Assembly (NCBI RefSeq): GCF_003171655.1
Contig: NZ_QFZL01000003.1
Coordinates: 124,001 to 188,000 of the forward strand
Direction: 5' to 3'
Origin: Stakelama portus
GTDB taxonomy: Bacteria; Pseudomonadota; Alphaproteobacteria; Sphingomonadales; Sphingomonadaceae
DNA length: 64,000 nt
The notes below the pieces were generated by a model. That model was not told the origin of the DNA and searched no databases. It worked only from the letters and a program-made list of their open reading frames with translations. Positions 1-64,000 of the stretch are shown here, one piece after another. The position numbers were made by a program, and so were the translations under genes. Every line of letters starts with the position of its first letter. Positions within the stretch are counted from its first letter, which is position 1.

Positions 1-923
1 ACAGCATCTTATCGATACGCGGGGTCGGAAAGACCTATTCGTCGGGGCATCGTGCGCTCGAATCAGTCGATCTCGACATTGCACGCGGAGAGATATTCGC
101 GCTGCTCGGGCCGAACGGCGCGGGCAAGACGACGCTGATCAGCATCATCTGCGGCATCGTGACGCCCAGCACCGGCACGATCCTGGTCGACGGGCATGAT
201 GCGCGCCATGACCCGCGCGAGGCGCGCATGCGGATCGGGCTGGTGCCGCAGGAAACCAGCGTCGACATGTTCGAAACCGTCTGGTCGACGGTCCGCTTCA
301 GCCGCGGCCTGTTCGGCAAGAAGATGGACAAGGCCTATTGCGAGCAATTGCTCAAGGACCTCACGCTCTGGGACAAGCGCGACGCGCAGATTCGTGAGCT
401 TTCCGGCGGGATGAAGCGCCGCGTGCTGATCGCCAAGGCGTTGAGCCACGAGCCCGACATCCTGTTCCTCGACGAACCCACTGCCGGCGTCGACGTGTCG
501 TTGCGCCGCGACATGTGGAAGCTGGTGAGCGGCCTGCGTTCGCGCGGCACCACCATCATCCTGACCACCCATTATATCGAAGAGGCCGAGGAAATGGCCG
601 ATCGGGTGGGCGTGATCGACAAGGGCCGGTTGCTGCTGGTCGATGAAAAGAGCGCGCTGATGAAGCAGCTGGGCAAGCGCGAAATGACGCTGACGCTGCA
701 GGAACCGCTTTCGGCGCTGCCGGCGGAACTCGCCGAATGGAATGTCGACCTGCAGGATGAGGGGCATCGTATCCGCTACACCTTCGACGCACAGGCCGAA
801 CATACCGGCATCCCCTCGCTGCTGCGCAAGCTGGGCGATCTGGGTATCGGCTTCAAGGATCTGGAGACCGAGAAATCGAGCCTTGAGGATATCTTCGTCG
901 ATCTGGTGGAGAACGACCGATGA
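1..923 (+). CDS. ABC transporter ATP-binding protein (YadG type), 5' end cut off by window
   Basis: ATPase subunit of an ABC-2 type exporter, acting at the inner membrane with the permease that follows. The reading frame is open from base 3, so the true start lies just outside the window. Walker A (GPNGAGKTT) begins at visible residue 36, the signature LSGG is followed by MKRR, and Walker B reads [11 protein letters not shown], followed by the switch His in LTTHY. The gene overlaps the permease by four bases (ATGA), so the two are translationally coupled. The pair resembles E. coli YadG/YadH, whose substrate is unknown; drug or polysaccharide export are other roles seen in the superfamily. 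Family assignment is secure, the substrate is not. Confidence 0.93.
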
Positions 924-1690
924 AGGGTTTCAACGCACGCGGCGTCCTCGCCATCTATCGATTCGAAATGGCGCGCGCATTGCGGACCATCTGGCAGAGC
1001 CTGGCGGCGCCGGTCATCACCACCTCGCTCTATTTCGTAGTGTTCGGCGGCGCGCTGGGCAGCCGCATCCAGACGGTCGACGGCACCGATTACGGCGCGT
1101 TCATCGTGCCGGGGCTGATCATGCTGTCGCTGTTGCAACAAAGTATTTCGAACGGGTCGATCGGCATCTATTTCCCGAAATTCACCGGCACGGTGTTCGA
1201 ACTGCTTTCGGCACCGATTTCGTCGATGGAAATGGTCCTCGGCTATGTCGGCGCGGCGGCGACCAAATCGATGGTGATCGGCCTGGTCATCCTCGCCACA
1301 GCGTCCTTCTTTGTCGACCTCAACATCCACCATCCCTGGGCAGTGGCGCTGTTCCTGCTGCTCACCAGTTTCGCGTTCAGCCTGTTCGGCTTCATTCTCG
1401 GCATCTGGGCGAAAAGCTTCGAACAGCTCAATTTCGTGCCGGTGCTGGTGGTGACGCCGCTCACGTTCCTCGGCGGCGCCTTTTATTCGATCGACATGCT
1501 GCCCCAGCCGTGGCGGACGGTCAGCCTGTTCAACCCGGTCGTCTATCTGGTGAGCGGCTTTCGCTGGAGCTTCTTCGACAAGGGCGATGTCGATATCGCG
1601 ATCAGCCTGGGGTTCACCACCGGCTTTCTCGCGGTGTGCCTGACGATCATCGCGATCATCTTCCGCACCGGCTGGCGGCTCAAGAACTGA
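920..1690 (+). CDS. ABC-2 type transporter permease (YadH type)
   Basis: Membrane subunit paired with the upstream ATPase. The 256-residue product has about six hydrophobic segments and the ABC-2 family hallmark near the C-terminus, where a loop reads [10 protein letters not shown] followed by [13 protein letters not shown]. This closely matches the E. coli YadH pattern and also the NodJ/DrrB-like permeases. The ATG overlaps the ATPase stop, which fixes the start. No other exporter component is nearby, so this looks like a two-gene operon. A hairpin at 1767-1796 lies downstream. The transported molecule cannot be inferred from sequence. Confidence 0.92.
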
Positions 1691-1766
1691 GCCGCCGCCT
1701 GTACCTCGCCCGGTGGGCCGAGGTGATGGCTGGCCGTGCAGTTCCTGCACGAATCCCGCGCACGAC

Positions 1767-1796
1767 AAAGGCGAGCCCGCGCGCGGACTCGCCTTT
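1767..1796. terminator. Bidirectional terminator-like hairpin between ABC permease and rpmG
   Basis: A perfect 9-base stem (AAAGGCGAG at 1767-1775 pairing with CTCGCCTTT at 1788-1796) sits between two convergent genes. The A-run on one arm and T-run on the other would serve as a short U tract in either direction. It is a plausible intrinsic terminator for both genes. Confidence 0.6.
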
Positions 1797-1841
1797 CGTC
1801 ATTCGCGCCAGCCGCCTCCCGCGCGGGGAAGCGACAGCCGA

Positions 1842-2009
1842 TTACTTGATCTTCGCTTCCTTGAACTCGACGTGCTTGCGCACGACGGGATCATATTTGC
1901 GGAAGCTCAGCTTCTCGGTCTTGGTGCGCGGATTCTTCTTCGTGACGTAGAAGAAGCCCGTACCTTCCGAGCTGACGAGCTTGATCTTCACGGTGGTCGG
2001 CTTTGCCAT
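1842..2009 (-). CDS. rpmG: 50S ribosomal protein L33
   Basis: Small protein of the large ribosomal subunit. The 55-residue product starts [14 protein letters not shown] and contains FYVTKKNPR and [15 protein letters not shown], typical of proteobacterial L33. The frame stays open upstream, but the ATG at 2009 gives the normal family length and N-terminus. The zinc-binding cysteine pairs found in some L33 proteins are absent, so this is the cysteine-free form common in alphaproteobacteria. It is transcribed alone, convergent with the ABC permease. Confidence 0.97.
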
Positions 2010-2241
2010 GACCCAAAAACCCCAGAATTCGCTAAAAACAAAAAAGCGCGGCGCACGCGAAGGTGGCCGCTGCCAGAGGCGGGCGGATGCGACACCGGGA
2101 CGCAAATGTCAAGGCAGAGGCCGTGCTTCACGCGCCCTTAACCGCAAAGAGGCAGGATTCGCGCTCACGGAACCGGTAAGGAAGCCCATGCGCATGCGAA
2201 TCGAATCGGCGCTTTCGCCGAATCGGAAGGACTGATTCGCA

Positions 2242-2805
2242 GTGGAAGCACTCGTTCCCGCCTTTATCGCTGCACTGGTCATGCAGATCGGCGACCGTTC
2301 GGCCTGGCTGACGGCCGTGCTTGCCGACCGCTATGGGCGGCCCTTGCAGGTGGCGATCGCGGCGACGATTGCCCATGGCGCAGGCAACGCAATCGCGGCG
2401 ACCGCCGGCGGGTGGCTGGCGCCGATGCTGACGCCCAATGCCAAATCGCTGTTCCTTGCGCTCTCGCTCGTCTTCGGCGGCGCGACGCTGATGTGGCGCG
2501 TGCGCGGACCCGACCGGCTGGAAGGCTGGAAACTCGGATCGTTCGTGACTCCGCTGCTCGGCATCTTCATTCTCGCGCTCGGCGACCCCACCCAATCCTT
2601 CACGCTCGCGCTTGCGGCGCGCAGCATGCCGGGATTCGCCTTTGCGGGCGCGACATTCGGCAGCTTCGTCGTCGCGTTTACCGCCGCGATGCTCGGCGAA
2701 CTGGCGTGGCGCAGCCTGCCGTTGCGCTGGGTGCGCGCCGCGATCGGGATCGTCGCGCTGATCGGCGGGCTTGTTCTGGGGCTTTCGGCAGTACGGTTGC
2801 TGTAA
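2242..2805 (+). CDS. TMEM165/GDT1 (UPF0016) family membrane protein with degenerate motifs
   Basis: Predicted cation transporter-like inner membrane protein of 187 residues with about six hydrophobic helices in two similar halves, the GDT1 layout. Family members carry two E-x-G-D-[KR]-[ST] motifs that bind Mn2+ or Ca2+. Here the first reads Q15-I-G-D-R-S and the second A112-L-G-D-P-T, so both acidic leading residues are missing while both GD pairs remain. GTG start at 2242 with a GGAAGGA ribosome site about ten bases upstream. Divergent from rpmG and upstream of dps. Transport activity is uncertain because of the altered motifs. Confidence 0.8.
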   Translation: MEALVPAFIAALVMQIGDRSAWLTAVLADRYGRPLQVAIAATIAHGAGNAIAATAGGWLAPMLTPNAKSLFLALSLVFGGATLMWRVRGPDRLEGWKLGSFVTPLLGIFILALGDPTQSFTLALAARSMPGFAFAGATFGSFVVAFTAAMLGELAWRSLPLRWVRAAIGIVALIGGLVLGLSAVRLL

Positions 2806-2845
2806 CCGGCGATTCGCGCATGGTTCGCGCAAATTCAGCATTTCG

Positions 2846-2877
2846 ATTGCACTGATCGGCTTTATCGCATGTGCAAT
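2846..2877. promoter_or_regulatory. Inverted repeat upstream of dps
   Basis: Seven-base arms ATTGCAC (2846-2852) and GTGCAAT (2871-2877) are perfect inverted repeats spaced by 18 bases, about 65 bases before the dps start. The spacing would fit a dimeric regulator binding two separated half-sites, or a chance match. I cannot assign the regulator, and no convincing -35/-10 pair is visible around it. Confidence 0.25.
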
Positions 2878-2942
2878 ATGGGAGCCGAATCCCTATTTCG
2901 ATCGTTCCAGATACGAACCGAAAAAACGCACCGGAGGAACCC

Positions 2943-3437
2943 ATGGCAGACACTTCTGCACTCGACACGCCGACCGACATCAGCAGCAATGCCGCCAAGA
3001 CCGTGGCACAGGCGCTGAACGGCATTCTGGCCGACAGCTATGCACTGTATCTCAAGACCAAGAATTTCCACTGGCATGTCAGCGGGCCGCATTTTCGCGA
3101 CTATCACCTGATGCTCGACGAACAGGCGAGTGCCATTCTCGCCACCACCGACGTGATCGCCGAGCGCGTGCGCAAGACCGGCAACACGACGCTGCGTTCG
3201 ATCGGCGACATCGCCCGGCATCAGACGATCAAGGACAATGACGCCGATTTCGTGAAGCCCGAAGATATGCTCAAGGAGCTGCGCGACGATAATCTCAAGC
3301 TGGTCGAGGCGCTTCGCGAAGCCAAGGATATCGCCGATGCGGCGAAGGACAATGGCACCAGCGCGGTGATCGACGAATGGACCGACGCCGCAGAACAGCG
3401 CGCCTGGTTCCTGTTCGAAGCCGCCAACAAGGGCTGA
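2943..3437 (+). CDS. dps: Dps family DNA-starvation/ferritin-like protein
   Basis: Mini-ferritin that oxidises and stores iron and protects DNA in oxidative stress or stationary phase. The 164-residue protein carries the Dps ferroxidase signature: KNFHWHVSGPHF followed by DYHLMLDEQ, which supplies the His, Asp and Glu ligands shared between subunits. ATG at 2943 with a strong GGAGGA ribosome site; a longer upstream frame exists but lacks a better start. It is monocistronic, followed by a strong terminator at 3471-3507. An inverted repeat upstream might be an operator. Confidence 0.95.
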   Translation: MADTSALDTPTDISSNAAKTVAQALNGILADSYALYLKTKNFHWHVSGPHFRDYHLMLDEQASAILATTDVIAERVRKTGNTTLRSIGDIARHQTIKDNDADFVKPEDMLKELRDDNLKLVEALREAKDIADAAKDNGTSAVIDEWTDAAEQRAWFLFEAANKG

Positions 3438-3470
3438 TCGCGCACGCAGGTACAGCCGCGACGACAAGGA

Positions 3471-3507
3471 AAAAGCCGGTCGGGAGCGATGCTTCCGACC
3501 GGCTTTT
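3471..3507. terminator. Intrinsic terminator shared by dps and the convergent secreted-protein gene
   Basis: A 13-base perfect stem (3471-3483 with 3495-3507), containing AAAAGCCGG and CCGGCTTTT at the outer ends, lies between two convergent genes. Runs of A and T flank the GC-rich core on both strands, so it can terminate in both directions. Confidence 0.85.
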
Positions 3508-3519
3508 GCATGTCAGCGG

Positions 3520-3873
3520 TTATTCGATGCCGGCAAGATCGGCATCGAGCTTGTCGAGCAGTTCGTCGGTGATCTTGCCCTGCGAATAGGGCGCAAGCTG
3601 GCGCAGCGAGAGCGACTTGAACATGTCGTAGCTTTCATGCGTCGAAAGCCCCGGGACATCGGCATCGAGCACCGCCTTGGCCTGTTCGTTCGCAACAAGC
3701 TGTTCGATCGGGGTATTGCTGGAATATTTCGCGCCCGCTTCGGCCTCGGTCGCCGGCGCGGCTTCGGTCGCGGCGTCTGCGGCGGGTGCGGCGGGTGCGT
3801 CCTGCGCGGCAGCCGCCGGGATCGCCGCAAAGGCTGTGAGCAGCGCGGCGGGCACGATCATCTTCTTCAACAT
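3520..3873 (-). CDS. Small secreted protein of unknown function
   Basis: I do not recognise a named family. The 117-residue product starts [15 protein letters not shown] and has a clear Sec signal peptide ending near AAAAQ, then an Ala/Pro/Glu-rich linker of about 30 residues, then a conserved-looking C-terminal domain containing [14 protein letters not shown] and [18 protein letters not shown]. The ATG at 3873 was chosen because an AGGAG site precedes it; the upstream M of the same frame has none. The C-terminal pattern resembles short periplasmic proteins I associate with sphingomonads. Monocistronic, convergent with dps. Confidence 0.75.
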
Positions 3874-4052
3874 CTGTTTCTCCTGACCCAATAGGAAATC
3901 TCTCGCGATCGGCCTCTCGCGCGTCCCGCCTCTTCCGGGCGGATCGGCTCCCTGCGCGCCGCGGCGGAAACCTAGCTGCGAATCATCGGGGACGCGAGCG
4001 GAACCCTATCGCCGCCGGTGCGCTTAATCGCCTAGTAAACAGGAGGAATTCT

Positions 4053-4238
4053 ATGTTTCGCTGGGCAATCATCTTTCTCGTCGTCGGCGCGGTCCTTGCG
4101 CTGCTCGGCTTCGGCGGTATCGGCGGCGCGTTCGTCGAAATCGCCAAGATCCTCTTCTTCATCGCGATCGCGCTGTTCGTGATCTTCGGCGTGCTGGGCC
4201 TGATGGCCGGGCGCGGGATCAAGAACGCGATAGACTAA
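4053..4238 (+). CDS. DUF1328 (YtjA family) small membrane protein
   Basis: A 61-residue protein with two hydrophobic helices separated by a short glycine-rich turn (LGFGGIGGA), ending [10 protein letters not shown]. Length, the MFRWAIIFL start and the two-helix layout match the DUF1328/YtjA family, which is widespread in proteobacteria and of unknown function, often seen in stress-responsive loci. The AGGAGGA site before the ATG is very strong. Its stop overlaps the stop of the convergent metallophosphoesterase gene by three bases. Confidence 0.88.
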
Positions 4239-5074
4239 CGCGAATCGGGAGTATCGCCGCCCGGCCGGAGGCTGATCAGCCACCAGTCGGGCGGTGCTCC
4301 GAATCGGACCGGCACCATGCTGGTGCCAAGCCCGCCAGTGACGATGATCGTGCGCTCGCCCTCACGCCGGATGCCGCAGACGAATCGATCGCCATATTGC
4401 GAAGGCACCATCGGTGCGCCGATCCCCGGCAACACGATCTGTCCGCAATGCGTATGTCCCGCCAATATCGCCCGAAAGCGCATCGGCAGCGACGGCACGA
4501 CATCGGGGCTGTGCGCGAACAGCAATACCGGTCCCTTTTCGCGCAGGACCTGCCGTATGACCCGCGGAATATCGGCGTGGCCGGTCATCGAATCGCCTGC
4601 CCCGGCGAGCAGCAACGGGCCCACGCGCACCACTTCGTTATCGAGCGTCCGAATCCCCGCCCGCTTCAGTGCGGCGTCGATTCCTGCCGCGCCATGCCAG
4701 TGATCGTGATTCCCCAGCACCGCAAACACACCCAGCGGCGCCGACAGCCCCGCGAGCGGCGCGACCGTATCGGTGTCCGAATATCGCCGGGTGCTGAGCA
4801 GCCGGTCGCTGACGAAGTCTCCGGCCAGCAGGACAAGATCGGGTCGTTCGGCATTCACTTGCGACACGATGCGCGCCAGCCGCGCGGGCGGCATATCGGG
4901 CCCCTGAACATGAAAATCGGCAAGCAGCGCGATTCGAATCGGCGGCGCACCGTCGGGCCAGTCGGGAAGCGCGACGGTGGTTCGGCGCAGTTCCGGCTCG
5001 CTCACTGCATTGGCATAGCCCAGCGCGCCCAGCACCAGAGGAACAAGCAACAGCAGGGCCAGCAGACGACGCAT
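4235..5074 (-). CDS. Membrane-anchored metallophosphoesterase (YkuE/YaeI type)
   Basis: Binuclear-metal phosphoesterase of 279 residues. It has an N-terminal hydrophobic anchor (about residues 1-23) and then the full calcineurin-like motif set in order: [27 protein letters not shown] and AGHTHCGQ. These supply the Asp, His and Asn metal ligands. The anchor and the HTHCGQ block point to the YkuE/YaeI branch, whose known members act on lipid phosphoesters such as UDP-diacylglucosamine. It is divergent from the DNA ligase gene 47 bases away but is not the PdeM-type enzyme that accompanies such ligases. Substrate not provable here. Confidence 0.88.
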
Positions 5075-5121
5075 CGACGCCAGCCTAGCGCGTTCGCCAC
5101 ACAGTCGCCATCTGATCGTTG

Positions 5122-6708
5122 ATGCGCGGCTTTTCCGATCTTCTCGATTCGCTCGTCTTCACGCGCTCGCGCAATGCGAAGCTGCGGCGGATCGGTAGCT
5201 ATCTGAAGAACACGCCCGACCCCGATCGCGGCTGGGCAATGGCGGCGCTTACCGGCGCGCTCGACCTGCCTGCGATCAAGCCGGCGATGATCCGCGCATT
5301 GGTTACCGAGCGAGTCGATCCCGTCCTGTTCGCGCTCAGTCGGGATTTCGTCGGCGACACTGCGGAAACGGTCGCGCTGTTATGGCCGGGCGCCAGTCAT
5401 GGCGAGGCGAGCGGCGAGCCGCTGCCGCTTGCGAAAGTGGTCGAACAACTGGCGTCGCTGTCGCGCTCCGACGCACCCGCCGCGCTGGCGGCGATGCTCG
5501 ACCGGCTCGATGCCGACGAACGCTATGCGCTGCTCAAACTGGCAACCGGCGCGCTGCGCATCGGCGTGTCGGCGCGGCTGGCCAAAACGGCGCTGGCCCA
5601 GGCGTTCGACCTCGATGTCGATGCCGTGGAGGAAGTGTGGCACGGGCTCAGCCCGCCCTATGCCGAGCTGTTCGATTGGGCCGAGGGGCGCGGCGCACAG
5701 CCGACCGCGGAGAACACGCCGGTGTTCCGCCCGTTCATGCTCGCCCATCCGCTTGAGGAAGAGGCCGTCGATCTTCGCGACTATGCCGCCGAATGGAAAT
5801 GGGACGGAATCCGCGTCCAGATCGTGCATGTCGCGGGGGAAACACGGCTGTTCAGTCGCGCCGGCGACGATATCACCGGCAGCTTCCCCGAAGTCGCAGG
5901 GGCCTTCACCACCCCCGGCGTGCTCGATGGCGAGTTGCTGGTCCGGGGCGATGCGCAGGGCGGCGCCGAGGGCGGCGCGGCAAGCTTCAACGCGTTGCAA
6001 CAGCGGCTGGGGCGCAAGCAGGTGTCGGCGAAGACACTGGCGCAATTTCCCGCCTTCGTTCGCCTCTATGACCTGTTGTTCGACGGCGGAGAGGATCTGC
6101 GCGAACTGCCCTGGGCGGCGCGTCGCACGCGACTCGAGCGATTCGTCGCCCGGCTCGATGGCGATCATTTCGACCTTTCGGCGCTGATCGAGGCCGAGGA
6201 TTTCGCCGCGCTTGCCGCAATCCGCGAAGGCGCGCGCGATGCCGCGATCGAAGGCGTGATGCTCAAACGCCGCGATTCGCCTTATGTCGCCGGACGTCGC
6301 GCCGGGCTGTGGTATAAATGGAAGCGCGATCCGCTGACTGCCGATTGCGTGCTGATGTACGCCCAGCGCGGCAGCGGAAAGCGGTCGAGCTTCTATTCCG
6401 ATTTCACCTTTGGCGGCTGGGCGGAGGACGGCACGCTGCTGCCGGTGGGCAAGGCCTATTTCGGTTTTACCGACGAAGAGCTGAAATGGCTCGACCGATT
6501 CGTGCGCAACCACACGGTCAACCGATTCGGCCCGGTACGCGAAGTGGAAAAGCAGCTGGTGCTGGAAGTCGCGTTCGATTCGATCCACGAATCGAAGCGC
6601 CACAAATCGGGCCTCGCGATGCGCTTCCCCCGGATCAGCCGCATCCGCACCGACAAGCCCGCGCAGGAAGCCGATACGATCGCCGGATTGCGACGGCTCG
6701 TCACCTGA
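5122..6708 (+). CDS. ATP-dependent DNA ligase (LigC-like, Lhr/Exo-associated type)
   Basis: Seals DNA nicks using ATP, in addition to the normal NAD-dependent ligase. The 528-residue protein has an N-terminal DNA-binding region (to about 200), the nucleotidyltransferase core with motif I EWKWDG (nucleophile Lys226), the DGELLV and GVMLKRRDSPY motifs, and a C-terminal OB domain ending FPRISRIRTDKP. The N-terminus MRGFSDLLDSLVFTRSRNAKL matches the ligases that belong to the Lhr-Core/exonuclease/ligase repair clusters. An in-frame TTG precedes the ATG at 5122; the ATG gives the family N-terminus. Its usual partners are at 16529-20045. Confidence 0.93.
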   Translation: MRGFSDLLDSLVFTRSRNAKLRRIGSYLKNTPDPDRGWAMAALTGALDLPAIKPAMIRALVTERVDPVLFALSRDFVGDTAETVALLWPGASHGEASGEPLPLAKVVEQLASLSRSDAPAALAAMLDRLDADERYALLKLATGALRIGVSARLAKTALAQAFDLDVDAVEEVWHGLSPPYAELFDWAEGRGAQPTAENTPVFRPFMLAHPLEEEAVDLRDYAAEWKWDGIRVQIVHVAGETRLFSRAGDDITGSFPEVAGAFTTPGVLDGELLVRGDAQGGAEGGAASFNALQQRLGRKQVSAKTLAQFPAFVRLYDLLFDGGEDLRELPWAARRTRLERFVARLDGDHFDLSALIEAEDFAALAAIREGARDAAIEGVMLKRRDSPYVAGRRAGLWYKWKRDPLTADCVLMYAQRGSGKRSSFYSDFTFGGWAEDGTLLPVGKAYFGFTDEELKWLDRFVRNHTVNRFGPVREVEKQLVLEVAFDSIHESKRHKSGLAMRFPRISRIRTDKPAQEADTIAGLRRLVT

Positions 6709-6791
6709 CCGGGCTTTGGATAGCATGCCGGCCGGATCGATCTCGGCACGCCTGCTGCAATCGCACGGGCCTCAACGCGGTACGGCCATAG

Positions 6792-6822
6792 AAAAAGGGC
6801 GGAACCCTGCGGTCCCGCCCCT
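6792..6822 (-). terminator. Intrinsic terminator of the cold-shock-domain gene
   Basis: On the minus strand the stem GGGCGGGACC / GTTCCGCCC (one G-U or mismatch in the upper part) is followed by TTTTTC. It lies 28 bases past the stop of the cold-shock protein gene and has the classic shape of a rho-independent terminator. Confidence 0.85.
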
Positions 6823-6849
6823 TATCCGTACAACCTGTTTCAGACCGCG

Positions 6850-7683
6850 CTATTGCGAGGGCTGCAGATTCACCGCCGCATATTTGCCGCGCCGATCGAC
6901 TTCCAGCTCGAATTCGAGCCGATCGCCTTCGTTGAGCGTCGGCATGCCGGCACGCTCGACCGCCGAAATATGCACGAATGCATCGGGCTGGCCATCATCG
7001 CGCTGGATAAAGCCGAAGCCCTTCATCGCGTTGAAGAATTTGACCGTTCCGGTCGCCTTCTCACCGGTCAGCTGCCGCTGCGGACCGCCACGCGGCGCAC
7101 CGCCGGGAGCACCACCAGCGCCAGCGCCGCCGGGGGCGCCGCCGAAGCCACGTTCTTCCACCGGCATCGGCTCGCCATCGATCTTGATGTCAGTCGCCGA
7201 GATGCGGCCACCGCGATCCACCAGCGTGAAACCGAGCGGCTGCCCTTCGGCCAGACCGGTCAGGCCCGCTTGCTCGACAGCGGAGATATGGACGAACACG
7301 TCCTCGCCGCCATCATCGCGAACGATGAAGCCGAAACCCTTCTGGCCGTTGAAGAACTTCACGACGCCCGTCGCTTCGCCGACCACCTGGGGAGGCATGC
7401 CGCGACCACCGCCGCCGCCGCCGCCGCGGAAACCACCGCCGCCGCCGCCGCCGAAGCCGCCGCCACCACCGCCGCGATAACCGCCACCGCCGCCGCCGCC
7501 GCCGAAGCCGCCGCGGTCACCAAAACCGCCGCCACCGCCGCCGAAACCACCGCGATCGCCGAAGCCGCTGCCCCGGTCGCTGAATCCAGAATCAAATCCG
7601 CCGAAACTATCGTCGCCGAAACCGTCGCGCTTGTCTCTGCCACGCCCGCCGCGCTCACCGCGGCGTCCTTTATCGAAACCCAT
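6850..7683 (-). CDS. Double cold-shock-domain protein with Gly/Arg-rich N-terminus
   Basis: Predicted RNA/ssDNA-binding protein of 277 residues. Residues 1-95 form a very glycine-rich region with RGG-like repeats (GERGGRGR near the start). Cold-shock domain 1 spans about 100-168 (VVKFFNGQKGFGFI, DVFVHISAVE), a Gly/Ala/Pro linker spans 170-205, and domain 2 spans 207-277 (TVKFFNAMKGFGFI, AFVHISAVE). Both domains keep the RNP1 KGFGFI and RNP2 VHI motifs. The frame runs farther upstream, but the ATG at 7683 begins the low-complexity tail cleanly. Double-CSD proteins are common in alphaproteobacteria; the long RGG-like tail is less usual. Own terminator downstream. Confidence 0.9.
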   Translation of the reverse strand: MGFDKGRRGERGGRGRDKRDGFGDDSFGGFDSGFSDRGSGFGDRGGFGGGGGGFGDRGGFGGGGGGGGYRGGGGGGFGGGGGGGFRGGGGGGGRGMPPQVVGEATGVVKFFNGQKGFGFIVRDDGGEDVFVHISAVEQAGLTGLAEGQPLGFTLVDRGGRISATDIKIDGEPMPVEERGFGGAPGGAGAGGAPGGAPRGGPQRQLTGEKATGTVKFFNAMKGFGFIQRDDGQPDAFVHISAVERAGMPTLNEGDRLEFELEVDRRGKYAAVNLQPSQ

Positions 7684-7899
7684 GCCCTGTTCGTCTTCCC
7701 GGTTCGCCCCTAAATTCAACCACCGAAACCCAAGCGCCGGACGAAAGACGCAGAGTATTCGCGCACAAAAATGCCGTGCAGCGAGAGCGTCATACCGCAA
7801 AACCGGACAGGGCGCGAACGAAATTCGACATCAATAGGGCAGTTCATCTGAATCCTGAGTGCTTGCGTCGCTTTGAACGGCGCGGCAGAGGCTGTTCTG

Positions 7900-8703
7900 A
7901 TGGAAGCCATTTTCGATCTGCTCGCCAGTCCGGCGGCCTGGGCCGCGCTCGTCACTCTGATCGTGATGGAGGTCGTGCTGGGCATCGACAATCTGATTTT
8001 CATTTCGATTCTGTCGAACAAATTGCCCGAAGAACAGCGGAAAAAGGCGCGGCGGCTGGGCATATTGCTCGCGCTCGGCCTGCGCCTGGGGCTGCTCTCG
8101 ACCATCGCCTGGCTGACTCAGATGACGACGCCGATCTTCGACCTGGGCATCAGCGCGGTCGACGCGACCGGCCATGCAACGTTCGACACCGCTTTCTCGC
8201 TGCGCGACCTGATCCTGATCGCCGGCGGCCTGTTCCTGGTCTGGAAAGCCACCACCGAAATCCATCACAATGTCGATTCGGACGAATCGGGCGAAGCGCT
8301 CGACAAGAAGGGCAAGAAGGTCGTCGCCTTCGGCGCGGTGATCACGCAGATCCTGCTGCTCGACATGGTGTTTTCGATCGATTCGATTCTGACCGCAGTG
8401 GGCATGACCGACGAATTGCCGATCATGGTGGTCGCCGTGGTGTTCGCAGTCGGCGTGATGCTGTTCGCCGCCGACCCGCTCGCCAATTTCATTCACCGCA
8501 ACCCCACCGTGGTGATGCTGGCACTCGGTTTCCTGCTGATGATCGGCGCGGTGCTGATCGCCGACGGCTTCGGCGTCCATGTGCCCAAGGGCTATATCTA
8601 CACGGCGATGGCGTTTTCCGCCGGAGTCGAGGTTCTCAACATTCTCGCGCGCCGCGCCCGCGAGCGCAAACGCGTGCAGGGGGGCGATTCGGCGGCACAT
8701 TAG
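7900..8703 (+). CDS. TerC family integral membrane protein
   Basis: A 267-residue membrane protein with about seven hydrophobic helices. The TerC signature is present twice in related form: [15 protein letters not shown] near residue 25 and [14 protein letters not shown] in the second half; the Asp residues in the membrane are thought to bind metal. TerC/Alx-family proteins have been linked to Mn2+ export and tellurite resistance. ATG at 7900 preferred over an in-frame TTG at 7873. No ter genes surround it, so tellurite resistance should not be assumed. It precedes the RNase D-lpt-rpoN run on the same strand. Confidence 0.9.
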
Positions 8704-8772
8704 CGCCATCGGGTGCCCCTTGCCGCGCGCGCGGCCATTGAGCGAAGGCGGAAACGCGCCTATGCGCGCGGC

Positions 8773-9393
8773 ATGAGCGTATTTTTTCACGAAGAAGACC
8801 TGCCCGAAGGCGTGTTCGCACCGGGCGCGTCGGTTGCCGTCGATACCGAGACCATGGGGCTGATCACGCCGCGCGACCGCCTGTGCCTGGTCCAGATTTC
8901 CGATGGCGGCGGTGACGAGCATCTCGTCCGGTTCGGCCCCGACAGCGATTATGCCGCGCCCAATCTGCGCGCGGTGCTGGCCGATCCCGATCGCCTCAAA
9001 CTCTATCATTTCGCGCGCTTCGACCTGGCGGCGATCGAGCATTATCTGGGCGTCACGGCAGCGCCGGTATATTGCACCAAGATCGCGTCGCGGCTGATCC
9101 GCACCTATACCGACCGGCATGGGCTGAAGGAGCTGGTGCGCGAATTGCTGGGCGAGGAAATTTCCAAGCAGCAGCAATCGTCCGACTGGGGCGCGCCCGA
9201 AATCACCGATGCCCAGCGCGACTATGCCGCGTCCGACGTACGCTTCCTGCATGCGATGAAGACGGAACTCGACAAGCGTCTCGTGCGTGAAGGACGTATG
9301 GAACTCGCCCAGTCCTGTTTCGACTTCCTGCCCGCCCGCGCGAAGCTCGACCTTGCCGGCTGGCCCGAGATCGATATTTTCGCCCACGCCTGA
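8773..9393 (+). CDS. Ribonuclease D-like 3'-5' exonuclease
   Basis: DEDDy-family exonuclease likely trimming tRNA or other structured RNA 3' ends. The 206-residue product contains VAVDTETMGL (D24, E26), LYHFARFDL with the second Asp, and DYAASDVRFL with the final Tyr and Asp. It lacks the C-terminal HRDC domains of E. coli RNase D, which makes it the short form usual beside the lpt genes in alphaproteobacteria. ATG at 8773 is used; an earlier in-frame GTG at 8713 would add an arginine-rich tail. It leads the lptC-lptA-lptB-rpoN cluster, 48 bases before lptC. Confidence 0.92.
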   Translation: MSVFFHEEDLPEGVFAPGASVAVDTETMGLITPRDRLCLVQISDGGGDEHLVRFGPDSDYAAPNLRAVLADPDRLKLYHFARFDLAAIEHYLGVTAAPVYCTKIASRLIRTYTDRHGLKELVRELLGEEISKQQQSSDWGAPEITDAQRDYAASDVRFLHAMKTELDKRLVREGRMELAQSCFDFLPARAKLDLAGWPEIDIFAHA

Positions 9394-9441
9394 AAGGTGG
9401 TCGCGTGACACGAACTGCGCATCTTCGCCAAGGCCGTACCG

Positions 9442-10086
9442 ATGTCGCGAGAGGCTAGACGCCTGCGCCGGGAGCGCCGCGCCTGGGCGCATCCCAACAG
9501 CAACCACGACCGGCTGGTAAAGGGCGCGCTGGTCGTCCTGCCCGTCGGAATCGGCGTGCTTGCAGCGTTTCTGGTGATGTCGCCGGTGTTTCTGGGCGGC
9601 GATGTGAGCTTCGTGCTCGACAAGAACAAGGTCGATGTCGCCGGCGAACGGTTGCGCATCGAACAGGCGACCTATCGCGGCCAGGATTCGAAAGGCCGCG
9701 CCTTCACGCTGAAAGCCGGCTCGGCGGTTCAGAAAAGCTCGGCCGAACCGGTGGTCAACCTCAAGGATCTTTCGGCCCAGATCGTGCTCGCGGACGGTCC
9801 GGCAGAGATTCGCGCCGATTCGGGCCGCTATCTGATCGACAGCCAGCAAGTGGCGATCCAGGGTCCGGTTCAGGTGGAAACCGCCGACGGCTATAATCTC
9901 ACGACGCATGATGCCACGGTCGATCTTCGCACACGACAGCTCGAAAGCGACGGCGCAGTGACCGGATCGACGCCGATGGGGAGCTTCAGCGCCGACAAGC
10001 TGACTGCCGATCTGGAGGGACGCACCGTCTCGCTCAGCGGAAATGCCCACTTGCGGATCGTGCCCAACCGCGCAAATAGGCGATGA
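9442..10086 (+). CDS. lptC: LPS export system periplasmic/inner-membrane protein LptC
   Basis: Component of the Lpt bridge that passes lipopolysaccharide from the inner membrane complex to LptA. The 214-residue protein has a short basic cytoplasmic start, one membrane helix at about residues 28-48, and a beta-rich periplasmic domain of OstA-like repeats (for example GPVQVETADGYNLTTHDATVDL). It overlaps lptA by four bases and sits in the order rnd-lptC-lptA-lptB-rpoN, typical of alphaproteobacteria. Sequence similarity of LptC proteins is weak, so context carries part of the call. Confidence 0.9.
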   Translation: MSREARRLRRERRAWAHPNSNHDRLVKGALVVLPVGIGVLAAFLVMSPVFLGGDVSFVLDKNKVDVAGERLRIEQATYRGQDSKGRAFTLKAGSAVQKSSAEPVVNLKDLSAQIVLADGPAEIRADSGRYLIDSQQVAIQGPVQVETADGYNLTTHDATVDLRTRQLESDGAVTGSTPMGSFSADKLTADLEGRTVSLSGNAHLRIVPNRANRR

Positions 10087-10619
10087 TGAACCGGGTGCTC
10101 CCCCTCCTTCCGCTGCTGATGGCGCTGGCCTCGTGCCTGCCGGCCGGAGCGCAGACGCGCCATAATTCGGACGCGCCGATCGATTTCGACGCGGGCGATA
10201 TCCAGCTCGACGATCGCGCCAAGCGCGTCGTCCTGTCGGGCAATGTGCGGATTCGGCAGGCGGAACTGTCGCTCAACGCCGCGCGCGTGACGATCAGCTA
10301 TACCGGCAATGTCCTCGACGGCGCGCCCCAGGCGAATCGCCTCGATGCGTCGGGCGGCGTAACCTTCACACGCCCCGATCAGACCGCGCAGTCGCAATAT
10401 GCCGTATATGACATCAACCGCCGTACGGTGACGATGATCGGCGCCGTCACGCTGCGTCAGGGCGGCAATGCGATTCAGGGCGGGCGGCTGACCATCGATC
10501 TCGACACCGGTCGCGCAGTGATCGACGGTTCGGGCGTCGGCGGAAACAGCGGCAATGTCGAGCGCAGCGGCGGTCGCGTGTCGGGCAGCTTCTCCGTTCC
10601 CAAGCGCGAAAGCGAATAG
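10083..10619 (+). CDS. lptA: LPS transport periplasmic bridge protein LptA
   Basis: Soluble periplasmic beta-jellyroll protein that polymerises between LptC and LptD. The 178-residue product has a signal peptide (LLPLLMALASCLPAGAQ), then the OstA/LptA pattern: IDFDAGDIQLDDRAKRVVLSGNVRI and LDASGGVTFTRPDQTAQSQYAVYD. A Cys inside the signal region is not placed as a good lipobox. ATG overlaps the lptC stop (ATGATGA), so the pair is coupled. A gap of 136 bases separates it from lptB, long enough for a separate ribosome site or promoter, though none is obvious. Confidence 0.93.
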   Translation: MMNRVLPLLPLLMALASCLPAGAQTRHNSDAPIDFDAGDIQLDDRAKRVVLSGNVRIRQAELSLNAARVTISYTGNVLDGAPQANRLDASGGVTFTRPDQTAQSQYAVYDINRRTVTMIGAVTLRQGGNAIQGGRLTIDLDTGRAVIDGSGVGGNSGNVERSGGRVSGSFSVPKRESE

Positions 10620-10755
10620 CACCGGCTTTTTCGCGCGATTCGTCGCCCTACCCCTTTGCGCCTTCGGCTGCGAATGACTATTCATGCATGAAACGAGCCA
10701 ATCGCCGCGGCGCTAAGCCGATGGTAATCCGAGGTTGCGAAAGGGGCCGATGCCC

Positions 10756-11532
10756 ATGAACGATGTTTCGACGCTCGAACAACCGGTGACCGATCCCGCG
10801 CCCGAACCCGATCGCGGGCTGGCGGTGGTTTCGATTGCCAAGGCCTATGACAAGCGCGTCGTGCTGACCGATGTGTCGCTGTCGGTCGCGCGCGGCGAAG
10901 TGGTGGGGCTGCTCGGCCCCAATGGCGCGGGCAAGACGACGTGCTTCTATTCGGTGATGGGGCTGGTGAAACCCGATTCGGGCCGCATCATGCTCGACAA
11001 TGAGGATATCACCAAGCTGCCCATGTATCGCCGCGCGATCCTGGGTCTGGGATATCTGCCGCAGGAAACGTCGATTTTCCGGGGCCTTTCGGTCGAGGAT
11101 AATATCCTGGCGGTGCTCGAACTGTCCGAGCCCGACAAGACGGCCCGCGCCGAACGGCTGGAAACGCTGCTCGACGAGTTCGGGCTCACCCGGCTGCGCG
11201 ATTCGCCGTCAATGGCGCTTTCGGGCGGCGAGCGCCGCCGCGCGGAAATCGCGCGGGCGCTGGCGGCCAGCCCTTCGATCATGCTGCTCGACGAACCGTT
11301 CGCGGGCATCGATCCGATTTCGATCGCCGATATTCGCGATCTGGTGATCGATCTGAAGAGTCGCGACATCGGCGTGCTGATCACCGATCACAATGTCCGC
11401 GAAACGCTCGACATCGTCGATCGCGCCTACATCATCTATGACGGCCGCGTGCTGTTTGCCGGTTCGCCCAGCGAGCTGGTCGCGGACGCCAATGTCCGCC
11501 GCCTCTATCTGGGCGAGGGATTCTCGCTCTGA
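10756..11532 (+). CDS. lptB: LPS export ABC transporter ATP-binding protein LptB
   Basis: ATPase that powers LPS extraction by LptF/LptG. The 258-residue protein shows Walker [10 protein letters not shown], the LptB-typical Q-loop YLPQETSIFRGLSVEDNI, signature LSGGERRR, Walker B IMLLDEPFAGIDP and the switch His in ITDHNVRETL. Three starts are possible (TTG 10735, ATG 10750, ATG 10756); the last is best spaced from AAGGGG. An N-terminal extension of about 25 Pro/Glu-rich residues precedes the ATPase fold. Followed 46 bases later by rpoN, as in most proteobacteria. Confidence 0.95.
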   Translation: MNDVSTLEQPVTDPAPEPDRGLAVVSIAKAYDKRVVLTDVSLSVARGEVVGLLGPNGAGKTTCFYSVMGLVKPDSGRIMLDNEDITKLPMYRRAILGLGYLPQETSIFRGLSVEDNILAVLELSEPDKTARAERLETLLDEFGLTRLRDSPSMALSGGERRRAEIARALAASPSIMLLDEPFAGIDPISIADIRDLVIDLKSRDIGVLITDHNVRETLDIVDRAYIIYDGRVLFAGSPSELVADANVRRLYLGEGFSL

Positions 11533-11578
11533 CGATGATGGGAGCGCGCCTTTCCTCCCTGCGGGGACTGCACGCGTC

Positions 11579-13087
11579 ATGAGCCTCGCGCCGCGTCTCG
11601 ACCTGCGCCAGTCGCAATCGCTGGTGATGACGCCGCAGCTGCAGCAGGCGATCAAGCTGCTCACGCTGTCCAATCTCGAAATCGAATCCTTCATCGCCGA
11701 GGAAATCGAACGCAATCCGCTGCTCGATTCGGGTGGCGGCGAAGGCGGCGATTCGTCCGAACCCGAATCGGCACCGCAGATCGAACGCGACGGCCCCGCC
11801 GACAGCGAGGAATTGCTGATGACCGGGGCCGGGTCGGGCGAAGCGGCGCTCGATGTCGATTTCGCGACGGAAAGCTTTCACCATGACAGCGCCGCCGACG
11901 GGATCGGCGGGCTCGACGGCGGGCTGAACGCTGGCGGCGCGACGTCCGGCGCGGGTTTGTCCGAGGACGGGAACGATTTCGAAAATGTCGCGGCCGGCGA
12001 TATCGCGCTTGCCGATCATCTGATGGGACAGGCGGGAACCGCGCTGTCGGGCACCGACCTGTTCATTGCGCAGCATCTGATCGATCAGATCGACGAGTGC
12101 GGCTATCTCACCGTCCCGCTGCTCGACATCGCCAACCGGCTCGGCGTTGCGCTGGCGCAGATCGAATCGGTGCTTGAGGCGATCCAGAGCTTCGACCCCA
12201 CCGGAGTCGGCGCACGCGATCTGGCCGAATGCCTCGCGCTGCAGGCCAAGGAAGCCGATCGCTACGATCCGTGCATGGCGCGGCTGATCGACAATCTCGA
12301 TCTGGTCGCGCGCGGCGACCGCGCCCGGCTGAAGCGGATGTGCGGTGTCGATGACGAAGATCTGTCGGACATGATCCGCGAGCTGCGCAATTACGATCCC
12401 AAGCCCGGCTGCCGCTATGGCGGCGAACCGGTACCCGCAGTGACGCCCGATATCTTCATCGCCCAGCGCGGCGAGGGATGGGCGATCGAGATCAATTCGG
12501 CAACGCTGCCCCGGCTGCTGGTCAACCGCACCTATTATGCCGAACTGGCCGGGCCCGCGCGGCAGGACAAGGCGTCGCGTGCCTGGCTTTCGGAATGCCT
12601 CGCCAGCGCCAACTGGCTGGTCAAGGCACTCGATCAGCGGCAGCGCACGATCATCAAGGTCGCGAGCGAAATCGTGAAGCAGCAGGAAGCGTTCTTCCTG
12701 AAGGGCGTCGCGCATCTCAGGCCGATGACATTGCGTCAGGTGGCCGATGCGATCGAAATGCACGAATCGACTGTCAGCCGCGTCACCAGCAACAAATATC
12801 TCAGCTGCGCGCGCGGGCTGTTCGAACTCAAATATTTCTTCACCAGCGCGATCCAGTCCGCCGATGGCGGCGACGCAGTATCGGCCGAGGCCGTGAAAAG
12901 TGCGATCAAATCGCTGATCGCGGCGGAGGATCCCAAGAAGATTCTCTCCGACGACACGCTGGTCGACATGCTGCGTGCACAGGGTTTCGACATCGCCCGC
13001 CGGACGGTTGCAAAATATCGCGAATCGCTGGGTATCGGCAGTTCTGTGCAGCGGCGGCGGCAAAAGGCACTCGAAGGCGCCGGCTGA
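11579..13087 (+). CDS. rpoN: RNA polymerase sigma-54 factor
   Basis: Alternative sigma factor that needs AAA+ activators and directs transcription from -24/-12 promoters. The 502-residue protein begins with the glutamine-rich activator-interacting region (LRQSQSLVMTPQLQQAIKLL), continues with an acidic, glycine-rich linker, the core-binding domain (GVGARDLAECLALQ), the HTH (TLRQVADAIEMHESTVSRVTSNK) and the RpoN box ARRTVAKYRE. The open frame extends upstream into lptB, but the ATG at 11579 matches the family start. The genes hpf and ptsN that usually follow are absent; a ClC gene follows instead. Confidence 0.97.
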   Translation: MSLAPRLDLRQSQSLVMTPQLQQAIKLLTLSNLEIESFIAEEIERNPLLDSGGGEGGDSSEPESAPQIERDGPADSEELLMTGAGSGEAALDVDFATESFHHDSAADGIGGLDGGLNAGGATSGAGLSEDGNDFENVAAGDIALADHLMGQAGTALSGTDLFIAQHLIDQIDECGYLTVPLLDIANRLGVALAQIESVLEAIQSFDPTGVGARDLAECLALQAKEADRYDPCMARLIDNLDLVARGDRARLKRMCGVDDEDLSDMIRELRNYDPKPGCRYGGEPVPAVTPDIFIAQRGEGWAIEINSATLPRLLVNRTYYAELAGPARQDKASRAWLSECLASANWLVKALDQRQRTIIKVASEIVKQQEAFFLKGVAHLRPMTLRQVADAIEMHESTVSRVTSNKYLSCARGLFELKYFFTSAIQSADGGDAVSAEAVKSAIKSLIAAEDPKKILSDDTLVDMLRAQGFDIARRTVAKYRESLGIGSSVQRRRQKALEGAG

Positions 13088-13125
13088 ATCCGACGCTGAA
13101 GGTTGACCCCACCGCCCGGGCTCCT

Positions 13126-14484
13126 ATGCCATGCGACAAAATGTCCCTTTCTCCAGACAGAATGCGGCGGCATCTGCGCATCTTGTGGCGCCGACGCGCG
13201 CAGCCGGAGGCCGCTGCGCAGTTGCGCATGCTGCGCAGGCGAATCGCGACCGTCACCGGCGCGATCCTGCTCGGCATCGTCGCGCTGCTGTTTGCGGAAA
13301 TCGCCGACAGCGCGCATGAATTGTTCCTCTCGGTCGCGGGCAGCTGGCCATGGCTGCCGGTCCTGCTGACTCCGGCGGTTTTCGCCGGAGTCGTCTATGC
13401 TACGCGCCGCTGGGCTGCCGAGGCGTCGGGATCGGGCATTCCCCAGGTGATCGCGGCGGGGCGGACATCGGATCGGGTGCTCGCCGACCGGATGGTATCG
13501 CTCTACACGGCGGGCAAGAAGCTGGTGCTGACGGTCGTCATGCTGCTGGCGGGCGGGTCGGTCGGTCGCGAGGGCCCGACGGTGCAGGTGAGCGCCGCGA
13601 TCATGGTGTGGATCCACAAGCTGCTGCGCGTGCCGATCACTGCCGGCGTGCTGATCGCCGGTGGCGCGGCCGGCGTCGCCGCCGCGTTCAACACGCCGCT
13701 GGCCGGAGTCGCCTTTGCGATCGAGGAACTCGCCGCCGCCTATGAACAGCGTATCGCGGTGCTGGTGATGGGCGCGGTGATGATCTCCGGTCTCGTCAGC
13801 CTCGGCCTCGCAGGCGACTATGTTTATTTCGGCGAAATGGGGCAAACGCTGCCGCTGCACACGGTGCTGATGGCGACACCCATTGCGGGAATTTTCGGTG
13901 GCGCGATGGGCGGGCTGTTCAGTCGGCTGGTGCTGCGCTTCAGCCGCGCGACCAGCGGCTTTTTCGGCCTGTCGCGCAAGCGCCCGGTGTTGTTTGCGGC
14001 GGCATGCGGCCTGATCGTCGCGCTGCTGGGCATCGCCACGGCGGGAAGCACCTGGGGCACCGGCTATGCGACGACGCGCGACCTGGTCGAGGGCGGCGAT
14101 ATTTCGCTCTGGTTCGGCCCGGCCAAGCTGCTCGCAACGCTCGCGACGACGCTGAGCGGCGCGCCGGGCGGCATTTTCGCGCCTTCGCTCGCCGTCGGGG
14201 CCGGGATCGGCAATTTCCTCAAGGAGCTGTTCCCCAACGATGCGGCAGGCGCGATCATATTGCTGGGCATGGCCGCCTATTTCGTCGGGGTGATTCGCGC
14301 GCCCTTCACTGCCGTCATCATTCTTTCGGAAACCACTGCCAGCCGTGGCATGATCCTGCCGATGTTCGCGACCGCACTGATCGCCGACGCCGTCAGCGCG
14401 CTGGTCTGTCGCGAACGGCTCTATTCCGCGCTCGCACGCGGGTTCCTCGCGCGATCCGATCCGCCGGTGGACCTCAAACACTGA
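13126..14484 (+). CDS. ClC family chloride channel/antiporter
   Basis: Anion channel or H+/Cl- exchanger of about 452 residues with the ClC helices and selectivity motifs in order: GSGIPQV, GGSVGREGPTVQ (the Glu is the gating residue) and GGIFAPSLAVGAG. The IEE pair in AFAIEELAAAYE corresponds to the proton-path glutamate region, which favours an exchanger. There are no CBS domains. Starts at 13126 and 13141 are both possible, neither with a good ribosome site. The gene follows rpoN by 38 bases; no functional link to sigma-54 is implied. Confidence 0.92.
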   Translation: MPCDKMSLSPDRMRRHLRILWRRRAQPEAAAQLRMLRRRIATVTGAILLGIVALLFAEIADSAHELFLSVAGSWPWLPVLLTPAVFAGVVYATRRWAAEASGSGIPQVIAAGRTSDRVLADRMVSLYTAGKKLVLTVVMLLAGGSVGREGPTVQVSAAIMVWIHKLLRVPITAGVLIAGGAAGVAAAFNTPLAGVAFAIEELAAAYEQRIAVLVMGAVMISGLVSLGLAGDYVYFGEMGQTLPLHTVLMATPIAGIFGGAMGGLFSRLVLRFSRATSGFFGLSRKRPVLFAAACGLIVALLGIATAGSTWGTGYATTRDLVEGGDISLWFGPAKLLATLATTLSGAPGGIFAPSLAVGAGIGNFLKELFPNDAAGAIILLGMAAYFVGVIRAPFTAVIILSETTASRGMILPMFATALIADAVSALVCRERLYSALARGFLARSDPPVDLKH

Positions 14485-14547
14485 TGCTTGGCGGGCGCGC
14501 GCGCACCGCTTATCGCTGATGCAGGGGCGATCGGGGGAGGCGCGCGC

Positions 14548-15219
14548 ATGCAGGGATTGTTGCACTGGTTTTCGGGGCTGAGCGCACAAAGCTGGGCCAA
14601 TATCATTGCCTTCACTGGCTTTGTGCTCGCGCTGTGGAGCTATAATCGCCAGCAGAACAAGGACCGCAAGGTCGAGCGGCAGGAAAATTACCTGCGTCTC
14701 GAACTCGAATCGAACGCGGTGTTTCGCTTCGAGGCCGAGCATGGCGACACGCTGCTCGAATATAAGGCACAGACCCGGCCCAGCTCCTATGTTCCCGATG
14801 CGCAGCGCGACGGCGTCGCCGATCAGTTTTTCCTGCAACAGCTCAACCTGTTCGAAATCGCCACCCGGTCGCGCCGCCGCCGCACGGTCGAGCCACAGAT
14901 ATTCGGGTCTTGGGTCATCTGGTTCGAAGCGGTGATCCACAGCTGGTGGTTCCGCCAGCGCTGGGTCGAGGATTATGCCGATAACTACACGATGGACCTC
15001 TATGCGATCTTCGCGCCTTCGGTCGCCGAATATGACGAGATGCTGATCGAAACCGCCGCCGCCGATGCCGAGGAACGCGAAGCCGCGGCGGAGCGTTTCC
15101 GTCGCCGTTTCTTCAGTCATGTCGCGGCACAGATGCAGTGCGGCGAGATATTGAAATGGCTCGATCGTCCCGCGGAGATGACAATGCAATCCTATCGAAA
15201 CCGTCGCCATGGCGTCTGA
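14548..15219 (+). CDS. Orphan membrane-anchored protein of unknown function
   Basis: I do not recognise a family. The 223-residue product has one N-terminal membrane helix (about residues 13-32, SWANIIAFTGFVLALWSY), then a basic stretch and a soluble, mostly helical domain. The latter is rich in Arg, Glu and aromatic residues (WVIWFEAVIHSWWFRQRWVEDY) and has a charged helix near residues 170-195. The topology resembles small one-helix membrane proteins annotated as DUF4760-like, but I cannot confirm that. ATG at 14548 is preceded by GGGGGAGG. It overlaps the following GNAT gene by eleven bases, so the two are probably coupled. Confidence 0.7.
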   Translation: MQGLLHWFSGLSAQSWANIIAFTGFVLALWSYNRQQNKDRKVERQENYLRLELESNAVFRFEAEHGDTLLEYKAQTRPSSYVPDAQRDGVADQFFLQQLNLFEIATRSRRRRTVEPQIFGSWVIWFEAVIHSWWFRQRWVEDYADNYTMDLYAIFAPSVAEYDEMLIETAAADAEEREAAAERFRRRFFSHVAAQMQCGEILKWLDRPAEMTMQSYRNRRHGV

Positions 15220-15715
15220 TCCCGCGCCCCTATTGGCATGGGCGGACAGCCAGGAGGACCGGCGCGATGCGGCGCGGTTTTTCGCGCGCGTGGTGCGTGC
15301 CGACCCGGCCTATATCTCGCATGGCGAAATCCAATGGGCACTCAGCCCCGACGGGGTGCGTTGGGCACCCGATCTGGAGGCACGGCTCGAACGCGAATTT
15401 GCCGGAAGCGACGCGCCGGCGCTGCTGGTCGCGCGGCTCGACGGCGCGCTTGCCGGTGCCGCTTCGGTTTCCTGGATAGAAGACGCGCCGACTCCCCATG
15501 GCGTGCTCAACGACCTTGCCGTTGCTCCCGAGGCGCGCCGCCACGGCATTGCCCGAATGCTGGTGGCGGCAGTCGAGCAGCGCGCGCGCGAACGCGAAAT
15601 CGGCTGGATGTTCCTCGAGAGCGGGCTGGGTAACGAAGGCGCACATCGTTTCTTCGAGAGCGAGGATTATGCCCCGGTGTCGAAAGTGTTCGCAAAACGG
15701 CTTACGCGCGAGTGA
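15209..15715 (+). CDS. GNAT family N-acetyltransferase
   Basis: Acetyl-CoA-dependent acyltransferase of 168 residues. The acetyl-CoA pyrophosphate loop is visible as LAVAPEARRHGIARMLVAAVEQRA (R-x-x-G-I-A), followed by the family's C-terminal strand and helix in GWMFLESGLGNEGAHRFFESEDY. The acceptor substrate is unknown. The ATG lies inside the end of the upstream membrane-protein gene. The stop is only 19 bases before the CTAG that marks the left end of the palindromic element. Confidence 0.88.
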   Translation: MASDPAPLLAWADSQEDRRDAARFFARVVRADPAYISHGEIQWALSPDGVRWAPDLEARLEREFAGSDAPALLVARLDGALAGAASVSWIEDAPTPHGVLNDLAVAPEARRHGIARMLVAAVEQRAREREIGWMFLESGLGNEGAHRFFESEDYAPVSKVFAKRLTRE

Positions 15716-15776
15716 CCGTTCCGGTTGCCCGAGCCTAGGTCGTGAACCCATAAAGGGCGCCGTCGAGGTTTGAGGC

Positions 15777-15856
15777 AAAATGGCTCAGCTCAAGGAGGCA
15801 GGGCGCAGGAATATGTCGATATTCCAAGCTCTGCCGACGCAGCGCTGGGCCATTTT
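15777..15856. repeat. First internal stem-loop of the MITE-like element
   Basis: Arms AAAATGGCTCAGC (15777-15789) and GCTGGGCCATTTT (15844-15856) pair at 12 of 13 positions. Further in, GGCAG (15797-15801) pairs with CTGCC (15831-15835), and GGAATAT (15808-15814) pairs perfectly with ATATTCC (15819-15825) around a GTCG tetraloop. The whole forms one long interrupted hairpin. Confidence 0.7.
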
Positions 15857-15875
15857 GGCCAAATCCCTTCGGGAC

Positions 15876-15969
15876 GCCGGAATGGCTTCCATCTCGGCCC
15901 AAAGCGGCCTTGGAAGGGCGCCCAGCCCTCCCGGCGGCCGCTTTGGCCCGAGATGGAAGCCATTCCGGC
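15876..15969. repeat. Second internal stem-loop of the MITE-like element (34-base arms)
   Basis: Arms at 15876-15909 and 15936-15969 are inverted copies matching at 33 of 34 bases, separated by a 26-base loop. Such a long near-perfect arm would extrude as a strong hairpin in DNA or RNA, and the single mismatch suggests recent origin or selection for pairing. Confidence 0.8.
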
Positions 15970-16000
15970 GCCTCGGCGATGCCGTTTATGGGTTCACGAC

Positions 16001-16456
16001 CTAGTTCGCCTGCGCCTCAAGAACGAGCTGCATGAATTCGGGATTGGCGACCAGATGGCCGACCAGCCCGCCAACCTGTCGGACCACGGCAGGATTCTGC
16101 ATCAGGAAACCGGTCGATTGCGTGCCGAAATCGCGGAAGCTCTGGCCGAATCCGTTCGATCCCTCGGTCTTCAGCACAGCCACCGCTTCCGACCGGCAAT
16201 CGTCCGTTATCAGCCGTTCGAACAGCGCCGCGGCCCGCGCAGTCAGTTCGGTACGCTGTTCGTCGGAGACATTGGCAAGATCGGCAACCGCCGGATGCGC
16301 GGTGATCGCACCGAACGTCCAGCGGATCAGGACGACGCGGTCGGCATCGCTGGTATGGCTGACCAGACATTGCGTAAGCGCCTGGCCCGTCGGGCCTTCC
16401 GCAGGCACCTGTGGCGAAACCAGTACGAGCAGCGCAGCCAAACCCGAAATCAGCAT
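16001..16456 (-). CDS. Secreted protein of unknown function, stop codon inside the element's target site
   Basis: I do not recognise the family. The 151-residue product starts MLISGLAALLVLVSPQVPAEG, a signal peptide, and continues as a helical domain with two Cys (QALTQCLVSHTSDADRVV and TDDCRSEAVAVL) that could form a disulfide. The ATG at 16456 follows GGAGGGGGA; an earlier in-frame M lacks such a site. Its TAG stop is part of the CTAG duplicated at the right end of the palindromic element, so insertion left the protein intact or moved its original end only slightly. Same strand as, and 72 bases downstream of, the exonuclease gene. Confidence 0.72.
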   Translation of the reverse strand: MLISGLAALLVLVSPQVPAEGPTGQALTQCLVSHTSDADRVVLIRWTFGAITAHPAVADLANVSDEQRTELTARAAALFERLITDDCRSEAVAVLKTEGSNGFGQSFRDFGTQSTGFLMQNPAVVRQVGGLVGHLVANPEFMQLVLEAQAN

Positions 16457-16528
16457 GACGAATCCCCCTCCCGAAGAACGCCGGAACTTTGGCACAACCG
16501 CATAGGAACGCCACGAAAATCGGCAGGG

Positions 16529-17524
16529 TCAGTCGTCTTCGTCCTCATAGCCTGAAAGCGCCAGCGCCCGGGCGCGGATCTGATGCAGCCCGCACCAATG
16601 GACCAGCGCATCTTCGCGGCCATGTGTCACCCAAACCTCGCGCGGGGCGATTTCGCGAATCGTGTCGGTCAGCTCGTCCCAGTCGGCATGATCGGACAGG
16701 ATGATCGGCAGCTCGACATTGCGTTGCCGTGCGCGCTGGCGCACGCGCATCCATCCCGACGCCATCGCGGTGACCGGATCGGGCAGCCGCCGCGACCAGC
16801 GATCATTGAGCGCAGAGGGCGGCGCCAGGATCAGTCGCCCCTGCAGCTCGCCCTTCGCCACGCCGGTCGCGGGCCGCAATTCGCCCAGATCGACGCCGAG
16901 TTCGCCATAAAGGTCGCACAGCCGCTGCAGCGCGCCATGGATATAGATGGGATCGTCGAATCCCATCGCGCGCAGCTCCGCAATCACCCGCTGCGCCTTG
17001 CCCAGCGCATAGGCGCCGAGCAGCACGCACCGTTCGGGCTCAGCACGCAGCCGCGCCAGCAGCTTGTCCATTTCGTCATGCGTTTCGGGGTGGCGGAATA
17101 CCGGCAGGCCGAAGGTCGCTTCGGTAATGAAGACGTCGCACGAAACCGGTTCGAACGGCGCGCAGGTGGGATCGGGCCGACGCTTGTAATCGCCCGATAC
17201 GATCACGCGCTCGCCGCGATGTTCGAGCAATATCTGCGCCGAACCCAGAACATGACCGGCGGGCAGATAGGTCACATCGACATCGCCGATCCGCAGCGTT
17301 TCGCCATAAGCAACCGGCACGCCGCTTTGCGCGCCATAGCGCACGCCCATGATCGCCAGCGTTTCGGCAGTCGCATGAACGACGCCATGGCCGCCGCGCG
17401 CATGATCGGCATGGCCATGCGTCACCAGCGCGCGTGGTACCGGACGCGACGGATCGACCCACGCATCGGCGGCGGGGACGTAAATCCCCTCCGGTTTCGG
17501 TTCGATCCAGTCTCCCAGCGGCAT
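16529..17524 (-). CDS. Ligase-associated DNA damage response exonuclease (metallo-beta-lactamase fold)
   Basis: Metal-dependent DNA nuclease of the MBL/beta-CASP fold, related to SNM1 and CPSF73. The 331-residue protein begins MPLGDWIEPKPEGIYVP and carries the metal motif VTHGHADHARGG, PAGHVLGSAQ, VSGDYKRR, and a late ILSDHADWDEL and WVTHGRED. This is the Exo component of the Lhr-Core/Exo/ligase/MPE repair cluster; a homologous Exo has been shown to be a Mn2+-dependent nuclease. ATG at 17524 chosen by family N-terminus. It is divergent from the Lhr-Core helicase 82 bases away. The partner ligase lies at 5122-6708. Confidence 0.92.
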   Translation of the reverse strand: MPLGDWIEPKPEGIYVPAADAWVDPSRPVPRALVTHGHADHARGGHGVVHATAETLAIMGVRYGAQSGVPVAYGETLRIGDVDVTYLPAGHVLGSAQILLEHRGERVIVSGDYKRRPDPTCAPFEPVSCDVFITEATFGLPVFRHPETHDEMDKLLARLRAEPERCVLLGAYALGKAQRVIAELRAMGFDDPIYIHGALQRLCDLYGELGVDLGELRPATGVAKGELQGRLILAPPSALNDRWSRRLPDPVTAMASGWMRVRQRARQRNVELPIILSDHADWDELTDTIREIAPREVWVTHGREDALVHWCGLHQIRARALALSGYEDEDD

Positions 17525-17606
17525 CAGGGTTAAATGGTTGCGGTGGCGCCGCGTTCCAGCCCCAGCCCTTTGCAACCTCGCGCTGCCGCCCTACCTCGGG
17601 CAGCGA

Positions 17607-20045
17607 ATGGATCCGCCGCTCCCCTTGTTCGAAAGCCCCGCCGAAACGCTCCCCGAGCCCATCCGGCGCTGGTTCGAAGCGCGCGGCTGGACACCGCGCC
17701 GTCATCAGCGCGAAATGCTGGCGGCGGCGCGCATGGGGCGACATGCCTTGCTCGTCGCACCCACCGGCGCGGGCAAGACACTGGCCGGGTTCCTGCCCAG
17801 CATCGCCGATCTGGTCGATCACCCGACCGATCGCCTCCACACGCTCTATATCTCGCCGCTCAAGGCGCTCGCCACCGATGTGCAGCGCAATCTGCTCACG
17901 CCGATCGGCGAGATGGACCTGCCGATCCGCGTCGAAACGCGCACCGGCGACACCCCGCATGATCGCCGTCAGCGCCAGCGTGCGCGACCGCCCGAAATCT
18001 TGCTGACGACGCCCGAAAGCCTAAGCCTGATGCTGTCCTATGAAGACAGTTTCACGCTGTTTTCCGACCTTAAAACCGTCGTCATCGACGAAATCCACGC
18101 CTTCGCCACCGGCAAGCGCGGCGATCTGCTCGCGCTGGCGCTGGCGCGGTTGCAGAAAATCGCACCCGGCTTCCGCCGCGTCGGCTTGTCCGCCACGGTC
18201 GCCGATCCCGACGGCTATCGCGGCTGGCTCGCCCCGCATGGCGATATCGACAGCGTCGCGCTGGTGCAGGGCGACAAGGGCGCCGATCCCGATATCGCGA
18301 TCCTGTTGCCCGATGGCCGCGTCCCCTGGGCCGGGCATTCTGGCCGCTATGCCATCGAACAGGTCATGGCGGAGATCGAGACGCACGGCACCACCATCGT
18401 CTTCTGCAACACCCGCGGGCTTGCCGAGCTTATCTTTCAGGATTTGTGGAAAGCCAATGCGATGAGCCTGCCGATCGGCATCCACCATGGCAGTCTGAGC
18501 ATTGAGGCGCGGCGCAAGGCAGAAGCGGCAATGGCCGATGGCAGGCTGCGCGCGCTGGTCGCGACGGCCAGCCTCGACCTCGGGCTCGACTGGGGCAATG
18601 TCGATTGCGTTATTCAGATGGGTGCCCCCAAGGGGTCGTCACGCCTGCTCCAGCGGATCGGGCGCGCCAATCACCGGCTCGATGAACCCAGCGAAGCGGT
18701 GCTCGTTCCGGGCAATCGCTTCGAATATCTCGAGGCGCGCGCCGCGCTCGATGCTGTCGATGACGGCGAGCTCGATCGCGACGATTTCCGCCCCGGCGGG
18801 CTCGATGTGCTGGCTCAGCATATCATGGCCTGTGCCTGCGCCGCGCCGTTCACTGCCGATGCAGTGCTGGACGAAATCCGCTCGGCGCTCCCCTATTCGG
18901 CGCTGACCCAGGAAGAATTTGACCGGGTGCTCGGCTTCATCGCCGATGGCGGCTATGCGCTGCGCGCGTATGACAAGTTCAAGCGGCTGACGCACGGGCA
19001 GGATGGGCTGTGGCGCCTCTCCCACCCCAAATTCGCCGCGCAGCATCGCCTGAATGCCGGGATCATTGTCGAAGCACCGATGCTCGACGTGCGGTTCCGC
19101 AACGGGCGCAAGCTCGGCAAGGTCGAGGAGCTGTTCGCCGCGTCGCTGTCGCCCGGCGACACCTTCTTCTTCTCCGGCATCGCACTCGAAGTCGAAGGGG
19201 TGAAGGATACCGATCTGATCGTCCGCGCAACAAGCCGCCCGGCGCGCGTGCCGAGCTATATGGGCCTGCGCCTGGCGATGACGACCAACCTTGCCGACCG
19301 GGTGCGTGGCTTTCTGGCCGATGCGTCGCAATGGGCGCGCTTCCCCGACGATGTCCGCGAATGGCTGGAGATGCAGCGCTACCGCTCGGCGCTGCCGCAA
19401 CCGGGGCAATTGCTCGTCGAAACCTTCCCGCATGAGGGGCAGCAGCATCTCGTCCTCTACAGTTTCGAAGGATGGAATGCGCATCAGTCGCTCGGCATGC
19501 TGATCACGCGGCGGATGGAGGCGCTGGGGCTCAAGCCGATCGGATTCGTCGCCAATGACTATGCGCTGGCCTGTTACGGGCTGGAGAAGATCACCGATCC
19601 GGCGGCATTGCTGTCGCCCGACATTCTCGAACATGAATTTGTCGACTGGGTGCAGGAATCGGCGTTGCTCAAACGCGCCTTCCGCGATGTCGCGGTGATC
19701 GGCGGGCTGGTCGAGCGCCAGCATCCCGGCAAGCGCAAGACCGGGCGCCAGGTCACCTTTTCGACCGACCTTATCTATGACGTGCTGCGCCGATATGAGC
19801 CCGACCATCTGCTGCTCCGCGCCGCCTGGGCCGACGCGCGCGCGCGGATGACCGATGTCGGACGGCTCGGCGACCTGCTCGACCGTGCGCAGGGCACGAT
19901 GCTCCATGTCGATCTCGACCGGGTAAGCCCGCTCGCCGTGCCGGTGCTGATCATGATCGGCCGCGAAAATGTGACTCAGGCCGCAACCGAGGACGCGATG
20001 CTGGGAGAAGCCGAAGCGCTCGCCGCGCTGGCGATGCAGCGTTAG
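17607..20045 (+). CDS. Ligase-associated DEXH-box helicase (Lhr-Core)
   Basis: Superfamily 2 DNA helicase of 812 residues. Motif I is PTGAGKTLAGFLP, motif II VIDEIHAF, motif III LSATVADP and motif VI QRIGRANHR, followed by the winged-helix and Lhr-Core domains. It has the length and motifs of the short Lhr form that is encoded with an MBL exonuclease and an ATP-dependent ligase. The ATG at 17607 starts MDPPLPLF; longer readings upstream lack a good start. Divergent from the exonuclease, and its last four bases overlap the end of hisZ on the other strand. Confidence 0.94.
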   Translation: MDPPLPLFESPAETLPEPIRRWFEARGWTPRRHQREMLAAARMGRHALLVAPTGAGKTLAGFLPSIADLVDHPTDRLHTLYISPLKALATDVQRNLLTPIGEMDLPIRVETRTGDTPHDRRQRQRARPPEILLTTPESLSLMLSYEDSFTLFSDLKTVVIDEIHAFATGKRGDLLALALARLQKIAPGFRRVGLSATVADPDGYRGWLAPHGDIDSVALVQGDKGADPDIAILLPDGRVPWAGHSGRYAIEQVMAEIETHGTTIVFCNTRGLAELIFQDLWKANAMSLPIGIHHGSLSIEARRKAEAAMADGRLRALVATASLDLGLDWGNVDCVIQMGAPKGSSRLLQRIGRANHRLDEPSEAVLVPGNRFEYLEARAALDAVDDGELDRDDFRPGGLDVLAQHIMACACAAPFTADAVLDEIRSALPYSALTQEEFDRVLGFIADGGYALRAYDKFKRLTHGQDGLWRLSHPKFAAQHRLNAGIIVEAPMLDVRFRNGRKLGKVEELFAASLSPGDTFFFSGIALEVEGVKDTDLIVRATSRPARVPSYMGLRLAMTTNLADRVRGFLADASQWARFPDDVREWLEMQRYRSALPQPGQLLVETFPHEGQQHLVLYSFEGWNAHQSLGMLITRRMEALGLKPIGFVANDYALACYGLEKITDPAALLSPDILEHEFVDWVQESALLKRAFRDVAVIGGLVERQHPGKRKTGRQVTFSTDLIYDVLRRYEPDHLLLRAAWADARARMTDVGRLGDLLDRAQGTMLHVDLDRVSPLAVPVLIMIGRENVTQAATEDAMLGEAEALAALAMQR

Positions 20046-21139
20046 AGCGCTTCGGGCCCGATATCGCCCAGCACATGCGTGCAGAGCTGGCGTTCGGGCG
20101 TATCGTCGTCGGTCAGCGCCGCGACAGTGACCCAGCCCTGCGCACGCAACGTCTTCGCGGTTTCAGCATCGGTGCCAAAGGGCAGGAACAGCCGCTCGCG
20201 CTTGCCGGTGCCAAGTCCGGCATCGAGCACCGGATCGACATACAGCGAGAAACCGACCGCGGGCTCTTCGCTGCCATCCTCACGCAGCACCATGTAACTG
20301 CCGCCGCGCCCGATTTCGTTGCGCACGCCACCCGCGAACAGCGAGAAACCGAGCCAGCTTTGATATTCAAAGCCATGGCGTTCGGTGGGGTCGAGCGTCA
20401 GCGCGGCGTGCGGGCTGACTCCGGCGGCGATTTCGGCAAGTCCGTCGAGGCGGCTGGTAAGCAGCCCTTCGCCGTCGAATGCGCGCAGGCGCGTCATCGC
20501 GGCATCGAACGGCCCTGCAGCTTCGATCAGCGGCAGATAGCGCGCATCGATCGCGGCAACCCCGCCCGCATCCTTGGCATCGAGCCGTTCGGCTAGCGTC
20601 GCAAGCGCGTCCGACGACAGCGTGTCACCGGCCAGCGCCGGCAACAGATCGGGCAGCGTGAAATCGATGGCGATCCTGTCGATCCCGGCGGCCTGCAATG
20701 CCTCGACCGCTACTGCCGTGACTTCGCGCGCCGCCGCGACGCTGTCGAGCCCGATCAGCTCGGCACCGATCTGGCGCATCGCACGTTCGGGACGCAGCTC
20801 GCTTGCCCGCAATTTGAGCACTGGTCCGGCATAGGACAGCCGTACGGGCCGCGGGTGATGCCCCATGCGCGTCGCGGCAATCCGGCCGACCTGCGCAGTG
20901 ATGTCGGGACGGATCGCCAACGTGCGCTGCGACACCGGATCGACGAAGCGCACCGCCTGTTCCATCCGCCCGGCCTTCAGCCGCCCGGCAAGCGAATCGG
21001 CGAATTCGGCAAGCGGCGGATCGACCTGTTCATAGCCATAGCCACGCGCAACGCGCAGCACCTCCGCCTCCAGCCGCGCGGCCGCGTCGGCGGACGGCGG
21101 CAGGCGATCGTGAAATCCTTCAGGGAGGAGTCCGGTCAT
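20042..21139 (-). CDS. hisZ: ATP phosphoribosyltransferase regulatory subunit
   Basis: Catalytically inactive histidyl-tRNA synthetase paralogue that joins the short HisG to form the first enzyme of histidine synthesis. The 365-residue protein begins MTGLLPEGFHDRLPP and shows class II synthetase-like blocks: VRFVDPVSQRTLAIRPDITAQVGRIAA and QIGAELIGLDS. Presence of HisZ implies a short-form HisG elsewhere. Its ATG overlaps the stop of the upstream DUF559 frame (ATGA), an odd junction because that frame ends in a REP-type repeat. It converges on the Lhr-Core gene, sharing four bases at the stops. Confidence 0.93.
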   Translation of the reverse strand: MTGLLPEGFHDRLPPSADAAARLEAEVLRVARGYGYEQVDPPLAEFADSLAGRLKAGRMEQAVRFVDPVSQRTLAIRPDITAQVGRIAATRMGHHPRPVRLSYAGPVLKLRASELRPERAMRQIGAELIGLDSVAAAREVTAVAVEALQAAGIDRIAIDFTLPDLLPALAGDTLSSDALATLAERLDAKDAGGVAAIDARYLPLIEAAGPFDAAMTRLRAFDGEGLLTSRLDGLAEIAAGVSPHAALTLDPTERHGFEYQSWLGFSLFAGGVRNEIGRGGSYMVLREDGSEEPAVGFSLYVDPVLDAGLGTGKRERLFLPFGTDAETAKTLRAQGWVTVAALTDDDTPERQLCTHVLGDIGPEAL

Positions 21140-21531
21140 TCTCTTTCCTCCCTCTCCCCGTCGGGGAGAGGGTCGGGGTGAGGGGCTGCGCCAAGCGCCT
21201 CGCCAATTGCGGCAAGCACTCCGTCCAGATTTTCACCGACGTCACGATTGGTGAAACGGATCACACGATACCCCTGCTTTTCCAACCAATTTGAACGCTG
21301 GGCATCCCTGCCAACAGAAATGCCATGACTTTCACCGTCGATCTCGACAACCAGCCTGTGCGAGCGCGCGACGAAATCGACGATATAAGCGCCGATAACA
21401 ACCTGGCGGGAGAATTTCACGCCTTCAAAGCGGCGACCGCGCAAAGCGCCCCACAGTTTCTGCTCAAATGGCGTCGGCTGGGTGCGCATTCTCTTGGCAC
21501 GATCGAGTAACAAAGGATCGATCTGCGGCAC
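21136..21531 (-). CDS. DUF559 (Vsr-like) endonuclease-domain protein framed by REP repeats
   Basis: Small protein of the DUF559 family, which shares the Vsr/PD-(D/E)XK nuclease fold. The core reads RMRTQPTPFEQKLWGALRGRRFEGVKFSRQ, then IVDFVARSHRLVVEIDGESH and RVIRFTNRDV, with the conserved D, E and D/H residues in place. The start is uncertain: the GTG at 21531, preceded by the purine run of the flanking repeat, gives a normal length (131 residues), while an ATG at 21573 lies inside the repeat. The C-terminal tail PHPDPLPDGEREE is translated repeat. Activity is unproven for this family. Confidence 0.78.
   Translation of the reverse strand: MPQIDPLLLDRAKRMRTQPTPFEQKLWGALRGRRFEGVKFSRQVVIGAYIVDFVARSHRLVVEIDGESHGISVGRDAQRSNWLEKQGYRVIRFTNRDVGENLDGVLAAIGEALGAAPHPDPLPDGEREERE
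21150..21187 (+). repeat. REP-type palindromic repeat, 3' side of the DUF559 gene
   Basis: A tight palindrome CCTCTCCCC-GTC-GGGGAGAGG (21151-21171) is followed by a G-rich tail GTCGGGGTGAGGGG. It resembles the widely dispersed CTCTCCCC/GGGGAGAG repeats of sphingomonad and other GC-rich genomes. It lies within the last codons of the DUF559 frame. A second copy in inverted orientation is at 21531-21568. Confidence 0.75.
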
Positions 21532-21568
21532 GGCCCCTCTCCCAACCCTCTCCCCAGCGGGGAGAGGG
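21531..21568 (-). repeat. REP-type palindromic repeat, 5' side of the DUF559 gene
   Basis: The palindrome CCCTCTCCCC-AGC-GGGGAGAGGG occupies 21546-21568, with its purine-rich tail (minus strand TTGGGAGAGGGG) pointing into the DUF559 gene. It is inverted relative to the copy at 21150-21187, so the two bracket the gene symmetrically. The tail could act as the ribosome-binding region of the DUF559 frame. It ends 11 bases from the serA stop. Confidence 0.75.
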
Positions 21569-21578
21569 CACAAGGAAG

Positions 21579-23156
21579 TCAGAACGCCAGCGCCATTGCG
21601 GTCTTCACGCCCGGAAGCGCGCGGATCTTTTCGACCAGATCGCCGGTCACTTCCTGATCGACCGAGAGGAGCAGGATCGCTTCGCCACCCGATTCGCGAC
21701 GACCAAGGTGGAAGGTGCCGATGTTGATCCCCGCCTCGCCCAGCGTGGTGCCGAGGCGGCCGATAAAGCCCGGCGCGTCTTCGTTGACGATATAGAGCAT
21801 GTCGCCGGCCAGATCGGCTTCGACCTTGATGCCGAACAGTTCGACCAGACGCGGCTTGGCATCGCCGAACAAGGTGCCCGCGACCGAACGCTCCCCGGCA
21901 TCGGTGTTCACCGTGACGCGCACCAGCGTGTGATAATCGGCTTCGCGCTCATGCCGCACTTCGCGCACGTCCAGCCCGCGCTCCTTGGCCAGATAGGGCG
22001 CATTGACCATGTTCACGGTATCCGAATAGCGCTTCATCAGCCCGGCAAGCACCGCGCCGGTGATCGGCTTCTGGTTGAGCTCGGCAGCGGCGCCTTCGAC
22101 TTCGATCGCAATCGAATTGAGCGCGCCATGCGCCAGCTGGCCGACCAGCGAACCGAGCTTTTCGGCGAGCGCCATATAGGGCTTGAGGCGCGGAGCCTCT
22201 TCCGCAGACAGGCTCGGCATGTTGAGCGCGTTGGTGACGCCGCCCGACAGCAGATAATCGGAAAGCTGCTCGGCGACCTGGATCGCGACATTGACCTGCG
22301 CTTCGTCGGTCGATGCGCCCAGATGCGGGGTGGAGATGAAATTGGGCGCGCCGAACAGAGCGTTTTCCTTGGCGGGTTCGGTGGCGAACACGTCGAGCGC
22401 GGCGCCCGCGATATGGCCGCTTTCGAGACCCGCCTTCAACGCCGCTTCGTCGATCAGGCCGCCGCGCGCGCAATTGATGATGCGCACGCCCTGCTTGGTC
22501 TTGGCGAGGTTTTCCGCCGACAGGATATTGCGCGTCTGATCGGTCAGCGGCGTGTGCAGCGTGATGAAATCCGCGCGCGCGAGCAGCGTGTCGAGATCGG
22601 CCTTTTCGACGCCGATTTCGATCGCGCGTTCGGGCGTGAGGAACGGGTCATAGGCGACGACCTTCATCCGCAGGCCCAGCGCACGGCTGGCGACGATCGA
22701 GCCGATATTGCCCGCGCCGATCAGGCCCAGCGTCTTGCCGGTCACTTCGACGCCCATGAAGCGGTTCTTTTCCCACTTCCCCGCCTGAGTCGAAACATCG
22801 GCTTCCGGAATCTGGCGGGCAAGCGCGAACATCAGGGCGATGGCATGTTCGGCGGTCGTGATCGAATTGCCGAACGGCGTGTTCATCACCACCACGCCCT
22901 TGGCCGAAGCGGCGGGGATGTCGACATTGTCGACGCCGATCCCGGCGCGGCCCACCACCTTCAAATTGGTCGCGGCTTCGAGGATGTCCCTGGTGACCTT
23001 GGTCGACGAACGAATGGCGAGGCCATCATAATCGCCGATGATCGCCTTCAGCTCATCGGGCGTCTTGCCGGTGATTTCATCGACTTCGATGCCGCGCGCA
23101 CGGAAGATTTCGGCGGCCTTGGGGGACATTTTGTCGGAGATCAGGACCTTGGGCAT
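21579..23156 (-). CDS. serA: D-3-phosphoglycerate dehydrogenase (long form)
   Basis: First step of serine synthesis: oxidises 3-phosphoglycerate to 3-phosphohydroxypyruvate with NAD. The 525-residue product has the NAD-binding motif GLIGAGNIGSIVA, the catalytic Arg in INCARGGLIDE, the Glu in DVFATEPA and the His in STPHLGAST. After the catalytic domains it has an allosteric substrate-binding domain and a C-terminal ACT domain (AGINIGTFHLGRRESGGEAI), so it is the type-1 long enzyme. An in-frame TTG lies two codons upstream; the ATG at 23156 gives MPKVLISDKM. serC is upstream, separated by a nested palindrome. Confidence 0.97.
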   Translation of the reverse strand: MPKVLISDKMSPKAAEIFRARGIEVDEITGKTPDELKAIIGDYDGLAIRSSTKVTRDILEAATNLKVVGRAGIGVDNVDIPAASAKGVVVMNTPFGNSITTAEHAIALMFALARQIPEADVSTQAGKWEKNRFMGVEVTGKTLGLIGAGNIGSIVASRALGLRMKVVAYDPFLTPERAIEIGVEKADLDTLLARADFITLHTPLTDQTRNILSAENLAKTKQGVRIINCARGGLIDEAALKAGLESGHIAGAALDVFATEPAKENALFGAPNFISTPHLGASTDEAQVNVAIQVAEQLSDYLLSGGVTNALNMPSLSAEEAPRLKPYMALAEKLGSLVGQLAHGALNSIAIEVEGAAAELNQKPITGAVLAGLMKRYSDTVNMVNAPYLAKERGLDVREVRHEREADYHTLVRVTVNTDAGERSVAGTLFGDAKPRLVELFGIKVEADLAGDMLYIVNEDAPGFIGRLGTTLGEAGINIGTFHLGRRESGGEAILLLSVDQEVTGDLVEKIRALPGVKTAMALAF

Positions 23157-23168
23157 TTTCAAACCTTT

Positions 23169-23301
23169 CGTCGCCCCTGCGCAGGCAGGGGCCTATCGCT
23201 GTTCGGTGCGCATGGCCGGCTGACACAAGGGCTGTGCGAATTGTGTCAGCGGCCAGCGATGCAATGGAGAGACATGGGCCCCTGCCTTCGCAGGGGCGAC
23301 G
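23169..23301. repeat. Nested palindromic repeat between serC and serA
   Basis: Outer arms at 23169-23193 and 23277-23301 (GTCGCCCCTGC...GGGGCC pattern) match at 24 of 25 positions in inverted orientation. An inner stem pairs 23214-23228 with 23241-23254 (GCTGACACAA / TTGTGTCAGC plus GGCC, one bulged base). The outer arm resembles the dispersed CCCCTGCGAAGGCAGGGG repeats of sphingomonads. The element fills the serC-serA gap almost completely and would fold in the transcript, where it could set the ratio of the two products. Confidence 0.75.
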
Positions 23302-23304
23302 GAA

Positions 23305-24462
23305 TCAGCCGGCCTTGGCAGTGGCATAGGCCCAGTCGAGCCAGGGGCCGAGCGCTTGAATATCGGCAGTGTCGACGGTCGCGCCGCACCAGATACGCAG
23401 CCCCGGAGGAGCATCGCGATAACCGGCGATGTCGAGCGCCGCGCCTTCCTTTTCGAGCAGCCCCGCCATCTTCTTGATGAAGTCGGTATCGGCGCCTTCG
23501 ACGGTCAGACACACGCTGGTCTTCGAGCGAATGCCGCTATCGACCGCGAGATGGCCGAGCCAGTCGCGATCCGCGACGATCTTGTCGAGCGCATGGGCAT
23601 TGGCGTCCGAGCGCGCGATCATGCCGTGCAGCCCGCCGATCGACTTGCCCCATTCGAGCGCGAAAATCGCGTCTTCGACCGCAAGCATCGACGGGGTGTT
23701 GATCGTTTCGCCCTTGAACACGCCCTCGGTGAGCTTGCCACCCTTGGTCAGGCGGAACACCTTGGGCAGCGGCCATGCCGGGGTGTAGCTTTCGAGCCGC
23801 TCGACCGCGCGCGGGCCGAGGATCAGCACGCCATGCGCGCCTTCGCCGCCCAGCACCTTCTGCCAGCTGAACGTGGCGACATCGATCTTGTCCCACGGCA
23901 GGTCATAGGCGAACACCGCGCTGGTCGCATCGGCGAAGCATAATCCTTCGCGATCGTCGGCGATCCATTCGCCATCGGGAACGCGCACGCCGCTGGTCGT
24001 GCCGTTCCAGGTAAACAGCACGTCGTTCGACCAGTCGACCGTGTCGAGATCGGGCAGCTGGCCATAATCGGCGCGCAGCACCGTCGGCTCGAGCTTCAAT
24101 TGCTTGACCGCATCGGTGACCCAACCCTCACCGAAGCTTTCCCACGCCAGCGTCGTCACGTCGCGCGCGCCGAGCATCGTCCACATCGCCATTTCAAAGG
24201 CGCCGGTGTCGGATCCCGGCACGATGCCGATGCGATGGGTGTCGGGCAGGTTCAGCATCTCGCGCATCAGGTCGATGCAATAGGCGAGACGCGCCTTGCC
24301 GATCTTCGAACGGTGCGAGCGGCCGAGCGAATCGGACGCGAGCTTTGCAGCATCCCAGCCCGGAGGCTTGGCGCAGGGACCCGAAGAGAAAAAGGGGCGT
24401 GCCGGCTTGGCGGCGGGTTTTGCGGACGCAATGGTGGCGTCGGCAGCAGTCGTATCAGTCAT
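23305..24462 (-). CDS. serC: Phosphoserine aminotransferase
   Basis: Second step of serine synthesis: transfers amino groups from glutamate to 3-phosphohydroxypyruvate, PLP-dependent. The 385-residue protein shows FFSSGPCAKPPGW, SHRSKIGKARL, the PLP lysine in FSWQKVLGGEGAHG and the substrate-binding INTPSML. This is the alphaproteobacterial/archaeal-like branch rather than the E. coli type. The first 20 residues are Ala-rich and may be a non-conserved extension. ATG at 24462. Its ribosome site is held in a hairpin at 24469-24484. Confidence 0.96.
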   Translation of the reverse strand: MTDTTAADATIASAKPAAKPARPFFSSGPCAKPPGWDAAKLASDSLGRSHRSKIGKARLAYCIDLMREMLNLPDTHRIGIVPGSDTGAFEMAMWTMLGARDVTTLAWESFGEGWVTDAVKQLKLEPTVLRADYGQLPDLDTVDWSNDVLFTWNGTTSGVRVPDGEWIADDREGLCFADATSAVFAYDLPWDKIDVATFSWQKVLGGEGAHGVLILGPRAVERLESYTPAWPLPKVFRLTKGGKLTEGVFKGETINTPSMLAVEDAIFALEWGKSIGGLHGMIARSDANAHALDKIVADRDWLGHLAVDSGIRSKTSVCLTVEGADTDFIKKMAGLLEKEGAALDIAGYRDAPPGLRIWCGATVDTADIQALGPWLDWAYATAKAG

Positions 24463-24510
24463 GTCAGTCTCTCCTTGCAGAGAGCACGCGCGGCGTTGGG
24501 ACCGCGTGGC
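24463..24510 (-). promoter_or_regulatory. serC leader with tandem hairpins covering the ribosome-binding site
   Basis: On the minus strand, CACGCG/CGCGTG (24485-24508) forms one hairpin and directly after it CTCTC-TGCAAG-GAGAG (24469-24484) forms a second. The 3' arm of the second holds the GGAG ribosome site of serC, six bases before the ATG. Tandem hairpins that hide the start region of serC recall the published serC RNA motif of alphaproteobacteria, but I could not compare the consensus. It may regulate serine synthesis at translation. Confidence 0.45.
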
Positions 24511-24605
24511 CCGTCGGCCGCACTAAAGATGGCGAGCCGGATGTCAATGGCCTGCGGGCGCCGCTTAACTTCTGAGTAACCACGATGTGCGATACCGGCT
24601 GAACG

Positions 24606-25295
24606 ATGGCGACCCCCCGCACCCTCGCTATATTGCTGCCTGTCCTGCTTACCGGATGCCTGTTCGGCGGCGGTGGCAATGATCGCGTCACCAGCAATCA
24701 GCCGATTCGCCCACGCGCCAGCGGTCCGATCGAGATGGGCGGCGCGCCGACGGCGGAAACCCGGCAATGCGAGGCCGATCTGACACGCGACAATGTCCGT
24801 TTCAGCCCGCTGCCCGATCGCGATTTCGGCGGCGGATGCCTGGTGACGGGCGCAGTCGAGCTGCTCGACATCGGCGTGCCGGTGAGCGGCCTCAAATCGA
24901 TGCGCTGCCCGCTTGCCAAGACATTCACGGCCTGGGTCCAGCATGGCGTCGCGCCGGCCGCGCGCGAGATTCTGGGCAGCCCGCTGGTCAAGGTCGAAAG
25001 CCTGGGCACCTATGCCTGTCGCGGTATCGTCGGGGCGGGCGCCGCGGCTTCGCGGCGACTTTCGGAACATGCCCTCGCCAATGCCGTCGATATTTCGGCA
25101 TTCGTTCTGGCCGATGGTCGCCGGATCACGATCGAGCATGACTGGCATTCGAACGACCCGGCGATTCGCCAGTTTCTTCAGATTATCCAGCGATCGGCCT
25201 GCCGCCGTTTCCGGACGGTGCTGAGCCCGGATTACAATGCCGCCCATTACAACCATTTTCACATGGATATGGGCCGCGGCCCCTTTTGCCGCTGA
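24606..25295 (+). CDS. Extensin-like lipoprotein (extensin-like C-terminal domain)
   Basis: Predicted cell-envelope lipoprotein of 229 residues. The signal peptide ends with the lipobox LLTGC, so Cys18 would be lipidated. The rest matches the extensin-like C-terminal domain: QCEADL, VSGLKSMRCPLAKTF, YACR, LSEHALANAVDISAFVLADGR and a final AAHYNHFHMDMGR. Conserved His and Asp residues in SEHALANAVDI and NHFH recall the M15/VanY-like zinc peptidases, so a peptidoglycan-related hydrolase is possible but unproven. It is divergent from serC. Confidence 0.85.
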   Translation: MATPRTLAILLPVLLTGCLFGGGGNDRVTSNQPIRPRASGPIEMGGAPTAETRQCEADLTRDNVRFSPLPDRDFGGGCLVTGAVELLDIGVPVSGLKSMRCPLAKTFTAWVQHGVAPAAREILGSPLVKVESLGTYACRGIVGAGAAASRRLSEHALANAVDISAFVLADGRRITIEHDWHSNDPAIRQFLQIIQRSACRRFRTVLSPDYNAAHYNHFHMDMGRGPFCR

Positions 25296-25342
25296 CGCCG
25301 CGATGCTTGCGCCGCAGCGCCAATAGAGTATCGCTTGTCCAA

Positions 25343-26227
25343 ATGAACGAAGATGCACGCGTCCCGTCCCGCGTATTCCGACGGGCCGAAGAAGATGCCG
25401 AGTCCGCGCGTACCGCCGGCGGAGGCACTCCCCAGACCGAAGACCCCGCATATCGGCTCGCTTTTCAGGATCTCGATTTCCTGCTGCGCGAAGATTTGCG
25501 CCCGGTGCGCTTTCAGCTCGAATTGCTCAAGCCGACATTGCTGCTCGACGAAGCGGAAATCGAATCGCTGTTCGTCATCTATGGCTCGGCGCGCATTCCC
25601 GAGCCGTACAAGGCGCAATCGCTGCTCGAACTGGCCGACACGCCCGAATCGAAGCGTGTGGCCGAGCGGCTGGTCGCCAAGTCCAAATATTATGATGTCG
25701 CCCGCGAACTCGGGCGGCTGGCCAGCGGCTGCCCGCGCGACGAAAACGGCAAGCGCCACTTCGTCGTCTGTTCGGGCGGCGGCCCTTCGATCATGGAAGC
25801 GGCGAATCGCGGCGCGTGCGACATGGGCTGCGAAACCGTCGGCCTCAACATCGTGTTGCCGCACGAACAGGCGCCCAATCCCTATGTGACGCCGCACCTC
25901 AGCTTCCAGTTCCACTATTTCGCGCTGCGCAAGATGCATTTCCTGCTGCGCGCGCGCGCTGTTGCCGTGTTTCCGGGCGGATTCGGGACGTTCGACGAAT
26001 CATTCGAACTGCTGACGCTGATCCAGACGGGCAAGATCGAACCGATTCCGGTGCTTTTCTATGGCAAGGAATTCTGGACCCGCGTCGTCAATTTCGAAGC
26101 GCTGGTGGAGGAAGGGGTGATCTCGCCGCGCGATCTCAACCTCTTCCACTTCGTCGAAACCGCCGAGGAAGGCTGGGAGATCGTCCAGAATTTCTGGCGC
26201 AACCGGCGCGATTCGCAGCAGGACTGA
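25343..26227 (+). CDS. LOG family protein (TIGR00730-like)
   Basis: Rossmann-fold protein of 294 residues with the lysine-decarboxylase-like signature PGGFGTFDESFELL and the nucleotide-binding block CSGGGPSIMEAANRGA. Family members are cytokinin-activating phosphoribohydrolases (LONELY GUY) or nucleotide 5'-monophosphate nucleosidases; earlier labels as lysine decarboxylase are wrong. An N-terminal acidic extension of about 40 residues precedes the domain. The ATG at 25343 is used although the frame opens earlier. Followed by a strong bidirectional terminator. Confidence 0.9.
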   Translation: MNEDARVPSRVFRRAEEDAESARTAGGGTPQTEDPAYRLAFQDLDFLLREDLRPVRFQLELLKPTLLLDEAEIESLFVIYGSARIPEPYKAQSLLELADTPESKRVAERLVAKSKYYDVARELGRLASGCPRDENGKRHFVVCSGGGPSIMEAANRGACDMGCETVGLNIVLPHEQAPNPYVTPHLSFQFHYFALRKMHFLLRARAVAVFPGGFGTFDESFELLTLIQTGKIEPIPVLFYGKEFWTRVVNFEALVEEGVISPRDLNLFHFVETAEEGWEIVQNFWRNRRDSQQD

Positions 26228-26247
26228 ACGCCCGCTACGCGCCAAGC

Positions 26248-26284
26248 AAAAAGGCCGCTCCCCGATTGGGGCAGCGGCCTTTTT
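26248..26284. terminator. Intrinsic terminator between LOG gene and cytochrome c gene
   Basis: A long stem AAAAAGGCCGCT-CCCC / GGGG-C-AGCGGCCTTTTT with a GATT loop lies between two convergent genes, flanked further by AAGC and GCTT. Runs of five A and five T make it efficient in both directions. Confidence 0.9.
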
Positions 26285-26302
26285 CTTGCTTGGTCCGAAC
26301 GG

Positions 26303-26953
26303 TTATTCGGCGGTGGCTTCGGCGGGAGCCGCCTCGTTCGATACCGCTTCGTCGCCAGCCGCATCGCCCGATTCGGCTGCAGGCGCTTCCGCCCCGTCCG
26401 CCGGAGTCGCTTCTTCTTCGGCCGGGGCCGGAGGCGGCGGGAAGGGCAGGTTCGAACCCTGGGCGTTGAGATAGGCGATCACGTCGGCGCGATCCTGGGG
26501 ATCGGGAATGCCGGCGAACGTCATCTTGGTGCCCGAAGCATATTTGCGCGGGCTGGTCAGCCATTCGTCGAGCGCTTCGAACGTCCAGTCGCCCGGCACG
26601 CTCTTCAGCGCGTCGCTATAGGCGAAATTGCCGAGATGGCCGTGCGGCTTGCCGACCACCGCCCAGAGATTCGGGCCCAAACCATTGGGACCGCCCTGCG
26701 TGTCGGTGTGGCAGGCAGTGCACTTGCCCTTGAAGATCGATTCGCCCTTGGCGAGGTCGACTGCGGCAAGGCGCGTGGCGATCGGCGCCACGGCTTCTTC
26801 GCCGCCGCCTTCGGTTTCCGCCGCCTCGACCGGATAGCCTTCCTTCTCGGGATGATGGTCGATGAAGATACCACCGCTCACGATCGAAAGGCCAAGCGCA
26901 GCGACTGCGCCAGCCAGAGCCCATCCTGCGATCGTATTCGTGCGGTCCTGCAT
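26303..26953 (-). CDS. Membrane-anchored cytochrome c
   Basis: Class I cytochrome c of 216 residues attached by an uncleaved N-terminal helix (about 9-30). The heme site is KCTACH with the axial Met in GTKMTFAGIPDP; GLGPNLWAVVGKPHG and DVIAYLNAQ are typical of the mitochondrial-like c family. It resembles CycM/cy-type membrane cytochromes that carry electrons from the bc1 complex to oxidases. An unusual Ala/Glu/Pro-rich acidic tail of about 45 residues follows the heme domain. ATG at 26953. It is divergent from pheA. Confidence 0.93.
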   Translation of the reverse strand: MQDRTNTIAGWALAGAVAALGLSIVSGGIFIDHHPEKEGYPVEAAETEGGGEEAVAPIATRLAAVDLAKGESIFKGKCTACHTDTQGGPNGLGPNLWAVVGKPHGHLGNFAYSDALKSVPGDWTFEALDEWLTSPRKYASGTKMTFAGIPDPQDRADVIAYLNAQGSNLPFPPPPAPAEEEATPADGAEAPAAESGDAAGDEAVSNEAAPAEATAE

Positions 26954-27059
26954 CTTATCCGGTGCCCCTGGAAGAAAGTGGTGCTCCTTTAGAGCGCCCT
27001 TCCTTCCATCGCAAGCCGGGCTTGCAGACAAACGAAAACAGAGGCAATCGCACCGCCCC

Positions 27060-27953
27060 ATGGAAAATTTCGCAGCACCGGCCCGTCCTATCGTCGCCGA
27101 AATGATCGAGAAGGCGGCAAAAGAGCCGCACCGGGCCGTCGCCTTTCAGGGCGCACCGGGCGCCAATTCGCATCTGGCCGCGCTCGAAGCCTTTCCCGAT
27201 TGCCTGCCGCTGCCCTGTTTCAGTTTCGAGGATGCGATCGACGCAGTACGCGAAGGGCGCGCCGATTGCGCGCTGATCCCGATCGAAAATTCGCTGCATG
27301 GCCGCGTCGCCGACATGCATTTCCTGCTGCCCGAATCGGGACTGGTGATCACCGGCGAGCATTTCCGCCAGATTCGCCACGCGCTGCTCGGCACCGGCGC
27401 GATCGAGGATGTTCGCGAGGCGATGAGCCATGTCCAGGCGCTCGGCCAGTGCCGCCACTGGCTGAAGGAACACGGGATCAAGCCTGTGGCCTATCCAGAC
27501 ACGGCGGGTGCGGCAGCGGTCGTCGCCGAACTCAACGACCCGGCGATCGCCGCGCTCGCGCCGGCGGGATCGGCCGGAATCTATGGCCTGGACGTGCTGG
27601 CCGATGATCTTGCCGATGCCGATCATAATATGACGCGCTTCGTCGTGCTTGCGCGGGCGGCGGGCCCGATCGCGGGCGAGGGGCCGTTCATGACGACCTT
27701 CATATTCGAAGTCCGCAATATCCCCGCCGCGCTCTACAAGGCGCTGGGCGGGTTCGCGACCAACGGCGTCAACATGACCAAGCTGGAAAGCTATCAGCGC
27801 GGCGCGAGCTTTGCGGCTTCGGAATTTTATGCCGATATCGTCGGGCGCCCCGGCGACCCGGCAGTCGATCGCGCGCTCGAGGAACTGGGCTTCCACACCA
27901 AATGGGTGCGGTTGCTCGGCACCTATGCCCAGGCGCGCGCGCGTCCCGACTGA
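27060..27953 (+). CDS. pheA: Prephenate dehydratase
   Basis: Converts prephenate to phenylpyruvate in phenylalanine synthesis. The 297-residue monofunctional enzyme has a PDT domain (AFQGAPGANSHLAA, IPIENSLHGRV, and the catalytic TRF in DHNMTRFVVL) and a C-terminal ACT domain (GFATNGVNMTKLESYQRG) for feedback by phenylalanine. The usual ESRP of the ACT domain reads ESYQ here, as in many alphaproteobacterial enzymes. There is no chorismate mutase domain. The ATG at 27060 follows a Gly/Ala-poor leader. It converges on nudC three bases later. Confidence 0.96.
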   Translation: MENFAAPARPIVAEMIEKAAKEPHRAVAFQGAPGANSHLAALEAFPDCLPLPCFSFEDAIDAVREGRADCALIPIENSLHGRVADMHFLLPESGLVITGEHFRQIRHALLGTGAIEDVREAMSHVQALGQCRHWLKEHGIKPVAYPDTAGAAAVVAELNDPAIAALAPAGSAGIYGLDVLADDLADADHNMTRFVVLARAAGPIAGEGPFMTTFIFEVRNIPAALYKALGGFATNGVNMTKLESYQRGASFAASEFYADIVGRPGDPAVDRALEELGFHTKWVRLLGTYAQARARPD

Positions 27954-27956
27954 CGG

Positions 27957-28823
27957 TTATTCGACTCCGGCCCAGACACTGAGCAGCGTGTGCGCGATGG
28001 CGATCGGCGGCGGCGCGCCGAACGGCGCATCGGGATCGCCCGCCAGCGCCGCGCGCACTTCGTCGCGCGTGAACCAGCGCGCATCCTCGATCTCATTGGG
28101 ATCGATGGTGATGCGGTCGTCCAGCGCTTCCCCGACACAGGCGATCATCAGCGAAGACGGAAACGGCCAGGGCTGGCTGGCGATATAGCGGACATTGGCG
28201 ACGCGAACGCCCGATTCCTCCAGCGTTTCGCGCGCCACCGCTTCCTCGATCGATTCGCCCGGTTCCAGAAAACCCGCCAGCGCCGAATAGCGCCCCGGCG
28301 CCCAGCTCGCCTGACGTCCGAGCAGTGCGCGCCCGTCATGTTCGGCGATCATGATCACGACCGGATCGGTGCGCGGATAATGTTCGGCGCCGCAATTGCC
28401 GCATTTGCGCGCCCATCCGGCGCGGAACGGCGCGGTTTCATGACCGCACCGGGCGCAGAATCCATGCCGCTTGTGCCAGTCGGAAACACTGCGCGCGGCG
28501 GCATAAAGCGCCGCTTCCCATTCGGGCAGCCGCGTGATCGCATCGAAAATACCGCCATGGCGCGCACCATCGGCAGGCTGCGGATCGAGCCGTGTGAAAT
28601 GCGCGACATCGTCGATCAGCCCCAGCAGGATGAGCGGTTCGCCGTCATCAACCGTCTGAAGCGGGGTCCAGCCGAGCCGGTCTTCGACCAGCACCGGATC
28701 GAGACCGTTCAGATCGAGCAGTTTCGCACGCGGATCCCGCCGGACCTTTTCCAGCGCGGCGGCATCGTGGCGCAGCCAGTCGGCGCGATCGACGATCCCG
28801 CCGGTAAATCCCGGCGCCTTCAC
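27957..28823 (-). CDS. nudC: NADH pyrophosphatase (Nudix, NudC type)
   Basis: Hydrolyses NADH to NMNH and AMP; members also remove NAD caps from RNA. The 288-residue product has an N-terminal NudC domain, a zinc ribbon (FCARCGHET and KCGNCGAEHYPR) and the Nudix box GFLEPGESIEEAVARETLEESG. The NudC-specific SQPWPFPSSLM motif follows. The GTG at 28823 overlaps the stop of the serine hydrolase gene (GTGA) and is preferred over an upstream ATG inside that gene. Third gene of a tightly packed mutY-hydrolase-nudC run. Confidence 0.93.
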   Translation of the reverse strand: MKAPGFTGGIVDRADWLRHDAAALEKVRRDPRAKLLDLNGLDPVLVEDRLGWTPLQTVDDGEPLILLGLIDDVAHFTRLDPQPADGARHGGIFDAITRLPEWEAALYAAARSVSDWHKRHGFCARCGHETAPFRAGWARKCGNCGAEHYPRTDPVVIMIAEHDGRALLGRQASWAPGRYSALAGFLEPGESIEEAVARETLEESGVRVANVRYIASQPWPFPSSLMIACVGEALDDRITIDPNEIEDARWFTRDEVRAALAGDPDAPFGAPPPIAIAHTLLSVWAGVE

Positions 28824-30133
28824 CGCGCCATGTCTGCATAGACGGCACCGACCGAATCGGCACGCAGCGGCCATTTGTCGGGCGGCATGAAATTGACCAT
28901 CACCGTGCCGCGTACGCCATTGGTCGGATCGACCCAGGCGACGGTTCCCGCCGCCCCGCCCCAGCCATAGGTGCCCTTGCCCGCACCGCCCGGCACGCTG
29001 ACCAGATAGACCGACCCGCCCGCGCCATAGCCCAGATTTCCGCCCGTCGTACCGCCGGTAACGCCGCCGATCCCGCCGAACTGCACCCCTTCGGGCAACA
29101 GGTTCGACATGGCGAGCTGCACCGTTTCGGGCTTCATCACCCGCACGCCGTCCAGTTCGCCTTGGTTGAGGAGCATGTGAAGGAACCGGTCATAATCGCG
29201 CGCCGACATCACCAGCCCCGCGCCACCATAGGGAAAGCTCGGCGGCTGAAGGAAAACCGATGCCTGGCGCGGATCGATCGGAATGCGGCGCGACCCCAGA
29301 TAGAAATAATTGGTCGCGAGCCGCCCCGCCGCGCTTTCGGGCACGGTCCAATAGCTCGATTTCATGCCGAGCGGATCGAATATCCGCTGTTGCACGAATG
29401 CGTCGAACGGCATGCCGCTCGCCACTTCGATCACGCGGCCCATCACGTCGAGGCCGATCGAATAGCTCCATTTGGTGCCCGGATCGGCGATCAGCGGAAG
29501 CGTCGCCACGCGATCGGCGAATTCGGCGAGCGTTTCGGGACGCGTCTTTCGGAATTCGACTTCCTGCTGCACATTCACCTGGCCGGGATTGATGCCCAGC
29601 CGGTTATATTCGGCGAGCAACGGCCCGGTCGTGATGATCGAATAGCCCAGCCCGGCGGTGTGCGTCAGCAAATGGCGAATCGTGATCGGCCGCGCGGCGG
29701 GCCGGCTGTCGAGGCTGTTCTCCGGGTCGGTCAGCACGCGCATCTGCGCAAAGCCGGGGATGAAATCGGAAACCGGCTGGTCGAGCCCGATCTTACCCTC
29801 TTCGATCAGGATCATCGCCGCCATCGCCGTGATCGGCTTGGTCATCGAATAGACGCGCCACAGCGAATCGGCATCCGCAGCGGGCGCATCGGCTTGCTCG
29901 GCGATCCGCCCCGCGCTGACGAAAACCGGGTCGCCGCGTCCGCCATAGGCGATGACGATGCCCGGCACCTTGTCCTCGGCGACATAGCGGTCGGCCAGCG
30001 CCTGGGTTTCGACCGAGGCGGGAACCATGGCGGCGACGGGCGGCGTACGAACGCTTGTCTGGCCGATACAGGCTGTGGTGGCGAGCAGCGCGGCGGCGAT
30101 GCCGGCAAGGCCGAAACGGTTCAGATTGCGCAT
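28820..30133 (-). CDS. Serine hydrolase of the beta-lactamase class C/esterase family
   Basis: A 437-residue envelope hydrolase. The N-terminus MRNLNRFGLAGIAAALLATTAC is a lipoprotein signal, so Cys22 may be lipidated. The SxxK catalytic motif is VYSMTKP; the YxN position reads YSI in KWSYSIGLDV, as in EstB-like esterases, and a GWGGAAGT block stands for the third motif. Likely a D-aminopeptidase or esterase rather than a true beta-lactamase. It begins within the last codons of mutY (13-base overlap) and ends over the GTG of nudC, so the three are one operon. Confidence 0.88.
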   Translation of the reverse strand: MRNLNRFGLAGIAAALLATTACIGQTSVRTPPVAAMVPASVETQALADRYVAEDKVPGIVIAYGGRGDPVFVSAGRIAEQADAPAADADSLWRVYSMTKPITAMAAMILIEEGKIGLDQPVSDFIPGFAQMRVLTDPENSLDSRPAARPITIRHLLTHTAGLGYSIITTGPLLAEYNRLGINPGQVNVQQEVEFRKTRPETLAEFADRVATLPLIADPGTKWSYSIGLDVMGRVIEVASGMPFDAFVQQRIFDPLGMKSSYWTVPESAAGRLATNYFYLGSRRIPIDPRQASVFLQPPSFPYGGAGLVMSARDYDRFLHMLLNQGELDGVRVMKPETVQLAMSNLLPEGVQFGGIGGVTGGTTGGNLGYGAGGSVYLVSVPGGAGKGTYGWGGAAGTVAWVDPTNGVRGTVMVNFMPPDKWPLRADSVGAVYADMAR

Positions 30134-31191
30134 CTTTCTCTCCCGAATGCGCGGGCGGCCTTGGCAAACACCGTCGGCAATCCCGCCGCTTCCATCTCGT
30201 CCACCGGCCACCATATGCCGCTGTCGATTTCAGGTCGCACGGTTACGCTGGTCTTCGCAAGCGCGACGTCGAGCCGGAAATGGGTAAAGCCATGGCTGAC
30301 GATCGTTTCGGAAATATGCCAGTCGGCACGGACCGGCGCGCCTTCGGTTCCCGGCGGCGTTGCCTGCCAGGGTCCGGTCGGCAGCGCGCGCATGCCGCCC
30401 AGCAATCCCTTGTCCGGCCGCCGCACCAGCAGCACCGCGCCGTCCTGTTCGACCCAGAAAAAAGTGCCGTGCCGCTGCGGGCGCACAGCCTTGGGCGTCT
30501 TGCGCGGATAGGTTTCCGGCGCGCCTTCGGCAAAGGCCGCGCAATCGCGCTGCAATGGGCATAGCAGGCATTTGGGCGCGCGCGCGGTGCAGATCATGCT
30601 GCCCAGATCCATCATCGCCTGCGCGAAATCGCCGGCCCGGCGTTCCGGCGTGATCGTGTCGGCCAGCGCGTGGATGCGCGGCTTGGCGGCCGGAAGCGGC
30701 GCTTCGAGCGCGAACAGGCGCGAAACGACGCGCTCGACATTGGCATCGACCACCACCGCGCGTTCGCCGAACGCGATCGCGGCGACCGCCGCCGCCGTAT
30801 AGCCGCCGATGCCGGGCAGCGCGCGAAGTTCCGATTCGGTGCGCGGCAATGCGCCGCCATGGTCCTGCGCCACCGCACGGGCACAGGCGAGCAGGTTGCG
30901 GGCCCGCGCATAATAGCCAAGCCCCGCCCATGCCGCCATCAGATCGGCGTCCTCCGCCGCAGCCAGCGCAGCGAAATCGGGCCAGCGCGCCGTGAATTTC
31001 TCGAAATAGGGCTTCACGGTCGCGACCTGGGTCTGTTGCAGCATCACTTCGGACAGCCAGACGCGATAGGGATCGGCGGGCGGCGCGCCGGGGGGCGCGC
31101 GCCAGGGCAATTCGCGGGCATGCGCATCGTACCAGGCGAGCAGATCGCGCGCCGGATCGGACTTTCGGGCGCGAGGAAGATTGTCGGACAC
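30121..31191 (-). CDS. mutY: A/G-specific adenine DNA glycosylase
   Basis: Removes adenine mispaired with 8-oxoguanine. The 356-residue protein has the helix-hairpin-helix LPGIGGYTAAAVAAIAFG, the catalytic Glu in WLSEVMLQQTQV, the Asp in VVVDANVERV and the iron-sulphur ligand pattern C-x6-C-x2-C-x5-C in CTARAPKCLLCPLQRDC. The C-terminal Nudix-like domain that reads 8-oxoG is present (FFWVEQDGAVLLVRRPDKGLLGGM). The open frame runs far upstream; the GTG at 31191 starts VSDNLPR and leaves 28 bases to the divergent DUF721 gene. Leads the operon with the serine hydrolase and nudC. Confidence 0.95.
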   Translation of the reverse strand: MSDNLPRARKSDPARDLLAWYDAHARELPWRAPPGAPPADPYRVWLSEVMLQQTQVATVKPYFEKFTARWPDFAALAAAEDADLMAAWAGLGYYARARNLLACARAVAQDHGGALPRTESELRALPGIGGYTAAAVAAIAFGERAVVVDANVERVVSRLFALEAPLPAAKPRIHALADTITPERRAGDFAQAMMDLGSMICTARAPKCLLCPLQRDCAAFAEGAPETYPRKTPKAVRPQRHGTFFWVEQDGAVLLVRRPDKGLLGGMRALPTGPWQATPPGTEGAPVRADWHISETIVSHGFTHFRLDVALAKTSVTVRPEIDSGIWWPVDEMEAAGLPTVFAKAARAFGRERCAI

Positions 31192-31219
31192 ACCCCGGCT
31201 ATGGCATGGGTGGCAGCTA

Positions 31220-31753
31220 ATGAAAAAGCCCGTCCCCACTTCTTCGCGAAAATCGGCCGCCGAGCCGCAGCGCAGCCTGCGCCCGCGGCCCGTCGCCGAG
31301 CTGTTGCCGGACGTTGGGCGCGCCACATTCCGCAAATTCGGTTTCGTCCAGCATTCGGTGGTGAGCCGCTGGCGCGAAATCGTCGGCGAACGCTTTGCCG
31401 GGGTTTCCGCGCCGGAATCGATTCGCTTCCCGCACGGCAAGCGCGCCGAAGGCGTGCTGACATTGGTGACCGGCGGCGCGCATGCGCCGATGCTCCAGCA
31501 TCTGGGTCCCGAGATCGTCGAACGCGTCAATCGCTTCTTCGGCTATCCCGCCATCGCCCGTGTGGCGATTCGCCATGGCGAAGTGCCACGCGCGCCACAG
31601 CCCCCCGCCCGGCCCGTTCCCGCGCCGATATCGGAAGAGCTGAGCGAAAGCCTGCGCCATATCACCGATCCCGAACTGCGCGCCGTGCTCGAAGCGCTGG
31701 CCGCCGGGGTTTCGAAATCGACCCATATTCCCAAGCTGGGCAAGATCAGCTGA
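31220..31753 (+). CDS. DUF721 protein, DciA-like helicase loader
   Basis: A 177-residue protein with the DUF721 core: SVVSRWREIVGERFAGVSAPESIRFPHGKRAEGVLTL then GAHAPMLQHLGPEIVERVNRFFGY. DUF721 proteins of the DciA type load the replicative helicase DnaB in bacteria without DnaC or DnaI, which includes alphaproteobacteria. The C-terminal third is proline-rich followed by a short helix region. ATG at 31220 preferred; an upstream in-frame start would overlap the mutY start region. First of a rightward run with the DsbA-like lipoprotein and smc. Confidence 0.82.
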   Translation: MKKPVPTSSRKSAAEPQRSLRPRPVAELLPDVGRATFRKFGFVQHSVVSRWREIVGERFAGVSAPESIRFPHGKRAEGVLTLVTGGAHAPMLQHLGPEIVERVNRFFGYPAIARVAIRHGEVPRAPQPPARPVPAPISEELSESLRHITDPELRAVLEALAAGVSKSTHIPKLGKIS

Positions 31754-31794
31754 GATACCTGCCCCGCCCGTTCGCATAACCGGAGAGAATTGAG

Positions 31795-32550
31795 ATGCGT
31801 TCCGTCTTCCGCTTCCTGCCCATCGCCCTTGCCGCGCCCTTGCTGATGCTTGCCGGATGCGGCGGCGGCAATGCCAATACCACCGCCAGCCTTCAGGGCG
31901 ACCCGGTCGCCAATGTCGCCGCGGCCGAAGGCACGCCCTGGACCGAAGTCGTCAGCAAGACCGAAGAGGGCGGCTATCGCGTCGGCAATCCCGATGCGCC
32001 GATCAAGTTCGTCGAATATGGCTCGCGCAGCTGCCCGGCCTGTGCCGCATTCGCGACCACCAGCTATAAGCCGCTGATGGAAAATTATGTAGCTACTGGG
32101 CGGGTCAGCTATGAATTTCGTGACTATCTGCTTCACCCGCAGGATCTGGGCGTAGCCTTGCTCGGCCGCTGCGTGGCGAAGGAGCGTTTCTTCCCGATGC
32201 TCGATCAGATGTACGTCGCCCAGCCGCAGTTCAACCGCACCGCCCAGGGCCTTTCGCAGCAGACGGTTGTGCAGATTCAGAGCCTGCCGGCGCCGCAGGC
32301 CGCGAAGATGTGGGCCCAACAGCTCGGCTATGTCGATTTCGTCAAGCAGCGCGGCGTGCCGCAGGCAAAGGTCGATCAGTGCCTGAACGATCAGGCCGCC
32401 GTGACCGAACTGACTTCGATGCTCCGCTATGCCTCGAACGAGCTTGGCGTGAACAGCACGCCGACCTTCTTCATCAATGGTGAGAAGGTGCCCAGCGGCA
32501 TCGTCTGGTCCGACATCGAACCGCAGATCCGGGCGGCCGGCGCGCGTTAA
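31795..32550 (+). CDS. DsbA-family thioredoxin-fold lipoprotein
   Basis: Predicted periplasmic thiol oxidoreductase of 251 residues. A lipobox LLMLAGC places a lipidated Cys at about residue 22. The thioredoxin fold is disrupted by a helical insertion as in DsbA, with active site SCPAC and cis-Pro motif VNSTPTFFING near the C-terminus. The CPAC dipeptide is typical of the thioredoxin_4 group often encoded before smc in sphingomonads. With DsbB at 38828 it may serve cytochrome and envelope protein oxidation. 41 bases after the DUF721 gene and 30 before smc. Confidence 0.92.
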   Translation: MRSVFRFLPIALAAPLLMLAGCGGGNANTTASLQGDPVANVAAAEGTPWTEVVSKTEEGGYRVGNPDAPIKFVEYGSRSCPACAAFATTSYKPLMENYVATGRVSYEFRDYLLHPQDLGVALLGRCVAKERFFPMLDQMYVAQPQFNRTAQGLSQQTVVQIQSLPAPQAAKMWAQQLGYVDFVKQRGVPQAKVDQCLNDQAAVTELTSMLRYASNELGVNSTPTFFINGEKVPSGIVWSDIEPQIRAAGAR

Positions 32551-32580
32551 GGCGCACCGGCGAACGGCGCGGGAGCGGCG

Positions 32581-35500
32581 ATGCAGATCAAGCGCCTGAG
32601 GCTCTCCGGCTTCAAGAGCTTCGTCGATCCTGCCGACCTGCGTATCGAACCGGGGCTGACGGGCATCGTCGGCCCCAATGGCTGCGGCAAATCCAACCTG
32701 CTCGAAGCGTTGCGATGGGCGATGGGCGAAAACTCGCCCCGTTCGATGCGCGGTTCGGGCATGGAGGATGTCATTTTCGCGGGCACCGCCGCACGGCCCG
32801 CGCGCGATTTCGCCGAAGTTTCGATCCTTACCGACGAAGTCGCGGGCGAGGATGACGGCGAAGTCGAAGTCGTCCGCCGGATCGAGCGCGGGGCGGGTTC
32901 GGCCTATCGCATCAACGGACGCGATGTCCGCGCAAAGGACGTCGCTTTGCTGTTCGCCGACGCTGCGACCGGCGCGCATTCGCCCGCACTGGTCAGCCAG
33001 GGGCGAATCAGCGCCGTCATCTCCGCAAAGCCGGCCGAGCGGCGCGCGATGCTGGAAGAAGCGGCAGGCATCGCCGGGCTCCATGTCCGCCGCAAGGATG
33101 CCGAGCAGCGACTGCGTGCCACCGAAACCAATCTGACGCGGCTCGACGAAGTCATTTCCGATCAGGAAGCGCGCGCGTCCGCCCTGCGTCGTCAGGCGCG
33201 ACAGGCCGAACGCTATCGCGCGCTATCGGACGATATCCGCGTCGCCGAGGCGCGGATGATCTATGCGCGCTGGCGCGATGCCGCTGCCGCCGCCGATGCA
33301 GCCAAGGCAGAGGCTGCCGCCGCCGACGCGCAGGTTGCCGAGCGGGCCGCCGCGCAGGAAGCGGCGGGCGAGGCCCAGCGTATCGCTGCGGAAAAACTGG
33401 GCGGCGCGCGTACCGCCGCGCTGGCCGTTCGTGACCGCGCGAGCGAGGCGATGCACAAGCTCGCCGGATTGCGCAGCGACCGGGCGACCGTCGATCGCCG
33501 GCTTCAGGAACTTGCCGACAGCGAAGTCAGGCTCGCCGCCGACAAGGGGCGCGAGGGAGAGCTGGCGCGCGATGCCGCCGAGGCGCTGTCGCGGCTGGAG
33601 GAAGAGGCAAAAGCACTCGACCTTCGCATCGCCGACGCTGCAACGCGCATGCCCCAGCTCGAAACCGCACTGGCGGAGGCGGAGCGGGCCGCGCGCGACG
33701 CCGAAGTGGCGCTGGCACAGGCGATGGCCGAACAGGCGAGCGAAGCGGCAGAGGCCCGCGTTGCCGAAGCGGCGCTGAGCGCAGCCCGAACGCGCGTCGA
33801 ACGCGCCGAACGCGACAAGGCCCGCGTCGATGCCGAGCTCAGGTCGCTGGCCGACAGCGAGCCGCTGCAGGCCGAACGCGTCCGCGCCGCCAGGGCGCGC
33901 GAACAGGCGCTGCAACAGGCCGAAACCGGTCGCACCGGGCTTGCCCGCGCCGACGCCGCCGAACGATCGGCGATCGACGCGCGCGACAAGGCGCAATCGA
34001 ACCGCGCAGGCGCGCATGCCGAACTCGCCCAGCTCGACAGCGAAGCCGCGGCACTGGCCAAGGCGACGCGCCCATCGGGCAAGGACCGGCTGCTCGACCG
34101 GCTGAAAGTCGATGAAGGCTATGAACGCGCGCTCGCCGCCGCGCTCGGCGACGATCTGGAAGCAGGGCTGGATGCGACCGCCGAACGTTATTGGGCGGGC
34201 GCCGATCCGCTGCCCGGCGATCCCGGCGCCGCGAGCGATACCACGCCGCTTGCCGCGCATGTCGATGCCCCCGCCGCGCTGGCGCGACGGCTGGCACAGG
34301 TGCTGGTAGCCGAGAGCGACGCCGGCCAGAAGCTCGCAGTCGGGCAGCGGCTGGTGACGCTCGACGGCAAATTGCGCCGATGGGACGGCTATACCGCACG
34401 TTCGGGCGGCGCAGCGGCAGCGCAGCGGCTCGAACGGGTCAATCGCCTCCACGCCATCGAAAAGGCGCGGCCTGCGGCATTGCGCGCCGTGGAAACCGCC
34501 GAAGCGCAGCTCGCGAAGATCGAAGAGGATATTGGCGAGGCGCGCCGTGCCGCCGCCGACGCGCGCCGCGTGCTCGAACATGCCGAAGTCGCCGGACGCG
34601 AGGCCGCGCGCGCCGAAGATCGCGCCGCCAGCCAGATCGAGCGAATCGAAGCGCAGCGTGCCGACCTCGAAGCGCGGGTCCGCCGCGTCGCAGGCGAAGT
34701 CGAAGAGGCCGAGGACGAACGCGCCCGCGCCCAGACCGCGCTGTCGGCCTTGCCCGACGGCCAGGCGACGCGCGACCGGGTGGCGCGGCTGACCGGCGAT
34801 ACCGAGAACCGCCGCGCCGCCGCCGCGAGCGCGCGTGCCGAACGCGCCGCGCAGGAACAGGAAATGAGCCGCGCACGCGAAAGGCTCGCCGCCGCGCAGG
34901 CCGAACGCAAAAGCTGGCAGGCTCGCGCCGGCGAAGCCGCACGCCGCAGCGAGGAAATGGACAAGCGCGCCGTCGCGCTCGCGACCGAAAAGGATCAGCT
35001 CGCGTCGCGCCCCGCCACGCTCGACGCGCAGATTGCCGAGGCCGAGAAATCGAGCGACACCGCCCGCGCCGAATCCGCCGCCGCCCAGGCCGCCGAAGCC
35101 GAAGCCGAAGCCGCATTACGCGTTACCGAAAATGACGTCCGCATGACCGCCGAGCGGCTCGCCGAAGCACGCGAGTTGCGCGCGGGTGCCGCCGCCCGCG
35201 CGGAAAATCAGGAGGCGCGGCGCATCGAAATGGGCCGGTTGTCGGGCGAACGGTTCGAATGCCCGCCGCCGCTGCTGGGCCAGCGCGTGGGGTTCGATAC
35301 CGAAAGCGTCGGCGATCCCGGTGCCGAATCGGCAACGCACGACCGGCTGATCGCCGAGCGCGAGCGGATCGGGCCGGTCAATCTGGTCGCCGAAACCGAA
35401 CTGGCTGAACTGAGCGAATCAAGCGCCGCCAATGCGAAGGAGCGCGACGAATTGACGCAGGCGGTCAATCAGCTGCGCGGATCGATCGGCACGCTCAATC

Positions 35501-35994
35501 GCGAGGGACGACAGCGGCTGCTGGCGGCGTTCGAAGCCGTGAACGCCCATTTCACGCGGCTCTTCACGACATTGTTCAACGGCGGCGCGGCGCATCTGGA
35601 ACTGATCGATTCGGACGATCCGCTCGAAGCGGGGCTGGAAATCATGGCGCAGCCGCCGGGGAAGAAGCTGCAATCGCTGACGCTGCTTTCGGGCGGCGAA
35701 CAGGCGCTGACCGCCGTTGCGCTGATCTTTGGCCTGTTCCTCACCAACCCCGCACCGATCTGTGTGCTCGACGAAGTCGATGCGCCGCTTGATGACGCGA
35801 ATATCGAGCGTTTCTGCGATTTGCTCGACCGGATGAACCGCGAAACCCGCACCCGCTATCTGATCGTCACCCACAATGCCGCAACGATGGCGCGGATGGA
35901 CCGGCTGTTCGGCGTGACGATGGTCGAACGCGGCGTCAGCCGACTCGTCAGCGTCGATCTGGGCGGCGCCGAAAGCCTGCTCGCGGCGGAATAG
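32581..35994 (+). CDS. smc: Chromosome segregation protein SMC
   Basis: Condensin ATPase that organises and segregates chromosomes with ScpA/ScpB. The 1137-residue protein has Walker A GPNGCGKSN at 31-39, two long Ala/Arg/Glu-rich coiled coils, a hinge at about 498-616, the signature LLSGGEQAL near 1035 and Walker B CVLDEVDAPLDDAN near 1060. The coiled coils are unusually rich in alanine and arginine, which reflects the high GC content. ATG at 32581 is fixed by the N-terminal MQIKRLRLSGFKSF. A terminator follows. scpA/scpB are not in the window. Confidence 0.97.
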   Translation: MQIKRLRLSGFKSFVDPADLRIEPGLTGIVGPNGCGKSNLLEALRWAMGENSPRSMRGSGMEDVIFAGTAARPARDFAEVSILTDEVAGEDDGEVEVVRRIERGAGSAYRINGRDVRAKDVALLFADAATGAHSPALVSQGRISAVISAKPAERRAMLEEAAGIAGLHVRRKDAEQRLRATETNLTRLDEVISDQEARASALRRQARQAERYRALSDDIRVAEARMIYARWRDAAAAADAAKAEAAAADAQVAERAAAQEAAGEAQRIAAEKLGGARTAALAVRDRASEAMHKLAGLRSDRATVDRRLQELADSEVRLAADKGREGELARDAAEALSRLEEEAKALDLRIADAATRMPQLETALAEAERAARDAEVALAQAMAEQASEAAEARVAEAALSAARTRVERAERDKARVDAELRSLADSEPLQAERVRAARAREQALQQAETGRTGLARADAAERSAIDARDKAQSNRAGAHAELAQLDSEAAALAKATRPSGKDRLLDRLKVDEGYERALAAALGDDLEAGLDATAERYWAGADPLPGDPGAASDTTPLAAHVDAPAALARRLAQVLVAESDAGQKLAVGQRLVTLDGKLRRWDGYTARSGGAAAAQRLERVNRLHAIEKARPAALRAVETAEAQLAKIEEDIGEARRAAADARRVLEHAEVAGREAARAEDRAASQIERIEAQRADLEARVRRVAGEVEEAEDERARAQTALSALPDGQATRDRVARLTGDTENRRAAAASARAERAAQEQEMSRARERLAAAQAERKSWQARAGEAARRSEEMDKRAVALATEKDQLASRPATLDAQIAEAEKSSDTARAESAAAQAAEAEAEAALRVTENDVRMTAERLAEARELRAGAAARAENQEARRIEMGRLSGERFECPPPLLGQRVGFDTESVGDPGAESATHDRLIAERERIGPVNLVAETELAELSESSAANAKERDELTQAVNQLRGSIGTLNREGRQRLLAAFEAVNAHFTRLFTTLFNGGAAHLELIDSDDPLEAGLEIMAQPPGKKLQSLTLLSGGEQALTAVALIFGLFLTNPAPICVLDEVDAPLDDANIERFCDLLDRMNRETRTRYLIVTHNAATMARMDRLFGVTMVERGVSRLVSVDLGGAESLLAAE

Positions 35995-36003
35995 CGGACA
36001 GCA

Positions 36004-36036
36004 AAACGGCGCCGGAGACTCGTTCCAGCGCCGTTT
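36004..36036. terminator. Terminator hairpin after smc, shared with the hemerythrin gene
   Basis: AAACGGCGC (36004-36012) pairs perfectly with GCGCCGTTT (36028-36036) around a 15-base loop. It lies between convergent genes; the A and T ends give a short U tract in either direction. Confidence 0.6.
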
Positions 36037-36056
36037 CAGACAGACGACAGGCCGCG

Positions 36057-36539
36057 TTATTCGCGTGCGTCGCCGGGCAACTCTTCTTGCGCACGCGCCA
36101 TTTCACGCGGCTTGCGCGCTTCGAACACCTTGGCGAGACGCGCCTCGGTTTCCTTGCTCAGCTCCTTGGCAGCCGCCGGGAACATCTCTTCCTCTTCCTC
36201 ATCGATATGATGTTCGTAGCGGTGCTTCATTTCCTTGAATTTGGTCAGCCAGCCGCTCGAGCTCATCTCCATTTCGACCAGCTCGCCCAGAAAATCGTCG
36301 ATTTCCTTGTGCTCGGACACCGAATGGCGCGCATCGTCGCGCAGATCGGGATCGGCAAGCATCGTCGCATAGAGCGATTCTTCCTCGGCGGCGGCATGCG
36401 CCTGAAGCTCGAGCCGCAGCTTTTCGAACAGGGTGCGGCGTTCCTCGCTGTCGCCATGCGTTTCGGCCAGCTGGTCGAGCAGCTTGCGCTGGCGGTCATG
36501 ATCTTCCTTGAGATCGGAAAAAATGCGAACGTCTGCCAC
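36057..36539 (-). CDS. Hemerythrin HHE domain protein
   Basis: A 160-residue all-helical protein with the HHE cation-binding pattern: LKEDHDRQRKLL, LQAHAAAEEESLY, SVSEHKEIDDFL and HRYEHHIDEEEEEMFP, which supply the His and Glu ligands of a di-iron site. Such proteins bind O2 or sense oxygen or NO, or help in iron handling. I chose the GTG at 36539, which has GGAGGA six bases upstream; a TTG at 36554 is also open. The C-terminal tail is charged. Single gene, convergent with smc. Confidence 0.88.
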   Translation of the reverse strand: MADVRIFSDLKEDHDRQRKLLDQLAETHGDSEERRTLFEKLRLELQAHAAAEEESLYATMLADPDLRDDARHSVSEHKEIDDFLGELVEMEMSSSGWLTKFKEMKHRYEHHIDEEEEEMFPAAAKELSKETEARLAKVFEARKPREMARAQEELPGDARE

Positions 36540-36638
36540 CTGTTTGTCCTCCAATTCTGCTTTGCCTGTTCAATCCGCGAATGCGGCATGCGGTTGCAGA
36601 TGCGAGTCGATCGCAAGTCGCGGAAATAAGTGAGGAAT

Positions 36639-37853
36639 ATGTTCGCCAGCCGGAATCTCGCGCGCTTCGCCTTGCCGGCTGCGCTGGCACTGACCTGCCT
36701 GCTGGGCTGGGCATTCAAGGCACATTGCCTCAATCACGGCGGCTGGCCCGGCGCCGTCCAATATAGCAGCGGCTGTTACAGCGACGCTGTGCCTTTCTGG
36801 ACTGCACGGCACCTGGACCAGGGCGCCATCCCCTATTTCCAGACGCCGATGGAATATCCGGTGCTGACCGGCGCGGCGATATGGGTCGAAGCGATGCTGG
36901 CACATGCGACCGGCATCCATCCGACGGCGTGGAACTTCCTGCTCTGGGTGAGTATCGGCAATGCGCTGCTCGCCTTCGCGCTGCTCTGGATGTTCCGGCG
37001 CATGGGGATGCCGCAGCGTCGCTTGTGGTGCTGGGCCGCCGCGCCGCCGCTGATCCTCTATCTGGGGCATAATTGGGACCTGATCGCAGTCACCCTGGCG
37101 GTGGGCGCGATGTTGCTCGCGCGGCGCGACCGCATCGTCGGCGCAGCCGCGCTTGCGGCACTGGGCACCGCCGCGAAGCTGTTTCCGGTGCTGCTGCTGC
37201 CGCTGCTCGGGCTACAGGCGCTGTTCGGCGATCCGGACGCACGCTTTGCCCGGCGGGTCGGCAAGGCGGCGTTGCTGTCCGCCGCGGCGATCGGCGCATG
37301 GGCGCTGGTCAACCTGCCGGTCGCGCTGCTGGCTTTCGAAAACTGGTCGGAATTCTATCGGTTTTCCGGCGTCCGGGCGGGGACATCGGCTTCGATCTGG
37401 GAGATATTGCACGTCCAGGGCGTCTGGCGCAGCGGCATCGCCGCGCGGAACCTGGCGTCGGCAACTGCCTTTCTGGCCGGAGCTATCGCAATCCTGGCGA
37501 TCGGCTGGCGCACGCGGCGAACGCGCCTCTGGCTGGTATTCCCGCCGGTCCTCTGCTGGTTCCTGCTCACCAACAAAGTCTATTCGCCGCAATTCGATCT
37601 GTGGATCTATCCGATGCTGCTGATCGCCGCGCCACGGCTCTGGCCGGTCGCGCTGTTCGTGCTTGGCGATATCGCTGCCTATTTCACCGAATTCTGGTCG
37701 TTCGCGCGGATGGCAGGCGCATGGCCCGCCGCGATGCCGGTCCATATCGCCTGGGCAGCGGCGCTGCGCGGCGCGGCGATGCTGTGGCTGATCGCCGACA
37801 TGCTCCGGTTTCCGCCGCCGATCTGGCTGACCAAAGCCGAAGCTGGCGACTGA
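36639..37853 (+). CDS. GT-C-like integral membrane protein (DUF2029/GT87 type)
   Basis: Polytopic membrane protein of 404 residues with roughly nine to ten hydrophobic helices. A first extracytoplasmic loop holds SDAVPFWTARHLDQGAIPYFQTPMEYP, and a later one NKVYSPQFDLWIYP. This YSPQ-type motif and the layout are typical of DUF2029/GT87 polyprenol-phosphate mannosyltransferases. The donor and acceptor are unknown. The ATG at 36639 follows GAGG; a GTG three codons upstream is also open. No polysaccharide genes are adjacent, so its role in glycan synthesis is inferred only from family. Confidence 0.8.
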   Translation: MFASRNLARFALPAALALTCLLGWAFKAHCLNHGGWPGAVQYSSGCYSDAVPFWTARHLDQGAIPYFQTPMEYPVLTGAAIWVEAMLAHATGIHPTAWNFLLWVSIGNALLAFALLWMFRRMGMPQRRLWCWAAAPPLILYLGHNWDLIAVTLAVGAMLLARRDRIVGAAALAALGTAAKLFPVLLLPLLGLQALFGDPDARFARRVGKAALLSAAAIGAWALVNLPVALLAFENWSEFYRFSGVRAGTSASIWEILHVQGVWRSGIAARNLASATAFLAGAIAILAIGWRTRRTRLWLVFPPVLCWFLLTNKVYSPQFDLWIYPMLLIAAPRLWPVALFVLGDIAAYFTEFWSFARMAGAWPAAMPVHIAWAAALRGAAMLWLIADMLRFPPPIWLTKAEAGD

Positions 37854-37859
37854 GCGCGA

Positions 37860-38243
37860 TCAGGGGAGCGGCAAATTGGTGTTCCGCGCCGCGCGTTCGC
37901 GTGCTTCGGCCGCGCCATCGCGGATTTCCTGAGCGGAGCATCCGGTCTGGCCACCCTGTCCGACCGTCGAGCAGCTGCCGATGCCGGTCGCACCGACATC
38001 AAGTATCCCGTCGACTCGCGTCGCCCAGGCCGCGTTCCGCCGCTCGACCGGCTGATTTTCGCGAATCGTCCGGGGAATGCGATAGCGTTCGGTTTCCGGC
38101 GCGCGGACGCAGATCTGACCTTCCGGGCACGGATCATTGCCATAGATGGTGACGGTGCCGTTGATCGGCGCGTCCTGCGCCATAGCGGGCGCGGCAAAGC
38201 CGAATCCCGCCGCGGCCACGGCAATTGCGATCAACTTCTTCAC
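37860..38243 (-). CDS. Secreted protein of unknown function with four cysteines
   Basis: I do not recognise a named family. The 127-residue product has a clean signal peptide (MKKLIAIAVAAAGFGFAAPAMAQ). The mature part begins DAPINGTVTIYGNDPCPEGQICVRAPETERYRIP, then ENQPVERRNAAWATRVDGI, and ends with GIGSCSTVGQGGQTGCSAQEIRDG. Two cysteine pairs could form disulfides, helped by the DsbB encoded nearby. The YGNDPCP...ICVR pattern is one I associate with uncharacterised sphingomonad proteins. Convergent with the GT-C gene, six bases apart, and downstream of coq7 on the same strand. Confidence 0.75.
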   Translation of the reverse strand: MKKLIAIAVAAAGFGFAAPAMAQDAPINGTVTIYGNDPCPEGQICVRAPETERYRIPRTIRENQPVERRNAAWATRVDGILDVGATGIGSCSTVGQGGQTGCSAQEIRDGAAEARERAARNTNLPLP

Positions 38244-38282
38244 GCCAACTCTCCTTCGCGATCGATCAAATTCGTTTCGCCA

Positions 38283-38831
38283 TCATATCCGTTTTGACAG
38301 CGCAATGGCAGCCCTGCAGCCCAACCGGATCGTGCCTTCGAGCAACGGATAGGCAGGTGCCTGTTCGGCTCCGGCGTCCAGCGCGGCGTCGCGATGTTCG
38401 ACTTCCTCCGCACGAAATTCGGCTACCGCGCCCGACAATTCCGGGTCTTCATCGCCCAGCGTATCGAGCTGCGCGCCATAATGCGCGTCGATCTCGGTCT
38501 CGATCGCCGCCGTGCACGCCATCGCGGCTTCGGGGCCGATCGCCGCCGTCACGGCACCAAGAGCAAAACCCGCGACGTCCCAAAAGGGTTGCAACGCGGT
38601 CGGACGCACGCCGCGCCGGGCAATCATCGCATCGAAAAACGCGCGGTGCCGTTCTTCCTGATTGGCCATGCCGGCAATCGCGCGCGCCGCGCTGTTGCGG
38701 TCGCCCAGCACGGCGAGCTGGCCCGCATAGATTCGCGTGGCGCCATATTCACCCGCCTGATCGACGCGCAGCATCGCCGCGCGGCTCTCACGCCGGTCTC
38801 CCGGCTTCCAGCGGGGCCCCGCGCCGCTCAT
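38283..38831 (-). CDS. coq7: Demethoxyubiquinone hydroxylase (Coq7)
   Basis: Di-iron monooxygenase of ubiquinone synthesis that hydroxylates 2-polyprenyl-3-methyl-6-methoxybenzoquinol. The 182-residue protein has the ligand motifs RVDQAGEYGA, NQEERHRAFFD, AAIETEIDAHY and AEEVEHRDAAL, giving the two E-x-x-H sites. ATG at 38831 overlaps the stop of dsbB (ATGA). It ends the long leftward run from proA. Confidence 0.94.
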   Translation of the reverse strand: MSGAGPRWKPGDRRESRAAMLRVDQAGEYGATRIYAGQLAVLGDRNSAARAIAGMANQEERHRAFFDAMIARRGVRPTALQPFWDVAGFALGAVTAAIGPEAAMACTAAIETEIDAHYGAQLDTLGDEDPELSGAVAEFRAEEVEHRDAALDAGAEQAPAYPLLEGTIRLGCRAAIALSKRI

Positions 38832-39316
38832 GCCCGGCGCCTGCGCCCCACCAGCGCGAAAATCACCGCCGCGCTGCCCAGCGAAATGATTGCATTCCAT
38901 CCGGCAAGCGAAATGCCGAACAGAGTCCATTGCGCCTCGTCACAGCGGACGATCGGCGCGCTGTTGATCGCATTGAGCAGATCGGCATCGCTCAGTTCCA
39001 TGTTCGCCGATGCCGTGCATCCGGTGATGCCGTGCCACCAGCCATATTCGACGCCCGCATGAAACACGCCAATCGCTCCGCTGAAGGCGATCGATATCGC
39101 CGCCAGACAGATGAGCGTCGCACGCATGAACGGTTGCTGGACAAAGAAGGCGGCGAGCGCGATCGGAAGCGCGACATAATGCGGCCAGCGCTGCCAATGG
39201 CACATTTCGCACGGGTGCAACCCGCCGAAAATCTGCGATCCCCATGCCCCGGCGAGCAGCGCGAGCGGGACGAGCAATGCGATCCAGCGCGCCTTGACGA
39301 TGCCGGGAGGAGTCAT
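38828..39316 (-). CDS. dsbB: Disulfide bond formation protein DsbB
   Basis: Inner-membrane quinone-linked oxidase that recharges DsbA. The 162-residue protein has four hydrophobic helices, the first periplasmic pair CEMC in LHPCEMCHWQRWPHY and a second Cys pair in the next loop (ITGCTASAN and APIVRCDEAQ). The QRWPHY block is typical of the family. Start choice: ATG at 39316, or a TTG at 39328 that overlaps the ctpA stop (TTGA). Couples the run to coq7, whose product makes the ubiquinone that DsbB uses. Confidence 0.93.
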   Translation of the reverse strand: MTPPGIVKARWIALLVPLALLAGAWGSQIFGGLHPCEMCHWQRWPHYVALPIALAAFFVQQPFMRATLICLAAISIAFSGAIGVFHAGVEYGWWHGITGCTASANMELSDADLLNAINSAPIVRCDEAQWTLFGISLAGWNAIISLGSAAVIFALVGRRRRA

Positions 39317-39324
39317 GCCGGTGC

Positions 39325-40677
39325 TCAATTCGACGAACGCGGCGAACCGCCTGCATTTGCCGATCGGGTCTGCCCGCCGCCCAGCCGCTTGATCGTGTCC
39401 AGCGCATAATGGAGCTGGAAGTCCTTGATCCCCTGGGCCTCAAGCTCTTCGGCAGTGGCAGAGAAGCGCGGGTCTTCGTTGCTGTCCTCTTCCATCGCGG
39501 CGTCGTCCACATCGATTTCGTTGATCAGGTGGCGCCGCAGATCGGATTCGCGGAACACCGGACGCGTGCGATAGTCGGGATCGGAAAGCTGCGGCACCTT
39601 GATATCCGGCGTGATCCCGCCTTCCTGAACCGATCGGCCCGACGGCGTGTAATAGCGCGCGGTGGTGAGCCGCAGCGCGCTTTCGGGGCCAAGCTGCATC
39701 AACGTCTGCACCGACCCCTTGCCGAAGCTGGTGGTGCCCATCACCAGCCCGCGATGATGGTCCTGAAGCGCCCCGGCAACGATTTCCGAAGCCGAAGCGG
39801 TCCCCGCATCGATCAGCACGATGATCGGCAGGCCGTGGGTCAGATCGCCCGGCACTACCGATTCGGCATAATAGCGTTCGATATCGGCGCGCGTGCGCCC
39901 GCGCTGCGAAACGATTTCGCCATGGTCGAGGAACACGTCGCTGACTTCGATCGCCTGGCTGAGCAGCCCGCCGCCATTGTTGCGCAGGTCGACGATATAG
40001 CCGAGCGGCGGATGGCCCAGTTCCTTCTCGATCGCCGCCACCGCCGCGCGCGTATCGGCGCCGGTATTTTGAGAGAAGGTGTTGATGTTGATGATGCCGA
40101 CGCCGTCGCGCACTTCCCATTTGACCGGCTTTTGAATGATCGTTTCGCGAGTCAGCGTGAAATCGATCGGCTTGTCATGGCCGGGCCGGACGACAGTAAG
40201 CGTGATCTTCGTTCCGGGCGGTCCGCGCATCACCGTGATCGCCTCGTCAAGCGTGCCGCCATAGATCAGCTTGCCGTCGAGATGCGTGATGTAATCGCCC
40301 GCCTTGATCCCCGCGCGATCGGCGGGCGTATCCTCGGTCGGCGCGACGACCTTCACTGCCCCGTCCTCCATCGTGACGGTCAGGCCAAGGCCGCCATATT
40401 CGCCTTCGGTGGCGATGCGCATATTGTCGAAATCGAGTTCGTCGACATAGCTGGAATGCGGATCGAGCGCGGCCAGCATGCCCTGAATCGCGCCCTTGAC
40501 CAGCGTCTTGTCGTCGACCGGATCGACATAGCTGGTCTTCACCCGGTTGAAGATTTCCATGAACAGGTCGAGCTCGCGGTAATTGCCGGCATCGACCGCC
40601 GCCATCGCGCTGGTGGCGAGGGGGACGAGCGCCAGGGCGCTGACGGCAGCCGTAACCTGAAATAGCGAGCGTGGCAT
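39325..40677 (-). CDS. ctpA: Carboxy-terminal processing protease (S41)
   Basis: Periplasmic serine protease of 450 residues. A signal peptide at the start (LFQVTAAVSALALVPLATSAMAA) is followed by a PDZ domain (EYGGLGLTVTMEDG to LVKGAI region), then the S41 core with catalytic Ser in DAGTASASEIVAGAL and Lys in TSFGKGSVQT. CtpA enzymes trim or degrade envelope proteins and peptidoglycan hydrolases. The ATG at 40677 gives the normal signal peptide. It lies directly downstream of the EnvC-like gene, which fits joint work on cell-wall hydrolase control. Confidence 0.95.
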   Translation of the reverse strand: MPRSLFQVTAAVSALALVPLATSAMAAVDAGNYRELDLFMEIFNRVKTSYVDPVDDKTLVKGAIQGMLAALDPHSSYVDELDFDNMRIATEGEYGGLGLTVTMEDGAVKVVAPTEDTPADRAGIKAGDYITHLDGKLIYGGTLDEAITVMRGPPGTKITLTVVRPGHDKPIDFTLTRETIIQKPVKWEVRDGVGIININTFSQNTGADTRAAVAAIEKELGHPPLGYIVDLRNNGGGLLSQAIEVSDVFLDHGEIVSQRGRTRADIERYYAESVVPGDLTHGLPIIVLIDAGTASASEIVAGALQDHHRGLVMGTTSFGKGSVQTLMQLGPESALRLTTARYYTPSGRSVQEGGITPDIKVPQLSDPDYRTRPVFRESDLRRHLINEIDVDDAAMEEDSNEDPRFSATAEELEAQGIKDFQLHYALDTIKRLGGGQTRSANAGGSPRSSN

Positions 40678-40774
40678 CAAGGGACTTTCCAGAAGAAGAA
40701 CAGAATATTCGCGCGGGACGATAGCGCCAATGCCGGCCCCGCGCAAAGCCGGACAATCACAGAAGCGAGACGAT

Positions 40775-41965
40775 TCAGTCGAGCAGTCGGGTGATGTCCA
40801 TCGGCCGGTCCTGACGGCGCAGTTCGATCGTGACGCGCGGCGTTTCGCCGCTGCCTGCGCGACCGATCGCGGCCCCCTGCGTAACGCGATCGCCCGGCTT
40901 CACGCCGATCGCGTCGACCCCGGCGATCAGGCTGGTCCAGCCCTTGCCATGATCGATGATCACGACCCCGCCATAGCGGCGGAACGGGCGGGCATAGCGG
41001 ATCGTGCCGCTGGCCGGCGCGACCACCAAAGCCCCCGGGGTCGTTGCGATCGTCAATCCGCGCGATCGCACCCCCGTCGGCGAAAGCTCACCCATGCCGG
41101 TGACAAGGCTGCCCGCAACCGGCAGGCGATAGGGCGCGGCGCGGCGGGCGGCGGGCGGCACCGACGACGCCTCCCCCGCCTGTGCCGGGCGCGGCAGCGG
41201 ACCGGGCAGTGCCGCAAGCTTTTCGCGCACTTCGCCGGCGGCTTCGATCACGTCCATCTGGTCGACAATGTCGCGCGCTTCCTCACCCGCCGCGATCGCC
41301 CGATCCGATTCGACCAGCGCGCTGCGGTCGAGCCGCTCCGAGCGCAGCCGGTTCTCCGCTTCCAGATGCACCAGCGCGACGCGTTCGCGTTCCAGCCGCG
41401 CGCGCCCTTCGCGCAGATTGGCGACCGCCTGTTCGGCGAGCCGCCGCAGCCCCTGGACGCGCTCCAGTTCGGCACGCACATCGGCGGTGCGTTCGCGCAC
41501 CACCGGCAGCGTGGTGCCGAGCACGGCGCGGACATGGACGATATCCTCGGTCGATCCGGGCTGGACCAGCCCCAGCGCGGGCGGGCGCCGGACCAGCGAC
41601 TGAATGGCGGCGATCAGGCGCAGGATGGTCGATTGGCGTTCGGCAAGCCGGGTGCGCTGCACGCGCAGCTGGCGATCGACGATCGCGATCCGCGCGCGCG
41701 CCGCATGAATATCGGCCGCTGCCGCTTCGATCCGCTTGGCGGCGGCGGCTTCCTTTGCCTTTGCCTGTTCGGCGGAACTGCGCGCCTGCGCAGCGGCACG
41801 TTCAAGCTGGTCCGATTTTGCCTGCGCGGCCTTCGACGCCGCCGTGGCGCGTGCGAGCCGCGATTGCTGCTCCGCCATGCTGGGCGTCTGGGCACGGACC
41901 AGGCTGCCGCTGGCAAGAATCGCCAGCATCGCCGCTCCGGTAACCATCCCCCGCCACATCGCCAT
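40775..41965 (-). CDS. envC: EnvC-like murein hydrolase activator with degenerate LytM domain
   Basis: Periplasmic coiled-coil protein of 396 residues. It has a signal peptide, about 200 residues of Ala/Arg/Glu coiled coil (AEQQSRLARATAASKAAQAKS onward), and a C-terminal M23/LytM domain. The zinc ligands of active LytM enzymes are missing: RSRGLTIATTPG replaces H-x-G-x-D, LIAGVD replaces Y-x-H and RVTIELRR replaces H-x-H-x-E. This matches EnvC, which activates amidases and is itself driven by FtsEX, encoded at 59647-61241. ATG at 41965, four bases after the rlmH stop. Confidence 0.9.
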   Translation of the reverse strand: MAMWRGMVTGAAMLAILASGSLVRAQTPSMAEQQSRLARATAASKAAQAKSDQLERAAAQARSSAEQAKAKEAAAAKRIEAAAADIHAARARIAIVDRQLRVQRTRLAERQSTILRLIAAIQSLVRRPPALGLVQPGSTEDIVHVRAVLGTTLPVVRERTADVRAELERVQGLRRLAEQAVANLREGRARLERERVALVHLEAENRLRSERLDRSALVESDRAIAAGEEARDIVDQMDVIEAAGEVREKLAALPGPLPRPAQAGEASSVPPAARRAAPYRLPVAGSLVTGMGELSPTGVRSRGLTIATTPGALVVAPASGTIRYARPFRRYGGVVIIDHGKGWTSLIAGVDAIGVKPGDRVTQGAAIGRAGSGETPRVTIELRRQDRPMDITRLLD

Positions 41966-41969
41966 GCGG

Positions 41970-42392
41970 CTATCCTTCGCGGTGATAGGGGTGATTGGCA
42001 AGGATGGAGACAGCGCGCCACAATTGCTCGGCCAGCATCGCGCGCGCCATCATGTGCGGCCAGGTCGCGTTGCCAAAGGCGAGCAGCAGATCCGCCTCGG
42101 CCCGCTGGCCGTCATCGAATCCGTCGGCGGCGCCGATCAGGAAGCGGGTTTCGCGAATGCCGTCATCGCGCCACGCCCCCAGCCGCTGCGCCAAAACGCG
42201 CGAGGGAATATTCTCGCCGATTTCATCGAGTATGACCGTGCGCATCGGCGTTTCCGCGGCGGGCATCTTGCCGCCGGTTTCGGGGAGTTCGCTTACCCGC
42301 GTCGGCCAGTTGATCCGCTTCAGATAGCGCGCGACCAGTTCGGCCTCGGGGCTGCGCCCGATACGGCCACGCGCGACGATATGCAGCAGCAC
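41970..42392 (-). CDS. rlmH: 23S rRNA pseudouridine-1915 N3-methyltransferase
   Basis: SPOUT-family methyltransferase that modifies pseudouridine 1915 in helix 69 of 23S rRNA. The 140-residue protein shows the family blocks ILDEIGENIPSRVLAQRL, FLIGAADGFDD, LLAFGNATWPHMMARAMLAEQLWRAVSI and the C-terminal NHPYHREG. The GAADG and NHPYH motifs place the call beyond doubt. Follows rsfS by 12 bases, an arrangement conserved in most bacteria. Confidence 0.96.
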   Translation of the reverse strand: MLLHIVARGRIGRSPEAELVARYLKRINWPTRVSELPETGGKMPAAETPMRTVILDEIGENIPSRVLAQRLGAWRDDGIRETRFLIGAADGFDDGQRAEADLLLAFGNATWPHMMARAMLAEQLWRAVSILANHPYHREG

Positions 42393-42404
42393 CGGCGCGT
42401 CCGG

Positions 42405-42794
42405 TCAGGCTTCGCCAGCCGTCGCGCCGTCGCCGAACGCCCACATGCGCTCGAGATTATAGAAGCTGCGCACTTCGGGCCGGAACAAATGGACGATCAC
42501 GTCGCCGGCATCGATCAGCACCCAATCGGCGGTCGGCAGGCCTTCCACGCGCGCGGTGCGACCGAATTCGGCCTTGATCTTCTCGGCAAGCTTGGTTGCC
42601 ATCGACGCGACCTGCCGCGTCGACTTGCCCGACGCGACGACCATGTAATCGGCGATGCTGCTCTTGCCCGCGAGCGGGATCGACACGGTTTCGACGGCCT
42701 GATCGTCATCAAGCGAGTCGAGCACGAGTCGATGTAACGCCGCGACGCCACTATCGGCGTCGGACGAACTGAGCACAGTAGGCGATGTGGCCAA
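42405..42794 (-). CDS. rsfS: Ribosome silencing factor
   Basis: Binds ribosomal protein L14 and blocks subunit joining during nutrient stress. The 129-residue product carries the RsfS pattern: SLDDDQAVETVSIPLAGKSSIADYMVVASGKSTRQV, then GLPTADWVLIDAGDVIVHLFRPEVRSFYNLERMW. No ATG fits the family N-terminus. I chose the TTG at 42794, which has AGGAG at good spacing; that site overlaps the TAG of nadD, so the genes are coupled. A GTG six codons downstream is the alternative. Confidence 0.93.
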   Translation of the reverse strand: MATSPTVLSSSDADSGVAALHRLVLDSLDDDQAVETVSIPLAGKSSIADYMVVASGKSTRQVASMATKLAEKIKAEFGRTARVEGLPTADWVLIDAGDVIVHLFRPEVRSFYNLERMWAFGDGATAGEA

Positions 42795-42802
42795 GGGGAC
42801 TC

Positions 42803-43525
42803 CTAGCGTATTCTGCGATTTGTGCCGGGTTCCAGGGACGGCGCATAGCGCCGGTGCCAGGCAGGATCGGTGGCCCGAAGCCGGGTCGCCGAATTTGGGT
42901 CGGGGCGAAAGCGCAACAGCACGAGTGCCGGCAATCTCCAACGCGTCCAGTTCTTTGCCTGGCCTGCGGGCCGCACATAGCGCCGCAGCCAACTCATCGC
43001 AGGACTTGCGTGAGCATCGCGATTATAGCCCGGCCGCGCGATTACGGCAATGGGAACTTGCCGGGCGATCCGGCGCCACCCGCGCCAGCGATCGAACTGG
43101 GCAAGATTGTCCGATCCCATCAGCCAGATGAAGCGATGCCGGGGATAGAGCCGCGTCAGTTTGGCGAGCGTATCGACCGTGTATCGCGTCCGCAGCCGCC
43201 GTTCGATCGCAGTGGGGCGAATCGGCGCATGTTTCGCCATCGCGCGCGCCGACGCCAGGCGCGCGGCGAGCGGCGCCATGTCGCTATCGCCGGCCTTGAG
43301 CGGATTGCCCGGCGAAACCAGCCACCACACTTCGTCGAGATCGAGCGCGCGCAATGCGTGCAGCGAGATATTGCGATGCCCGCTATGCGCGGGATTGAAC
43401 GACCCGCCGAGCAGGCCGATGCGCCGGGGGCCGCCCTTTTTCTTTGCCTGTGGCGATTTCGCGGCGATGCGCGACCGGCGGGCCGGTGTCAGGGCCGTGC
43501 CTGCCCGGAACCGCGGACCTGCCAC
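42803..43525 (-). CDS. nadD: Nicotinate-nucleotide adenylyltransferase
   Basis: Adenylates nicotinate mononucleotide in NAD synthesis. The core begins [15 protein letters not shown] (the GxFxPxHxGH motif), then [21 protein letters not shown] and [15 protein letters not shown]. The C-terminal ISSTxIR block of typical NadD is modified to [10 protein letters not shown]. The product is 240 residues if it starts at GTG 43525, inside the last codons of proA (37 bases of overlap); the first 33 residues are then a basic extension. No better start is visible before the core. Followed by rsfS in a coupled arrangement. Confidence 0.92.
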
Positions 43526-44760
43526 TTATAGGTGGTGAGCCCTTCGAGCGCGACGGGACCGCGCGCATGCAGCCGCCCGGTCGAAATCCCGATTTCCGCG
43601 CCCAGCCCGAACTCACCGCCATCGGCGAATTGCGTCGAGGCGTTCCACATCACGATCGCGCTGTCGACGGTGTTGAGGAATCGCTCCGCCGTCTCCGCAT
43701 CTTCGGTGACGATCGCATCGGTATGGCCCGAACTGTGGCGCGCGATATGCGCCATGCCGCCTTCGACACCATCGACCAGCTTCACCGACAGGATCGAATC
43801 GAGATATTCGGTGTCCCAATCCTCGTCGCTCACCGGCAACACGTGGCTGTCGAGCGCCTGCACGTCGCTTTCGCCGCGCAATTCGCATCCGGCATCGGCC
43901 AGCGCCGCCAGAATCGGTTTGGCATCGGCAAATGCCTTGTCGATCAACAGCGTTTCGGTCGCGCCGCAGATGCCGGTCCGGCGCATCTTGGCATTGACCG
44001 CCAGTGCCTTTGCCGTCTCCGGATCGGCATTGCCGTCGATATAGGTGTGACAGATGCCGTCGAGATGCGCGAGCACGGGAACGCGCGCGTCGGACTGGAC
44101 GCGTGCGACCAGCGACTTGCCGCCGCGCGGCACGATCAGGTCGATGACGCCGTCGGCGGTCAGCATCGCACCCACCGCCGCGCGGTCCTGCGTCGGAACC
44201 AGCTGCACTGCATCGGCCGGCGCACCCGAAGCCTCCAGACCCGCCCGCAGCGCCTTCAGGATCGCGCGGTTCGAATATTTGGCTTCCGATCCGCCGCGCA
44301 GAATCGCGGCATTGCCCGCCATGACGCACAGCGCCCCGGCATCGGCGGTCACATTGGGGCGGCTTTCGTAAATGATGCCGATCACGCCGATCGGCACGCG
44401 CACGCGGCTGAGCTGCAGCCCGTTGGGCCGCTCGCTGCGGTCGATCACCTGACCCACCGGATCGGGCAGGCCCGCAATCGCCTCGACACCGTCGATCATG
44501 CCGGCAAACCGCTTGGAATCGAGCTTCAGCCGGTCGAGCAGCGCGCCGGTCAGGCCCTTTGCCTCGCCTTCGGCCATATCCTTGTCATTGGCCGCAAGGA
44601 TATCCGCTTCGGCGTCGCGCAATGCCTGCGCGGCGCTGCGCAGCGCCTTCGCCTTGGCCTGCGTCGTCATCTGCGCCAGTTCGCCGGCGGCAGCGCGCGC
44701 GCGCGCGCCCATCTCGGCGATCAGCGTTTCGGGTTTGGTTTCGAGCATCATATCAGTCAT
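43489..44760 (-). CDS. proA: Gamma-glutamyl phosphate reductase
   Basis: Second step of proline synthesis, reducing gamma-glutamyl phosphate to glutamate semialdehyde with NADPH. The 423-residue aldehyde-dehydrogenase-fold protein has [46 protein letters not shown] and the catalytic Cys in [16 protein letters not shown]; the end reads [11 protein letters not shown]. proB is not in the window. ATG at 44760. First gene of the leftward run proA-nadD-rsfS-rlmH-envC-ctpA-dsbB-coq7. Confidence 0.97.
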
Positions 44761-44856
44761 GCCCCCTTACTTGGGGAGAATCGCGTCGCGATCAACCGCA
44801 AGCGGCCTGTTCGCGCCGTCTCCCATGTCGCGCGACCTTGTGATAGCAGACACGTC

Positions 44857-45912
44857 ATGGGGGAATTCGACGCGGCAGGCGAGATCATTACCGGGGCGCT
44901 GATCGGGCGCGCAGTGGAGCCGCGCGCGGGCGAACCGGGCGGCGAGGGCACGATGTGCCTCAATTGCGGAACCGGGCTGATCGGCGCGCATTGCCATCGC
45001 TGCGGACAGGCCGCGCATGTCCATCGTTCGATCGGCGCGATCTGGCACGAAATCCTGCACGGCGTCGTCCATTTCGACGGCAAATTATGGCGCACGCTGC
45101 CGCTGCTTTGTTTCCGCCCGGGCATCCTCACCCGCCGCTATATCGAAGGCGAGCGCGCGCGCTTCGTCTCGCCGATGGCGATTTTCCTCTTCTCGCTATT
45201 CACGATGTTCGCGGTGTTTCAGATCGCGGGCATTTCGCCGCCGACCGATCTGAAGGGCAGCGCCGATGTCACCGAAAGCATCGCCGAATCGCGCCAGAAA
45301 ATCGAAGTTTCGCGCAAGAAGGCGGAAAAGATCCTTGCCGAAGCGAAACCGGGATCGCCCGAATATAGCAAGGCGCAGGAGGATATTGCGGAAGCCGAAG
45401 CGGGCGACAAGGCACTGAGCCGCGCGGTGATGATCGCCGATCCCACCGGGGGCGAGAGCGAGGAAGTGCACACCGGCTGGGCGCGGCTCGATCACGGGCT
45501 TGAGAAATGGAAGAAGAATCCGGGGCTGATGCTCTATAAGCTTCAGTCGAACGGCTATAAATTCTCCTGGCTTCTCATACCGTTATCGCTGCCGTTCGTC
45601 TGGCTGATGTTCGCATGGAAGCGCGGCTATGGCGGCTATGACCATGCGGTGTTCATCACCTATTCGATCGCGTTCATGTCGATGCTGTTCATCGGCCTGA
45701 CCATTGCCGGAAGTCTGGGCGTTCGGATGCAATGGCTGGCTCTGATCGCGACGCTGGTGCCGGTGGTTCATATCTACAAGCACCTCAAAGGGGCCTATCA
45801 GCTGCGCCGGTTCCCGGCATTGCTGCGCACGATGCTGCTGCTGCTGCTGATTTCCGCGTTGATCGTCCCGCTGTTTATCCTCGCCCTGGTGTTTCTGGGG
45901 CTGGTCGGCTGA
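44857..45912 (+). CDS. DUF3667 family membrane protein with zinc ribbon and coiled-coil insert
   Basis: Unknown function. The 351-residue protein begins with a short linker, then the zinc-ribbon CLNCGTGLIGAHCHRCGQAA typical of DUF3667, and IWHEILHGVVHFDGKLWRTLPLLCFRPG. There are then four to five hydrophobic helices (FVSPMAIFLFSLFTMFAVFQ first, LLLLLLISALIVPLFILALVF last). Between the first and second helices lies a charged, helical stretch of about 100 residues (ESRQKIEVSRKKAEKILAEAK) that may be periplasmic coiled coil. The ATG at 44857 was chosen because the long upstream frame is antisense to proA. Confidence 0.82.
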   Translation: MGEFDAAGEIITGALIGRAVEPRAGEPGGEGTMCLNCGTGLIGAHCHRCGQAAHVHRSIGAIWHEILHGVVHFDGKLWRTLPLLCFRPGILTRRYIEGERARFVSPMAIFLFSLFTMFAVFQIAGISPPTDLKGSADVTESIAESRQKIEVSRKKAEKILAEAKPGSPEYSKAQEDIAEAEAGDKALSRAVMIADPTGGESEEVHTGWARLDHGLEKWKKNPGLMLYKLQSNGYKFSWLLIPLSLPFVWLMFAWKRGYGGYDHAVFITYSIAFMSMLFIGLTIAGSLGVRMQWLALIATLVPVVHIYKHLKGAYQLRRFPALLRTMLLLLLISALIVPLFILALVFLGLVG

Positions 45913-45917
45913 TCGGA

Positions 45918-45935
45918 ACGGGCGCCCGGGCCCGT
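45918..45935. terminator. Short GC-rich hairpin between DUF3667 gene and the convergent secreted-protein gene
   Basis: ACGGGC (45918-45923) pairs with GCCCGT (45930-45935) around a six-base loop, five bases after the DUF3667 stop. There is no T tract on either strand, so termination is only a guess from position. Confidence 0.3.
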
Positions 45936-45942
45936 CACGACC

Positions 45943-46398
45943 CTATTCGCAGCGAAACTGCTGATCGAAGAAGCGATAGCTTGCCTCGCGCAGCGACGTC
46001 GTGGCGCGTTCGTCCTCGGGAATCGCACGCAGCATCTCGGCAAATTCCTCAAGCTTGAACGCATGCGAGCCCGGCGGCGGGAGGCAGCTACGCGGCGTTT
46101 CACCCGCCGCCTTTTGCGCGTCGACCAGCGCGCGATAGTCCTGACCGTAACGTTGCTGCGCAGCGAACAGCCGTTGAAGAAACGCCTTTTCGTCGTCGGT
46201 CGGAGCAAAGGTCTCGCCCGATTGCGCGCGCGCGCGCGCATCGGCGAACAGCGCGTCGATCCCCGCAATCGCCTCGGGCAGAGTCATTTCCGCATCCTGC
46301 TGGCCCTGCGTACCGGCAGAAGGCTCGCCTGAAAAAGCCGGTGACGCCACGACACCGCACCACGCCCATGCCAAAATGATCAGAGCCGTTATCCGCAT
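45943..46398 (-). CDS. Secreted protein of unknown function downstream of ftsH
   Basis: I do not recognise a family. The 151-residue product has a signal peptide (MRITALIILAWAWCGVVASPAFS), an acidic helical middle (LPEAIAGIDALFADARARAQ; DDEKAFLQRLFAAQQRYGQDYRALVDAQKAAG) and a C-terminal block AFKLEEFAEMLRAIPEDERATTSLREASYRFFDQQFRCE. Two Cys lie in the mature part. The ATG at 46398 follows GGGGA, which is also the 3' arm of the hairpin that seems to terminate ftsH. An in-frame ATG at 46446 is the alternative. Confidence 0.68.
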   Translation of the reverse strand: MRITALIILAWAWCGVVASPAFSGEPSAGTQGQQDAEMTLPEAIAGIDALFADARARAQSGETFAPTDDEKAFLQRLFAAQQRYGQDYRALVDAQKAAGETPRSCLPPPGSHAFKLEEFAEMLRAIPEDERATTSLREASYRFFDQQFRCE

Positions 46399-46400
46399 AG

Positions 46401-46430
46401 AAAATCCCCGCCGAAACTGGTCCGGCGGGG
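46401..46430 (-). terminator. Hairpin after ftsH whose 3' arm carries the next gene's ribosome site
   Basis: On the minus strand CCCCGCCG and CGGCGGGG form a perfect 8-base stem around a 9-base loop (46406-46430) and are followed by ATTTTCT. It looks like an intrinsic terminator for ftsH placed immediately before the next ATG (46398). The GGGGA of the 3' arm is the only ribosome site for that gene. Confidence 0.6.
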
Positions 46431-46465
46431 ATGATCGTTGGTTCATGAACGCACGCTGAGCGCGA

Positions 46466-48424
<1,959 letters not shown>

Positions 48425-48504
48425 GCGGAATCGGTACCTTTCACGACAAGATAGATAGGACGGCGCAGGTTAATGGCAATGGAACGGGCAACGCATTGGG
48501 TCGA

Positions 48505-49551
48505 TCAGTGTGATCGACGCGATGGAGCAAGTCGAAATCGCCAGGCATTGCCGCGCGGATGCGCCATCACCTCGGCAAGCGTCGCCGCATCGCCGCGATC
48601 GAGCGCGGCGGCGAATCGGTCGAGCCCCTGATCGCCCCAGGGGCGCGTCAGCCCGCCGGCCGCCCGCACGCTGTCGATCGCGTGCCGCGCCAGCCGCCGA
48701 CGAAGCTCATAGGGAAGGTCGGCGACATCGACTGTCAGATCCGCTCCTTCGCCGGCGATTCGTTCGGGCAATTCGCGCGCCAATGCCCAGGCGATCGCAT
48801 CTTCGGCATGGCGCAGATTGCGTGCCGCCAGGGCCAGCCGCCCGGCGGGCAGTTCGTCGCATTGTGCGATCACGCCGCGCATCCGGCTGCGATCATAGCG
48901 CGGATCTTCATTGCTGGGATCCTCGACGAACGGCACCCCGGCACAGCGCGCCACGCCCGCCAGTTCCGCCCGGCTCCAGTCGAGCAGCGGTCGGACCAGC
49001 AGAGGCGCGTCCGCAACATCGTCGAGCATCGCGCGCGCTGGGAGGATCGCCGCCATGCCGCCCACGCCCGATCCGCGCCGCGCGCGCATCAGAAAGGTTT
49101 CGGCGACATCGTCGCGCTGATGCGCCACGGCGACCCAGCGGACCGATTCCCGTATCGCCCAGTCGGCGAGCAGCCGATAACGCAGCGCCCGCGCCTGTTG
49201 TTGAACATTGCCGCAAAAGCCATGATCGGCCGGCCGTTCGAGCGTGACATGCGGCACCTTCAGCGTGTCGCACACTGCACGCACCATCGCCGCTTCATCC
49301 GCAGCTTCGACGCGCAACCCGTGATCCACCGTGGCGGCACGCACCGCGCCGGGCCATGCCGCGGCGGCAAGCGCCAACATCGCCATGCTGTCGGAACCGC
49401 CCGAAACCGCAAGGCCGAGCGGCGCATCCGGTTCGGGCGCGCCGCCGGTCAGCGATTCCAGATCGGCACGAAACCGCGCTACCCGCGCGGCATCGGGCCG
49501 GGCGATCGTGCCGTTACTGACAGCGTAGTTGCGACTGGCGGGCCTGGACAT
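48505..49551 (-). CDS. tilS: tRNA(Ile)-lysidine synthase
   Basis: Converts C34 of tRNA-Ile(CAU) to lysidine so that it reads AUA. The 348-residue protein has the PP-loop LAVSGGSDSMAML and the family blocks ATVDHGLR, AHQRDDVAETFLMRARRGSG and VPFVEDPSNEDPRYDRSRMR. It is shorter than E. coli TilS (432), lacking the C-terminal domain, as is normal for this group. The ATG at 49551 makes a 38-base overlap with cpoB; a GTG at 49521 would reduce it to 8. Overlap suggests coupling. Confidence 0.93.
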   Translation of the reverse strand: MSRPASRNYAVSNGTIARPDAARVARFRADLESLTGGAPEPDAPLGLAVSGGSDSMAMLALAAAAWPGAVRAATVDHGLRVEAADEAAMVRAVCDTLKVPHVTLERPADHGFCGNVQQQARALRYRLLADWAIRESVRWVAVAHQRDDVAETFLMRARRGSGVGGMAAILPARAMLDDVADAPLLVRPLLDWSRAELAGVARCAGVPFVEDPSNEDPRYDRSRMRGVIAQCDELPAGRLALAARNLRHAEDAIAWALARELPERIAGEGADLTVDVADLPYELRRRLARHAIDSVRAAGGLTRPWGDQGLDRFAAALDRGDAATLAEVMAHPRGNAWRFRLAPSRRSH

Positions 49552-50467
49552 CAGCCTTCATCTGGTCCGAAAGCCGCTCGCCATACAGCGAATTCAGCTC
49601 GTCATAGACCTTGCAGATTTCGCTGGCGGGCTTGTCGAGCCGGCGCAGCGCCTCGGCGAGGTAGAACAGGCTGTCCGCCGCGCGCTCGCCATTGGGGTTG
49701 TTCTTGAAATTATCATAGAATGCCACTGCCGCGAGCGACGGCGCCCCGGCATCGAGATAGGATCGGCCGAGCAGATTCTGCGCATAGCTGGCGCGGCGGT
49801 GATTGGGATATTGCTGCACCACCTTTTCAAGCTGCGCGCGCGCTTCGGGATAGAGTTTGGCCGCCCAGAGGCGATAGCCATAGATATAGAGATCCTCGGG
49901 CGCATCGCCCGTATCGGGCCGCGCCACGGCGGCAACCTGTTCGGCGCGCGATCCCGATGCGGCAGGCGTTTCCGCCGCGGGCTGAGACGGTCGCGTGGCC
50001 GGCGGGGTCGATCCCGACGCGGTGCCCGACGGCAGCTGGAGCGTCCCGCCGCCATTGGCGGCCGGCGTGGTCTCTGCCGGGGCCAGACGCGCCTCCAGCG
50101 CGCGAATCCGCGCATCGGTTTCGTTGCGATAGGCAGTGAAGTTCGCCTCGCTCTGACGGATGCGATATTGCGCCTGCTCGACCTGACCGGTCAGCGTCGC
50201 AATCTGGCCCTCCAGCGCGGCGACGCGCTGCGTCAGATCGGCGACCGGGCTGGTCGCCGGGGTGCCGGGCATGGGGGTGCTGGTTTGCGGCGGCGCGATT
50301 TCGGGCTCGAAATACTGGCCCGCACCGCCCGGAAACACCTTGCGCTGCACGGCGCGCATTTCGCGCTCCAGCCGATCGACTCTGCTTTCCAGCGCGTTCT
50401 GCGCATGCGCGCTTCCGGTTCCGCCGACTATGGCGGCCACCATCGCCACGGCAAAGATCAAACGCAT
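49514..50467 (-). CDS. cpoB: Tol-Pal-associated periplasmic coordinator CpoB (YbgF)
   Basis: Periplasmic protein that links Tol-Pal with cell-wall synthesis during constriction. The 317-residue protein has a signal peptide (to SAHAQ), an N-terminal coiled coil (LESRVDRLEREMRAVQRKV and DLTQRVAALEGQIATLTGQVEQAQYRIRQ), a Pro/Ala linker, and C-terminal TPR repeats beginning DLYIYGYRLWAAKLYPEARAQLEKVVQQYPNHRRASYAQNLLGRSYLD. In most alphaproteobacteria it follows pal; here the upstream neighbour is a RodZ-like gene, and no tol or pal gene is in the window. Confidence 0.92.
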   Translation of the reverse strand: MRLIFAVAMVAAIVGGTGSAHAQNALESRVDRLEREMRAVQRKVFPGGAGQYFEPEIAPPQTSTPMPGTPATSPVADLTQRVAALEGQIATLTGQVEQAQYRIRQSEANFTAYRNETDARIRALEARLAPAETTPAANGGGTLQLPSGTASGSTPPATRPSQPAAETPAASGSRAEQVAAVARPDTGDAPEDLYIYGYRLWAAKLYPEARAQLEKVVQQYPNHRRASYAQNLLGRSYLDAGAPSLAAVAFYDNFKNNPNGERAADSLFYLAEALRRLDKPASEICKVYDELNSLYGERLSDQMKADVQARQSQLRCQ

Positions 50468-50511
50468 TCCATCATCCCCCGGGGGTCAGTTCGTGCAGCG
50501 ACTATAGCCTA

Positions 50512-50528
50512 GAGACAGCGCCTGTCTC
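50512..50528. repeat. Palindrome between the RodZ-like gene and cpoB
   Basis: GAGACAG-CGC-CTGTCTC is a perfect inverted repeat (7-base arms) in the 73-base gap before cpoB. It could be an operator or a small transcript hairpin. It has no T tract, so termination is not supported. Confidence 0.4.
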
Positions 50529-50540
50529 CAGCCTTAAGCC

Positions 50541-51326
50541 CTATTCACCATTGCCGGAATCGCGATTGCGCAGCGCCTCGGGCGTCAGGCCGATCTCGAC
50601 ATTGCGGTTACCCGGGCCCAGCAGCCCCGCATCCGATCCGTTGATCGTCACGCGCAACTGATCGGCGCGACCGGTCTTGACCTGGGGACCCTTGGTGCCC
50701 GGCGGCACGTCATAGCTTTCGCCCGACGCCATTTCCTTTTCGAACAGGCGATTGCCGTCGGCATCGGTAACGCGCAGCCAGACCTTGTCGGTCGCCGTCA
50801 ACGTCACTTGCCCGCCGGTCGGTATCGCCGTCGGGGTGGGAGTGGGCGCCGGCACCGCGATCTGGTCTTCGGGCAAGGTCAGCGGATCGCGCGAAGGCGG
50901 CGCGCTGCCGTGCAGGATGCCCGAGCTGTAGACGACCACCACCGCTACCGCGAGCAGCAACGCAATCACCACGCCGCCGATCACCAGCCCGCTGGGCGGC
51001 GTGCGCGTGGGATCGGTCATTTCATAAGGCGGCGGCGAAGGTTCGCGATCATAGACGCTGCCCAGCTCGCCGCGCAGGCTGCGCGCGATCGCCACTTCGT
51101 CCGCGCCGACCGCCCGGGCATAGGCCTTGGCAAAGCCCAGCGCATAGGTGGGCGAGGGCATCGAGGAATAATCGCCTTCCTCGATCGCTTCGAGATGCCG
51201 CTTGGGAATTCGGGTACGTGCCGCGATATCGGCGAGTTCCAAACCTTGCGAAATACGCGCATCGCGAAGCTTTTCGCCGACGCTGGTCGGGAAAAGGGAA
51301 GGGTTTTCGGCGGCTTCGCCGTCCAT
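50541..51326 (-). CDS. RodZ-like protein (HTH plus DUF4115)
   Basis: Bitopic membrane protein of 261 residues. The cytoplasmic part has an HTH of the RodZ type: SVGEKLRDARISQGLELADIAARTRIPKRHLEAIEEGDYS and YALGFAKAYARAVGADE. One membrane helix (about 110-135, LVIGGVVIALLLAVAVVVVY) leads to a Pro/Thr-rich linker and a C-terminal DUF4115 domain (VTLTATDKVWLRVTDADGNRLFEKEMASGESYDV). RodZ links MreB to the cell-wall elongation machinery. The ATG at 51326 has GGAG at good spacing; an ATG at 51350 is weaker. Followed by cpoB and tilS. Confidence 0.88.
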   Translation of the reverse strand: MDGEAAENPSLFPTSVGEKLRDARISQGLELADIAARTRIPKRHLEAIEEGDYSSMPSPTYALGFAKAYARAVGADEVAIARSLRGELGSVYDREPSPPPYEMTDPTRTPPSGLVIGGVVIALLLAVAVVVVYSSGILHGSAPPSRDPLTLPEDQIAVPAPTPTPTAIPTGGQVTLTATDKVWLRVTDADGNRLFEKEMASGESYDVPPGTKGPQVKTGRADQLRVTINGSDAGLLGPGNRNVEIGLTPEALRNRDSGNGE

Positions 51327-51433
51327 ATTATTCTCCGGAATTCCTGTCATGCGACCGGGCTTGCCCCCTATGGGCCGGTGTCGGTCACTCGGCCCGCCCT
51401 GTCAACGCCGCGCAGCGCGTTTCGTCCCGCCGG

Positions 51434-53710
51434 TCAGTCCAGTTCGACGCCATTTGCAGCCGCCCAGCCCTCCAGCGTGCTGCGGATCGAATCGGGCGGC
51501 GCCACGAGCAGCGTCGCCAGCAGTTCGGCAAGCGCGGCGCGATCGAGCGAGCGGATCATTGCCTTTACCGGTCCGACGGCGGCCGGCGTGATCGACAGCC
51601 GTTCGATGCCGAGCCCGACCAGCGCCATCGCTTCGAGCGGGCGTCCGCCCATTTCGCCGCACACCGCGACCGGCACTCCGGCCTCATGGCATTGCCGCGC
51701 GACGCGGCGCACGAAACGCAGGATCGACGGGCTCAGCCAGTCATAGCGCATCGCCAGCTTGGGATGGGCACGATCGGCGGCGAACAGGAACTGGGTAAGA
51801 TCGTTGGTCCCGATCGACAGAAAATCGAGCCGCGGCAGCAACAGATCGAGCACTTCGGCAAGCGCCGGCACTTCGAGCATCGCACCATAGCGGATGTCGA
51901 CCGGCATCTTGCGATTGCGCGCGGCAAGCCAGGCGCGCTGCGCTTCGAACAGCGATCGCGCTTCGTCGAATTCCCAGGGTTCGGAAATCATCGGGAACAT
52001 GACGTTGAGCGTCTTGCCCGCCGCCGCTTCGATCAACGCACGCGCCTGGGCCTTCATCAACCCGTCGCGATCGAGCGCGAGCCGGATCGCGCGCCAGCCC
52101 ATTGCGGGATTTTCCTCTTCGCCTTCCTCGTCATGGTTGAGGTAGGGCAGCGACTTGTCGCCGCCGACATCGACCGTGCGGAACGTCACCGGCCGGTCGC
52201 CGGCGGCGTCGAGCACGTCCTTGTAGAGGCGCTGCTGGCGTTCGCGCTGCGGCAGCGTCGCCGATACCAGAAACTGGAACTCGGTGCGGAACAGGCCGAT
52301 GCCGTCGGCGCCGGTCAGATCGAGCGCGGCGACATCGTCGCGCAGTCCGGCATTGACCATCAGCGTGATCCGCTGGCCATCGCGCGTGACAGGCTGCTCG
52401 GCGCGCAGCTTTGCAAACTCGGCGCGGCGCTTCTGCGTAATAAGCTGCTTGGCTTCGAACGCCTCTTCCATCGCCGCATTGGGGCGGACATGGACGCTGT
52501 CCTCGCCGACATCGAGCAGCAGCCGGTCGCCTTCCGCAATCTCGCGACGCACGCCGCGCACCCGGCCCAGCACCGGCACGCCCATTGCGCGCGCAACGAT
52601 GGTGACGTGCGCGGTCAGCGACCCTTCCTCAAGCACCACGCCCTTCAGGCGGCGGCGGTCATATTCGAGCAGCTCGGCCGGCCCCAGATTGCGTGCGATC
52701 AGGATCGAATCCTGTCGCAGGCCCAGTTGCGCCGCCGTGCCCAGCTGACCCGCGACGATCCGGATCAGGCGATTGGAGAGGTCCTCCAGATCGTGCATCC
52801 GATCCTGCAACAAGGGGTCGGCGATCTCGCGCATCCGCATCCGCGTGCGCTGTTGCACCCGCTCGATCGCCGCCTCGGCGGTCAGGCCGCTATCGATCGC
52901 CTCGTTGATGCGCCGGCTCCAGCCTTCGTCATAGGCGAACATCTTGTAGGTCGCGAGAACCTCTTCATGTTCGCCGCCCAGGCCGAATTCGGCCTGGCTC
53001 GACATGCGGTCGATCTGTTCGCGCATCTTGTCGAACGCGGCATAGACGCGGTGGCGTTCGGCCTCGACATCCTCGGCGACCGTATGTTCGATGGTGATGC
53101 GCGGCTGATGATAGACGGCAACCCCCGCCGCCATGCCCTCGACCAGCTTGAATCCCTGCAGCCGCACCGCCGCCGTCGATTGCGGCCGTTCGGTCGTGGT
53201 CCCCGTCGTATCGATCAGCCCGGCATTGGCGATCAGTTCGGAAAGCACCATCGCAACGGTCTGCAGCGCTTCGATCTCGACATCTTCATAGCGGCGCGGA
53301 TCGGCATGCTGGACCGCGAGCACGCCGACCGCGCGTTCCTTGCGGATGATCGGCACGCCGGCAAAGCTGTGATAGCGTTCTTCGCCCGTTTCGGGGCGAT
53401 AGGCGAAGTCGGGGTGCGTCGCCGCTTCATCAAGGTTCAGCGTCTCGACATTCGCCGCGATCGTGCCGACCAGGCCTTCGCCCATCGCGAGTTTGGTGAC
53501 GTGCACGGCGTCCTGCGCCAGGCCGCGAGTCGCAAACAGTTCGAGCACGCCTTCGCGCAGCAGATAGATCGAGCAAACCTCGCTTTCGAGCGCTTCGCCG
53601 ATGATATCGACCACTGCGTTGAGCTTTGCCTGCGCGGGCAGCCGCGACGCCATCACATCGTGAAGACGCGTCAGAATCTCTCGTGCAGAGGCGACTGCGG
53701 AAATCGGCAT
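51434..53710 (-). CDS. ptsP: Phosphoenolpyruvate-protein phosphotransferase of the nitrogen PTS
   Basis: Enzyme I-Ntr: uses PEP to phosphorylate NPr and then EIIA-Ntr. The 758-residue protein has an N-terminal GAF domain (1-170; SIYLLREGVLELFATRGLAQ), the phosphohistidine domain with active His in GSLTAHVTIVARAMGVPV near 372, and the PEP-binding C-terminal barrel with RAIRLALDRDGL, FLSIGTNDLTQF and the catalytic Cys in AVCGEMGG. ATG at 53710. Its partners ptsN and ptsO are not in the window, and ptsN is missing from its usual place after rpoN. Confidence 0.96.
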   Translation of the reverse strand: MPISAVASAREILTRLHDVMASRLPAQAKLNAVVDIIGEALESEVCSIYLLREGVLELFATRGLAQDAVHVTKLAMGEGLVGTIAANVETLNLDEAATHPDFAYRPETGEERYHSFAGVPIIRKERAVGVLAVQHADPRRYEDVEIEALQTVAMVLSELIANAGLIDTTGTTTERPQSTAAVRLQGFKLVEGMAAGVAVYHQPRITIEHTVAEDVEAERHRVYAAFDKMREQIDRMSSQAEFGLGGEHEEVLATYKMFAYDEGWSRRINEAIDSGLTAEAAIERVQQRTRMRMREIADPLLQDRMHDLEDLSNRLIRIVAGQLGTAAQLGLRQDSILIARNLGPAELLEYDRRRLKGVVLEEGSLTAHVTIVARAMGVPVLGRVRGVRREIAEGDRLLLDVGEDSVHVRPNAAMEEAFEAKQLITQKRRAEFAKLRAEQPVTRDGQRITLMVNAGLRDDVAALDLTGADGIGLFRTEFQFLVSATLPQRERQQRLYKDVLDAAGDRPVTFRTVDVGGDKSLPYLNHDEEGEEENPAMGWRAIRLALDRDGLMKAQARALIEAAAGKTLNVMFPMISEPWEFDEARSLFEAQRAWLAARNRKMPVDIRYGAMLEVPALAEVLDLLLPRLDFLSIGTNDLTQFLFAADRAHPKLAMRYDWLSPSILRFVRRVARQCHEAGVPVAVCGEMGGRPLEAMALVGLGIERLSITPAAVGPVKAMIRSLDRAALAELLATLLVAPPDSIRSTLEGWAAANGVELD

Positions 53711-53826
53711 GGGACAGCGCTACCAGATGCGCACGAAACCGCCAAGAAAGCGCGAGCGAAGATGCTTTTCGCTGTCTTAACAGGCCGGGGTCGCAGCGGC
53801 CGCCGCAGCTAGCCGCATTTTATACC

Positions 53827-53861
53827 TTGCATCGCACAGTACTATGCACCATACAGTGTAT
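53827..53861 (+). promoter_or_regulatory. Candidate promoter and PadR operator upstream of the PadR gene
   Basis: TTGCAT at 53827-53832 and CATACA at 53850-53855 have a 17-base spacer and could be -35 and -10 elements. A perfect 11-base palindrome ATACA-G-TGTAT (53851-53861) overlaps the -10 element, the position expected for an autorepressor. The PadR start codon is 27 bases downstream. Confidence 0.45.
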
Positions 53862-53887
53862 GACACACACGATATGGGACACAGCAC

Positions 53888-54229
53888 GTGCCGATCGAGG
53901 ATGACCTGTTTGAAAAATTGCGAATCGAGCTGCGCCGGGGATCGCTGATTCTCGCCGTTCTCGGGGCGCTCCGCCGCGAACGCTATGGCTACACGCTGCG
54001 CCAGAGCCTTGAGGCGGCTGGCCTGCCGATCGACGAAGGCGCGCTGTATCCGTTGCTGCGCCGGCTCGAATCGCAGGGGCTGCTCACCAGCCAGTGGCGC
54101 GAGGAAGGCCGTCGCAACAAACGCTTTTATCAGCTGTCGCCCGACGGCGTGATCGTCCTCGGCCAACTGCTTGCCGAATGGAATGCCATTTCCGAATCGA
54201 TTGTCCGCCTGACTGAGGGAGAGGAATAA
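53888..54229 (+). CDS. PadR family transcriptional regulator
   Basis: Winged-helix repressor of 113 residues. The PadR pattern is clear: LRRGSLILAVLGALRRERYGYTLRQSLEAAGLPIDEGALYPLLRRLESQGLLTSQWREEGRRNKRFYQLSPDG. It belongs to the short type that is co-encoded with HAAS-domain membrane proteins. GTG start at 53888 (GTGCCGATCGAG); no ATG lies closer to the family N-terminus. The stop overlaps the next ATG (TAATG). The palindrome at 53851-53861 is a candidate autoregulatory site. Divergent from ptsP. Confidence 0.93.
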   Translation: MPIEDDLFEKLRIELRRGSLILAVLGALRRERYGYTLRQSLEAAGLPIDEGALYPLLRRLESQGLLTSQWREEGRRNKRFYQLSPDGVIVLGQLLAEWNAISESIVRLTEGEE

Positions 54230-55191
54230 TGGAGCTGATCGACCGCTATCTTGGCGCTGTCCGCTGGAATCTCCCGCGCGACAAGGCCGACGACATCCTT
54301 GCCGAGCTGGCCGACGTGATCGCCACGCGTATCGAAGAGCGCGAGGATGCGCTCGATCGCGCGCTCAACCGGGCTGAAATCAGCGAGGTACTCAGGGAAT
54401 TCGGGCACCCCATCGCCGTTGCAGCGCGCTATCGCCCGCAACAGGTGCTGATCGGGCCCGAGCTGTTCCCGTTCTACTGGTTCATATTGCGGCTGATGCT
54501 TTTCATCGTCGTGCTGGTCCAGGCAATCGACGTGGCGACGTCGCTGGTCAGCACGTCGGAACCGCTGATCCGCGCCGCCATCCAAGCCGGAAGCGACCTG
54601 TTCCAAGCTGCGCTGTACAATGCGGCGATCGTCACGCTGCTATTTGCGCTGATCGAACATACCGGGCTGCTCGGCAAATATCTCGCTCGGTGGCAGCCCG
54701 ATAAACTGCCGAAGATCGCGATCAAGCCGCCGCGCAAGCGCCAGTTGAACCCCTTTTTCGCGATCGCGTTCAGCATCGGGTTCCTGCTCTGGTGGTCGGG
54801 GTTGATCGACATCGATCCGCTGCGGACCGCCGGCAGCGACTATGCGATGCACGGGACTGCGGTCTGGCAGCGACTGCACATGCCGATCTTCGCGCTCGTT
54901 TCCGCCGGTCTGATCCTGCATCTGGTCACCTTGCTCCGCCCGCAGGCCAGGCTGGTGCGTGCCGCTCTGCTGATCGCAATCGCAGCCGGTACGATCCTGA
55001 TCGCGGCAACGCTGCATCAGGCCGGCTCCCTCATTGCTCTGACGCCGCTCACCGCCAACGGCGCGGCGCATCTGGCCGAGGCGCAATCGGGCATCAACGA
55101 AGGGCTGAACGCCGCGACGCTGGGCATCGGCATCCTTGCGGCATTCCGGTGCGTGATCGAACTCTGGCTCATGCAGCGCAAACAAGGATAG
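54229..55191 (+). CDS. HAAS-type domain membrane protein paired with PadR
   Basis: A 320-residue protein with an N-terminal soluble helical segment, MELIDRYLGAVRWNLPRDKADDILAELADVIATRIEERED then ALNRAEISEVLREFGHPIAVAARYRP. This is the HAAS-like signature that is encoded after PadR regulators in many bacteria. About seven to eight hydrophobic helices follow, without catalytic motifs I can name. HAAS proteins are thought to modulate PadR, perhaps as a membrane sensor; the signal is unknown. ATG overlaps the PadR stop. The TonB-like gene converges 11 bases downstream. Confidence 0.85.
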   Translation: MELIDRYLGAVRWNLPRDKADDILAELADVIATRIEEREDALDRALNRAEISEVLREFGHPIAVAARYRPQQVLIGPELFPFYWFILRLMLFIVVLVQAIDVATSLVSTSEPLIRAAIQAGSDLFQAALYNAAIVTLLFALIEHTGLLGKYLARWQPDKLPKIAIKPPRKRQLNPFFAIAFSIGFLLWWSGLIDIDPLRTAGSDYAMHGTAVWQRLHMPIFALVSAGLILHLVTLLRPQARLVRAALLIAIAAGTILIAATLHQAGSLIALTPLTANGAAHLAEAQSGINEGLNAATLGIGILAAFRCVIELWLMQRKQG

Positions 55192-55202
55192 GTATCGCGG
55201 CG

Positions 55203-55958
55203 TCAGTCCTTTCCGAATTGCACGGCGATATGGGCCGGGATGTCCTCGGCCACTTCGCCGTTGCGAGTCGGCGGTCGCAGGCGAAACAGGTGCGACGCGC
55301 TGAGCGCCGCCCTGCCGAACCCCGATCCTTCGGGAGTTTCGCCTTCTATCGTGCACCCATGGACGCGATGGTTGCGACGGACATAGCAAGTGAGAATGCC
55401 CCAGCCGGAAATGCCCTGCCTGCGCGCCGCCGGCGGATAATATCTCGCGGTTTCGAATGCGCTGGGCGGGCCGTGCAACCAATCGGCGGGCACGATATGC
55501 GTCCGCTCACCCTCGCCGCTACCGGCACTGCCGCGTCCCGAACCATCACCATTGCCCTGGCCGGTGCCATTGCCGGTGCCGCCGACGCCGCCTGGTCCCG
55601 ACGGCATGCTGAGCCGGGGCATTGGCGGTGCTTCGAACGCGAAGCTGGCGTCCAGTGGCACCTGCTCGGCGATGGGTGGCAAGGCTGTCCGATCCGGCGT
55701 CGGCACGCGCGGCCTCCCGCCGGATTTGCCTTCGGGCCGATGACTCGGGCGCGGCCTTGTTTCGGGCTCTTCGGGGGGCGGAGGCGGTGAGGCGACATCG
55801 AACGTCGCGATGGGACGGCTATCGCGCAATTGCCGGGGCATCGCGACCGGCAACAGCATCAACGCCACCAGCGCGGCGATGATACCGAGCGATGTCGCAA
55901 CGGCGATCAATCGATTTGCCGGCCCTCCGGATCGATAGCCTTGTCTGGCAGCAGACAT
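55203..55958 (-). CDS. TonB-like energy transducer
   Basis: A 251-residue protein with one N-terminal membrane helix (about 18-39, LIAVATSLGIIAALVALMLLPVA), a proline-rich stretch (VASPPPPPEEPETRPRPSHRPEG), then a Gly/Ser-rich linker (GGVGGTGNGTGQGNGDGSGRG). The C-terminal TonB-like domain reads ARYYPPAARRQGISGWGILTCYVRRNHRVHGCTIEGETPEGSGFGRAAL. ExbB/ExbD are not adjacent, so the partner is encoded elsewhere. Two Cys in the C-terminal domain may form a disulfide. Sphingomonads carry many TonB-type proteins. Its receptor partner is unknown. Confidence 0.85.
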   Translation of the reverse strand: MSAARQGYRSGGPANRLIAVATSLGIIAALVALMLLPVAMPRQLRDSRPIATFDVASPPPPPEEPETRPRPSHRPEGKSGGRPRVPTPDRTALPPIAEQVPLDASFAFEAPPMPRLSMPSGPGGVGGTGNGTGQGNGDGSGRGSAGSGEGERTHIVPADWLHGPPSAFETARYYPPAARRQGISGWGILTCYVRRNHRVHGCTIEGETPEGSGFGRAALSASHLFRLRPPTRNGEVAEDIPAHIAVQFGKD

Positions 55959-56026
55959 GCCATCACCATGCGCTCACTTTCAGGCAACAGGCAATCGTCT
56001 GGACGCGCCGTGCGCGCCTGCGGCGA

Positions 56027-57061
56027 TCAGGCCGCGCGTTTTTCCAGCGCGGCGGCGGCTTCGGTCATCAGCTTCGCGATGATGTCTGCAACCGGCTCTT
56101 CGGCCTTGACCATGCCGACCGACTGGCCGGCCATCACGCTGCCATGTTCGACATCGCCGTCGATCACTGCGCGGCGCAGCGCCCCTGCCCAATAATGTTC
56201 GATCTGCAACTGCGCCTCGGCCATCGCGACGCTGCCTTCGTCGAGCGCCTGTGCCACTTCGCGCTGCTTGGCCGTAAACAGCTCGCTCGATGCGTTCTTG
56301 AGCGCGCGGACCGGGATCACCGGCAGGCGCGGATCGATCTGGACGCTGGCGACCGCATCGCGCGCCGAAGCACGGATGAACGCCTTTTTGAAATTGGCGT
56401 GCGCGATGCTTTCGGTCGCACAGACGAACCGCGTGCCGAGCTGAACGCCCGCGGCGCCCATGTCCAGATAGCCCGCAATCGCTTCGCCGCGACCGATGCC
56501 GCCGGCGACGAACACCGGCACGTCGGCAGCGACTTCGGGCAGGATTTCCTGCGCGAGCACGCTCGTCGACACCGGACCGATATGACCGCCGGCCTCATTG
56601 CCTTCGACCACCAGCGCGTCGACGCCCGAGCGGATGAGCTTCTTCGCCAGCGCCAGCGCGGGGGCGAAGCAGATCAGCTTGGCGCCCTTGCCCTTGATCG
56701 CATCGAGGCTGCCCGCCGGCGGCAGTCCGCCCGCCAGCACGACATGGCCGACGCCGTGTCTGGCGCAGACATCGATCAGGTCGAACAGCTGCGGGTGCAT
56801 GGTGATCAGGTTGACGCCGAACGGCTTGTCGGTCAGCGCCTGCGTCCCCGCAATCTCGGCATCGAGCAATTCGGGAGTCATCGCGCCGCATGCGATCACG
56901 CCGAACCCGCCGGCATTGGAAATCGCCGCGACCAGGTTGCGTTCGCTGACCCAGGACATCGCCCCGCCCAGAATCGCAACATCGGTTCCCAAAAATTCGC
57001 AGCCGCGCGCCATGCGACGGGCCAGGCGCTCTGCGCCCGAAGATATCCGGTCAGTCATCAT
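56027..57061 (-). CDS. NAD(P)H-dependent flavin oxidoreductase, nitronate monooxygenase family
   Basis: FMN-binding TIM-barrel protein of about 344 residues. Family motifs include GTDVAILGGAMSWVSERNLVAAISNAGGFGVIACG, PFGVNLIT, VDALVVEGNEAGGHIGP and the phosphate-binding VFVAGGIGRGEAIAGYLDMGAAGVQLGTRFV. It matches the 2-nitropropane dioxygenase/FabK-like superfamily; nitronate detoxification is the usual label but the real substrate is open. Either of two adjacent ATGs (57061, 57058) may start it. tRNA-Leu is 90 bases upstream on the same strand, with a possible shared promoter region. Confidence 0.9.
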   Translation of the reverse strand: MMTDRISSGAERLARRMARGCEFLGTDVAILGGAMSWVSERNLVAAISNAGGFGVIACGAMTPELLDAEIAGTQALTDKPFGVNLITMHPQLFDLIDVCARHGVGHVVLAGGLPPAGSLDAIKGKGAKLICFAPALALAKKLIRSGVDALVVEGNEAGGHIGPVSTSVLAQEILPEVAADVPVFVAGGIGRGEAIAGYLDMGAAGVQLGTRFVCATESIAHANFKKAFIRASARDAVASVQIDPRLPVIPVRALKNASSELFTAKQREVAQALDEGSVAMAEAQLQIEHYWAGALRRAVIDGDVEHGSVMAGQSVGMVKAEEPVADIIAKLMTEAAAALEKRAA

Positions 57062-57151
57062 ATGCCACTAGCGCCGCGAAGCCGCGCTCGGCAAGCCTCG
57101 CCGCGATGCGGGGTCCGCTAACGCGGATAATCCTGATCCGATTGTCTGAAA

Positions 57152-57238
57152 TGGTGCGGTCGAGAAGACTCGAACTTCCACGGCCTTTCGGCCACAACGA
57201 CCTCAACGTTGCGCGTCTACCAGTTCCGCCACGACCGC
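57152..57238 (-). tRNA. tRNA-Leu (anticodon GAG)
   Basis: The minus strand folds as a complete class II tRNA: acceptor stem GCGGTCG / CGACCGC, D-loop with AACTGGTAGA, anticodon stem CAACG / CGTTG with loop TTGAGGT (anticodon GAG), a long variable arm with GGCC-GAAA-GGCC, and T-loop TTCGAGT. A genomic CCA follows discriminator A. It decodes CUC and CUU. Coordinates include CCA. Confidence 0.96.
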
Positions 57239-57367
57239 ACGTGAAACACCGCCGGAAAAAGCACCCGGCGGCTGGCAGGCGCAGGCCCCTAGCAAAGCGG
57301 AAGGTTGCTGGCAATGCCCGGAAATGCACTTTCCGTGCGCGGTCGATTGCGGCAAAGCGCCGCGGCC

Positions 57368-58729
57368 ATGCCGCATGCCACCCCCCTGATCGCCGAAACG
57401 CGTCGCATCCTTGCGCTGGCATGGCCGGTGATGGTCACCAGCCTCAACTGGAACATCATGCAGATCACCGACATCGCGCTGCTCGGGCTGATCAGCCCGG
57501 GCGAAGTCGCGGCGCTGGGCGCCAGCCGCGCGCTGACGCTGGTGATCATCGTGATGGCGATCGGCGCGATGAGCGGCGTGCTGGTCCAGGCCGCGCGCGC
57601 CGACGGCGCAGGCGATCTGGCCGCATCGGGGCGCGTCTATCACGAATCGCTGGCGCTCGGGCTGACGCTGGGGCTGATCTTCGGCGCATTATTGTTGCTG
57701 TTCGCCGATCCGATGCTGATGCTGATCGGCGTGGCGCCCGATGTCGTGCCGCGCGGCGGCGAAGTGGTGCGGACGATCGCGATCGCCTTTCCGTTTCAGC
57801 TGACGCTGATCGCGGCAAGCTTTTTTCTCGAAGGGCTCAGCCATCCGCGCCGCGTGATGGCGATCAACCTGGCGATGCTGCCGTGCAACGCGCTGCTCAC
57901 CTGGGCGCTGTCGGGAGGACATCTCGGCCTTCCGATGCTCGGCGCGGTCGGGGCGGCGCTCGGCACGGCGCTTTCCTCTGTCGCGGGCGCGATCGGGCTG
58001 CTGGTCGCGGCATGGCATCTGCCGCAGGCACAGGCGCGCGGCATTCGCAACTGGGCGCGCATCGCCAGCGGCGCGACGGCGCGCGGCGCGATCGCGCTGT
58101 TCCGCTTCGGCATCGCGCCGGGGATCGCCTCGGGGCTCGAAATCATGGGCTTTTCGATCCTCATCGCCCTGTCGACGCAACTGGGCAATGCAACCGCACA
58201 TGCGTTTCAGATCGTCTTTTCGGTGCACAACCTCACTTTTGCGCTGGCGCTGGGATTCGGATCGGCGGCGGGCGTTCGCGTCGGCAATGCCGTGGGCGAG
58301 GGGAAACGCGACACCGTGCCGATGCGCGTCGCCATCGCGGCGGGGCTTGCCGCAGTGACCACCGGCGCGATCGCGATGCTGTTGATGGGCGCCGGCAGCG
58401 CCATCGTCGGGCTGTTCCCGGCGCCCGAGCCCGTCCATGCCATTGCCGCGATGGTGCTTGGGCTCTGGGCGCCGTTCATCCTGTTCGACGGGGTGCAGGT
58501 GGTGCTCGTCTATGCGCTGCGCTCGCTGGGCGATCAGCTGGTGGCGGGCATCAACAGCACGATCGCCTTTTTCGGCGTGACCACCGCGCTCGGCCTGTTC
58601 CTGATCCATGGCGCCGGCTGGGGGCCATCCGCGCTGGCGATCGCTTCGGGCGCGGGCATGGTGACGTCGGCGCTGCTCAATGGCGGCCGGTTCGCCTGGA
58701 TCAGTTGGCGAGCTCGCCGGCAAAGCTGA
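57368..58729 (+). CDS. MATE family efflux transporter
   Basis: Cation-coupled multidrug or metabolite exporter with twelve hydrophobic helices in two related halves. Typical MATE blocks are visible: [25 protein letters not shown] near the start, [29 protein letters not shown], and in the second half [25 protein letters not shown]. The ATG at 57368 gives a 453-residue protein; earlier in-frame ATGs at 57305 and 57314 would add a basic extension. Its 3' end overlaps the 3' end of the convergent zinc-ribbon gene by 29 bases. Confidence 0.92.
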
Positions 58730-59471
58730 GCTGAACGACTCGCGCGGTATCGGGCACATCGATCTGCGCGCTGTTGAACGCCACCGCGCCCTGGGGTTCG
58801 AGTGTCCGCTTCTCCGGCGTCACGCGCCAGCTCTTGATCGGCCGGTCGCTGCCGTCGCGCAATTCGATGCGGATATCGGGAACGCGCTGTTCCTCGCCGG
58901 TCGGATTGACCACCTTGCCCGACACGGCGAACAATTCGCTGCCGCTGGGCAAGGTCCGCCGTTCGACATTCTTGTCGGTGAAGCGCAGCACCGTTTCCGT
59001 CGGCCCCATCGCCAGTCCGAGCTGCGAAGCAATTCCCGGCGCACCGGTATAAAGGATCGCGCCGGTACCCAGCAGCATCGAAAAGCCGGCGACAAAGGCC
59101 GCTGCCGTCCAGCGCTTCGCCGGATTGCGGCGCGGGCGCCGCGCGGGCGCGGCAAAGGGATCATAGCCCTGTTCGGCCGCCGTCGGCACACCCCGCGCGC
59201 GCGGCGTTTCGGCCAGCGACGCATCGTCCCGCGCCGGCTTGCGCGCCGATCGCGGTTCTGTCCGCGTTTCCGATCGCGGTTCGCGGCGCGGCTCCGTCCG
59301 GGGCGCGACATCCTCGTCCGCCGCGGTTGCGCGCGTGGCGAGATCAAGCACCAGCGGCGCCTGGAACCAGCTATGCTTGCAGCTGGCACAACGCACGGTG
59401 CGCCCTTCGGCGCCTATCGCGCTGTCCGGCACCAGATACCGGGTGCGACACTGGCTACATTCGAGAATCAT
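58701..59471 (-). CDS. MJ0042/DUF3426 zinc-ribbon membrane protein
   Basis: A 256-residue protein with an N-terminal zinc ribbon [35 protein letters not shown] (the MJ0042 family, CxxC twice), a long Arg/Glu/Pro-rich linker (40-115), one membrane helix (about 122-142) and an extracytoplasmic DUF3426-like domain ([28 protein letters not shown]). Function unknown; in sphingomonads it is encoded beside ftsE-ftsX, as here, in divergent orientation. A role in envelope or divisome control is only a guess from context. Confidence 0.85.
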
Positions 59472-59646
59472 GGCCCGCCGTTCAAATCCTGCCGACCGCC
59501 GCCCCGTGGCCGGTGCCCGATTCTAGACCTCAAGCACCGCTACAGGCAAGTGTTGCAATCATGTGTACATTGCCTGCGTTGCGCAGCCGCCAAGGCTGTG
59601 CGATGGCTGGTTTCTGGGGCAAGGATGGAGCGGCCGGGCGCCGGAA

Positions 59647-60351
59647 ATGGCCAATATCGTCCAATTCGAAAATGTCGGGCTGCGCTATGGTACCGGCCCT
59701 GAGACGCTGTCCGACGTCAGCTTTTCGTTGCGGTCGGGCGCCTTCTATTTCGTCACCGGTGCCTCGGGGGCGGGCAAGACCAGTCTGCTCAAGCTGCTGT
59801 ACCTCGCCCAGCGGCCGACGCGCGGCGTCGTGCGATTGTTCGGCGAGGATACCGTAACCTTGCCGCGCAAGCGCCTTCCCGGCTTTCGCCGGCGGATCGG
59901 CGTGGTGTTTCAGGATTTCCGCCTCGTTCCGCATTTGTCGAGCTATGACAATATCGCGCTGCCGCTCCGCGTCGCGGGGATTCCCGAAAGCGATATCGAA
60001 GCGCCGGTGCGCGAGATGCTGGCATGGGTCGGGCTCACCGATCGCGGCAAGGCAAAGCCGCTGACACTGTCCGGCGGCGAGCAGCAGCGTATCGCCATTG
60101 CCCGCGCGGTGATCGGGCGCCCCGAAATCCTGGTCGCCGACGAACCGACCGGCAATGTCGATCCCGACATGGCCGAGCGGCTGTTGCATTTGTTCGAATC
60201 GCTCAACCGGCTGGGCACTACCGTGGTCGTCGCGACCCACGACTTCCATTTGCTCAACCGTATTCCGACCGCGCATATGATGCGGCTCGACAAGGGGCAG
60301 ATTCACGATCCCACCGGCGCATTGCGCCATCCGGCGGGATCGACCGAATGA
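59647..60351 (+). CDS. ftsE: Cell division ATP-binding protein FtsE
   Basis: ATPase of the FtsEX complex, which couples division to periplasmic peptidoglycan hydrolysis. The 234-residue protein has Walker A GASGAGKTS, the Q-loop VFQDFRLVPHLSSYDNIALPL, signature LSGGEQQR, Walker B ILVADEPTGNVDP and switch His in VATHDFHLL. The DFRL.PHL.. pattern is FtsE-specific. ATG at 59647; longer readings use the divergent promoter region. It overlaps ftsX by four bases (ATGA). Confidence 0.95.
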   Translation: MANIVQFENVGLRYGTGPETLSDVSFSLRSGAFYFVTGASGAGKTSLLKLLYLAQRPTRGVVRLFGEDTVTLPRKRLPGFRRRIGVVFQDFRLVPHLSSYDNIALPLRVAGIPESDIEAPVREMLAWVGLTDRGKAKPLTLSGGEQQRIAIARAVIGRPEILVADEPTGNVDPDMAERLLHLFESLNRLGTTVVVATHDFHLLNRIPTAHMMRLDKGQIHDPTGALRHPAGSTE

Positions 60352-61241
60352 AGTTCAGCCTCAATCCGGCCGCCCCGGATCGCCGCCTGCTCGACCGCAG
60401 CCGCCGCGCACGCGCGATGAGCTGGATCATGGCGATCATGCTGTTCCTCACCGTGCTCGCCGGCGCGCTCGGCCTGGGCATGTTCGCCGCGCGCGGATCG
60501 CTCGACCGCCAGCTTTCCGGGCGGCTGACCGTTCAGATCGTCGAACCCGACGCCGCCGCGCGCGACCGCGATACCCAGGCGATGGCCGATGCGTTCCGCA
60601 AGATGCCGTCGGTAAAGCGCGTCGAAGTGGTCGATCGCGAGCGGCTTGCCGAACTCGTCCGCCCCTGGCTCGGCGATGCCGGGCTCGATCCCGACCTGCC
60701 GATGCCCGCAATGATCGACGTCGACCTGTCCGACGGCAGCGACGCCGCCGTGTCGCGCGTCGCCCAGGCGGCGAAGGCGATTTATGCCGATGCCCGCGTC
60801 GATCGGCATGCCCAATGGCTCTCGCCCGTGCGCAGCTTCATGACGACCATGAGCTGGCTGGCCGCCGGTCTGGTGCTGCTGATGGCGACCGCGACCGCAG
60901 CGGTGGTGTTGCTGGTCGCGCGATCCGGGCTCGACACGCATCGCGACACGATCGAAGTGCTGCACATGCTGGGCGCCACCGATATTCAGGTCGCACGCCT
61001 GTTCCAGCGACGGATCGCATTCGACACGCTGCTCGGCGGGCTGCTCGGCGCGGGCGCGGCGATGGGGCTTGTCGCGTTCCTGCAATCGCGGCTCGGCCTG
61101 CTCGGATCGGAAATGCTCAGCGGCGTCGCACTGCAACAGCGCGACTGGTTCCTGTTGCTGATGCTGCCGATCCTGTTCGCACTGATGGCGACGTTCGCCG
61201 CACGCGTCGCCGTGCTGCGCGCATTGGGACGCGTGCTGTGA
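60348..61241 (+). CDS. ftsX: Cell division protein FtsX
   Basis: Membrane partner of FtsE. The 297-residue protein has a cytoplasmic start, the first membrane helix (AMSWIMAIMLFLTVLAGALGLGMFAA), a periplasmic loop of about 120 residues that would bind EnvC or another activator (LSGRLTVQIVEPDAAARDRDTQAMADAFRKMPSVKRVEVVDRE), and three C-terminal helices with GLDTHRDTIEVLHMLGATDIQVARLFQRR, as in FtsX/MacB permeases. Coupled to both neighbours by ATGA and GTGA overlaps. An EnvC-like protein is encoded at 40775-41965. Confidence 0.93.
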   Translation: MKFSLNPAAPDRRLLDRSRRARAMSWIMAIMLFLTVLAGALGLGMFAARGSLDRQLSGRLTVQIVEPDAAARDRDTQAMADAFRKMPSVKRVEVVDRERLAELVRPWLGDAGLDPDLPMPAMIDVDLSDGSDAAVSRVAQAAKAIYADARVDRHAQWLSPVRSFMTTMSWLAAGLVLLMATATAAVVLLVARSGLDTHRDTIEVLHMLGATDIQVARLFQRRIAFDTLLGGLLGAGAAMGLVAFLQSRLGLLGSEMLSGVALQQRDWFLLLMLPILFALMATFAARVAVLRALGRVL

Positions 61242-61771
61242 TCTGGCGCACCGCAGCCATCCTCGTTGTCGCATGGGCGCTGGGCTTTGCCGTCTTCATG
61301 ATGTCGCTCGGCAAGCCGCTCGCAGGGGAAAAGACCGACGCAATCGTCGTGCTGACCGGCGGGCCGGGCCGGATCGATCGCGGGCTCGCGCTGATGCAGC
61401 AGCATGCGGCGAAGCGGATGCTGGTCAGCGGCGTCGACCCCGATGTCCGCCCGCAGGAGCTGGCCGCCGAATATAAGGTCAGCCGCGATCTGTTCCGCTG
61501 CTGCATCGATCTGGGCCACGAAGCCGTCGATACCCGCTCCAATGCCGACGAAACCGCGCGCTGGGTGCGCGAACATCATTATCGTTCGGTACGGCTGGTC
61601 ACATCGGACTGGCACATGCCCCGCGCGCGGCTCGAACTCGCCCATGCGCTGGGCAGTAATGTCGAACTGATCGGCGATTCGGTCGCGACAAAGCCGCGGC
61701 TGCGCATGTTGTTCGCCGAATATCACAAATATCTGGTCCGCCGGGTCGCGCTGCTCGCGGGTTTCGATTAA
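61238..61771 (+). CDS. YdcF-like (DUF218) membrane protein
   Basis: A 177-residue protein with one N-terminal helix (TAAILVVAWALGFAVFMMSL) and a DUF218 domain: TDAIVVLTGGPGRIDRGLALMQQHAAKRMLVSGVDPDVRP, the DTRSNADETARWV block and VRLVTSDWHMPRARLELAHAL. DUF218 proteins (ElyC, SanA, YdcF) affect the envelope in unknown ways, with ElyC linked to undecaprenyl phosphate. GTG start overlaps the ftsX stop (GTGA), so it is part of the ftsE-ftsX operon, with plsC 13 bases downstream. Confidence 0.9.
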   Translation: MIWRTAAILVVAWALGFAVFMMSLGKPLAGEKTDAIVVLTGGPGRIDRGLALMQQHAAKRMLVSGVDPDVRPQELAAEYKVSRDLFRCCIDLGHEAVDTRSNADETARWVREHHYRSVRLVTSDWHMPRARLELAHALGSNVELIGDSVATKPRLRMLFAEYHKYLVRRVALLAGFD

Positions 61772-61784
61772 TCCGGCCGAACCG

Positions 61785-62486
61785 ATGAACCGCCTGCGCA
61801 CCATTTTGTTTCAGCTGCTGTTTTTCGGCATTTCGGTGCCGATGGTGCTGCTCGCCCCGCTCGCCGCGCTGATCGGCACGCGCGCGTTGCAGCGGTACGG
61901 CAATCTCTGGATCGCGCTGCTGCGCTGGTCGATGCGGCACGTCGCGGGCATCGAAACCCGGATCGAAGGCACGATTCCGCCCGGCCCCGTATTGTTCGCG
62001 GCAAAGCACCAGTCGATTTTCGAACCGCTCGAACTTGCCCGGCTGCTCGATGCCCCGGCGGTGGTGATGAAAAAGGAACTGACGCGCATACCCGTCTGGG
62101 GCTGGTGCGCGCGCCGCTATGGCGTCATCGCCGTCGATCGCAAGGCTTCGGCCAAGGCATTGCGCGGTATGATGCGCGAGGCGCAGGCAGCGCTGGCGGG
62201 CGGGCGTTCGGTGATGATCTTTCCCGAAGGCACGCGCGTCGCCCCGGGCGAGGCACCCCGGCTGCAATCGGGCTTTGCCGGTCTGTACCGGATGCTGGGG
62301 CTGCCGGTCGTGCCGGTAGCGGTGCAAAGCGGCCATGTCTGGCCCAGAAACGGGCCGATGCGCCCCGGAGTGGTTACGATGCGCTTTGGCGAGCCGATCC
62401 CGCCCGGCCTGCCCCGCCCCGAAATCGAAGCGCGCGTCCATGCCGGGATCAACGTGTTCGAAACTGCCGGCCCGCCCGAAGCCTAA
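61785..62486 (+). CDS. plsC: 1-acyl-sn-glycerol-3-phosphate acyltransferase
   Basis: Makes phosphatidic acid from lysophosphatidic acid. The 233-residue protein has an N-terminal hydrophobic stretch and the acyltransferase motifs: motif 1 AAKHQSIFEPLE (H-x4-E in place of the usual H-x4-D), motif 2 GVIAVDRK, motif 3 IFPEGTRVAPGE and motif 4 LPVVPVAVQSG. The Glu in motif 1 is a change seen in several alphaproteobacterial PlsC-like proteins. Last of the ftsE-ftsX-ydcF-like-plsC run, and tail-to-tail with tyrC (four-base overlap). Confidence 0.92.
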   Translation: MNRLRTILFQLLFFGISVPMVLLAPLAALIGTRALQRYGNLWIALLRWSMRHVAGIETRIEGTIPPGPVLFAAKHQSIFEPLELARLLDAPAVVMKKELTRIPVWGWCARRYGVIAVDRKASAKALRGMMREAQAALAGGRSVMIFPEGTRVAPGEAPRLQSGFAGLYRMLGLPVVPVAVQSGHVWPRNGPMRPGVVTMRFGEPIPPGLPRPEIEARVHAGINVFETAGPPEA

Positions 62487-63391
62487 TCGTGCGAGCGCCC
62501 GAAATCGGGCCGCGCATCGTCCTGTCCTTCCTCGAGGATGCTGCGCCGGATCGCGCGGGTGCGCGTGAACAGTTCGAACAATTCGTCGCCCTTGCCCCAG
62601 CGGATCGCGCGCTGCAGCGCCGACAGATCCTCCGAAAAACGCTGGAGCATGTCGAGCACCGCTTCCTTGTTCGACAGGAACACGTCGCGCCACATCGTCG
62701 GATCGGACGCGGCGATGCGCGTGAAATCGCGAAAGCCACCCGCCGAATATTTGATCACTTCGGATCGCGTGACTTCCTCAAGATCCGATGCCGTGCCGAC
62801 GATCGTATAGGCGATCAGGTGCGGCAAATGGCTGGTCACCGCGAGCACGCGATCATGATGATCGGGCGCCATCATTTCGATTTCGGCACCCAGCCGACGC
62901 CAGAATTCGCACACGCGCTCGACCGCCAGCGGATCGGCGCCTTCGGGGGGCGTCACGATGCACCAGCGATGCTGGAACAGCGTGGCAAAGCCGGATTCGG
63001 GGCCGCTGTTTTCGGTACCCGCCACCGGGTGCGCGGGGATAACCCTGGCTTGCGGCAACGCTGCCATCAGCTGCGCGGCGACGCTTTCCTTGCACGATCC
63101 GACATCGCTGACCACCGCGTCGGGCGGCAGATCGGCGGCGATTTCCCCGGCCGCCGCGCCCATTGCGCCCACCGGAACACAGAAGATCACCAGATCGGCA
63201 TCGGTAACCGCCGCGCCGCCGCTGTCGGCGATATCGTCGCACAGGCCGATCGCCTGCGCCGTCACGCGCACTTGCGGGTCGGCGTCATATCCCGTCACCC
63301 GGACGCTCGGCATATATTTGGCCACGGCTCGCGCGATCGACGACCCGATCAGGCCCAGCCCGATAATGGTGACACGCGAAAAAGGCAGCAT
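62483..63391 (-). CDS. tyrC: Prephenate/arogenate dehydrogenase
   Basis: NAD(P)-dependent decarboxylating dehydrogenase of tyrosine synthesis. The 302-residue product has the Rossmann start VTIIGLGLIGSSIARAV, VSDVGSCKESV, PAHPVAGTENSGPESGFATLF and, in the helical domain, HHDRVLAVTSHLPHLIAYT and the SAGGFRDFTRIAASDPTMWRDVFLSN block. This is the TyrC (cyclohexadienyl dehydrogenase) type. The ATG at 63391 shares its first base with the hisC stop (TGATG); a GTG at 63394 is also open. Together with pheA it covers both branches from prephenate in this window. Confidence 0.94.
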   Translation of the reverse strand: MLPFSRVTIIGLGLIGSSIARAVAKYMPSVRVTGYDADPQVRVTAQAIGLCDDIADSGGAAVTDADLVIFCVPVGAMGAAAGEIAADLPPDAVVSDVGSCKESVAAQLMAALPQARVIPAHPVAGTENSGPESGFATLFQHRWCIVTPPEGADPLAVERVCEFWRRLGAEIEMMAPDHHDRVLAVTSHLPHLIAYTIVGTASDLEEVTRSEVIKYSAGGFRDFTRIAASDPTMWRDVFLSNKEAVLDMLQRFSEDLSALQRAIRWGKGDELFELFTRTRAIRRSILEEGQDDARPDFGRSHD

Positions 63392-64000
63392 CACCCGCTC
63401 ACAATCTCGCGAAGCGCCGCGGTGATGCCGACCATGTCTTCTTCAGTGCCGATGGTAATGCGCAGCCCGTGGGGCAATCCCTGCCCGGGCAGCCAGCGGA
63501 CGATATAACCGCGCTCCATCAGCGCATGATATGCCTGTTCGGCAGTCACGCGCCCTTCGAACAGCACCAGCGAGAAATTGGCTCGCGACGGCACCGCGCG
63601 CAGCCCGGCATTGCCCATGCTCGCGACCTGGTCCTCGAACCAGCGCAGCCATTTGGCGTTGTGGTCCCGGCTCGCCGTGACGAAATCCTGCGATTCGAGT
63701 GCGGCGATCGCGGCATGCTGGCCGGCGGTCGTCACATTGAACGGCGCACGGATGCGGTGCAGCGCATCGATGATCGCCGCCGATGCATAGCCCCAGCCGA
63801 TCCGTTCGGCGGCGAGGCCATAGATTTTGGAGAAGGTCCGCGTCACCAGCACATTGGGCGCGTCGATGGCGAGCTCCATCCCGCCATCCTCCTCCGATGC
63901 GTCGAGATATTCGGCATAGGCCTGATCGAGCACAAGCAGCACATCGCTCGGCAACCCGGCGTGGAGCCGCATCACTTCGCTGTGCGGCATGAAGGTGCCG
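63391..64000 (-). CDS. hisC: Histidinol-phosphate aminotransferase, 3' part only
   Basis: PLP-dependent aminotransferase, partly inside the window. The visible 203 residues continue from the upstream side as GTFMPHSEV, the end of the usual NPNNPTGT block, so the gene begins beyond 64000. Later motifs are [11 protein letters not shown], the PLP-lysine site [21 protein letters not shown], and RANFSLVLF and [16 protein letters not shown] near the end. The gene is coupled to tyrC, as in most alphaproteobacteria, where the enzyme often also serves tyrosine and phenylalanine synthesis. Confidence in the family is high. Confidence 0.93.

Follow-up and report, generated by a model that had tools for sequence, protein, structure and literature searches.

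REPINs are inverted pairs of REP hairpins in a mobile unit. The palindromic unit of a REP measures 20 to 40 bp (available part of PMC3733652). Hairpin MITEs such as Correia, ERIC, RUP, and QMITE2 are small, non-coding, dispersed, and defined by their ends, and a stable transcript fold is typical of them (available part of PMC10969869). IS427-group elements of Paracoccus are 832 to 865 bp long, mostly generate 2-bp duplications, and in some cases have two overlapping ORFs (accessible sections of PMC3281130). Hairpins can also be created and maintained by template switching, as stated in the accessible text of PMC8794818.

The element described here lies in a 64,000-nucleotide stretch of Stakelama portus DNA, referred to as a whole as the window, and resembles each of these systems in part. 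(i) Like Correia, ERIC, RUP, and QMITE2, it is small, non-coding, dispersed, end-defined, and stably folded, but it differs from hairpin MITEs in that a constant interior with non-canonical loops is found under many terminal sequences, is mirrored, and follows a strand rule for wobble pairs. (ii) It resembles REPINs in having an inverted hairpin pair in a mobile unit; instead of short REPs, however, it has arms of about 100 nt within 264 bp, which lie outside the REP size range, together with IS427-like ends and a TA duplication. (iii) With the IS427 group (e.g., L104 and L311, the latter on a Sphingomonas paeninsulae plasmid), it has in common the terminal repeat GGTCGTGAACCCATAAA, the TA duplication, and a YTAR target. 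Whereas compact IS427 elements carry transposase frames in the approximately 821 to 823 bp between their ends, the window element has no transposase and, unlike these elements, has two ends of the same type. (iv) As in RNA stems kept by template switching (accessible text of PMC8794818), a single event appears to have copied arm onto arm in the window copy, although here the event removes a loop still present in the relatives. We consider it likely that the element is a TA-duplicating miniature element of the Sphingomonadales with IS427-like ends and two mirrored modules of about 107 nt that are conserved as folded strands. Its features are as follows.

15736-15737: left TA target duplication (flank comparison of 25 copies and the empty site in G292)
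15738-16001, plus strand: mobile element proper, 264 bp, GG...CC (TA/GG boundary in most copies, empty site, commonest length in the family)
15738-15768, plus strand: left terminal inverted repeat and outer stem (GGTCGTGAACCCATAAA...), the same end being found on IS427-group elements
15767-15873, plus strand: module A, i.e., the left arm and the CCCTTCGGG mini-hairpin, read on the top strand (covariance model R2, covariation)
15865-15873, no strand assigned: CCC-TTC-GGG mini-hairpin between the arms, close to the center of symmetry
15874-15972, minus strand: module B, the right arm, an apparent inverted copy of the module read on the bottom strand (model R2)
15952-15958, minus strand: healed tract in the right arm, perfectly complementary to 15887-15893
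15971-16001, minus strand: right terminal inverted repeat and outer stem (inverted-end and fold computation)
16002-16003: right TA target duplication, completing with the terminal C of the element the TAG that ends minus-strand frame 16001-16495

Boundaries, copies, and mobility

The element sits between the stop of frame 15209-15715 (plus strand), read as a putative GNAT acetyltransferase from its sequence, and the minus-strand frame 16001-16495. The source genome contains nine full-length copies, including that of the window, to which the other eight are 93 to 96% identical; a tenth copy is cut by a contig end, and there are many shortened copies besides. The end GGTCGTGAACCCATAAA, with at most 2 mismatches, was found at 44 sites of this genome and a reversed control pattern at 0. 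Full-length copies elsewhere are 75 to 77% (G278) and 91 to 94% (G292) identical to the window copy. Alignment A1 comprises the 25 full-length copies of these three genomes, with shorter or contig-cut copies left out. At the one empty site examined, the same locus in G292 reads without interruption ...CCTA/GTTCGCC... and has one CTAG, and the last approximately 25 bases of the left flank ahead of CCTA align with small gaps. A reading of the window made from the sequence alone (the sequence-only reading) had named many copies and empty sites in relatives as marks of a mobile element; nine full-length copies and one empty site were found, and the palindromic element is mobile.

The perfect 20-base inverted ends reported in that reading were borne out (15735-15754 and 15985-16004), and the inversion extends to 34 bases at 88%. 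Its proposal that CTAG is duplicated at each side was wrong. The three bases outside the 50 ends of A1 were CTA in 34 cases, TTA in 10, ATA in 2, and others without TA in 4; the copies thus have TA/GG...CC/TA in common, and the next base outward is variable. Given this variable outer base and the single CTAG at the empty site, the duplication is confined to TA. The element inserts at CTAG/YTAR and is limited to 15738-16001. The resulting duplication of 2 bp agrees with the value given for the IS427 group (accessible sections of PMC3281130). Shortened copies without most of the right arm are of two types, each present at two sites with an identical junction, which speaks against a strict requirement for both arms in movement.

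Several observations were made in passing. Two full-length copies lie in opposite orientation 1.4 kb apart in the source genome (G000:C10:763538-765512). Three derivatives of 52 to 53 bp consist of little beyond the two ends (G000:C11:381882-381934, C12:584609-584660, and C15:181383-181435), and the junction of the C12 derivative lies at a direct repeat, CCAT, as though slippage had removed the arms. At window position 15755 (A1 column 21), immediately after the left-end AAA, a change from C to G recurs in two species; its carriers are the window copy, L008, L147, L150, and L154.

IS427-type ends and transposase partners

The terminal repeat of the window copy is identical over 17 bases to IS427-group ends, and that of most other copies over 20. 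Six same-genus elements sharing this left end were inspected. Four of them (L079, L086, L097, and L104) show a second end, the variant GGSCGTAGACTCATAA, and are flanked by TA at either end; they span 821 (two elements), 1128, and 1167 bp. Pfam profile PF13340 matched a fragment of L104 and PF01609 a fragment of L079, and L104 (in G140) has two overlapping frames. Closely matching ends, on elements of 823 bp, were also observed at two of nine plasmid loci (L311 and L312, from Sphingomonas paeninsulae and Blastomonas), both annotated as 'IS5 family transposase'. No module was seen in L104. The earlier suggestion of a non-autonomous IS5-type element is thus supported by the many copies, the empty site, the TA duplication, and ends in common with the IS427 group of the IS5 family.

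IS630 elements also insert at CTAG with duplication of TA, and the TA duplication within CTAG would therefore suit an IS630/Tc1-type MITE as well. Against this, the transposase-bearing elements with the ends described here are IS5-type, by Pfam (L104 and L079) or by annotation (L311 and L312), and among the elements seen with these ends none carries an IS630-type transposase; we consider an IS630 origin very improbable. Under the preferred reading, an IS427-type transposase would move the element in trans via its ends. The source genome, in which four small contigs read N, showed no intact IS427 transposase flanked by such ends; PF13340 has three matches there, and the match with a fitting end is decayed. 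Nor did 200 further genomes from the genus yield an intact version of the contig-end elements with similar ends. The element fits IS5-family MITEs by every testable feature save the intact partner.

Other elements with related ends were encountered. The ends of contigs C4, C5, C13, and C14 of the source genome (L054:5063-5186, L055:1-124, L066, and L067) have the same end and a different interior; the contigs break within this other repeated sequence, and in L055 a frame ending in WGDDFLKLASRFDDAIADL and a stop lies close to the contig end. Same-genus elements of 547 to 768 bp (L080:975-1521, L083:1501-2096, L087:754-1521, and L108:965-1521) have one end like GGTCGTGAACCCATAAACGACCGCT and another like GGTCGTAGACTCATAAA. 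Their open frames are not transposase-like by eye, and they are perhaps single-gene passenger cassettes on IS427-type ends; one flank of the L080 element is CCA instead of TA. On the Sphingopyxis indica plasmid pMC4 (L319:639-1769), the element begins exactly where the TA border of an IS5 family element lies, the latter being 863 bp long and having other ends, and an annotated L,D-transpeptidase gene stops on the opposite border of the miniature element. The far side of the 863-bp IS carries a GGGTCAGGACCC-type end and arm-like sequence, and the IS seems to lie between two such elements.

Fold, covariation, and the order-wide family

The extensive folding noticed in the sequence was confirmed by calculation, since the single-stranded DNA folds at -117.6 kcal/mol compared with a mean of -53.5 (standard deviation, 4.0) for shuffled sequences, none of 200 of which was as stable. 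Two interior hairpins were likewise confirmed, at 15767-15866 and about 15874-15972. Module A contains the internal loops CAAGGAG/CGACGCNG and CGCAG/CAAG.

The near-perfect pairing of the right arm, in contrast, holds for the window copy and not as a general trait. Bases 15956-15958 of the window are unique among the 25 full-length copies, and base 15952 differs from 23 of the 24 other copies, being common to one G292 copy. Together, these bases make the right arm a perfect complement of 15887-15893 and erase a TTC/TTC loop (GAA/GAA on the bottom strand). All 24 other copies are unpaired at the three pairs concerned, most with TTC facing TTC; the near-perfect right arm is therefore a peculiarity of the window copy. 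In paired columns, all six differences between the window copy and the majority of its lineage gain pairing, four of them within the 7-base tract, as compared to 9 gains, 35 losses, and 6 neutral changes in the 12 other copies of the lineage. The simplest reading of these alignments is that a single arm-templated event made the healed tract.

Covariation in the arms across copies, which the sequence-only reading had put forward as a sign of a selected structure, was detected in the 25 copies and again order-wide. In A1, 25 of 112 pairs are changed on both sides, corresponding to 184 such cells, compared with 1 to 41 when partners were slid. In the comparison of copies, one double change repaired a pair and one broke a pair, whereas one-sided changes led from Watson-Crick to mismatch (4 cases), from wobble to mismatch (2), from wobble to Watson-Crick (4), and from Watson-Crick to wobble (2). 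Covariation alone is no proof of selection, because template switching can yield it too.

The wider family was traced with a left-arm covariance model, R1. It matched 2 of 121 genomes in a sample of the genus and 39 of 196 in a sample of the order, the source genome included in both cases; the latter matches belong to 18 of 63 genera. Plasmids of Novosphingobium, Sphingopyxis, and Sphingobium yielded 6 matching records, and in 3 of these the match spanned 80% or more of the query, whereas a phage collection gave no match and viral contigs searched for the tip pattern gave none. Of 80 regions fetched, we removed 3 without an end repeat (two at a contig end), 4 judged by hand to be truncated or unclear, and 1 with fewer than 20 of 30 outer pairs. 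To the remaining 72 we added 13 elements (4 from the source genome, 6 from G278, 1 from G038, and 2 from plasmids) and omitted 3 short ones; the resulting 82 elements contain a non-redundant set of 49 that are mutually less than 88% identical.

A number of features emerge from these data. (i) The lengths of the relatives are mostly 262 to 279 bp, and 28 of the 49 non-redundant elements measure exactly 264 bp. (ii) The outer 20 bases of the 49 elements have a mean pairwise identity of 0.45 and a self-complementarity of 0.964. In G462, three end types surround one interior, and the G038 element (263 bp) has other ends (GGCGGCGTGGACAAATTCC) with the same plan and TA flanks. As the terminal sequence varies and the modules stay, different transposases may have taken over the same interior, and the ends would have been exchanged or have drifted round it. 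(iii) Pairing-preserving double changes were observed at 38 of 39 pairs of the left-arm module in an alignment of 99 modules (A4), which consists of left arms and about a dozen right arms and was fitted to its structure. These changes amount to 728 cells, compared with at most 192 for slid and 148 for shuffled partners. (iv) The letters conserved across the 99 modules form the two loops named above for module A.

We also considered whether the locus encodes a product of its own. The window copy has an open frame of 63 codons (ATG 15813 to TAG 16004) that many 264-bp relatives retain intact or almost intact, as would suit a small protein gene, but in G038 it is shut after 11 codons, and differences are distributed evenly over codon positions (2890/3534/3255; 310 pairs, 32 elements). 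We reject the peptide on the basis of this flat distribution, a protein of this kind being barely credible; the element is without a protein of its own. A search of the window region against Rfam 15 gave 5 matches, none at the gathering score, the best being a microRNA hairpin model (38.1 of 142 bits, E 2.4e-6), and ten relatives gave none at E 0.1. The structured RNA gene that had been suggested is not supported as a plain gene, because the element is mobile and the modules are mirrored; what survives of this idea is that a folded single strand seems to be under selection.

Mirrored modules and the strand rule

The arms had been described as unrelated. This is correct for the plain sequence of the window copy but not for the family, in which the right arm is, judged by model matches, the left-arm module inverted. 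The evidence comes from a broader covariance model (R2), trained on A4 including the dozen right arms of other elements. We applied it to 33 of the 80 fetched regions, whose own right arms were outside the training set, and at E 0.01 the right arm was matched on the bottom strand at 31 of 33 loci and on the top strand at 0 of 33. As a control, the left arm, being palindromic, was read backwards and passed E 0.01 at 15 of 33 loci, with about 19 to 29 bits. The weaker scores of the right arms (23 to 52 bits) overlap these values; because the backward left arm passes, scores of 23 to 34 bits alone mean little, and the argument is carried by the strand contrast. In the window, module A scores 115.9 bits and module B 58.3 bits on the minus strand, and each of the two is itself among the 99 training rows.

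The two arms also differ in the mismatches that they tolerate. In the 49 non-redundant elements, the left arm contains 84 G-T and 13 A-C mismatches and the right arm 24 and 97, whereas the outer stem of the same elements is nearly balanced (23 and 26). G-T wobbles thus predominate in the left arm when it is read as the top strand and in the right arm when it is read as the bottom strand. The counts were obtained from a plain alignment of the stem sides, and a mismatch was typed only where at least three of its four neighbors matched. The asymmetry derives in part from a few conserved positions and from related elements, shared descent reducing the number of independent events; counted by position, a weaker test, the ratios of G-T to A-C are 20:5 on the left (p 0.004) and 10:24 on the right (p 0.024). 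Left arms were found through the top-strand model, which favors G-T, whereas right arms were not so found. In the first 25 copies alone, counted per copy, G-T exceeds A-C in the source genome, and the two are nearly equal in G278; the asymmetry emerged plainly only once the order-wide elements were counted. Fold energies point the same way: 47 of the 49 left arms are more stable as the top strand, and 44 of the 49 right arms as the bottom strand. CAAG follows the tip on the 3' side, read on the arm's own strand, in 32 of 49 left arms and 37 of 49 right arms, compared with 0 and 1 on the other strand. A GAA/GAA pair of sites occurs in 29 of 49 elements. Because strand-neutral processes such as template switching and double-strand recognition should not yield opposite wobble rules in the two arms, these comparisons point to selection on a folded single strand.

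This result bears on one alternative, an ordinary MITE whose hairpins are kept complementary by arm-to-arm template switching during replication, with no selection on the fold. The window copy shows an apparent event of this kind, with all six paired-column differences gaining pairing, and template switching can make and keep hairpins (accessible text of PMC8794818). As a process that we take to be strand-neutral, it should nevertheless heal loops and equalize G-T and A-C, whereas the TTC/TTC region is unpaired in 24 of 24 other copies, GAA/GAA and the CAAG near the tip persist at the frequencies given above, and the two arms, unlike the symmetric outer stem, follow strand rules of opposite sense. 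We regard this alternative as quite unlikely.

A further possibility, raised for a recombinase in the sequence-only reading, is that a recombinase or a replication factor recognizes the hairpins as single-stranded DNA, as in REPIN/RAYT or attC systems. On the strand on which it is read, each module is close to the 5' end, the mirrored pair resembles a REPIN, and G-T is the milder mismatch in DNA also. The ends, the TA duplication, and the empty site, in contrast, fit a DDE transposase, and derivatives without most of the right arm are present at more than one site; this alternative appears unlikely. Under the reading preferred here, each module would act as a folded single strand, the left arm as the top and the right arm as the bottom strand, as the wobble rule suggests. 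With this arrangement, RNA polymerase that transcribes inward from either flank reaches the arm of that flank first. The most probable role, to which we give about even odds, is that the modules act in read-through transcripts of the neighboring genes, where they might insulate, protect, or process the 3' end and so render insertions tolerable; that they act instead as single-stranded DNA in transposition or replication is possible but rather doubtful. A role in read-through transcripts fits a preference for gene ends, where TA/G recreates a TAG stop. Open frames of at least 100 codons that end at this junction number 23, compared with 10 and 9 in the other frames; for frames of 55 codons in 69 relatives the numbers are 75, 58, and 39, and the preference is thus modest. 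TA flanks are present on both sides in 43 of these relatives, on one side in 21, and on neither in 5.

No paper on sphingomonad MITEs was found among the matches listed, in a search that lay mostly outside subscription journals, and a search on fold-back protection of transposase mRNA returned nothing useful. As far as these searches go, the repackaged, mirrored, strand-coded interior is new. The hairpins of MITEs are commonly regarded as passive palindromes. In this family, the contrary wobble rules of the arms and the neutral outer stem provide a built-in control that separates selection on a folded strand from the mere upkeep of a palindrome. In the window copy, an apparent template-switch event ruins a conserved loop while perfecting the palindrome, which is a caution for covariation evidence generally. 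We suggest tentatively, with slightly less than even confidence, that the cargo is no gene or enzyme and consists of mirrored, strand-coded folding modules that are conserved order-wide and repackaged under many transposon ends, the cargo rather than these ends being the conserved replicator. If this is true, the same structure would be encountered whichever flank transcription (or single-stranded DNA) came in from. The function of transposon hairpins would then be directly testable in sphingomonads, where structured cargo would outlive its transposon ends.
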